A stretch of DNA of 27,890 nucleotides from a virus. The position numbers and the translations under genes were made by a program. Shown in pieces: positions 1 to 27,890 of this stretch. The DNA lies in the IMG/VR virus record IMGVR_UViG_3300022920_000030, positions 1 to 27,890 of that record, one strand, 5' to 3'. Each line of letters opens with the position of its first letter. Position 1 is the first letter of the stretch. Below the pieces are notes generated by a model. The model was not told the DNA's origin, did no database searches, and saw nothing but the letters and a program-made list of their open reading frames with translations.

Positions 1-2431
1 AACTGCCATCGTATATTTCAATTGTGTCATTGGTTAGAACCAACCTAGAACCACTAGCGGCAGATTGCAGGTTAAAATTGCTCTGTGTAGTTCCTGAGAT
101 ATTGACAAGAGCAACGTCTAACGTGCCTGTCTTAATCTTATCGCCATCAATAGTAGTGTTGCTTGCGGCAAGACCAGTATTTAAATTAGTGAAGGTCACT
201 AGGCCGTCAAATTGAGTTGAGGTAAATGGAGCAGAAAACGTGATCGTCTGCGAACCACCAAAACCATCTTCTGTGATCGTAAAACTACTTGCCCAAAACT
301 TACCATCTGCCCCATTGATAGCTGGCGGGTTCTGTTGCCAAGTAGTTGTTAGGCCACCAAATGAAGCTGTGTCGTAATTGTAAGATGTTGCGCTTGGGGG
401 TGCGGGAGTACCAGACGTTTGCGAAAGAGTGTAATAGACATATCCATTATCTGCTCTTGGCGGTGAAGCGGCGGCATTAGTCGTTGCGTTGACTATTGCG
501 CTAAATGCTGATTTGTTTCCGCTGTAATCTACAGACTTAATCTTATAAAAGTAATCTTCAGAATCAGCAAGTGAGCCATTAACGAACGATGAGGTAAGGC
601 CATAACCTCCAGCAACACTAGCTATCGCAGAATATGTTCCACCTGTAGTATTTGATCTGTAAATCTCAGCGTTGGAAAAGTCTTTGTCTGCTGGATTAGT
701 CCACGCCAGAGTTATAGAACCTTGCCCTCCTGTTGCTGATGGACTAGTAATTACGGCGGGTGCGGTTGTATCACCTGCTGAAGCGCCGTTAGCTGTAACG
801 GATGCGCTCTTAGCGCCTATTGAACTAATCGCTCTTACTCGCGTGTAGTACGTTGCACCAGCAATAGCAGGGGCTATGGTATGCTCTACATTGCTTGTAA
901 TTATAGATTCAAATGTAGTGTTATCCGTAGACCACTCAAGTTCATACTGCGACACAAAAGAATCAGTACTTGCATCCCAGGATATAGTAATAGCCGGTAC
1001 TATTGTTCCGTCAAGGGCAATAGTAGTGCTTGCAGTAACACTAAGAGAGGTAGGGGCAGTGACAGAAAACGGATCAGGCAGTTCTGTATCAGGGTAATCC
1101 GTTTGCTCCACTGATGTGTCATAAGTATAAATAGAAGAATCATATTCAAGCAAACTAACGGAGCATGTACCGTCATAATTCATAACAATGCTTTCAACCT
1201 GAAACGGCTTTGCGGTCCAACCAGGCGTAGGATGAGTAACCGTTACTACATCCGCTACTGTCAACTGCAACGACTCGCTAGTCGCCTTAAATGATGCTCT
1301 AATAGCATTTCTAGACCGCTCTAGTATTACTCTGGCTAGGTCTCTGGCTGCGTAGTAATTAGTTACCGTATCTAACTCTATTTCCTCAACGAGCAAGGTT
1401 CCGTTGTCTTCTGCCAGCAGTGCAGTTTCATCGCTAGAGCCTCCGGCTGGCCATACAGCTTGGTCAGGCTGATAATCAATTGTGCGGTTAGCGAACTTAA
1501 CTAATACTCTATTAAATTTGTTTTCCTTAGTTTCCCCCGCAATAGTTATCCCACCGACAATAGTCTCTTTATCAAAAGCAAAAACGCTGGACCTAGACTT
1601 ATCAATGATAAGGCCATATTTGCCTTGACTGTAAGGAAGAAAACCTCGACAACCCATCAGCATCTTTTCTAGGTTATCGAACAGAGTTTCATCGGTTTGG
1701 AGTACAGCGTTGCAATCAAATATCTTTCCTGTAGTGCCGCCGCTATAAAACGTGACGGTTGCATCACAGTCATCTGCTGCGTCCTCAAAAGCATCATCGT
1801 CTATTGCGGAGGCAGGAAGCCCCTTACCGTATCGATCATTAGTTAGGTAGTCTCTAATACACAAAGCAGGGTTATTGCTCCATGCCGTGCTTGAATCTCT
1901 AGGGTCAAACACCTTTCTGCCTTTCACTACAGCAGTAATTTCAGGCATACCTGAAAACACATCTTCATCCCACTTCAGCTTTATCGCTAGGTATGCAATG
2001 CCACTCAGCTTATGGCTTGATGTCCAGCCTGCGTTTGCCTCAGTAAGAAGCGAATCATATGCCTGGTTATCGGCTCCAGTGTGTACGTTTATCGTATAGA
2101 GGCCAGAATACTTACTGTTAGTAATTGGCTTGTCATCGAGGTGTATGTCAGTAATTGACTCTACTTCGCCTTCAGCCATAGCCAAAGCAATGTACAGAAA
2201 CTCGTTCTTATCGCCACCACTTACATCTTTAGTAGATACAAATACCCTTACTCCACCCACCCTGCGTTCACCATATATAACAGGGATAGGCTCGATGTTT
2301 GATTCTTTGTTTACGAGAACGCCAGCCATATCCGCTGCGGCTTTCTTGGCCTTTTTCATGGCCTGTCGAGACATCACATACGAAACAGCGGTAGAAGCCG
2401 CAAATATTGCCGCAAAAACAAAAAATCCCAT
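1..2431 (-). CDS. Tail tip / host-specificity protein, J-like (C-terminus cut by window edge)
   Basis: The frame starts at the ATG at 2431 and stays open to base 1, giving about 810 codons with the C-terminus outside the window. It begins with a hydrophobic stretch (GFFVFAAIFAASTAVSYVM), then a conserved tail-protein region (YGERRVGGVRVF, FLYIALAMAEGEV, CIRDYLTNDRYGKGLP) resembling the Phage-tail_3/J group. Two fibronectin-III-like segments follow, roughly residues 455-545 and 550-650 (TISWDASTDSFVSQYELEWS, ITLAWTNPADKDF), and then a beta-rich fibre-like region. This is the usual build of the central tail-tip or fibre protein that contacts the host. The start overlaps the preceding stop as TAATG. 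It is the last visible gene of the late operon. Family membership is recognised from motifs; receptor binding is inferred. Confidence 0.85.
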   Translation of the reverse strand, partial: MGFFVFAAIFAASTAVSYVMSRQAMKKAKKAAADMAGVLVNKESNIEPIPVIYGERRVGGVRVFVSTKDVSGGDKNEFLYIALAMAEGEVESITDIHLDDKPITNSKYSGLYTINVHTGADNQAYDSLLTEANAGWTSSHKLSGIAYLAIKLKWDEDVFSGMPEITAVVKGRKVFDPRDSSTAWSNNPALCIRDYLTNDRYGKGLPASAIDDDAFEDAADDCDATVTFYSGGTTGKIFDCNAVLQTDETLFDNLEKMLMGCRGFLPYSQGKYGLIIDKSRSSVFAFDKETIVGGITIAGETKENKFNRVLVKFANRTIDYQPDQAVWPAGGSSDETALLAEDNGTLLVEEIELDTVTNYYAARDLARVILERSRNAIRASFKATSESLQLTVADVVTVTHPTPGWTAKPFQVESIVMNYDGTCSVSLLEYDSSIYTYDTSVEQTDYPDTELPDPFSVTAPTSLSVTASTTIALDGTIVPAITISWDASTDSFVSQYELEWSTDNTTFESIITSNVEHTIAPAIAGATYYTRVRAISSIGAKSASVTANGASAGDTTAPAVITSPSATGGQGSITLAWTNPADKDFSNAEIYRSNTTGGTYSAIASVAGGYGLTSSFVNGSLADSEDYFYKIKSVDYSGNKSAFSAIVNATTNAAASPPRADNGYVYYTLSQTSGTPAPPSATSYNYDTASFGGLTTTWQQNPPAINGADGKFWASSFTITEDGFGGSQTITFSAPFTSTQFDGLVTFTNLNTGLAASNTTIDGDKIKTGTLDVALVNISGTTQSNFNLQSAASGSRLVLTNDTIEIYDGS

Positions 2432-2985
2432 TATTTACGCCCCCATCTCAAATCTTTCACTGTCTTAGCGGCAAACTCTAACCCGTCATCATTGGGAAAG
2501 TGTATCTTCTGAGAGTTGTCGTTTGTCTTCCTACCGTTTTCTTTCTCAAAGTCCTTCCAGTGACTGGCGCAATTGACCGTGACATCACTTGTGGTTTCTG
2601 TGTCCTCGATAGAATATCCTGTCATCAATCCATCGAATACAAGTATAGGCTGACCAATCACCGCGTCAGAATCATTTAGCACTGCTCGATAAATCTTGAC
2701 TGGACGATCTATGTAATCTTGAGACAGGAACAGGCTAACGTAGGATTGCTCAACGCCAGATAGAGTAATGTCTATTGTGTTAACCCTAAGTTCTGATGTT
2801 TCAGTGGCATCACCTGCCGATAGGAAGTGCGGACTACTTGTCCAAGTTGCAGATAGTGCAGAAATATTTCTGTCCCAATCCGTAAGATACAAAGCGGTGC
2901 TAAACTCTAACTTAATTAAAGTTGCTAGGTTAAAGTCATCCTTTGCAAGTTCCGCAATAGTCGATGCGTCTATGCCTCTTGTCAT
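2431..2985 (-). CDS. Tail-tip/baseplate hub-type protein (DUF2163-like)
   Basis: This 184-residue protein lies between the distal-tail-like gene and the J-like gene, where lambda has its tail-tip genes. The N-terminal half reads as beta-rich (LIKLEFSTALYLTDWDRNIS, NTIDITLSGVEQSYVSLFLS). The middle has the IGQPILVFDGLMTGYSIEDT pattern seen in phage tail proteins of the DUF2163 kind. The C-terminus ends FEKENGRKTND... FPNDDGLEFA... LRWGRK, where those proteins carry a similar D-G-F/L-E...WG+ motif. It probably closes the tube or connects it to the J-like protein. The downstream gene starts on its stop codon (TAATG). The family call is from memory of the motif. Confidence 0.65.
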   Translation of the reverse strand: MTRGIDASTIAELAKDDFNLATLIKLEFSTALYLTDWDRNISALSATWTSSPHFLSAGDATETSELRVNTIDITLSGVEQSYVSLFLSQDYIDRPVKIYRAVLNDSDAVIGQPILVFDGLMTGYSIEDTETTSDVTVNCASHWKDFEKENGRKTNDNSQKIHFPNDDGLEFAAKTVKDLRWGRK

Positions 2986-3563
2986 TATATTGCCTCAATG
3001 AAATCTACTTCGTAGTTTACCAGAGAAGACAATCCCAGGTCATATTCTTGCACATCATTGTTTAACCGTACCGAAAACGGTACGTTATCGTAAGTAATCG
3101 CAGTGTCGTTTGCTGTAGCCTGCCTAAGACCAGGCTGTATGCTAAGAGTGCCTGGTCCAGTTAAGTCTGAGACAATCATATAAACCTTAGTATGATTAGC
3201 AAACTTGATCACATCTCCAGCCTTTAACGTCCCAGAAAGCCCATCTATAGCAATTGAGGTCTCGCCTATAACATCTGCCCCTACCGTCTGAACTGTCCCA
3301 GATGCGTTACCTGACTTAGTGCTGATCTCAGGTAGTACGACAGTAAAGGTCTCAGCCATTCCTCTCTGAGCCATAATAAAGGCCATAACAGGCGCGAACT
3401 GAGTCCTAGTAAGCGCGGGATACGTTGCAGAAAACTCAAAGCGTTGCCCGCCAATATTCCTAACCTGAGTACGCCCAGACACGCTCGTGCTGGAAAGGTT
3501 GTAGTGAACGCTGTTAAAGTTTACGCCGTTAAATACTGGGTCTGCTGGGTATGTTCCACTCAT
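2985..3563 (-). CDS. Distal/minor tail protein
   Basis: This 192-residue, beta-rich protein starts just inside the end of the tape measure gene (4-base overlap) and stops on the first base of the next gene. The N-terminus (VFNGVNFNSVHYNLSSTSVS, RTQVRNIGGQRFEFSATYP) resembles minor tail proteins that start with a beta sandwich. The C-terminus (FSVRLNNDVQEYDLGLSSL, NYEVDFIEAI) is a recognisable ending in siphovirus distal tail proteins. Position directly downstream of the tape measure supports a role as the first ring of the tail tip, like lambda gpM or Dit. It shows no transmembrane segment or catalytic motif. The exact homologue is uncertain. Confidence 0.65.
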   Translation of the reverse strand: MSGTYPADPVFNGVNFNSVHYNLSSTSVSGRTQVRNIGGQRFEFSATYPALTRTQFAPVMAFIMAQRGMAETFTVVLPEISTKSGNASGTVQTVGADVIGETSIAIDGLSGTLKAGDVIKFANHTKVYMIVSDLTGPGTLSIQPGLRQATANDTAITYDNVPFSVRLNNDVQEYDLGLSSLVNYEVDFIEAI

Positions 3564-5254
3564 GCGACTGATGGCCTCCCTCGATCATTGACTGCCTGGT
3601 TAATGATGTTAACAATCTGGCCTCTGCGAGAGTTGAGCAGTCTATCAAATCCTGCTGTGTCATTAGCCTGTATAGTAAAGTTTACATTTACCACCTTAGA
3701 CTCTCCCTGGCCCTTGTGCAGATCAGTGATCTTTTCATTAGGGTGAACCATAGCCAATCGACCACCCTTGCCGTCCATGCCTCCCGAACGAACACCAGAG
3801 CCAGTTAAACCGCCGCCTTCAAATGAGGCCAATGTCTGACCGGCAATCATACCAGCAGTAGCGAATCCCATGCCTACTGCCATAGCTGAGTGTGCTTTAC
3901 CTGCTGCTAAAATGCCAGGAACTGCGGCTGCAAGACCTGGAACCATAGAAGCTTGAGTGGCCATATTCGCGTATGCCAGTGTGATAGCAGCACTTGTTTG
4001 ATAGCCTTTGACGATAGCGTCAGCAGCCGCTAAAGTTTGGGATATAAGGAAAAACGCCTTGCCCATTGTGCTGCCTTGATCGACCATTCCCTGCATGGAA
4101 GATATCATAGATGATGTCATTCCAATAAGGCTTGATGCTGTCGTAAGAGTAAGCTGTTCATGGGCCTCTACTCTCTTTTTGTCTACTTCACCCATCAGTG
4201 CGGCGTGTTCTTTAGCACTAATCAGTCCATGATCTTGAGCATTTTGAATTATCGCGGCTTCTTTGTTGTAAGCGTGTTCTATTAATTCAGCCCTGTTCAT
4301 TAAGCCTGTTTTTAGGCCATCTAACTGAGTTTCGGTGCGCTTTTTGTCTGCCTCTTTCTGCTTGTCAGTCTGCGCCGCCCTCTTTTGATCTTCTTTAAAT
4401 GCCGCATCAAGAGCAGTCTGCTCTGCTTGCATTGCCGCAACTAATTCGTTGTACTGGTCAATCTTCTGTCTTTGTTGGTCAATTATTTTTTTGTTTGGCT
4501 CAGAAGCGTCTCTATATGCGTCAGTTAAGCGAACTTGCGCTGTCTCTGTCATGCCTAATACGGAAGCTTCAGCAGTAAGCGACTCAATAAGCTTTTCTGT
4601 TTCGTCTGTTGTTCCATCAGTCGCAGACGTAATTTCATCTATTCTTTTTTGATGAAACGCCAAGTCAGAATTTAACTTTTGTATTCTTTCTTTATAATCC
4701 TCTAATGACTCATTATATTCTCGTTGGGCTAAGAATCCTTTAGCTAAAGTAACCCCTCTTCTTCTGTCAGTTTCATTTAATTCGTCTATTGCCTCTTGAT
4801 GCTCTAATATCTTTTTTACAGCCATAGTTTTAGCATATGCTTTCTGAGCGTTGCCAAGATCGTCAAATGAACTAATTAAGTCCTCATTAGCCTCTTTAAG
4901 TTCCTTTGTCGCTTCAGATGCCTTAAAGAAGGCAGGGAGCATACTTGTTCCGATAGCCGCACCAACAGCCAGGAATGCACCGACAATTGCACCTTGAGGA
5001 CCAAACAAAGAGGCAACCTGGGAACCCTGCTGCCCTAAAATGATAAGCGGGTTTTGACCGCTCTGTAACATCACCGCGACATCCTGAACCTGGTGACCCA
5101 TTTGCCCCATTCCGCCACGAATCATCCGAAACTGCTTATCAACCTTTTTGCCGTGTTCAGCAGTTTTCTTCAGATTATTATTTAAATTTCTGAGTGTAGG
5201 AGCCGTAGAGTCTTTAGCATCGACTTCAATTATGACTTTATTTTTTGCTGCCAT
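3560..5254 (-). CDS. Tape measure protein
   Basis: At 564 residues this is the longest tail gene between the tail chaperones and the tail tip, the position of lambda gpH. Residues 1-75 carry the usual start (VIIEVDAKDSTAPTLRNLNN; MGQMGHQVQDVAVMLQSGQN). A hydrophobic segment near 85-110 (GAIVGAFLAVGAAIGTSM) is followed by a long charged, Gln/Lys/Glu-rich helical region (about 110-380) likely to form coiled coils, and a second Ala/Gly-rich hydrophobic stretch near 440-480. It sets tail length. By the usual 0.15 nm per residue rule the tail would be about 85 nm (inference). The start ATG lies inside the end of the frameshifted gpT extension, so translation is probably coupled. Confidence 0.92.
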   Translation of the reverse strand: MAAKNKVIIEVDAKDSTAPTLRNLNNNLKKTAEHGKKVDKQFRMIRGGMGQMGHQVQDVAVMLQSGQNPLIILGQQGSQVASLFGPQGAIVGAFLAVGAAIGTSMLPAFFKASEATKELKEANEDLISSFDDLGNAQKAYAKTMAVKKILEHQEAIDELNETDRRRGVTLAKGFLAQREYNESLEDYKERIQKLNSDLAFHQKRIDEITSATDGTTDETEKLIESLTAEASVLGMTETAQVRLTDAYRDASEPNKKIIDQQRQKIDQYNELVAAMQAEQTALDAAFKEDQKRAAQTDKQKEADKKRTETQLDGLKTGLMNRAELIEHAYNKEAAIIQNAQDHGLISAKEHAALMGEVDKKRVEAHEQLTLTTASSLIGMTSSMISSMQGMVDQGSTMGKAFFLISQTLAAADAIVKGYQTSAAITLAYANMATQASMVPGLAAAVPGILAAGKAHSAMAVGMGFATAGMIAGQTLASFEGGGLTGSGVRSGGMDGKGGRLAMVHPNEKITDLHKGQGESKVVNVNFTIQANDTAGFDRLLNSRRGQIVNIINQAVNDRGRPSVA

Positions 5255-5728
5255 CTTGCTTATCCTGTTTAATCTTTAGGTAGGCCAGCCAATGCTGAAA
5301 CTCAGAAGCGGTCATTTCTAATATTGTCGAGAGGGGTTGACCAAGATGCTCCGCAAGAAAGTACATCCAGTACAATTCTGTCGTATCACCTTGATCATTT
5401 ATTAGTTTCCCTCAACGTCCTCTTCTTGCTCAGAAATACCTAATACAAAGTTAGCAATTTTAGATAAGATTTCAGGATCAACCTTAGTTTTAAGCTTGTG
5501 CTTATCGCCTATGTCAAATACAGCTTCACCTTCAGAATCAGTGACCCCAAAGATGACGGCGTAGACCAGGTAATCAGAACTATCGCCATCCGCCCTGGTC
5601 ATCCACTTTGCTTTATCTTCTAAAGATAGATTCTTTGAATAGAGAGTGGTTTCCCACTCATCTACTCGTAATTCTCTTATCTCTTTTTTGCTAAAGTGCG
5701 CTACCGCGCTTTCGATTAACTTACCCAT
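5238..5728 (-). CDS. Tail assembly chaperone gpGT-like, made by -1 frameshift
   Basis: Just before the stop of the gpG-like frame sits GGGAAAC, read as G GGA AAC TAA. A -1 slip there continues as CTA ATA AAT GAT and stays open to the TAA at 5240-5238, adding about 55 residues. The extension contains LSTILEMTASEFQHWLAYL, a typical gpT/DUF4035-like sequence. The fused product would be about 163 residues. In lambda, gpG and gpGT made from G GGA AAG assist tape measure folding and tail tube assembly. Here the order gpG, gpT extension, tape measure is the same. The extension has no obvious separate start with a good RBS, which supports frameshifting. The frameshift itself is inferred and unmeasured. 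Confidence 0.8.
5402..5728 (-). CDS. Tail assembly chaperone gpG-like (zero-frame product)
   Basis: This 108-residue acidic protein lies between the tail tube gene and the tape measure gene. Its middle (RVDEWETTLYSKNLSLEDKA) and Asp/Glu-rich end (GISEQEEDVEGN) fit the small tail chaperones that coat the tape measure before assembly. It ends with a slippery heptamer directly abutting the TAA stop, so most ribosomes should make this short form and a minority the longer gpGT form. Its ATG is immediately upstream-coupled: it starts on the last base of the tube gene. The assignment rests on position, size, acidic tail and the frameshift site. Confidence 0.85.
   Translation of the reverse strand: MGKLIESAVAHFSKKEIRELRVDEWETTLYSKNLSLEDKAKWMTRADGDSSDYLVYAVIFGVTDSEGEAVFDIGDKHKLKTKVDPEILSKIANFVLGISEQEEDVEGN
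5405..5411 (-). other. Programmed -1 frameshift site GGGAAAC
   Basis: The heptamer fits the X XXY YYZ rule with zero-frame codons GGA AAC followed at once by TAA. It differs from the lambda G-T site (GGGAAAG) only in the last base. A stop codon in the A-site directly after the heptamer is known to raise slippage. I did not identify a convincing downstream pseudoknot by eye. Confidence 0.8.
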
Positions 5729-6120
5729 TAAGAAACAGTGCCGGTAGTTAACGCGCCATTACCAGTAACAGAGAATGATGCTTCGACCAGACCGTCAACC
5801 GATGCGCTTTTGCTAACAGATGTAACGATACAGGCTCCAGCCCACTCAACTTCACCAGACGTTTTACCAGTAGGATACAGATTAATTGTCAGTTCAGCGC
5901 CTTCTACAAGAGTTAACTGACCATTAGTGTCAGCATCATCCCAGATAGCATTGAATGAAGAAGTCCATGATTTCAGAGTAGGCTTATTGCTTACCCATGA
6001 GTCACCCATTACGGTGTCTGCAACTACTTCTGAAGTAGTCTCCAAAGACCAATCTTTGATTTCAGCGACAGCATTTGCACCATTGTATACCGCGCCGTTC
6101 TTACCAACATATGTTGCCAT
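5728..6120 (-). CDS. Major tail (tube) protein
   Basis: This 130-residue protein follows the tail terminator gene and precedes the tail chaperones, the standard place for the siphovirus tube subunit. It is Ser/Thr/Val/Gly rich with alternating beta strands (AVAEIKDWSLETTSE, GEVEWAGACIVTSVSKSAS, EASFSVTGNGALTTGTVS). The compact N-terminus (YVGKNGAVYNGANAVAEIKD) with early strands then WSLE is typical of tube proteins. The RBS AGAGG lies 9 bases upstream of the ATG. A 55-base gap before it holds a perfect 12-base palindrome (CGTTAATTAACG, 6148-6159) of unknown meaning. Hexameric rings of this protein would form the tail tube. Confidence 0.85.
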   Translation of the reverse strand: MATYVGKNGAVYNGANAVAEIKDWSLETTSEVVADTVMGDSWVSNKPTLKSWTSSFNAIWDDADTNGQLTLVEGAELTINLYPTGKTSGEVEWAGACIVTSVSKSASVDGLVEASFSVTGNGALTTGTVS

Positions 6121-6175
6121 TTTTAAATACCTCTAAGCGCCATAGCGCGTTAATTAACGTCAGCGAAAATCGCCA

Positions 6176-6619
6176 CTAAACAACAGCCTCAAGATCATTC
6201 TCTAATGTCTGATACTGTACTTCAATAGTAAGGGTTGCACGGCTTACCGGCTGATCACCATCACCATTAAAATCTGCTTCAAAACTAGTAACCATAACGT
6301 CTGACGCATAGCCTCCCAGTGATGAGTTTGTATATAAAGACTCTTCTACTTCTAAGCATATCTGATCAAGTGTATCGTCATAATCAGACACGCCTTTAAC
6401 GTATGCCTCTACGGTGAAAGATACCGTTCTAAGTTGCAACCTGGGAAGACCAATAGTCTGATACTCGGTTGCCTCATCCTTGCTGTAAATCAGCAGTCCA
6501 GGTAGTGTTGCAGCCGCTAATGGATAAACCCTGCTCTGATAAACTCTGCTACCAGTAGTCGTAAGCCCTGTAAGAGCGGTCTTTAAGTTATCTCTAATTA
6601 GCTTTCTTACATGAGCCAT
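6176..6619 (-). CDS. Tail terminator protein (gpU-like)
   Basis: This 147-residue protein lies between the FII-like connector and the tail tube gene, matching lambda gpU. It starts with a helix (HVRKLIRDNLKTALTGLTTT), followed by GSRVYQSRVYPLAAATLPGL and later ISO-like beta strands (VSFTVEAYVKGVSDYDDTLD; VSRATLTIEVQYQTLEND). These resemble the 'R-V-Y... P-L... LP... I' pattern of minor tail protein U. It would cap the tail tube and define its length together with the tape measure. The start overlaps the stop of the upstream gene by one base. The call rests on order, size and sequence pattern. Confidence 0.75.
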   Translation of the reverse strand: MAHVRKLIRDNLKTALTGLTTTGSRVYQSRVYPLAAATLPGLLIYSKDEATEYQTIGLPRLQLRTVSFTVEAYVKGVSDYDDTLDQICLEVEESLYTNSSLGGYASDVMVTSFEADFNGDGDQPVSRATLTIEVQYQTLENDLEAVV

Positions 6620-6921
6620 TATTGCGCCTCTAGAGCCAGTTCAGTTATCCCGGTCCCATCTGCCATCACAATTGTGACTTTGTATGTGAACGACCTAATA
6701 AGAAAACTATCGCCTTCCGCTACACCTGAGACATCTGATGTCCTCAAAGTTAATCGAGGCTGACTTAAAGCAAATGGCACAGAACCGCCGACTTCGACAG
6801 ACTCATAAACCTGATCAAAAATGGCCATAACTTTTTTAGCGCCACCATTTACTGGGTTATACGTCACCTGCTCACCAAAATCAGAAAGCATAAGTAATCT
6901 GTCATCAGCGCGCTCTACCAT
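6619..6921 (-). CDS. Head-tail joining protein (FII-like)
   Basis: This 100-residue protein sits between the short post-capsid gene and the tail terminator gene. Its pattern (DFGEQVTYNPVNGGAKKVMA, IFDQVYESVEVGG, PRLTLRTSDVSGVAEGDSF, FTYKVTIVMADGTGITELAL) matches phage head-tail joining proteins that resemble lambda gpFII: a gly-rich N-terminal arm followed by a small beta barrel. Its role would be to complete the head and receive the tail. The ATG starts on the last base of the upstream stop codon, so it is translationally coupled. Confidence 0.75.
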   Translation of the reverse strand: MVERADDRLLMLSDFGEQVTYNPVNGGAKKVMAIFDQVYESVEVGGSVPFALSQPRLTLRTSDVSGVAEGDSFLIRSFTYKVTIVMADGTGITELALEAQ

Positions 6922-7127
6922 CAGGCTTTCTTGTTGCCTCTCTTCTTAGGCTGATCATCATTAAGACCAACACTGCGATCAACGACTACCTCTGGCTCAG
7001 TGTATGGAATAATTCTAGATATACCCATTAACGAATTAACAGTGCCTGCGTCATCTAAATCAATGACATCTCCAACCTTGCATCCTTTACCGTTAATTAC
7101 ACAACCTTTTATAACTTCATACTTCAT
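6921..7127 (-). CDS. Small head-associated protein of unknown function
   Basis: This 68-residue protein lies between the capsid gene and the FII-like gene. It has a good RBS (AGGAG, 6-7 bases before the ATG). The first half looks like a small beta fold (KYEVIKGCVINGKGCKVGDV, IDLDDAGTVNSLMGISRIIP) and the end is basic (PKKRGNKKA). Similar short ORFs after the capsid gene occur in many siphoviruses and may act in head completion; that is inference from position. It follows a hairpin terminator, so its transcript level is probably lower than that of the capsid gene. Confidence 0.6.
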   Translation of the reverse strand: MKYEVIKGCVINGKGCKVGDVIDLDDAGTVNSLMGISRIIPYTEPEVVVDRSVGLNDDQPKKRGNKKA

Positions 7128-7177
7128 AATCTTCTCCTTTAATTAAGCCGACTACTGGAATCAGCTTGAGTAAAGAA

Positions 7178-7195
7178 GGGGGGCCGAAACCCCCC
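7178..7195 (-). terminator. Hairpin downstream of the capsid gene, probable partial terminator
   Basis: A stem of six G-C pairs (GGGGGG / CCCCCC) closes a six-base loop (TTTCGG on the minus strand), followed by CTTCTTTAC-like sequence. The T-tract is interrupted, so partial termination is likelier than a full stop. It lies 17 bases after the capsid stop codon. Confidence 0.6.
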
Positions 7196-7211
7196 GACTA
7201 ATTACTGCTAA

Positions 7212-8441
7212 TTAACCATCGTTACCGAAGGCGAAGCTTACAGCGTGACGCACAGCCATATCTACTGACTGCAAAGCAACCAGGCGGATAGTGCCGCTCT
7301 TAGACATAGTATATGGATCAACAGTAAGATCAAGTCCACCAAACATACCGATCAGCAGGTCATCAAAGTTACCAAAGTAAAGGTTTCCGGCAGTAGCCTG
7401 ATTGGAAACGATACCACGATAGCCGTTGATGCTTCCGCCTGGTTCTACAACAAACTGAGCAGTTCCAGAGGCTTTCTCAGTAGTCTTTAGAGCGCCGTAC
7501 ATGGAAGCAGGCATGATGTAAGACAGGTTGCCCAAAAGAGCGTTGTCTTCTGCAACAGCAGTCTCCAAGCTAACAACTTCAGCAAAAGTAGGGTTAGCGG
7601 CAGCAAAGGCAGTTACAGTGTTAACACCAGTAGTGTTTAAAATGCCAGTAGGCTGACCAGAAGAACCAGTGCCTTCCAGACCTGCTTTGTCGATTGCGAT
7701 AGCAAGAGCGCGGCTCAAGTCATCACGGATCAGACCTTCAACGTCTAGGCTAGACTGAATCAAAAGCTGGCGAGTAACGTCAGTGAATGCACCGAGAGTC
7801 TTAGGAGCCAAAGACACCTGACCTACAGTCATTTCGCTTTCAGTTGCGTCACCACCTTCAGTGCCAATCCAAGCGGCAGTAGAAGCAGCAGTTTTCTTAG
7901 GAATCTTAACGTCACCGCTAAGTCCGCCCAGCATACGAGCGCCAGCTTGCATTACAGAAGACTGGTTGCGAAGTGCGTCAATGAAGTCACCGCCACGGAA
8001 GTCATCACTGAACAAAGCAGAGTCATCACCGCTGTTCATGTCACGCTTCCAAGTACGCAGAACTTCAGCAGGAAGCATAATGCCCTGTGCAGTTGTTCCG
8101 TACTGGTCAGCCGCAGCTCGTGAACACTCAAACTCAAACGCAGCAGCTTCTTGAGCGCGGCGATCAGTTGGGTTAGCAAGAGCGTTTACGGCACGGGCCA
8201 GGCTAAACTTCTTAACTTCTTGATTGGTCATTCCCACTTCCTGATCTTCTAGGGCGCGCTGTGAACCAATGTTTTCTAGTAACTCACCACGGAACTCTTC
8301 GATGCTACGGCCTTCAGCAATTGCCTTACGAGCCATTTCACCTTGGTTGTGACGAGAGCCTAACTCAACAATCTGAGCGGCGTTACGTTGTGCGGTTTGC
8401 TGTGCTTCAGCCTTGACCGCTTCAATATCAACTTCTGACAT
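7212..8441 (-). CDS. Major capsid protein from an internal in-frame start
   Basis: Within the fusion gene, the ATG at 8441 (MSEVDIEAVKAEAQQ) is preceded by GAGGA with a 7-base spacer, a better RBS than that of the full-length gene. Translation from here gives 409 residues: a delta-like helical region (about 1-110, rich in Glu, Arg and Ala), then the HK97-fold capsid body. That matches the usual length of an unfused capsid precursor. Capsid protein is needed in hundreds of copies and protease in few, so two starts in one frame would supply both. A second internal ATG at 9095 (MDNEVEVEEV, with GAGG eight bases upstream) could give a protease form without the N-terminal domain. Use of these starts is inference. 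Confidence 0.55.
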   Translation of the reverse strand: MSEVDIEAVKAEAQQTAQRNAAQIVELGSRHNQGEMARKAIAEGRSIEEFRGELLENIGSQRALEDQEVGMTNQEVKKFSLARAVNALANPTDRRAQEAAAFEFECSRAAADQYGTTAQGIMLPAEVLRTWKRDMNSGDDSALFSDDFRGGDFIDALRNQSSVMQAGARMLGGLSGDVKIPKKTAASTAAWIGTEGGDATESEMTVGQVSLAPKTLGAFTDVTRQLLIQSSLDVEGLIRDDLSRALAIAIDKAGLEGTGSSGQPTGILNTTGVNTVTAFAAANPTFAEVVSLETAVAEDNALLGNLSYIMPASMYGALKTTEKASGTAQFVVEPGGSINGYRGIVSNQATAGNLYFGNFDDLLIGMFGGLDLTVDPYTMSKSGTIRLVALQSVDMAVRHAVSFAFGNDG

Positions 8442-9458
8442 AGTATTTTCCTCAACAAATGAAGTTTTGATTACGGGTTTGTTTGAAGGTTCGCTCGACC
8501 GTCCAACGCCAACTGTCATATCGGCAGGTATAGACACCAAACTTGCTTCCACGGGCTTCCATGACGTTGCACGATATGTGTTTTTGTCATTTCTATCCCG
8601 GTCCATCTTGCCGATAGAGTAGCCAACAGAAATGTTAGCCTTAATTCCATCAACAACATCAGAGAATGCCTCACGAGCCAACTCGCCTTTTCCAAAGCGA
8701 ACTTTAGCGCGCAGTCTACGCGCTTGCCCATCAAGTTCTACCGATTCTACAACGCCAATCTGCTTCTCTGGATCGTGATCCAAAAGCAAAGGCGCTCGAC
8801 CACTAGACAGGAAAGACAAATCAATTGCCTTTGAGTCATGGTCTAATATTTCGCTACCAAAAGATCGCTCTACCGGCTCTTCGCTAGATATGGCGATTCT
8901 TACGGTTCTCTTATCCTCATCGATTGGAGACATATCCATCTCCATCGCTCTATGCTGTACTTCTACAACCTGACGCTCTTCGATTTCTGCCTGAACTTCT
9001 TCTGCAACTTCCTTAGCGGGCTGCTCAACAACCTCTTCAGAACGCTCTTCATCAGCGGATACGACAACCTCTTCTACTTCAACTTCGTTGTCCATTTTTA
9101 CAGCCTCTTCATCTCTGTCATCACTAATTTGCCCCGCAATTTTGCGCGACCACGAAAATCCAGCATCTCCACCCCACAAAGCCCAAGCTATTCTGCCAGC
9201 AGAAGGATAACCCTCTTCTCCAGGGCTAAACCCCTCGGCTTTTTTGTCTACTTCATGCCGAGAGAAAAACGAATACATTCTCTTAACAGTACTGAAAGAC
9301 AACTCTTTGCGGTTCTGTATATCTCTAGCACGGGCTACACCAACTTCTGTGCCACCTCTACCATGCTCTTTACGCCAAGCTAATCCCTTCTTAGCCTCTG
9401 AAACCATGCCATCAGTCGGACGGGTGTTTATGTCTTTACCCTTGTACTTCGGCATCAT
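7212..9458 (-). CDS. Head maturation protease fused to major capsid protein
   Basis: Three parts are fused in one frame of 748 residues (numbered from the ATG at 9458; TTG/GTG codons just upstream are less likely starts). Residues 1-110 are a domain often seen before phage proteases (KGLAWRKEHGRGGTEVGVAR, YPSAGRIAWALWGGDAGFSW). Residues 112-175 are a strongly acidic linker. Residues 182-320 are a prohead protease of the HK97 type: LLLDHDPEKQIGVVESVEL with His228, and ANISVGYSI with Ser277 as likely catalytic residues. From residue 340 a helical, charged scaffold-like segment leads into an HK97-fold capsid protein (QGIMLPAEVLRTWKRDM; SLAPKTLGAFTDVTRQLL; end VDMAVRHAVSFAFGNDG). It overlaps the portal gene end. 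An internal RBS before residue 340 suggests separate capsid synthesis. Confidence 0.9.
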   Translation of the reverse strand: MMPKYKGKDINTRPTDGMVSEAKKGLAWRKEHGRGGTEVGVARARDIQNRKELSFSTVKRMYSFFSRHEVDKKAEGFSPGEEGYPSAGRIAWALWGGDAGFSWSRKIAGQISDDRDEEAVKMDNEVEVEEVVVSADEERSEEVVEQPAKEVAEEVQAEIEERQVVEVQHRAMEMDMSPIDEDKRTVRIAISSEEPVERSFGSEILDHDSKAIDLSFLSSGRAPLLLDHDPEKQIGVVESVELDGQARRLRAKVRFGKGELAREAFSDVVDGIKANISVGYSIGKMDRDRNDKNTYRATSWKPVEASLVSIPADMTVGVGRSSEPSNKPVIKTSFVEENTMSEVDIEAVKAEAQQTAQRNAAQIVELGSRHNQGEMARKAIAEGRSIEEFRGELLENIGSQRALEDQEVGMTNQEVKKFSLARAVNALANPTDRRAQEAAAFEFECSRAAADQYGTTAQGIMLPAEVLRTWKRDMNSGDDSALFSDDFRGGDFIDALRNQSSVMQAGARMLGGLSGDVKIPKKTAASTAAWIGTEGGDATESEMTVGQVSLAPKTLGAFTDVTRQLLIQSSLDVEGLIRDDLSRALAIAIDKAGLEGTGSSGQPTGILNTTGVNTVTAFAAANPTFAEVVSLETAVAEDNALLGNLSYIMPASMYGALKTTEKASGTAQFVVEPGGSINGYRGIVSNQATAGNLYFGNFDDLLIGMFGGLDLTVDPYTMSKSGTIRLVALQSVDMAVRHAVSFAFGNDG

Positions 9459-10929
9459 CTTCACCAATTATATCAGGATTAACAGCATTAAAGTTTGCAC
9501 CAAACGGCTCAAGCGCGTACTTGATTCCAAACTGTTCGGCAGTGTCTTTGTCTCTAGCAATTTGTGACACTAACTCTTCAACATCCTTACCGTACTGCGA
9601 GGCAACGTCCTGAAGGCTCAGAATGCCGTTTTTAAGGCCGTTTACAGCGGCGGCCATCTCTTTCTGTGGGTCAACCCATGACCAGGCTCTGCCGCGAAAC
9701 TGAGCCGCTGTGTAGAATCGATCAAACTGTCTAACAGGAATGCCAAACGTGTTCAATTCCATTGCGCTACCTAACCAGCTACTAAATATCGGACACACAA
9801 AGTGATCGACCATAAACTGCTGTAGGTTTTTGTAGTTATCCCTCTCCTCTAGCGCGCCCTGCCTAATAGAACTGTAGCTTGTAGCCTCAAGATCACCAGA
9901 CAATGTTGGATAGCCAACCCCCATAGCCACAGAAATGCCGCGTAAGACTGACTTATGGAAGGGGTCAAACTCATTGTTCGGGTATTGCGGGTCAAAGGAC
10001 TTAAAATCTACTCCGCTTGGAAGCTGATGAAACGTACCTGGACTAGCGTCCATGATAGGCATATTGCCATCAAGTTCGTCTGCAACAAAACCATCGCCAC
10101 TCGGAGAAGTGAAAAATCCCATTTTAGATGCACCAATACGGGCATTTACAATTGCCGCCTCCCTTAGAGCGCCTAACTGCTTTAAAGCAGAGATACTAGA
10201 CGATAACCAAGGCTCTCCCCTAGTTTGACCGGCTCTGTTAGCCTTAAACAAGTGAATAACTCTGTCAGCAGTGATTCTAATGTGTTTTGCGGACTTACCA
10301 GTTGTTGTGTAGTCGTAATCACCAGGATGATAGCTTAATACATGATATGCAACAGGCTTTTTGAACTTATCTAATTCAACGCCCATGCGAATCTCATTTC
10401 CGTTAGTCAAACGCTCGTTTTTTTGCTCATCAACTTGATCTGGCTCAATAAACTCAAGAGAAAACGAATCTTTAAACGATGCTCCTCGATGTTTAATAAT
10501 AAATACTTCGCCATCACGGGCTAAACACTCAATCGCAAGCTTTTGAGCGTCAATCCAGGTCATTTTACCGTCTACAGTGCAATTTCCGAGCATACCCCAC
10601 GACTTAAACGCAGTTTCTACTCGCTGATTGCCGTCTGTATCTAGTTTACCAACAGAATCGTAAGCCTTGCTTTGTATGTTAAATCCCTTATCACCGACAA
10701 CATTGTTGCGTAATAAATCTAGATATCTGCGAACGTACTCGTTATTTCTTGCTAAATCTCTCGACCTAGCCCGCAAATTACGCAGTGCAGGTCTTAATTC
10801 TGTATCTGCGCTAGACTCTGAAGGCTTAAAGTCGCTAAACAGATACCCTTGGTTGTTTGCCGCATAAGCCCGCTTAAATATCTTGGTCTTAGGCTCTTTC
10901 TTCGGCTTAAATCGATCAAAAATACCCAT
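9436..10929 (-). CDS. Portal protein, lambda type
   Basis: This 497-residue protein has the lambda-family portal pattern: RPALRNLRARSRDLARNNEY near residue 47, then VRRYLDLLRNNVVGDKGFNI, FIEPDQVDEQKNERL, VIHLFKANRAGQTRGEPWLS, and TLSGDLEATSYSSIRQGALE near 345-365. Twelve copies form the ring at the unique head vertex through which DNA is packaged and to which the tail attaches. It is preceded immediately by the gpW-like gene (adjacent stop TAA and ATG) and its 3' end overlaps the protease-capsid gene. Length and order (terL, gpW, portal, protease) match the lambda packaging-head block. Confidence 0.93.
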   Translation of the reverse strand: MGIFDRFKPKKEPKTKIFKRAYAANNQGYLFSDFKPSESSADTELRPALRNLRARSRDLARNNEYVRRYLDLLRNNVVGDKGFNIQSKAYDSVGKLDTDGNQRVETAFKSWGMLGNCTVDGKMTWIDAQKLAIECLARDGEVFIIKHRGASFKDSFSLEFIEPDQVDEQKNERLTNGNEIRMGVELDKFKKPVAYHVLSYHPGDYDYTTTGKSAKHIRITADRVIHLFKANRAGQTRGEPWLSSSISALKQLGALREAAIVNARIGASKMGFFTSPSGDGFVADELDGNMPIMDASPGTFHQLPSGVDFKSFDPQYPNNEFDPFHKSVLRGISVAMGVGYPTLSGDLEATSYSSIRQGALEERDNYKNLQQFMVDHFVCPIFSSWLGSAMELNTFGIPVRQFDRFYTAAQFRGRAWSWVDPQKEMAAAVNGLKNGILSLQDVASQYGKDVEELVSQIARDKDTAEQFGIKYALEPFGANFNAVNPDIIGEDDAEVQG

Positions 10930-11514
10930 TTAAAATTTCACCTGTATTGTTGCCGAGCCTTTGCGACCATTTTTCAGGTCAAGCGTGTTTTTCTCTCTTG
11001 CGACCTCGCCTCGGTAGAAGTTCCTGGCATCTTGCAGCTCAGCGAATGTCATCTTGGTTAAAGATCGTCCGGCAATAGAATAACTAGAAACATCTGAGTC
11101 AGCTTTTCCGGCAAGCAAGGACTCTATCTTATCAACCATGATTTGAGAATGCGTTCTAGAATCTTTAGTAGATGAAGATTTGTCATCAGATAAAGTAAGA
11201 GTTCCCTGCCTAATCACAACTTGAGCGTTGTCAGAGTTGCGCTTTATCTTTAGTTGCCACGAATATTCTGCTGCCGCAAATGTCGCGCTAGATGCGCTTG
11301 TAATTGTGAACAGATAGTAACTGCTAGAACCAGTTGCAGTTACAGAGATTTGATTTGCGCCGCCAGAAGTTGGCCGAGCAATGAAAGTAGAGGTGTATAA
11401 GCTTGATGGGTAGTCAGTTACCAGGTCAGACTCTTTCCACTGGATAAAGTCTCCCTTTATGATCTCTGATGGTACACCTTCAGGAGCGTTACCTGCATCA
11501 AAAGCATTTGCCAT
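10930..11514 (-). CDS. gpW-like head-tail adaptor with an extra beta domain
   Basis: This 194-residue protein lies between terL and portal, exactly where lambda gpW sits, but is almost three times as long. The C-terminal part (SYSIAGRSLTKMTFAELQDA, RNFYRGEVAREKN) has the gpW pattern of a 'gRs.t..sl.eL...R' helix pair. The N-terminal 110 residues (STFIARPTSGGANQISVTAT, SSYYLFTITSASSATF) look like a beta-sandwich or Ig-like domain. The beta domain is not part of classical gpW, and similar long versions occur in other phages. The RBS AAAGGG lies about 7 bases before the ATG. It could be an adaptor with a decoration-like arm. The adaptor role is by position and motif. Confidence 0.65.
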   Translation of the reverse strand: MANAFDAGNAPEGVPSEIIKGDFIQWKESDLVTDYPSSLYTSTFIARPTSGGANQISVTATGSSSYYLFTITSASSATFAAAEYSWQLKIKRNSDNAQVVIRQGTLTLSDDKSSSTKDSRTHSQIMVDKIESLLAGKADSDVSSYSIAGRSLTKMTFAELQDARNFYRGEVAREKNTLDLKNGRKGSATIQVKF

Positions 11515-11525
11515 TTATTTACCCT

Positions 11526-13379
11526 TTAACGCCAAGAATTAACAAATCCTTTGCCCGTTTTAGGAACAAAGGAGTTTCCTTTAGGTTTAGCCTTTTTCTC
11601 TGCCGGTTCAACGCTTCCATTCATGTCACGCTTATCTGCAAGAGAGTTAATATCAATATTCAGTATTGCGTATGCTGCAAGTGCGTATACGAAACAATCT
11701 AATGCCTCATTACGCGCCCTAATTTTCTGGAATACTCTTTTCTTATATCCTCTAGAAAACTTGGTAACAATCTTTTCTGCGGTAAGCTGCCTAAAGTATT
11801 CATCATTCAAGTCATCGTGAAAATGAATGTAGCCAGGACCTTCATCCTTAATTCTCATTCGAGCAAACAAAAGGTCTTTTACCGTATCAACACCAATCGG
11901 GAATAATAAGCATTTGCCGATATTGTTTTTTGATGGCCGACCAGCTATCGCCTTGCCTTCACCACCAACACCCTTAATCGCAAAAACCCGTCTAGCGTAG
12001 TTTTTCTTAGCATAGGAGTATACCGTATTTGTGAAGTGTCCACCAGAGTCCACACAGGTAGCCCGTATAGGCAATTGCCTGCCATCATTAGTCAAATATG
12101 TTGTGAATAATCGAGTGTCTAAGGATGTCCATAATTGCGGCGTAGAGGGATCGCCATACAAAACTTGGTGATCAATTACCCATGACTCATCATCTCTTCC
12201 CCACCCGATTATGCTCATCTCTAATCGATCATCCTGCACATCAACTCCGCAGGTTAAGAATATTACTTCTTCAGGGATTCCATCACCATAAGCTTCTCTT
12301 CTTTGTGCTAAAGAATAATCATCGATAGTTTCTCCCTGGTCCTCCCAGGTTTCGCCTAGATAAGTATTTGTCCAAACTCTTAACTGCTCTGGGTTTTTCC
12401 TCATCGCTAAAAAGTCTCTCACTCCATCGGATAATGGTGTCCAGGGTGAGTAAAGACCAGAGATAGAAAACCCTGCAATCCCAGCAAACGGATTATCTGC
12501 AATCCACTGCCCATTTCGTATTCCCCACCGGCGATCAGAGTCAGACCAAACCACAGAACAATGCTCACACATGTAACCAGCAGTCTCAGGATCACTGTCT
12601 ACCCATCGGACGTTTGCCCACTTTAACTTCTGCATGTGTCCGCAGTGTTTACACGGAACCTGATAGAAACGCATGTCAGATGCCTCGAACGCTTCCTCAA
12701 TTCTGCTGGCATCTTTGTTAGTCGGAGTAGACACCATGACAATCTTACGGTTCCAGAATGTTGCCGCTCGTTTGCGCGCTAACTGGATAGGGTCACCCTC
12801 TGATCCAGCACTAGCAGGATATCTATCAACCTCATCACATAGGACCAGGCGAATAGGTCTAGATGCCAAACCTGAAGGGCTGTTGGCTCCTACTAGAGTA
12901 AGGCTTCCGCCTGGAAAGAGTTTGTGTAAAGTTGTGTTTCCGCTGTCTCTTGCGCGAGGGTCTTTGACCTTACCTCGTAAGCAGGGAGTAGACTTGAGCA
13001 GTCCGTTAGCAACTCGATCCTTTGAGAACGACTGAGCCATCTCCAGAGTAGGCTGCAAACAAAGTATCGGAGAAGGGTCATTATCGATGTGGTAACCAAT
13101 GATATTTAAGATGGCCTCAGACTTACCTAACTGAGCGCCTGCCATCACAACGACTTCTCTTATCTCTGGATCGGCACAGGCATCCATTATCCCTCTTTGA
13201 TATTCAGCGCGACTTGTATGCCACTTTCCTGGCTCACTACTTGTCTGAGAATCCAACCGTCTTCTTTGGTCTGCCCACTCGCTTACGCTTAGTCTTGGCG
13301 GCGGCTTCAGGCCCGCTATCGCTTTCGTCAGGTGTAGCACTAGGTCCGCTGGTAGATGCGGGATCGATTGTTGGCTCAT
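11526..13379 (-). CDS. Terminase large subunit, GpA family
   Basis: This 617-residue packaging motor follows terS. The ATPase half has LSVSEWADQRRRL near residue 30, a Walker-A-type loop (MAGAQLGKSEA, about 79-89), a Walker B (IRLVLCDEVDRY, about 176-187) and a coupling-type motif (MVSTPTNKDASR). A zinc-binding pair (Cys243, Cys246, Cys271, Cys274) separates it from the nuclease half, which has an early acidic motif (TCGVDVQDDRLE, Asp380), CVDSGGH and a late EALDCFVYALAAY. This family cuts and packages concatemers, commonly at cos sites. Its start lies 143 bases inside terS in another frame, with GGAAGAG about 10 bases upstream of the ATG. Confidence 0.95.
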   Translation of the reverse strand: MSQQSIPHLPADLVLHLTKAIAGLKPPPRLSVSEWADQRRRLDSQTSSEPGKWHTSRAEYQRGIMDACADPEIREVVVMAGAQLGKSEAILNIIGYHIDNDPSPILCLQPTLEMAQSFSKDRVANGLLKSTPCLRGKVKDPRARDSGNTTLHKLFPGGSLTLVGANSPSGLASRPIRLVLCDEVDRYPASAGSEGDPIQLARKRAATFWNRKIVMVSTPTNKDASRIEEAFEASDMRFYQVPCKHCGHMQKLKWANVRWVDSDPETAGYMCEHCSVVWSDSDRRWGIRNGQWIADNPFAGIAGFSISGLYSPWTPLSDGVRDFLAMRKNPEQLRVWTNTYLGETWEDQGETIDDYSLAQRREAYGDGIPEEVIFLTCGVDVQDDRLEMSIIGWGRDDESWVIDHQVLYGDPSTPQLWTSLDTRLFTTYLTNDGRQLPIRATCVDSGGHFTNTVYSYAKKNYARRVFAIKGVGGEGKAIAGRPSKNNIGKCLLFPIGVDTVKDLLFARMRIKDEGPGYIHFHDDLNDEYFRQLTAEKIVTKFSRGYKKRVFQKIRARNEALDCFVYALAAYAILNIDINSLADKRDMNGSVEPAEKKAKPKGNSFVPKTGKGFVNSWR

Positions 13380-13671
13380 AGTTGCTTAACTCTTCCAATG
13401 CTTCATTCATTAAGTCTTCAAGGATAGTTTGACAAAGTGCGGCATCACTCTCAGCAGACACGACTGGAGCGGCCTTAGTAGGGATTGATAACAGTTTACC
13501 CTTCAACGCACCTAGGACATCTTCCCATGCCTGGACAACATCAGCAGCCAAAACCAAAGTGCCGTGAACACGCGCTAACTCTAGTTCCGCTATCTCTGCT
13601 TCTGCGTTTACTTTTCTTGTTCTAGCTTCATCGTAACTAGAACCAATCTTAACTCCGCCGGTAGATGCCAT
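13237..13671 (-). CDS. Terminase small subunit (Nu1-like)
   Basis: This 144-residue protein is the first gene of the late operon, behind a strong RBS (AAGGAG, 6 bases before the ATG). The N-terminal pattern (SSYDEARTRKVNAEAEIAEL, ELARVHGTLVLAADVVQAWE) is typical of Nu1-like small subunits, which carry R-x3-A-E-x-x-x-x-E-l-x-x-x-G-x-l-v sequences. The last 40 residues are low complexity, ending in a basic, AT-hook-like tail (KTKRKRVGRPKK). Those 40-odd residues are encoded by DNA shared with the N-terminus of TerL in another frame. The protein would recognise the packaging site, probably in the adjacent non-coding DNA at 13.7-14.15 kb. Confidence 0.85.
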   Translation of the reverse strand: MASTGGVKIGSSYDEARTRKVNAEAEIAELELARVHGTLVLAADVVQAWEDVLGALKGKLLSIPTKAAPVVSAESDAALCQTILEDLMNEALEELSNYEPTIDPASTSGPSATPDESDSGPEAAAKTKRKRVGRPKKTVGFSDK

Positions 13672-13689
13672 GAGTTCTCCTTTTTGTTC

Positions 13690-13718
13690 ATTATCATCCC
13701 AGACCTTACGTTTGTAAA
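13690..13718 (-). promoter_or_regulatory. Sigma70-like promoter of the late operon
   Basis: On the minus strand TTTACA (13718-13713) and GATAAT (13695-13690) are separated by exactly 17 bases, each matching the consensus at 5 of 6 positions. It lies directly in front of terS, so the 5' leader would be only about 10 bases before the RBS. No gene lies between it and the strong terminator at 14.16 kb, which supports an independent start of transcription here. Confidence 0.6.
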
Positions 13719-13739
13719 GAACACTACCGATTAGGATTA

Positions 13740-14150
13740 GGTTTGGTTAATTCTGTCTCTAGAATGAATTCGTGGCCGCGAACTACCCACGGCGTGGCGT
13801 TTTGGGAGTACCTTTTACCCTAAAACCACCCAAAATGTGGAGAATTTGCCCAATATTTGGCGATTTTGTGGCGTGTTGTGTCGATTCATGACCGGACTAG
13901 ATCAGATTGGCCGGATTTTGGCCGGTTTATTCCGGCATGGATTCGCCCTCGATGCGGGCTGATTTTGCTGGATGGTTAACCAGTGGTTTTATGTACAGGT
14001 TTTAATTCGCCCTAGAATCCATTCTAAGCCGTCCAGGCTGGCAATGGGTATTTATTGGGGCCAGGTCCCAAAGCCTCTTAGATCGCATTTTAAACGGACA
14101 GCTTGGCAGCTGGATTGCTCCGCCGGTGCTGTGATGCGCTGTCAGATTAT
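13740..14150. other. Non-coding region upstream of terS, candidate cos/packaging site
   Basis: About 410 bases between the late promoter and the 14.16 kb terminator hold no credible gene. They contain repeated TGGCG-N-TTTTG-like sequences (13793-13804, 13857-13867, 13868-13878), a short dyad CCACG-G-CGTGG (13787-13797), an inverted repeat TTTTGGG/CCCAAAA (near 13799 and 13830) and a cluster of CCGG tetramers (about 13890-13940). In lambda the cos site with its Nu1-binding repeats lies directly upstream of nu1, so this is the natural place for it. The exact cut site cannot be read from sequence alone. Confidence 0.45.
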
Positions 14151-14157
14151 CGCGGGC

Positions 14158-14183
14158 AAAAAAAAAGCGCCCTATTTGGGCGC
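14158..14183 (-). terminator. Strong rho-independent terminator
   Basis: On the minus strand GCGCCC-AAATA-GGGCGC is followed by nine T residues. It lies about 20 bases after the stop of the 30-residue gene and ends the 16.8-14.2 kb operon before the late promoter. Confidence 0.9.
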
Positions 14184-14204
14184 TGTGGTGAGTGGTGGTG
14201 GTGA

Positions 14205-14297
14205 TTATTGGCTAATTGATCCTAGACCGATAATTAGCGCGATAGTAACAATCCCGCCGATTATGGCAATAAACCATGCATATTGATCGTCATCCAT
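14205..14297 (-). CDS. Tiny single-pass membrane protein
   Basis: This 30-residue ORF starts on the last base of the upstream stop (TAATG). It begins MDDDQYAWF and then runs through one hydrophobic helix (IAIIGGIVTIALIIGLG), ending SISQ just before the terminator. The acidic N-terminus followed by a clean transmembrane segment, tight coupling and the terminator directly behind it argue for a real gene. No function can be assigned. Small phage membrane proteins of this type include superinfection-exclusion and lysis-accessory proteins, but nothing here chooses between them. Confidence 0.6.
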   Translation of the reverse strand: MDDDQYAWFIAIIGGIVTIALIIGLGSISQ

Positions 14298-14476
14298 TAA
14301 TCGCCCCACCGATTGGCCATCATTCGCATCGCGATACAATGCTCTATTAGTTCCTGTTGATGGATCGTCAATTTAAGCCAATTATCATCCAACCAAATCA
14401 TTTCCCATTCCGCCTTCAATTGGGCGAAAGTTGCCGCCCTGTTTAGGCGGGTAGTTGATCTATTGAAAAATGTCAT
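14297..14476 (-). CDS. Small protein of unknown function
   Basis: The likely start is the ATG at 14476 with GGAGGA six bases upstream, giving 59 residues (MTFFNRSTTRLNRAATFAQL...). A longer frame to 14563 would overlap the upstream gene completely and lacks an RBS. The C-terminal half looks helical (EWEMIWLDDNWLKLTIHQQE, LIEHCIAMRMMANRWGD). It is coupled to the upstream gene by an ATGA overlap and to the tiny membrane protein by TAATG. I do not recognise the family. Confidence 0.65.
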   Translation of the reverse strand: MTFFNRSTTRLNRAATFAQLKAEWEMIWLDDNWLKLTIHQQELIEHCIAMRMMANRWGD

Positions 14477-14628
14477 TCTGTGTCCTCCGCCGCGATAGAT
14501 TCGCGATAGTCGATTACTTCCCAATTTTGAGCATTTTGAGCCAACGACTCCGCCGCTTCCCAATTATCTGCACTAATATAAATGCGCTCTATAACCGTTG
14601 TAACTTTTGTCACCTCGAACTCTTTCAT
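14473..14628 (-). CDS. Small acidic protein, possibly DpnD/PcfM-like
   Basis: This 51-residue ORF fills the gap between the two neighbouring genes and is coupled to the next by ATGA. It reads MKEFEVTKVTTVIERIY, ISADNWEAAESLAQNAQNWE, VIDYRESIAAEDTE. The layout of one strand, one A-x-x-x-x-E-A helix and a final strand recalls the very small DpnD/PcfM-type proteins of phages and plasmids, but this is a weak resemblance. An SD-like GGAG lies about 10 bases before the ATG. No function is assigned. Confidence 0.65.
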   Translation of the reverse strand: MKEFEVTKVTTVIERIYISADNWEAAESLAQNAQNWEVIDYRESIAAEDTE

Positions 14629-14642
14629 TATTAACCGCTCCA

Positions 14643-14873
14643 TTAATGGGTATATTCAGAATTGATCAGCGCAATGCAATAGCCATGTGGACACTCATAG
14701 CGCCCCCAATCTAAATTAGCGTTAAACATAGCGTCTATAAAATCATTAATAAAATCGCATTCCTTAGCCGATACCGCGTGGCCTATGCAGTCATGCGCGC
14801 AATCATCAAGGTGAAATAAATTCCCTCTTAAATGCAAAGTTTGAATAAATAGTTTTGCCGCATCAATATTCAT
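14643..14873 (-). CDS. Hypothetical protein with His/Cys residues
   Basis: The start chosen is the ATG at 14873 (MNIDAAKLFIQTLHLRGN), which overlaps the upstream stop as ATGA; the longer frame to 14915 would run further into the neighbour. The 76 residues include a cluster of His and Cys (LFHLDDCAHDCIGHAVSAKE) and a later ECPHGYC. Together these could bind a metal, though no named zinc motif fits cleanly. It is a member of the 14.2-16.8 kb cassette. I do not recognise the family. Confidence 0.65.
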   Translation of the reverse strand: MNIDAAKLFIQTLHLRGNLFHLDDCAHDCIGHAVSAKECDFINDFIDAMFNANLDWGRYECPHGYCIALINSEYTH

Positions 14874-15088
14874 AATAAAGCCCCATCCCCTATTCCGTTG
14901 TCTTCTAGTATGCATTCAATCAAATGCACAAAACGATTGAACATTTCCTGCGCTTGCTCAGTGTAATTTTCGTTGCCATCTTCATCTATGACCCAATATT
15001 GATCTATTGCGGATTCTTCTAGCATTGCGTGTGCTAGATCGCAATACAAACCGATATATTGCGGCGATGCTAATTTTATCTGTTTCAT
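14870..15088 (-). CDS. Hypothetical acidic protein
   Basis: This 72-residue protein starts inside the end of the upstream gene (ATGA overlap). It has a helical N-terminus (QYIGLYCDLAHAMLEESAID), an acidic central turn (WVIDEDGNENYTEQ) and a second helix (MFNRFVHLIECILEDNG). An RBS-like GAGGG lies upstream, within the last codons of its neighbour. No signal peptide or membrane segment is visible. I do not recognise the family. Confidence 0.65.
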   Translation of the reverse strand: MKQIKLASPQYIGLYCDLAHAMLEESAIDQYWVIDEDGNENYTEQAQEMFNRFVHLIECILEDNGIGDGALL

Positions 15089-15735
15089 TGGGTACCCTCC
15101 ATATTTAGCAGTTTATGGTAAGCAGATATCGCGTCACTGATATCCTCATAAATTCCATCTGGATTTTCATCGTCTACTAAATCGCTGTAAGTGATGCAAT
15201 ATTGCGGAATCGCCGCCCCCATTGTCTGTTCCAAATCCATTAAAAAAACCCCAATAGCCATACCGTCAGCATTGCCGCCATTTTCGCTTGTAAGGTAAAA
15301 GCTGGCGCATTCATCATTGCCCCATGATACGTCCATAAAACCGGCCTTATAAAGCTTTTCGAGGTCATCGGCGGCCATATGGCGCTTGATGTCATAGTGT
15401 ACAAAACGGCATCTAGGATGCGTTTTAGCCAATTGCCCCAACCAGTGCAATGATTCGCCTTTATTATCTTTGATGGCCTCTACCCCATCTTTAAAGCGCG
15501 CCACAAAATAAAGGTCTTGCTTATATTTATAGCCATAATCAACACAACCAAATAAACACCAATCGGTGTCGTATTTTGGATATCCATTTTCATGGTCAAC
15601 AGAACCATTTTCATCAATATCTGCCGGATTAATTAGCCAATGACATTCTTCTCCATCTTCAATCGCTAAATGGTGATTGTTTCCACCGCTGTTATAACAA
15701 TAAATTTCGCCGTCATTTAGTTGGATCTTATTCAT
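15085..15735 (-). CDS. Hypothetical protein, 216 residues
   Basis: The protein is acidic and rich in Asp, Gly, Tyr and His, with a beta-rich start (KIQLNDGEIYCYNSGGNNHH, LAIEDGEECHWLI) and a central region with several aromatic residues (YDTDWCLFGCVDYGYKYKQD; SLHWLGQLAKTHPRCRFVHY). It starts with a well-spaced GGGGCTTAATT-ATG, where the upstream stop codon lies inside the RBS spacer. It sits directly downstream of the GP88-family gene, so the two are probably co-translated and may act together. I see no catalytic motif that I can name. Confidence 0.7.
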   Translation of the reverse strand: MNKIQLNDGEIYCYNSGGNNHHLAIEDGEECHWLINPADIDENGSVDHENGYPKYDTDWCLFGCVDYGYKYKQDLYFVARFKDGVEAIKDNKGESLHWLGQLAKTHPRCRFVHYDIKRHMAADDLEKLYKAGFMDVSWGNDECASFYLTSENGGNADGMAIGVFLMDLEQTMGAAIPQYCITYSDLVDDENPDGIYEDISDAISAYHKLLNMEGTQ

Positions 15736-15737
15736 AA

Positions 15738-16433
15738 TTAAGCCCCTATAGCTATTAGATTGGAATCTACAACAAAACCGGTTGTATCCTTTTTGGCCTT
15801 CCCTTTCGCTCGTAGTCCTACTACAACATGTCCGGCGCGCAAATTGTCCAAATCGCTGATGTCGCCGTCTATTACCTTTCGCCCCATAAAATCGCTTGGC
15901 AATTCGCCGCGAAATACTACCGCCATCGGATAACCGGCGGGCATTTTTGCAACTTGATTGCGATATGTCACAGCACCGGAATAGCTAAACATTAGCTTAT
16001 AATTGTCCGGCGTTTTGCCTATACGGTTAACGCGCTTGGTGTAATCATAGAAATCTAAATCCGCGAATAATTGCGGAATGCCTAATTGTTCCCATGCAAT
16101 ATCGCTAATGGTATTGAGTCGGACTACGCCGCGCACATTTTGGCGCTTGCATAATTTGTCGAAGTTGGCCAATTCCTTTTTGAGTTGATCAATAAAGCCG
16201 GATTGATCGGCATGGAAATAGGCCGTCTTGGCGCGCCTTGCATTTGCCACATTATCAAACCGACCGCGACCGGCTGACACCAAACAACCATCTTGGCATT
16301 TTGCGGCCTTACTACCGGCGCAGATAATGTCGTCTGGATATAATGATAGGGAAGCCAAACGGGTAGGAACTTTTTCGCCCTTTTGCGTTTTGGCAATTTT
16401 GGTGTTACTTGCATTAATTGATAATAGTTTCAT
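15738..16433 (-). CDS. GP88-family protein
   Basis: This 231-residue protein has the features of phage GP88 proteins: an N-terminal SINASNTKIAKTQKGEKVPT segment, then ASLSLYPDDIICAGSKAAKC, QDGCLVSAGRGRF with three Cys in a compact cluster (about residues 38, 46 and 50), a central VVRLNTISDIAWEQL, then FYDYTKRVNR, and a C-terminal AVVFRGELP...VIDGDISDL...GLRAKGKAKKDTTGFVV. The Cys cluster suggests a metal or Fe-S site, but that is inference; the family's biochemical role is not known to me. The RBS GGGGGCGTAATC directly precedes the ATG. It heads the larger part of the cassette, after two tiny membrane proteins. Confidence 0.8.
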   Translation of the reverse strand: MKLLSINASNTKIAKTQKGEKVPTRLASLSLYPDDIICAGSKAAKCQDGCLVSAGRGRFDNVANARRAKTAYFHADQSGFIDQLKKELANFDKLCKRQNVRGVVRLNTISDIAWEQLGIPQLFADLDFYDYTKRVNRIGKTPDNYKLMFSYSGAVTYRNQVAKMPAGYPMAVVFRGELPSDFMGRKVIDGDISDLDNLRAGHVVVGLRAKGKAKKDTTGFVVDSNLIAIGA

Positions 16434-16435
16434 GA

Positions 16436-16636
16436 TTACGCCCCCGTGATTATGTTAATTATATAAGCGCCCCAAATGGCGCACCAAACAACCGAAAAAG
16501 ACAAAAAAGCATTTGTCCAAAATTGGCGGCGCTTTATTTTCTCGAATTGTTTTAGCGCGATATATTGCGCCGCGTTTGCTTCCCTTTTTCGGCGGTCAAA
16601 ATCGCCCTTTAATACGTTATTGTTTGAATACTTCAT
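16436..16636 (-). CDS. Small C-terminally anchored membrane protein
   Basis: The start chosen is the ATG at 16636, because GGGGGC lies 5 bases upstream and the upstream stop is one base away; this gives 66 residues. The first 40 are charged and helical (GDFDRRKREANAAQYIALKQ, FEKIKRRQF), followed by one transmembrane segment (WTNAFLSFSVVWCAIWGAYI) and the tail INIITGA. Positive charges before the membrane segment suggest the N-terminus stays in the cytoplasm. Its ending resembles that of the preceding small gene (NIIAGA). Function unknown. Confidence 0.7.
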   Translation of the reverse strand: MKYSNNNVLKGDFDRRKREANAAQYIALKQFEKIKRRQFWTNAFLSFSVVWCAIWGAYIINIITGA

Positions 16637-16637
16637 A

Positions 16638-16775
16638 TTAAGCCCCCGCAATTATATTGCCGTACATGTAAGCCGCCGCCATGATTGGAGTGCAAGCCAG
16701 AAAAATACCAATAGCGCCCATTAATTCTTTGCGCTTCTGTTTATCTATTCGCTTCTGTCTGAATGACTTTTTCAT
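16638..16775 (-). CDS. Small membrane protein, first gene of the 16.8-14.2 kb operon
   Basis: This 45-residue ORF has a good RBS (AAAGGG, 7 bases before the ATG). It has a very basic N-terminus (MKKSFRQKRIDKQKRKEL) and one hydrophobic helix (MGAIGIFLACTPIMAAAYM) ending YGNIIAGA. The charge pattern fits an inner-membrane protein with its N-terminus inside. The stop lies one base before the next ATG, within GGGGGCTTAAT, so the end of this gene also supplies the next RBS. Function unknown. Confidence 0.7.
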   Translation of the reverse strand: MKKSFRQKRIDKQKRKELMGAIGIFLACTPIMAAAYMYGNIIAGA

Positions 16776-17042
16776 GATGTAACCCTTTTTTTGATTAACC
16801 GGATCATTCCGGCTTATTGCTAATATATCGCATTACACCGCCAAAAAACAACCCTTTTTGTTTATACATATATAACAATTTTTTGCCCGCTCTCAATTTG
16901 CGCCTTTTTGCCCGCATCGCGCCGCCAACTGACCTTGCCGCAAAAATGGACTATGCAGTCGATACGCCACAGGCCGCGCCGTTACTAGGTTTTAATGATT
17001 TTTGCCCGATTTTGACCCTCCCAAATGTATCTAGATCGTATT
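16776..17042. other. Intergenic region with promoter-like and repeated sequences
   Basis: No gene is credible here. On the minus strand TTGAGA (16898-16893) followed after 16-17 bases by TATATA-like sequence is a possible promoter for the 16.8-14.2 kb operon; TATATT near 16826-16831 is another possible -10. Three direct copies of TTTTTGCCCG lie at 16880-16889, 16905-16914 and 16999-17008 (plus strand), possibly binding sites for one protein. The region ends at the 11-bp repeat array. Confidence 0.4.
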
Positions 17043-17191
17043 CATGGGATAGCCATGGGATAGCCATGGGATAGCCGTGGGATAGCCGTGGGATAGCCGC
17101 CAGAAAATAGCTGTGGAATAGCCATAAAAAAACACCCGACCAGGTAGCCAGGTGAATTCAAAATGTATCTGTGGAATAGCTATGGAATAGC
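17043..17191. repeat. 11-bp repeat array, left flank
   Basis: Five head-to-tail units of C[A/G]TGGGATAGC run from 17043 to 17097 without a gap. A decayed unit (17101-17111) and TGTGGAATAGC (17112-17122) follow. Two further units (17170-17180, 17181-17191) stand beyond the terminator and end 3 bases from the stop codon of the next gene. Each cluster is led by GTATC or GTATT. The units are not a multiple of three and the region is non-coding; the 11-bp period places every copy on nearly the same DNA face. Confidence 0.85.
17126..17154 (-). terminator. Rho-independent terminator after the 17.2 kb gene
   Basis: The minus-strand stem is CACCTGGC pairing with GTCGGGTG-type sequence (8 pairs, two of them G-T, loop of six), followed by seven T residues. 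It lies between two clusters of the 11-bp repeat, 40 bases after the stop of the 17194-17832 gene. Confidence 0.75.
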
Positions 17192-17193
17192 CG

Positions 17194-17832
17194 TTAGAAG
17201 CCTGCTGGTCCAGATAGAGGTCTAGCGGTCTTCATCGCCTGGTTGAATGCTTTATTGTATGTACGTTTGAAGTGACGCTTGAAGTAAGCCAATGCAATTT
17301 TGTTAGCTGGCCATTGAGCATCGTATTCCATCGATTTAATGTTAGTCCGTATTACCAGTTCTGGCGGCTTTCTCTTAAATCTCTTATACAATCCATGAGG
17401 TCTGTTATTACGCCCTTTTGGCTTACCATAGAAATACTGCTTATCGTTTGCAGCCTTCTTCTTCAAAGTGTTGCGGGGAATGTTTCCGTACTTGTTTAGC
17501 TTCTGTGATACTGGGCCAATCAGGTAGTTCATTCCCCTTAGTGGTGTCCTGGTCCCGCCGTAAGCGAGCAGGCTTAGATATTCTCTTTTATCCTCGATAT
17601 AGACTGCTGAGTACAATTGCTTCTTTGTTGATTTCTTTACCCAGATACCACGCTTAGTCCAGGGGGTTGCGCCTCCCTCAACGTAGTTATCAATGGTGTC
17701 TTTAAGAAAGTCTTGCGCCCCGAACATGGTTGCATTGATTGCCCTGGAGAGAGAGAAGCGTACCTGGCTCTTCTGCAAGTCATTCAGGGTCTTTTCTATT
17801 TCATCCGTATCGATGCGTAAACTAATGGGCAT
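17194..17832 (-). CDS. Basic structural-type protein (gpZ/neck-like)
   Basis: This 212-residue protein is very rich in Lys and Arg. The N-terminal helices (IDTDEIEKTLNDLQKSQVRF, SLSRAINATMFGAQDFLKDT) look like the 'L-x-x-A-l-N-x-t' start of tail completion or gpZ-type proteins. The middle holds TPWTKRGIWVKKSTKKQLYS, YLSLLAYGGTRTPLRGM and GLYKRFKRKPPELV, a pattern I associate with virion structural proteins adjacent to packaging genes. Here it lies alone, about 3.5 kb upstream of terS, between two clusters of the 11-bp repeat and with its own terminator. That isolation makes the structural role uncertain. A DNA-binding protein is an alternative, given its charge. Confidence 0.5.
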   Translation of the reverse strand: MPISLRIDTDEIEKTLNDLQKSQVRFSLSRAINATMFGAQDFLKDTIDNYVEGGATPWTKRGIWVKKSTKKQLYSAVYIEDKREYLSLLAYGGTRTPLRGMNYLIGPVSQKLNKYGNIPRNTLKKKAANDKQYFYGKPKGRNNRPHGLYKRFKRKPPELVIRTNIKSMEYDAQWPANKIALAYFKRHFKRTYNKAFNQAMKTARPLSGPAGF

Positions 17833-17841
17833 AATAAATCT

Positions 17842-17909
17842 CGATTGTATTCACGGGATAGCTGTGGAATAGCCTTCAGAATGTATCTATGAAATAGCCG
17901 TGGAATAGC
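17842..17909. repeat. 11-bp repeat array, right flank
   Basis: Two clusters, each led by a GTATC/GTATT sequence: CACGGGATAGC (17852-17862) with TGTGGAATAGC (17863-17873), and TATGAAATAGC (17888-17898) with CGTGGAATAGC (17899-17909). They are the same orientation and family as the array at 17043-17191 and start about 20 bases upstream of the start codon of the 17194-17832 gene. The last unit abuts the stop of the 17911-18096 gene. Confidence 0.8.
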
Positions 17910-17910
17910 T

Positions 17911-18096
17911 TTAGGACCAGGTCCCACAAACGCAAGTGACAGAGAAGCAAGTGCATTCTCCAGCCATCCTTTCGTCTAACAAATATAACACTTCCTGCAT
18001 CTGCACCCGATCTTTATCTACCAATGCTTCAGCAAACCTCTCGACTAAATCTAGGTCTGCAGCATGTACGTTTTCGTCACAATCTATTCTGAACAT
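17911..18096 (-). CDS. Small acidic protein with a C-terminal Cys cluster
   Basis: This 61-residue protein has a strong RBS (AGAGAGG, 6 bases before the ATG). The body is acidic and helical (DLDLVERFAEALVDKDRVQM, QEVLYLLDERM) and the end carries five Cys or flanking residues in ECTCFSVTCVCGTWS. The C-x-C...C-x-C spacing could bind a metal or form disulfides. It is the last gene read before the right repeat clusters. No family recognised. Confidence 0.6.
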   Translation of the reverse strand: MFRIDCDENVHAADLDLVERFAEALVDKDRVQMQEVLYLLDERMAGECTCFSVTCVCGTWS

Positions 18097-18122
18097 AACC
18101 GGCCTCTCTTTATCCGATTATA

Positions 18123-18371
18123 TCAAACTTCCGTGCCGAATAACTCTTCGCCTGGTAAATGCAGTTCATCGACTTCTGGATCGTCCGATGGGTCAAATTC
18201 AATATGAGTATCGACCCTGTCGCACCACTCTGCTAGTGCTTCTCTCACTGCATGCCTCTGCACATCTGTTTCCATCAAAGAATCAATAATTGCATCAAGT
18301 TGCTGCAATAGGTCATGAAGCTTCATATTTATGCAGTGCCTAATTCTAGACGTAATTCCCATTGTCCACAT
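18123..18371 (-). CDS. Small acidic protein, first gene of the 18.4-17.2 kb unit
   Basis: The ATG at 18371 has AAAGG eight bases upstream and a promoter-like sequence further up, so the 82-residue form is preferred; an internal ATG at 18326 (MKLHDLLQQLDAI) would give 67 residues. The protein is strongly acidic in its second half (EFDPSDDPEVDELHLPGEEL) and helical in its first. It shows no membrane segment or named motif. The next gene begins 26 bases downstream with its own RBS. Unknown function. Confidence 0.6.
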   Translation of the reverse strand: MWTMGITSRIRHCINMKLHDLLQQLDAIIDSLMETDVQRHAVREALAEWCDRVDTHIEFDPSDDPEVDELHLPGEELFGTEV

Positions 18372-18402
18372 AACTCACACCTTTCGGTTAGTAATCGTGT
18401 GA

Positions 18403-18431
18403 ATTGTGGACTTTTTAAACGTAAATGTAAA
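18403..18431 (-). promoter_or_regulatory. Promoter-like sequence before the 18.37 kb gene
   Basis: TTTACA (18431-18426) and CACAAT (18408-18403) on the minus strand are 17 bases apart. The -35 matches 5 of 6 consensus positions and the -10 four of 6. It lies between a terminator pair and the start at 18371, where a new transcript must begin. The same TTTACA hexamer with a 17-base spacer recurs at 13.7 and 19.4 kb. Confidence 0.4.
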
Positions 18432-18594
18432 CTATTGCAGATCGTCTACGGCTACGAGGGAAAGGGAAATGAGGGTAAAAACGATCATGTAAATTATCAC
18501 TGCTGACTCCTGATTAGTTAGGAGCGCATTGTAAAGATGATCAAATGTGATTTGAAATGATTGTTTTATATTAGAAGTATATCGTTAGTGGTAT

Positions 18595-18619
18595 ATAAAA
18601 ACCCCCCACCTGACGGGGG
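18595..18619 (-). terminator. Rho-independent terminator (distal of a tandem pair)
   Basis: On the minus strand CCCCC-GTCAGGT-GGGGG is followed by GTTTTTAT. It is the clearest end point for the early operon read from 26.4 or 19.4 kb. Confidence 0.8.
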
Positions 18620-18635
18620 ATCAGGCAGAGGGGAG

Positions 18636-18669
18636 GGAAAAATAAGCCCTTATCGGCCCCCAGCGGGCT
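18636..18669 (-). terminator. Hairpin with T-tract (proximal of a tandem pair)
   Basis: AGCCC pairs with GGGCT across a 15-base loop that contains further G-C pairing (CTGGGGGCC), followed by TATTTTT. The stem is short, so it is weaker than the terminator 20 bases downstream. Confidence 0.5.
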
Positions 18670-18714
18670 AGTCTGGGTCAAAGGTAAACTTAGGGGAAAA
18701 ACCTCGGCCTAAAA

Positions 18715-18903
18715 CTATTTGATAATCTCATACGCTATAAAACCAAACAGAGCAAAATAAACAGCGGCAAAGTATGCGCGTTTAATTACTATATCTGTCA
18801 TTAGCCATTGCTTTGCATCTGCTACCCTTACTTTTATCTGCGCTTTCATAATCGCTCTGTCTGCACTTTTATGCGCCTGCTTTATAAATTCTTTAATATC
18901 CAT
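18715..18903 (-). CDS. Small C-terminally anchored membrane protein
   Basis: This 62-residue protein starts on the last base of the upstream stop (TAATG). The N-terminal two-thirds is a basic helix (DIKEFIKQAHKSADRAIMKA, QIKVRVADAKQWL) and the end is one transmembrane segment (AYFAAVYFALFGFIAYEIIK). It is the last gene before the tandem terminators. No function is apparent. Confidence 0.7.
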   Translation of the reverse strand: MDIKEFIKQAHKSADRAIMKAQIKVRVADAKQWLMTDIVIKRAYFAAVYFALFGFIAYEIIK

Positions 18904-19355
18904 TAGTGAACCCCTTGGTGTTGCTTGTAATCTTCTATTAAATATAAAAAGCTGTCCATTACCTTTTCATCTAACGTGTTTTCTAAATACAGGTAAATTT
19001 TGTCACGAACTTGAGAACAAAAGTCCGGCTCATCCAAAATACCCTCAAAGTTATCTAAAGCCTCAGAAAGAAACCCATCATTGTCTAGGTCTTTTTTGTG
19101 GCAATCCGCAGCATCCCTAAAAAACGCCGCCAGTATTCTAGATGATGATATCGAGTAGGTCATGTGTAGCGCCAACTCATATCTGTCTGAGCATGTATGC
19201 GGATATATATCATCTAACCAGGTTGGGTGTGACGCAAGCCACTTTGCAGATAACCTATCCTTAAAGTTATCGTCTAGATCAATAGCATGACCATCCCAGT
19301 TATGTGTGACACTCATCGCTTCTGCAACTATTTCATTAAGTTCTTTATATGACAT
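18903..19355 (-). CDS. Hypothetical acidic protein
   Basis: The chosen start is the ATG at 19355 with AAGGG seven bases upstream, giving 150 residues; the longer frame to 19388 lacks an RBS and would begin inside the predicted promoter. The protein is acidic and mostly helical (SYKELNEIVAEAMSVTHNWD, FKDRLSAKWLASHPTWLDDI, CSQVRDKIYLYLENTLDEKV). It is coupled to the small membrane protein downstream. I do not recognise the family. Confidence 0.7.
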   Translation of the reverse strand: MSYKELNEIVAEAMSVTHNWDGHAIDLDDNFKDRLSAKWLASHPTWLDDIYPHTCSDRYELALHMTYSISSSRILAAFFRDAADCHKKDLDNDGFLSEALDNFEGILDEPDFCSQVRDKIYLYLENTLDEKVMDSFLYLIEDYKQHQGVH

Positions 19356-19386
19356 TTTAATACCCTTGTTTTTTGAATGAATCAAC

Positions 19387-19415
19387 ATAGTAATAAAATA
19401 TAAACATCATGTAAA
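19387..19415 (-). promoter_or_regulatory. Promoter-like sequence downstream of ninG
   Basis: TTTACA (19415-19410) and TACTAT (19392-19387) on the minus strand are 17 bases apart. The -10 matches consensus at four of six positions. It sits in the only sizeable gap of the 24-18.7 kb operon and would drive the 19355 gene and the small membrane protein. Confidence 0.4.
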
Positions 19416-19423
19416 CACTTTTG

Positions 19424-19855
19424 TTACATTTCCCCTATGCGCCACTCTTCATCTTTTAACTGCTCTTTAAGGTCACGAGCATATTGAATTACTTGCTCTC
19501 GGTTAAACTTAGGTGACGGTCTCCAGGCTAATCTTTGCATTGCCCGTATCCTCCTGGGCCCATACATGTCTTCCATATAGATACGATAGGCTTCCTGTAT
19601 CTTGGTTGTCTTCATACCATACAGATTGCACCCTGGACACTGTGGATGGCAATTCTCGATGTACAGTTTAAAGACTAAATGCCTGCGACCATAAAAGTGA
19701 CCGCCCTGCATGTTTTTGTAGTGATCTACCTTCCCACATGTGACGCACTGGCAGTACCCATTGTCATCAGATGCCTTTAGCCTCACCAGCCTTTGCATTA
19801 GCTTTGCGGCCTTATCAACCTCTTGGGCTACGGTAGACTTCTTCCTCTTGGTCAC
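19424..19855 (-). CDS. ninG: NinG/Rap-type recombination nuclease
   Basis: This 143-residue protein has the NinG layout: a helical basic start, a CQCVTCGK zinc pair near residues 35-41, GGHFYGRRHLVFKLYIENCH near 51-70, and QCPGCNLYGMK near 72-82, with NREQVIQYARDLKEQ late. NinG (Rap) in lambda is a structure-specific endonuclease acting on branched recombination intermediates. The start is a GTG with GGAGG six bases upstream, 41 bases inside the DUF3310 gene in another frame. With ERF, the exonuclease and SSB it completes a recombination set. Confidence 0.85.
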   Translation of the reverse strand: MTKRKKSTVAQEVDKAAKLMQRLVRLKASDDNGYCQCVTCGKVDHYKNMQGGHFYGRRHLVFKLYIENCHPQCPGCNLYGMKTTKIQEAYRIYMEDMYGPRRIRAMQRLAWRPSPKFNREQVIQYARDLKEQLKDEEWRIGEM

Positions 19856-20057
19856 CTAATGCCTCCTCTATAAGAAAGTCACAATATTCTTTGATCTTAC
19901 GCAAATCCTCAACACCACCCTTTTCTGGCCACCTAGTAATGTACTTAACTATATTCCCCTCACAAAAAGGTAGCTTATTAGCCATTATGTATTCTATAGG
20001 CTGAATCACCTTGTTTCTGTAATGGTCTCCACCGACTTGATTTTCTAGTGACTTCAT
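19815..20057 (-). CDS. DUF3310 protein
   Basis: The 80-residue sequence has the characteristic start QVGGDHYRNKVIQPIEYIMA, then the conserved FCEGNIVKYITRWPEKGG and EDLRKIKEYCDFLIEE. This is the DUF3310 signature found in many phages, sometimes called nucleotide-kinase-like by annotation although a catalytic site is not visible here. It may help in nucleotide or DNA metabolism; the role is not established. Its start overlaps the upstream stop (ATGA) with GGAGG about 10 bases before. Confidence 0.85.
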   Translation of the reverse strand: MKSLENQVGGDHYRNKVIQPIEYIMANKLPFCEGNIVKYITRWPEKGGVEDLRKIKEYCDFLIEEALGDQEEEVYRSPRG

Positions 20058-20236
20058 TCTTCATCTTCCTCCATCTCAAGCATTTTAATTTGTGTTGGAT
20101 AACCAAGGTTACAATGAGGGCAAACACCGTAAGCACTATCATCGTCACCAACCCAATACTCAAGACTGTTACCGCAATCACAGAAACTCTTAACAGCATT
20201 GACTCCACTTTTTGGAAACTGGATAACATTACTCAT
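20054..20236 (-). CDS. Small zinc-ribbon-like protein
   Basis: This 60-residue protein has two Cys pairs, CDC near residue 19 and CPHC near residue 39 (VKSFCDCGNSLEYWVGDDD, SAYGVCPHCNLGYPTQI), spaced as in a zinc ribbon, and an acidic tail (MLEMEEDEE). It starts MSNVIQFPKSG, a common beginning of small phage proteins. It overlaps both neighbours (8 and 4 bases) and so belongs to the operon. It could bind nucleic acid or a host protein; nothing more specific can be said. Confidence 0.7.
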   Translation of the reverse strand: MSNVIQFPKSGVNAVKSFCDCGNSLEYWVGDDDSAYGVCPHCNLGYPTQIKMLEMEEDEE

Positions 20237-21407
20237 CCTTTAAACTCGGCACTACAGTCTTTCTTGAATGTTCACCACTTTTGTAATGGTAAGTAATTGC
20301 GTGAGCCGCTCTCCAACTGACATAACCACCTCTTGCTGCATAGGCATCTGCACCAGCCAGGGTAGGATGTCTTTCTACTATTGCACCCCCGCCCTCCGAT
20401 GCATCTTGCTCTTTGTGATGGTAATGGCCTGTATGTATGTAACAGTACTTTGCCTGGCCCCACATAGCCCTGTATCGAGGCTCTGCGCTAAATAGGGTAG
20501 GTAGTGCTGTATTCTTCTTTTTGTGTCCATGATGGAAGCCCAACATTATCTCACCATGCAAATGAGCGTAGTACGGGAACTCAGTATCGTCCACCTCTAA
20601 TCTTGGATTGCTCTTATAGATAACCTTTGCCGCCTTTCGTAACCAGGCTGAACCGGACTCATCATGGTTACCCTCACAGACTAAAAGCTTGACCTTCTTA
20701 TGCTTGATTAACAGTATCTCAATACACTGCATGGTTATTGATAAAGCCATCTCAATTAGCTTGCCATATCGTGTATCGGCATCTAGAACGTGCTTACTGG
20801 CCGGTGTAACAGCGAGCAGACCATCCCAGTGCAGGAAGTCACCCTGTAGGTTTAAAATCGCTAATTCGCTGTTAGGTGAGCCGTCAGCCATCCTAGTTAT
20901 CGCAGATAGTGCCTCATGCTCTGCAATTGCCATATCCCAACTGTCACCAGTCTCAGCGGACCAGGAATACATACCCAGGTGAAAGTCAGTCAGGGTATAA
21001 AGAGTTAGAAGGTCTGAGTCATGCCCTTTGGGCGCAGGTATTTTAGGCGCAGGCTTCCATTCAAAGCCCTCGATGGCATCTACTATCTGATCTTTATTTA
21101 ATCCCTTAGATCGCTCTTGGATTACCCATTGCAGGGCTTGAGACCCGTCCTCTTTATATGCAGTAGATATTCTTTTGGCTTCAAAGCCTTCTGCGGTTTG
21201 ATGCACTAAATCTCTGTGCGGTGATACACCTTGGCTTGCCGCTTTTCTCTCAAGGCGTTTAAGCATCTTATCAATAGTTCGTCTAGAGCAACCTAAATGA
21301 TTTGCAGCTTTGTTAGCTGACCCATGCTCAATTACAGCATCTAATACTTGATGATGCCTACCAGTCGTAGCAAATTCTTTAAGTATTCTAGGATCAATCT
21401 TATTCAA
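20229..21407 (-). CDS. Calcineurin-like metallophosphoesterase with N-terminal HTH
   Basis: This 392-residue protein has a DNA-binding-type helix-turn-helix at about residues 15-52 (SANKAANHLGCSRRTIDKML), then a linker, then a complete metallophosphoesterase set: DFHLG (Asp141, His143), GD (189-190), GNHD (246-249), HGH (293-295) and GHYH (327-330). Such phage enzymes resemble SbcD/Mre11-type nucleases, so it may process DNA ends. Substrate is not known. The start is a TTG with AGGA eight bases upstream; no ATG lies before the HTH. It lies between the NinB-like candidate and the zinc-ribbon gene in the DNA metabolism operon. Confidence 0.85.
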   Translation of the reverse strand: MNKIDPRILKEFATTGRHHQVLDAVIEHGSANKAANHLGCSRRTIDKMLKRLERKAASQGVSPHRDLVHQTAEGFEAKRISTAYKEDGSQALQWVIQERSKGLNKDQIVDAIEGFEWKPAPKIPAPKGHDSDLLTLYTLTDFHLGMYSWSAETGDSWDMAIAEHEALSAITRMADGSPNSELAILNLQGDFLHWDGLLAVTPASKHVLDADTRYGKLIEMALSITMQCIEILLIKHKKVKLLVCEGNHDESGSAWLRKAAKVIYKSNPRLEVDDTEFPYYAHLHGEIMLGFHHGHKKKNTALPTLFSAEPRYRAMWGQAKYCYIHTGHYHHKEQDASEGGGAIVERHPTLAGADAYAARGGYVSWRAAHAITYHYKSGEHSRKTVVPSLKDE

Positions 21408-21410
21408 TTG

Positions 21411-21842
21411 TCACTTCCTTTTAAGCACCTCGTACTCTGGATTACTTGGCCAGTCTACAGATACGCCTAAAGTATTAATCAAATGTGTATTCAATATATC
21501 ATAAATTTCGCCATATTCCTTGCTTGTAGGCTGAGTAGTACTTGTCTTGCCTGTATAGGATTTCTGTATCGCACCCCATAACTGTTCTCTGACAGTAGTT
21601 TTTGTCCAGGGTATGTCAGCACCTTCCTTAAATACATGCCTCATATCAAATCCAGCATCGTTTAACTTATCAGCTAACCTTTCGCAGTATAGTTGCAGGC
21701 TGTTATTTTGCGCGGGTGATCGGCTACGACCTTTCTTGTATTTATAGGTCACCGCACCATGCTCTTTATACCGAAGTCGGACCTGGGAGATAAACTCCTC
21801 AAGTCCGTGATCAGTTTCTACGCAGACAGTTTCAGCTTTCAT
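21411..21842 (-). CDS. Conserved phage DNA-metabolism protein, possibly NinB-like
   Basis: The 143 residues contain a pattern common in phage recombination clusters: SRSPAQNNSLQLYCERLADK, LNDAGFDMRHVFKEGADIPW, TTVREQLWGAIQKSYTGKTS, and a final L-N-T-H-L...VDWPS. The R-s-x-x-Q-N-x-s-l beginning is shared with NinB/Orf-type recombination mediators, but the following part differs, so the NinB link is tentative. The start overlaps the upstream stop by ATGA. Position next to the metallophosphoesterase and NinG fits a recombination or repair role. Confidence 0.6.
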   Translation of the reverse strand: MKAETVCVETDHGLEEFISQVRLRYKEHGAVTYKYKKGRSRSPAQNNSLQLYCERLADKLNDAGFDMRHVFKEGADIPWTKTTVREQLWGAIQKSYTGKTSTTQPTSKEYGEIYDILNTHLINTLGVSVDWPSNPEYEVLKRK

Positions 21843-22177
21843 AACTTAATGCCAAGCCACTTCTGAGATAGCTTTTCACAAAAAGTCTCCAGTCTAGGCT
21901 GATTCAATACCTTTTCCCTTGATTCTTTGCAATAACCTCTTAGCTTCTTAATGTCTTTGCTTTGCTCATAATAGTCAGCCACAGACAAAAGATGCTTTGG
22001 CTCGCAATAGCTTAGTCCTTCCAGTCTACCCTTTAGAGTTGAGGCAATTACGCCACCTTTCGGACAATGCTGCAAAGTCCAATTTGAGTACTCTCGATTG
22101 GTATAGGTTTGCCCGTCTAGAAAATAAGGATGTTTCCCTTTAAACACTCTAAGTGTTGGCTTGTTTTTAGCTGCCAT
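21839..22177 (-). CDS. Hypothetical protein, possible DNA-binding module
   Basis: The ATG at 22177 (MAAKNKPTLRVFKGKHPYFL) has GGGGAG seven bases upstream, giving 112 residues, and overlaps the upstream gene by 11 bases; the longer frame to 22207 is less likely. The middle reads YTNREYSNWTLQHCPKGGVI, ASTLKGRLEGLSYCEP, which recalls the short 'stl+.Rl' helix-turn-helix modules (NUMOD-like) of phage nucleases, though no nuclease domain follows. The end is basic and helical. The suggestion of DNA binding is weak. Confidence 0.6.
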   Translation of the reverse strand: MAAKNKPTLRVFKGKHPYFLDGQTYTNREYSNWTLQHCPKGGVIASTLKGRLEGLSYCEPKHLLSVADYYEQSKDIKKLRGYCKESREKVLNQPRLETFCEKLSQKWLGIKL

Positions 22178-22580
22178 AACTAATCTCCCCATCAAAGTAA
22201 CACCCAACCTTATCTAGGTAATACTGCTTCATCATCAAATATTCATCACCGTCTAACCAGGTTATGTCGCAAAGGGACTCCTCTAAGGTTCTTTCCCTTA
22301 TACTGGACTGCCGCTTTTTAAGTCGCCTAGCGAACTCCTTCTCTTGATGCTTCTGCAACTCTATTGATTGACCGTTTTGCTTCTCTGCGTTGAGAAGCCA
22401 GCGCGTAACAAAGCCTTTGATACCTTTAGGTGTCTTGCGCTTTTGAGGGTTGGCATCACACCACAGGTCCATTTTGACCAGTTCCCGCTCTACGTTAACT
22501 CCAGTTTCTTTAAACTTTTCCTTCCAGTTAAGGACCATCTCAGGGGTTGGCTCCCAGTCATTTCCATCATTAAGAATCAT
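22167..22580 (-). CDS. Replisome-type protein (DnaT / helicase-loader-like segment)
   Basis: This 137-residue protein has EPTPEMVLNWKEKFKETGVN and then MDLWCDANPQKRKTPKGIKG, FVTRWLLNAEKQ. The W-c-x-A-N-P-x-k-r-K-T-x-x-G-i-x-x-F-v-x-x-W-L pattern is common in the C-terminal part of phage replication-initiation and DnaT-like proteins, where it helps load the helicase. The remaining part is charged and helical. It follows the winged-helix gene in the operon, so the two may form a small replication-initiation pair. No polymerase, primase or helicase gene is visible in this window. Confidence 0.6.
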   Translation of the reverse strand: MILNDGNDWEPTPEMVLNWKEKFKETGVNVERELVKMDLWCDANPQKRKTPKGIKGFVTRWLLNAEKQNGQSIELQKHQEKEFARRLKKRQSSIRERTLEESLCDITWLDGDEYLMMKQYYLDKVGCYFDGEISYGS

Positions 22581-22785
22581 TGGGCATACTCCACTTAGCG
22601 ACTTTTACTTTCTCACCATATCGATTACTAACCTCAACCATATCGGTAACTATGGAATGCCCTTGCGATCTCAATTCACTAATCCGTGCAGGCGCTTCTA
22701 GTATCCCAAGTTCATCCCAACAATTTAGTCTGGTCAGTTCTTTCCCTTCATTTAAGTAATTTAGGATTCTTTCTCTTTGTGTCAT
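22570..22785 (-). CDS. Winged-helix DNA-binding protein
   Basis: The best start is the ATG at 22785 with AGGAG 7 bases upstream, giving 71 residues. A longer frame to 22839 has no RBS and overlaps the small upstream gene more. The sequence MTQRERILNYLNEGKELTRL, NCWDELGILEAPARISELRS, QGHSIVTDMVEVSNRYGEKV has the three-helix plus beta-wing layout of the short phage helix-turn-helix family. It could recognise a replication origin or an operator. It overlaps the next gene by 11 bases. Confidence 0.75.
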   Translation of the reverse strand: MTQRERILNYLNEGKELTRLNCWDELGILEAPARISELRSQGHSIVTDMVEVSNRYGEKVKVAKWSMPNDS

Positions 22786-22885
22786 TTTTCTTCTCCTGTG
22801 GTTTTTTATCTTTGCTAAATATTGCATCAAAGTTTGCATCGAATGCGGCCTTATTTGTTGGCCTTTGTTTACTGCCCTTGCTCAT
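22748..22885 (-). CDS. Tiny basic phage protein
   Basis: This 45-residue ORF starts 17 bases inside the methyltransferase gene and ends 38 bases inside the winged-helix gene, both in other frames. It reads MSKGSKQRPTNKAAFDANFD, AIFSKDKKPQEKKNDTKRKN and PKLLK. The beginning is of a type I know from many phages as a short conserved hypothetical ('MSKGSKQRP...F..NfD.IF'). The RBS is weak (an AGG about 8 bases upstream). Function unknown. Confidence 0.55.
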   Translation of the reverse strand: MSKGSKQRPTNKAAFDANFDAIFSKDKKPQEKKNDTKRKNPKLLK

Positions 22886-24038
22886 TTTTATACCTATTGC
22901 TTAAAGTTATCCATGCTTTCGCAGCAGTCTTTGGCAGGACCGCATTACCTAAAAGTCTAATTCTGTCCACCCTGTCGGGACACCCATCAACCACTCTACC
23001 CACGTTGGGTTCAGTTGGCCACGAGGCATCGATTCTTCTTTCGCCTCCGCTGACAGGTAGTATTTCTTTTTTTGGTGAGCGTGGCTCTTGCTCCCCACTG
23101 GGCCACAATCCTTGTACTCTGAGGCTCTCGGTGTCGGCCAATTCCTCACCGCTCCCCCCAATGTAGTTCCTGACTTCGGGTTCTTGTATTGACCCGCAAC
23201 CTGGACGTTGTCTTGGGTTGTCGGTGTCGGCCACATTGTCTCCGCCGTCTCCACCGCATCCTTCAGCTTCGCTCCGTACCAAGGGCTGTCCTGATCCTTG
23301 CTGTGTTTCGATCTCCACTTCCCGTTCACCAATGCCGTGGGATACCCTCCTCCCGTCACATCGAACACTGTCGCTGTCGGCCACTCCCCTTGATAAATCT
23401 GCATCGCCACTGGGTCTACTTGCTCTCTCAGATTTGAGGGCCTGGTCCTGCCCTTGCGTACAGTTTGAGATTGTCTTATCAATGTCTCTGGGCTTTTCGC
23501 GGTCAGATGATCCATCGTGTTCGGCGTTGCCCATGATAAAGACTCGCTTTCTTTGGTGAGGAGCGCCGACTTCACGCGCTGAGAATATTCCCCACGTTGA
23601 TCGATAACCATCTTCTTCCAGATCGCTGATGACGCTTGAGAGTCCAAGCGAGATGTGTCCTTCGACATTTTCAAAGAAGCATTGAAGAGGTCTAATTGAT
23701 TGCAAGTGCCTCCTAATGAACGGCCAGAGATGTCTTGGATCGTCTGCGCCTTTTCTGCTACCGGCTTTACTGAACGGTTGACAAGGATAGCCTCCAGTAA
23801 CAATGTCAACTCTGTCTCGAAAGATTTCCGCTGGGAAGGAAGTAATATCCGTGTATACAGGTGCGGGAGGTATGAGTCCTCTTTCCATCTTGTTAACCAG
23901 GTTCGCAATGGCGAAGGCTTCGATCTCCAGAAAAGCGATGACTCTATGTTCAACCCCTGCAAGGTCAAGTCCTCTTTCGATTCCACCATATCCTGAGCAA
24001 AAGCTGATGACAGTTGGTAATTCTTTGGTAATATCCAC
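22869..24038 (-). CDS. dcm: C5-cytosine DNA methyltransferase
   Basis: The 389-residue protein has the C5-methyltransferase motifs in order: I (VISFCSGYGGIERGLDLAG, residues 10-28), IV with the nucleophile (GGYPCQPFS, Cys86), VI (FFENVEG, 122-127), VIII (HQRKRVF, 161-167) and IX/X (RVDRIRLLGNAVLP, about 355-370). Between VIII and IX, where the target-recognition domain lies, is a long charged Gly/Ser-rich insert with recurring ADxDS-like sequences (GVADSDSVRCDG, NVADTDNPRQ, ELADTESL). It starts with GTG, 7 bases after AGGAG; an ATG two bases earlier opens a second long frame. Methylation could protect phage DNA from restriction or alter expression. The target site is unknown. Confidence 0.93.
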   Translation of the reverse strand: MDITKELPTVISFCSGYGGIERGLDLAGVEHRVIAFLEIEAFAIANLVNKMERGLIPPAPVYTDITSFPAEIFRDRVDIVTGGYPCQPFSKAGSRKGADDPRHLWPFIRRHLQSIRPLQCFFENVEGHISLGLSSVISDLEEDGYRSTWGIFSAREVGAPHQRKRVFIMGNAEHDGSSDREKPRDIDKTISNCTQGQDQALKSERASRPSGDADLSRGVADSDSVRCDGRRVSHGIGEREVEIETQQGSGQPLVRSEAEGCGGDGGDNVADTDNPRQRPGCGSIQEPEVRNYIGGSGEELADTESLRVQGLWPSGEQEPRSPKKEILPVSGGERRIDASWPTEPNVGRVVDGCPDRVDRIRLLGNAVLPKTAAKAWITLSNRYKNEQGQ

Positions 24039-24040
24039 AT
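22949..24040 (-). CDS. Alternate-frame protein inside the methyltransferase gene
   Basis: A second frame of 363 codons begins at the ATG at 24040, two bases before the methyltransferase GTG, with the same RBS (AGGAG, 5 bases away). Residues 1-110 look arbitrary; from about 120 it carries the sequence style of a known phage hypothetical family: LFNASLKMSKDTSRLDSQ, SLSWATPNTMDHLTAKSP, VRKGRTRPSNLREQVDP, W-P-T-x repeats at about 170, 220, 270 and 301, and a C-terminal LNPTWVEWLMGVPTGWTE (343-360). That ending occurs in phage proteins next to methyltransferases. It might be a true second product, an ancient overprint or a chance consequence of the first frame. Confidence 0.4.
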   Translation of the reverse strand: MWILPKNYQLSSAFAQDMVESKEDLTLQGLNIESSLFWRSKPSPLRTWLTRWKEDSYLPHLYTRILLPSQRKSFETELTLLLEAILVNRSVKPVAEKAQTIQDISGRSLGGTCNQLDLFNASLKMSKDTSRLDSQASSAIWKKMVIDQRGEYSQRVKSALLTKESESLSWATPNTMDHLTAKSPETLIRQSQTVRKGRTRPSNLREQVDPVAMQIYQGEWPTATVFDVTGGGYPTALVNGKWRSKHSKDQDSPWYGAKLKDAVETAETMWPTPTTQDNVQVAGQYKNPKSGTTLGGAVRNWPTPRASEYKDCGPVGSKSHAHQKKKYYLSAEAKEESMPRGQLNPTWVEWLMGVPTGWTELDF

Positions 24041-24473
24041 TCTATCTCCTATGGCTCGGCAAGCCTCGCTCTACAAAATAATTAATATATTATATTTTTA
24101 TATATAAGTTACTTTTTTAAAGACATCCGAACCCTTTATACTCAAGAGCATAATTAAAAAATCTAAGGGCAAAAAGCAACTTAGTGACTGAGCCGTATTC
24201 GTATTTAGAATCATGTGCCGTACCTGGCCATCGTTATTCCCCACTCGGCAGTCAAACCGATTGGAGGGTGCTAATAGAGGGGTCACTCTCGTTCGTGGGT
24301 TATTAATTCCCAGTCCACACACCCGAATACTGCGAAAGAAAAGTAGATATTGGACAGTAAAAGATACTACAGGACGTAGATATACTGTGTTAAACTCACC
24401 TTTCTTGTTGATCGCACAGCGAGTATGGCTTTTCTCAATGCCAAAGTAAAGCCCCCGAAAGGGGGTTTTGTTT
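24041..24473. other. Region between methyltransferase and regulator
   Basis: About 430 bases without a minus-strand gene. The part next to the methyltransferase (24080-24120) is nearly all A/T and includes minus-strand TATAAT, so a promoter there is possible. The rest is of ordinary composition with an imperfect inverted repeat (TGACTG..CCG near 24184 and CGGCAGTCA near 24226). It contains a plus-strand ORF and ends in a plus-strand terminator. Confidence 0.5.
24213..24449 (+). CDS. Possible plus-strand gene, 78 residues
   Basis: This would be the only plus-strand gene in the window. Its stop codon is directly followed by a rho-independent terminator of the same orientation. The basic protein reads TWPSLFPTRQSNRLEGANRG, VTLVRGLLIPSPHTRILRKK, SRYWTVKDTTGRRYTVLNS, PFLLIAQRVWLFSMPK; the last half looks like an ordinary beta-rich small protein. 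No RBS precedes the ATG and no clear promoter was found (TATACT near 24137 with a poor -35 is the best). It may instead be an RNA or a start further in. I do not recognise a family. Confidence 0.35.
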   Translation: MCRTWPSLFPTRQSNRLEGANRGVTLVRGLLIPSPHTRILRKKSRYWTVKDTTGRRYTVLNSPFLLIAQRVWLFSMPK

Positions 24474-24475
24474 TT
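24452..24475 (+). terminator. Plus-strand terminator before the regulator gene
   Basis: CCCCC-GAAA-GGGGG is followed by TTTTGTTTTT on the plus strand. Read on the minus strand the hairpin follows the regulator's stop codon but has only a mixed T-tract (CTTTACTTT), so it could also weakly end that gene. Its best orientation is plus. Confidence 0.75.
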
Positions 24476-24728
24476 ATACTTCATCATTAAGAGCAACAAA
24501 GTCGTCTAGGCTTATATCAGCAATCGCACAAATCCGCTGTAACGTATGCAATTTAATATTCTCCTGCTTCCTAAAGCGCAATACCTGCTGCGCGTGACAT
24601 CCCAGGATATCCGCAAGATCAACGCTTGATATACCCCACCTAGCTTGCATCACTCTTAAACATTTACCAGCATCAGTCATTTCATCTAAATCCTGTGTTA
24701 TCATCTGAGAGTGAGGCGCAAGCTTCAC
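24474..24728 (-). CDS. Cro/XRE-like helix-turn-helix regulator
   Basis: This 84-residue protein has a helix-turn-helix of the lambda Cro/XRE kind at about residues 22-77: CLRVMQARWGISSVDLADIL, GCHAQQVLRFRKQENIKLHT, LQRICAIADISLDDFVAL. It lies between SSB and the methyltransferase and is bracketed by two plus-strand terminators. The first codon is GTG with AGGAG only two bases away, and a G-C hairpin lies just upstream, so translation may be weak; an ATG at 24704 would remove the N-terminal eight residues. It may control the ERF promoter at 26.37 kb (dyad present) or its own region. Whether it acts as a lysogenic repressor cannot be told. Confidence 0.75.
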   Translation of the reverse strand: MKLAPHSQMITQDLDEMTDAGKCLRVMQARWGISSVDLADILGCHAQQVLRFRKQENIKLHTLQRICAIADISLDDFVALNDEV

Positions 24729-24743
24729 TTCTCCTATGGTTTT

Positions 24744-24769
24744 GCCCCCCTTTGCGGGGGGGCTTTTTT
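24744..24769 (+). terminator. Plus-strand terminator between regulator and SSB gene
   Basis: GCCCCCC-TTTGCG-GGGGGGC is followed by TTTTTT on the plus strand. On the minus strand the same hairpin is followed by AAAACC, so it does not stop leftward transcription from the SSB gene, although its RNA hairpin would lie directly before the regulator's RBS. Confidence 0.75.
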
Positions 24770-24772
24770 AGG

Positions 24773-25174
24773 CTAAAAGGGTAGGTCATCTTCAAGCTGT
24801 GCCATTGTCATATCTTGCTTCGATGGCTCTGCTGGCTTATCTAAAGACGGTGAGTTTTCAGTACTAAACATAAAGCCTAGTTTAGCATCAAGGATCGCAA
24901 TACTGTTGACCGGTCCATTGTTACCGTTAAACGTCCTTATATGACATCCTGAGCCACTTACCTCTACTATCGACCCCTTGACTAACACTTGCTTGTAAAA
25001 GTTAGCCTGAGCGCCTTCCTTTGCAAATACGACAGCCTCGTAGTTAGTCCACTCGTCTTCCTTTGTCTCTCGATTGTAGAACTTTACTCCAAGCCTAAAA
25101 CCGAATCCTTGACTTGATCCAGCCTGGAATTGATTTGCAGGCTTATTTAACTTACCAGTTACGCTAATGCTCAT
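24773..25174 (-). CDS. ssb: Single-stranded DNA-binding protein
   Basis: This 133-residue protein has an OB-fold-type body (ISVTGKLNKPANQF; WTNYEAVVFAKEGAQANFYK; QVLVKGSIVEVSGSGCHIRT) and the acidic C-terminal tip DDLPF that recruits SSB partners. A low-complexity Pro/Ser linker separates the two. It overlaps the exonuclease gene by ATGA and has GGAG eight bases upstream. It would protect ssDNA and support ERF-driven annealing and replication. It could belong to a divergent SSB subgroup, since the classical SSB start is not obvious. Confidence 0.85.
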   Translation of the reverse strand: MSISVTGKLNKPANQFQAGSSQGFGFRLGVKFYNRETKEDEWTNYEAVVFAKEGAQANFYKQVLVKGSIVEVSGSGCHIRTFNGNNGPVNSIAILDAKLGFMFSTENSPSLDKPAEPSKQDMTMAQLEDDLPF

Positions 25175-25779
25175 TGTTGTTTCTCCACTTGGGTTTTAAT
25201 TGCAATTGCAGCCGCCTTAACTTCTACGGCCATTTTCTCTATAAACTCATCATCCCTTTCCACTCGGACCAGGACATGAGGCATCTTAGGATGGTAGGTA
25301 AATAAATCCCACCAAGCCCTATCGGTTAGCCACATACAACCGTGTATCTGACACCAATACTTCTTTACGGCTAATGAAGGGTCACGCATGTATGAAGCCT
25401 GCGTTTTCGCGGCAGGACACTTGATCTCTAAGCCACCTACGGATTCTCCGTTCTCAGTAACTAGGCCGTCAGGTGAGCATCCGTAGCTGAAGCTGGGGTC
25501 TACAATAAACCCGCACTCTAGGACTTCATTATCGGTTATAAACTCGTAGGCTTCTCTAGCCTCCGGCTCAAGCAAAGTGCCTCGCTCTGTATGCGAGTTA
25601 CTAAAATGCTCAGTCTCACCAGTGATGACTTCTGCGACTAACTCATCAATATAGCCTACAGCAGAAGATGACGGCTTACCTGTCATGGTGATCAGCTTAG
25701 AAAACATACTAGCGGACGGCTTACCTCTGCGTGAAGCAAGCCACTCCTCCGTTCCCTGCTCGTGATCTAGGATGATCAC
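25171..25779 (-). CDS. YqaJ/lambda-type recombination exonuclease
   Basis: This 202-residue protein has the alkaline-exonuclease pattern: QGTEEWLASRRGKPSASMFS at residues 8-27, ERGTLLEPEAREAYEF near 65-80, then the active-site motifs CSPDGLV (Asp104) and GGLEIKCPAAK (Glu118, Lys120). It would resect dsDNA 5' to 3' to give single strands for ERF. Its start is a GTG overlapping the ERF stop as GTGA, with GAGG upstream. The order ERF, exonuclease, SSB is a standard phage recombination block. Confidence 0.92.
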   Translation of the reverse strand: MIILDHEQGTEEWLASRRGKPSASMFSKLITMTGKPSSSAVGYIDELVAEVITGETEHFSNSHTERGTLLEPEAREAYEFITDNEVLECGFIVDPSFSYGCSPDGLVTENGESVGGLEIKCPAAKTQASYMRDPSLAVKKYWCQIHGCMWLTDRAWWDLFTYHPKMPHVLVRVERDDEFIEKMAVEVKAAAIAIKTQVEKQQ

Positions 25780-26339
25780 TTCTTAGCCTCAAGAGCCGCT
25801 ACGGCTCTGTCGTAGTGCATCGCTGAAATGTGATCAACAGAGTTGACCTTCATCCACTTGCAGAACTTTTCATCGTCAGTCTTGGTCTCATCAAGTAATT
25901 TCTTGATACTAATTATTTGATCGTCAGTGATTAACTTCTTGTCATCACCTCTAACCATTGCTGATTCCGCATCGTCATCCACACTCGGCAGTCCAAAGAT
26001 AGATGTCAGTGAATACCTGCGAATGTACGATAGAAAACTACCCAAAGCCTGACTGTCCTTCTTAGCCAAGGGAAAGACTATATCGTTCTCCAACCACTGC
26101 CCAGATGTATGCATGAGTCGCGTACAAACGCCAACAGAATCCCCGTCATTAATCGGGAACTGCACATAACTTAAACCATGATTTGAGAGAGGTTGCTTGA
26201 TCGCCTTAATGACGGATGTTAGATCGGCATAGCTAGACTTAAAGAATGGGTTTGCTGAGTCTTTAACTGCACCGCCCATCTCTGCTTGCGCGCACCAAAG
26301 AGCATTGGCAACAGCGTCTATTTTTTCTGATTGTTTCAT
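25776..26339 (-). CDS. ERF-family single-strand annealing protein
   Basis: This 187-residue protein has ERF motifs: FKSSYADLTSVIKAIKQPLS near residues 33-52, GLSYVQFPIN, VGVCTRLMHTSGQWLENDIV, and ALGSFLSYIRRYSLTSIFGL, PSVDDDAESA near 97-126. ERF proteins form rings and anneal complementary single strands; the P22 Erf protein circularises DNA. It is the first gene after the 26.37 kb promoter, with AGGAG 6 bases before the ATG. The C-terminal helical tail (TKTDDEKFCKWMKVNSVDHI) is typical of marine-phage versions. Confidence 0.92.
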   Translation of the reverse strand: MKQSEKIDAVANALWCAQAEMGGAVKDSANPFFKSSYADLTSVIKAIKQPLSNHGLSYVQFPINDGDSVGVCTRLMHTSGQWLENDIVFPLAKKDSQALGSFLSYIRRYSLTSIFGLPSVDDDAESAMVRGDDKKLITDDQIISIKKLLDETKTDDEKFCKWMKVNSVDHISAMHYDRAVAALEAKK

Positions 26340-26365
26340 ACATTTCTCCTGTTAATGGAGAAACA

Positions 26366-26400
26366 GTATAAACATTATACAGCGTTAAAACAACAGTTGT
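26366..26400 (-). promoter_or_regulatory. Promoter with operator-like dyads for the recombination operon
   Basis: A perfect -10 TATAAT (minus strand, 26379-26374) lies inside a perfect dyad, GTATAA-ACA-TTATAC (26366-26380, plus strand). A second dyad ACAAC-A-GTTGT (26390-26400) stands where the -35 would be, and the -35 itself is poor. The first dyad covers the -10, so a bound regulator would block the polymerase. The adjacent gene is ERF. The Cro/XRE-like protein is a candidate to bind. Confidence 0.5.
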
Positions 26401-26404
26401 GTTT

Positions 26405-26788
26405 CTAGTAAGACCAAATAGCGGGGGATGAGAAGCCTTGCTCTGCACTGCAATCGTCCAGGTGTATAAACCTACCTGATCCTTTTTGCTGTATGCCGAT
26501 ACGCGATATACCGTGCTTCTGCGCTATACGAATGATCTCTAAAGCCTTTGCTCCACTACACGCGATGTCAACGGCCTGCCCAGTGCTATGCGCTCCTGGT
26601 CCATTTTTTTTGCGCGCCTCGATGGGATGATCGGGGCATCTGTAGGCAGACGATACCGTAAAGCCAAACCCAGCTTCATGCCTTATGGAATTAAGTTTAG
26701 CCAGGAATCCAAGATCGAACTCAACCGTGTCGCAGCCACATTGGCAGGTTAACTCCTGCGCGCTAAAATAATTAGGGGTTTCTGACAT
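26405..26788 (-). CDS. Endolysin, M15-type peptidase
   Basis: This 127-residue protein has the fold signature of M15 (D-Ala-D-Ala or L-Ala-D-Glu) peptidases: SSAYRCPDHP near residues 46-55, the zinc-ligand motif HSTGQAVD (His67, Asp74) and FIHLD (His109). It lacks a signal peptide, so a holin would be needed to let it reach the cell wall. The neighbouring 3TM-type membrane protein fits. The ATG starts on the upstream stop (TAATG). Confidence 0.9.
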   Translation of the reverse strand: MSETPNYFSAQELTCQCGCDTVEFDLGFLAKLNSIRHEAGFGFTVSSAYRCPDHPIEARKKNGPGAHSTGQAVDIACSGAKALEIIRIAQKHGISRIGIQQKGSGRFIHLDDCSAEQGFSSPAIWSY

Positions 26789-27159
26789 TACTTTCTCATA
26801 TTCATTATTTTGTCAGCACCCTTGATGCCAAAGCTGGCAGAAACTGCGATAAACAATAAATATTGATACCAATCTGGCAGATTATTAAGCGCATCAAATG
26901 CTTGCTCAACTCTATGTATTATCGTCATATCGTTTACCACTATGGCGTAACCGATAAAAAACAGGGGCAAACTTAGGGTCAGGCTGAAAAATTCATCTTT
27001 CCAGCTTGAAGCAGAGGCATCGGCCATCTTTGATTCCCAATCCGCGTCATTCTGTATGACGTTCATCTTAGCTTCATGCTTGGCCTTAGACTGCTCGGCT
27101 TTGTTCTTTAGAAACCCACCTGCTAATTCTGCGATTGGTCCAAGTAACAATTTTAGCAT
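26788..27159 (-). CDS. Holin-like membrane protein (3TM/GTA type)
   Basis: This 123-residue protein has a helical, basic N-terminal part (LGPIAELAGGFLKNKAEQSK), then hydrophobic segments EFFSLTLSLPLFFIGYAIVV (about 60-78) and YQYLLFIAVSASFGIKGADK (about 98-117). The pattern matches the 'holin of 3TMs' family seen in gene transfer agents and marine phages. It sits directly before the M15 endolysin and is coupled to it by a one-base overlap. It would form the hole in the inner membrane. The N-terminal hydrophobic part may add a third segment. Confidence 0.75.
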   Translation of the reverse strand: MLKLLLGPIAELAGGFLKNKAEQSKAKHEAKMNVIQNDADWESKMADASASSWKDEFFSLTLSLPLFFIGYAIVVNDMTIIHRVEQAFDALNNLPDWYQYLLFIAVSASFGIKGADKIMNMRK

Positions 27160-27341
27160 TAGTACAACCTTTCAATTAGAAATAAACCAATAATCAGCGG
27201 GTACATTCCCCACAACATCATTTCAGATTTCTTGAATCTCTCAGAGCCATCGTCTAGCCGTTTTTCTATGTTTGCCATTCGCACAGCGCACTCGCGTTCG
27301 TGAGCCTCTAGCTTTAGAAGTGCTTCCTTAACCGTTGCCAT
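27159..27341 (-). CDS. Small lysis-associated membrane protein
   Basis: This 60-residue protein has a helical, charged start (TVKEALLKLEAHERECAVRM, ANIEKRLDDGSERFKKSE) and a C-terminal transmembrane helix (MLWGMYPLIIGLFLIERLY). This build resembles XhlA/hemolysin-type small lysis proteins. It overlaps the upstream gene by 14 bases with AGGAG six bases before the ATG, and the holin-like gene by one base. It could be a second holin or an antiholin. Confidence 0.6.
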   Translation of the reverse strand: MATVKEALLKLEAHERECAVRMANIEKRLDDGSERFKKSEMMLWGMYPLIIGLFLIERLY

Positions 27342-27813
27342 TCATGGCTCCTAATATTAGTGCGAATACAAAGTAAACTGCATAGCCAAGTATAGCTATC
27401 CCAGTGATCTGGATACTATTCCAGAAGAATGCCTTGCGCTTTCGTTCTTGCAGGTAGATTGTTTTTTCCCTTTGCGCGGCGATAGACCTGCGTAACTGAA
27501 CTAACTCGTTGTAGCCATCCTTGCCAAACTGCATCATAAGCAAAGTTCGCAATTCACGTTCCATCTGCTGAGTACGCTTAGTCCGAGCGTATGTATTCAT
27601 CGCTTCTTCATTAACAGACTTCGATGAAATAATCTTCTTAAACAGTGGCGGGTTATCAGCCTGACGTTTTGCTTCCGAAAGATCAGATACAGCACCATAG
27701 AATCGCCCAATCTGTGAAAGAGTGTCCTCTACTTCTTTGCCTGCCGCAACCATGCGTTTGATAGTACCAAATGCATTTACGGCTACTGACATTGCTGTAA
27801 TTGGATCAATCAT
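27328..27813 (-). CDS. Membrane-anchored coiled-coil protein next to the lysis genes
   Basis: This 161-residue protein has an N-terminal helix with small residues (MIDPITAMSVAVNAFGTIKR), a long charged middle likely to be coiled coil (VEDTLSQIGRFYGAVSDLSE; RTQQMERELRTLLMMQ; QLRRSIAAQREKTIYLQERK), and one C-terminal transmembrane helix (SIQITGIAILGYAVYFVFAL). It resembles a conserved hypothetical found beside lysis genes in marine phages. A structural or spanin-like role is possible but unproven; no lipoprotein signal is visible. Its ATG is 2 bases after the stop of the upstream gene. Confidence 0.65.
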   Translation of the reverse strand: MIDPITAMSVAVNAFGTIKRMVAAGKEVEDTLSQIGRFYGAVSDLSEAKRQADNPPLFKKIISSKSVNEEAMNTYARTKRTQQMERELRTLLMMQFGKDGYNELVQLRRSIAAQREKTIYLQERKRKAFFWNSIQITGIAILGYAVYFVFALILGAMNGNG

Positions 27814-27815
27814 TG

Positions 27816-27890
27816 TTACGCCTCTAGACCATATCTTGCGTAACCCTTCGCCACGCTATATTCGAGTGTATTCTTGTTAAATACGAATCC
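27816..27890 (-). CDS. C-terminal end of an upstream gene (partial)
   Basis: The first 25 codons of the minus strand at the right edge are open and end at TAA (27818-27816): ...GFVFNKNTLEYSVAKGYARY, GLEA. The codon pattern is coding-like and the next gene starts two bases downstream, so this is most likely the 3' end of a gene of the same operon. With only 24 residues no family can be named. Confidence 0.6.
   Translation of the reverse strand, partial: GFVFNKNTLEYSVAKGYARYGLEA

Follow-up and report, generated by a model that had tools for sequence, protein, structure and literature searches.

Monomeric C5 cytosine methyltransferases carry their motifs in the order I–VIII, a target-recognition region, IX, and X. 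In M.EcoHK31I (YGGCCR), a β-subunit is read in an alternative frame within the gene for the α-subunit. The larger subunit of this enzyme contains motifs I–VIII and X and the smaller one motif IX, the 2 have been found by experiment to be separate polypeptides, and the recognition domain has been assigned to the larger of them (PMC3404938). M.AquI is likewise a split enzyme, with motifs I–VIII in its larger subunit and motifs IX–X in its smaller one (PMC3404938). Within the literature searched, no published description of an overlapping phage C5 methyltransferase was found. A paper on P. larvae phages lists both frames of such a pair as methyltransferases, and no remark on the overlap was found in the searched passages. 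Here, we describe a locus that very probably encodes a C5 methyltransferase that is heterodimeric in the manner of M.EcoHK31I, with its subunits in 2 frames of the same strand.

Layout of the two frames and their start site

The window, by which we mean the whole stretch of 27,890 nucleotides that was analyzed (IMGVR_UViG_3300022920_000030, 27.9 kb), contains genes for a tail fibre, tape measure, portal, large terminase, exonuclease, and Erf, indicating that it belongs to a tailed phage. In the ORF listing, frame A, for the putative α-subunit, spans 22869–24038 on the minus strand, with a GTG start and 389 amino acids, and frame B, for the putative β-subunit, spans 22949–24040 on the same strand, with an ATG start and 363 amino acids. 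The overlap covers the whole length of B, a stretch of 1,089 bases in which nearly each base is used by 2 proteins.

The 2 starts are joined in an ATGTG (24036–24040, minus strand), where the β ATG (24038–24040) and the α GTG (24036–24038) have one base in common. A Shine-Dalgarno (SD)-like AGGAG, read from the sequence at 24046–24050 on the minus strand, lies 5 nt from the ATG and 7 nt from the GTG. A sequence-only reading of this DNA had already described frames of 363 and 389 codons leaving one ATGTG behind one ribosome-binding site; the ORFs and the AGGAG are as it described them, and the peptides it quoted occur in the translations. No alternative start for frame A was found upstream of motif I within the window. 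The NTGTG is conserved: of 88 loci, 84 start with ATGTGG, 2 with GTGTGG, and 2 with TTGTGG, and an SD-like 4-mer is present in 85. Because B starts 2 bases upstream of A, the wobble base of each A codon is the second codon base of B, so that a change silent in A almost always replaces a residue in B.

A small ORF, MSKGSKQRPTNKAAFDANFDAIFSK (22753–22885, minus strand), begins within the end of the α gene and extends into the gene that follows it (phrog_4973, ATG at 22785), and a similar small ORF lies downstream of the methyltransferase in the related loci L024, L026, and L030. Long ORFs also lie antisense to the gene that follows the portal gene (7212–9467; ORF at 8952–9383, plus strand) and to the large terminase gene (ORF at 12673–13035, plus strand).

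Coding in both frames

Homologous loci were collected by scanning viral contigs with B and, separately, with A. In the loci from these scans, including homologues retrieved with A alone, B was open in the same phase and at essentially full length, down to approximately 44% identity in A. Stops were counted in the overlap region of 59 representative loci with less than 88% nucleotide identity: neither A nor B contained any, while the third sense frame contained 1,199 and the antisense frames 513 to 1,071. When synonymous codons of A were permuted, approximately 404 B stops were expected across these loci, against the 0 observed. For the window alone, such permutation gave a mean of 11.1 B stops and not one stop-free B frame in 500 permutations, in agreement with the earlier remark that an alternate frame of this length is unlikely by chance.

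A second test compared third bases, pairwise, at fourfold-degenerate A codons for the same amino acid. These sites differed in 23% of pairs within the overlap versus 57% past the B stop (permutation p = 5e-5). Along A, the difference was 19% at codons 2–40, 22% at codons 41–75, 20% at codons 111–175, and 17% at codons 176–340; it reached 43% over the catalytic loop, where the constraint from β is weakest, and fell to 3% over motif IX of B, the last conserved block of that frame. A control was provided by relatives with a nested β, which starts at an ATG of its own approximately 50 to 60 codons into α, mostly with its own SD and without an ATGTG. Their third-position identity was 0.33–0.40 across the first 60 A codons, where there is no B, 0.53–0.74 in the best conserved parts of β, and 0.36 after β. 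Together, the third-base data and this control indicate that selection also acts on residues 1–75 of B in the window class.

In the insert (codon 176 onwards), A has a dNN/dSN of 0.89 and B a dNN/dNS of 0.59, the latter ratio being pushed below 1 by codon position and therefore not used alone; the argument is carried by the stop, third-base, and control tests. B is constrained more than A there and dominates, with A nearly unconstrained except for staying open, which fits a disordered linker in this part of A. On these sequence comparisons B is coding, as it has no stops where approximately 404 are expected and the fourfold sites of A are conserved only up to the B stop. The stop counts and third-base conservation thus support the dual coding that had been proposed from the sequence, and the alternate frame is uninterrupted in homologues, shows purifying selection, and has independent family matches. 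The dual coding is not restricted to the target-recognition insert, where it had been suggested to be concentrated, but extends all the way from the start codon to the B stop.

Motif distribution in the window and its relatives

The 2 translations were searched separately, and both resemble real families, as had been claimed. Frame A (α, 22869–24038, minus strand) matched PF00145 (E = 1.3e-32) at residues 9–177 only and phrog_363 at residues 7–377. It contains motifs I–VIII and X, including the catalytic PCQPF of motif IV (residues 85–89; 23772–23786, minus strand), which is invariant across 52 sequences, and the motif VIII region GAPHQRKRVF (residues 158–167; 23538–23567, minus strand). Motifs I–VIII with the catalytic PCQ, as in PF00145, are therefore present in α, but the full PF00145 set does not stand in one chain, motif IX being in frame B. 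Motif X itself, LLGNAVLP (residues 362–369; 22932–22955, minus strand), lies at and just beyond the β end, and the segment before it, TEPNVGRVVDGCPDRVDRI (residues 342–360; 22959–23015, minus strand), is read from the same bases as motif IX of β. An AlphaFold2 model of α was confident at residues 1–175 and 369–388, including a helix after motif X from residue 369 (pLDDT approximately 95), and disordered at approximately 180–365 (pLDDT 32–50), without a folded small domain. The top Foldseek match of this model was M.HaeIII (1dct).

Frame B (β, 22949–24040, minus strand; open in 59/59 representatives) matched phrog_1008, which is labelled DNA methyltransferase (E = 2.3e-20, profile positions 36–280 of 329), and had no match in Pfam. 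Its W-P-T-P repeats, at residues approximately 170–330 (23051–23533, minus strand), are read in frame A as ADxDS repeats and are presumed to form the target-recognition part. Near the carboxyl-terminal end lies LNPTWVEWLMGVPTGWT (residues 343–359; 22964–23014, minus strand), which shares 68% identity with LNPDWVEWLMGYPISWT, a block in the single-chain relative L155, on a plasmid of Candidatus Megaera. There, LNPDWVEWLMGYPISWT is in frame A, between motifs VIII and X, in a protein matching PF00145 at 3–322 of 324; HMMER aligned the block to motif IX of M.HhaI, HPRECARVMGYPDSY, with motif X coming next, the second stretch being weak alone but in order. PHROG 1008 in turn holds the repeats, motif IX, and motif X in one protein model, of which B covers positions up to approximately 281 in window-type loci, and A supplies 294–320. 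From the L155 single chain, 6 loci where motif IX is in a B chain together with X, and PHROG 1008, we identify LNPTWVEWLMGVPTGWT, by sequence, as the C5 methyltransferase motif IX. This assignment depends on relatives, since the motif is short and a search of PDB sequences with the B profile returned no methyltransferase and only chance matches, as did one with the L024 β. An AlphaFold2 model of B with 56 homologues had a pLDDT of 50.6 and was for this reason excluded from the fold search, leaving the target-recognition domain without fold backing. Nested β proteins contain nothing that corresponds to residues 1–75 of B. The alternate product had been likened to phage hypothetical proteins found near methyltransferases; it carries motif IX and looks instead like a second subunit of one enzyme with α.

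Motifs could be placed in 128 loci, a tally that also took in L204, where A is interrupted, and L046, a misassignment of the motif scan. Motifs I–VIII and X are in α and IX in β in 118 of them, both window-type and nested, and motifs IX and X are both in α in 2. In 6 others (L024, L026, L030, L139, L195, and L206), α has motifs I–VIII and β has IX and X; frame A stops past motif VIII or inside the insert in these loci, and B continues open beyond the A stop in L024, L139, L195, and L206. The segment before motif X and motif IX, which occupy the same bases in the window, are on separate DNA in L024 and L139, and in L024 they are read in one frame. In an α tree, which is rough given unsettled bootstrap values and some long branches, the full-overlap and nested classes are split with 100/100 on the dividing branches, a few short or long-branched rows excepted, and the location of motif X changed frame at least 2 times. 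Both frames are also conserved in phage C75C1 (35% and 31% identity), where α uses its own ATG 7 bases upstream and β still starts with M-I-I-L-P. Paired overlapping frames occur widely in phages, which is a new point.

Several loci depart from these patterns. In L155 (2068–3090) and L248 (3266–4210), motifs IX and X are in frame A, and a PTP-repeat ORF without motif IX is open in frame B; these loci may represent a third arrangement or degenerate, decaying copies, L248 being without an N-terminus. In L204 (1841–3324), A is broken after motif VIII and motif X lies in a separate frame-A ORF, yet all 468 codons of B are open. In a single contig, L006/L085 (3001–3657), B stops near codon 219 with A running to the contig end, which could be an error or a real loss. 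Finally, frame B of L154 (Paenibacillus polymyxa plasmid pAP1, 1544–2611) contains LNPTWVECLMGFP and then LNPAWVECLMGFP, both motif-IX-like, beside one α, as if the end of β had been duplicated.

A proposed two-subunit enzyme, its alternatives, and known systems

In the proposed enzyme, frame A would supply an α-subunit in which a long stretch of disordered linker joins the AdoMet-binding and catalytic motifs I–VIII to motif X, and frame B a β-subunit with the W-P-T-P part, presumably for target recognition, and motif IX. By analogy with M.EcoHK31I, the 2 would associate into one active enzyme. The common ribosome-binding site would serve both, with initiation either at the ATG for β or 2 bases further at the GTG for α; such two-register initiation is implied by the single SD and the one-base overlap of the starts. 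As suggested by solitary phage methyltransferases in general, the enzyme may methylate the DNA of the phage, probably as a protection from host restriction. Among the window genes that were examined, none was recognized as encoding a restriction enzyme, a difference from M.EcoHK31I.

Other explanations of the paired frames were weighed against this one. B could be a shadow ORF, kept open and similar by the conserved residues and codon bias of A without any B protein; A is indeed conserved, and similar A proteins will yield partly similar B readings. The absence of the roughly 404 expected stops contradicts this, however, as do A wobble positions that are conserved within B and free past its stop and before the nested β starts, and a frame B that outlasts A in L024, L139, L195, and L206, which together make a shadow ORF extremely improbable. 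Programmed ribosomal frameshifting could instead produce a single polypeptide rather than 2 chains: motif IX sits between VIII and X in monomeric enzymes, and a shift from A to B and back to A could restore this chain. We regard this as unlikely, however, given that B has its own conserved start and SD-like site (88 loci), that nested β genes mostly have an SD and ATG of their own, and that M.EcoHK31I consists of 2 polypeptides by experiment (PMC3404938). Moreover, as the pre-X segment of α and motif IX of β share their bases, no single chain could hold both whole.

B could also be a genuine protein that does something else, such as anti-restriction or regulation, and whose LNPxWVEWLMG end merely resembles motif IX. 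In line with this, B is without a Pfam family, a solved relative, or a good model, and its N-terminal 75 residues are without explanation. However, motif IX is absent from frame A throughout the 118 loci of the window and nested types, and it shares a chain with X in L024, L139, L195, and L206 and with I–VIII and X in L155, so that a separate function seems decidedly improbable.

For the heterodimer, we consider it reasonably probable that one ribosome-binding site and two-register initiation at the NTGTG yield both subunits from fully superposed frames in a fixed ratio, with the bases of motif IX also encoding the pre-X segment and with conserved motifs of a universal enzyme fold relocated between frames in the course of evolution. 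Long same-strand overlaps in which both frames are under selection are seldom found and, as a rule, difficult to demonstrate. Because the 2 products resemble parts of a single enzyme whose motif order is known, DNA methylation can serve as an assay for the loss of either frame, and with relatives in which the frames overlap, are partly separated, or form a single chain, it can be traced how the overlap arose. Gene finders mostly keep one frame, so that one subunit is absent or mislabelled in many phage records. Most phage records list one frame; K1G and K1H are annotated with a putative C-specific methylase and an Mte8-like protein, and in Paenibacillus phage Leyra both frames (LEYRA_61/62) are annotated as DNA-cytosine methyltransferase. 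This nested pair has the same phase as the window, with W-P-T-P and motif IX in β and motif X in α, but the window β starts at the ATGTG and not approximately 50 to 60 codons inside α.

Compared with M.AquI, where motif X stands beside IX in the small subunit, the window has motif X in α and 2 genes that overlap almost fully; the M.AquI-type split is found in the relatives L024, L139, L195, and L206. The window agrees more closely in motif split with the published description of M.EcoHK31I, having motifs I–VIII and X in α and, as judged from sequence, IX in β, and in both systems β is encoded in the other frame within α. A tblastn search of plasmids for EcoHK31I-like genes gave 3 distant relatives only. 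Unlike in M.EcoHK31I, the window β is nearly as large as α (363 versus 389 amino acids), is superposed on it from the start codon through the common ATGTG, and has an extra N-terminal part of approximately 75 residues under selection; the recognition part would lie in β instead of the larger subunit. The motif split itself was thus already known from M.EcoHK31I, while the full overlap, the common NTGTG start, and the exchange of motifs between frames are new.
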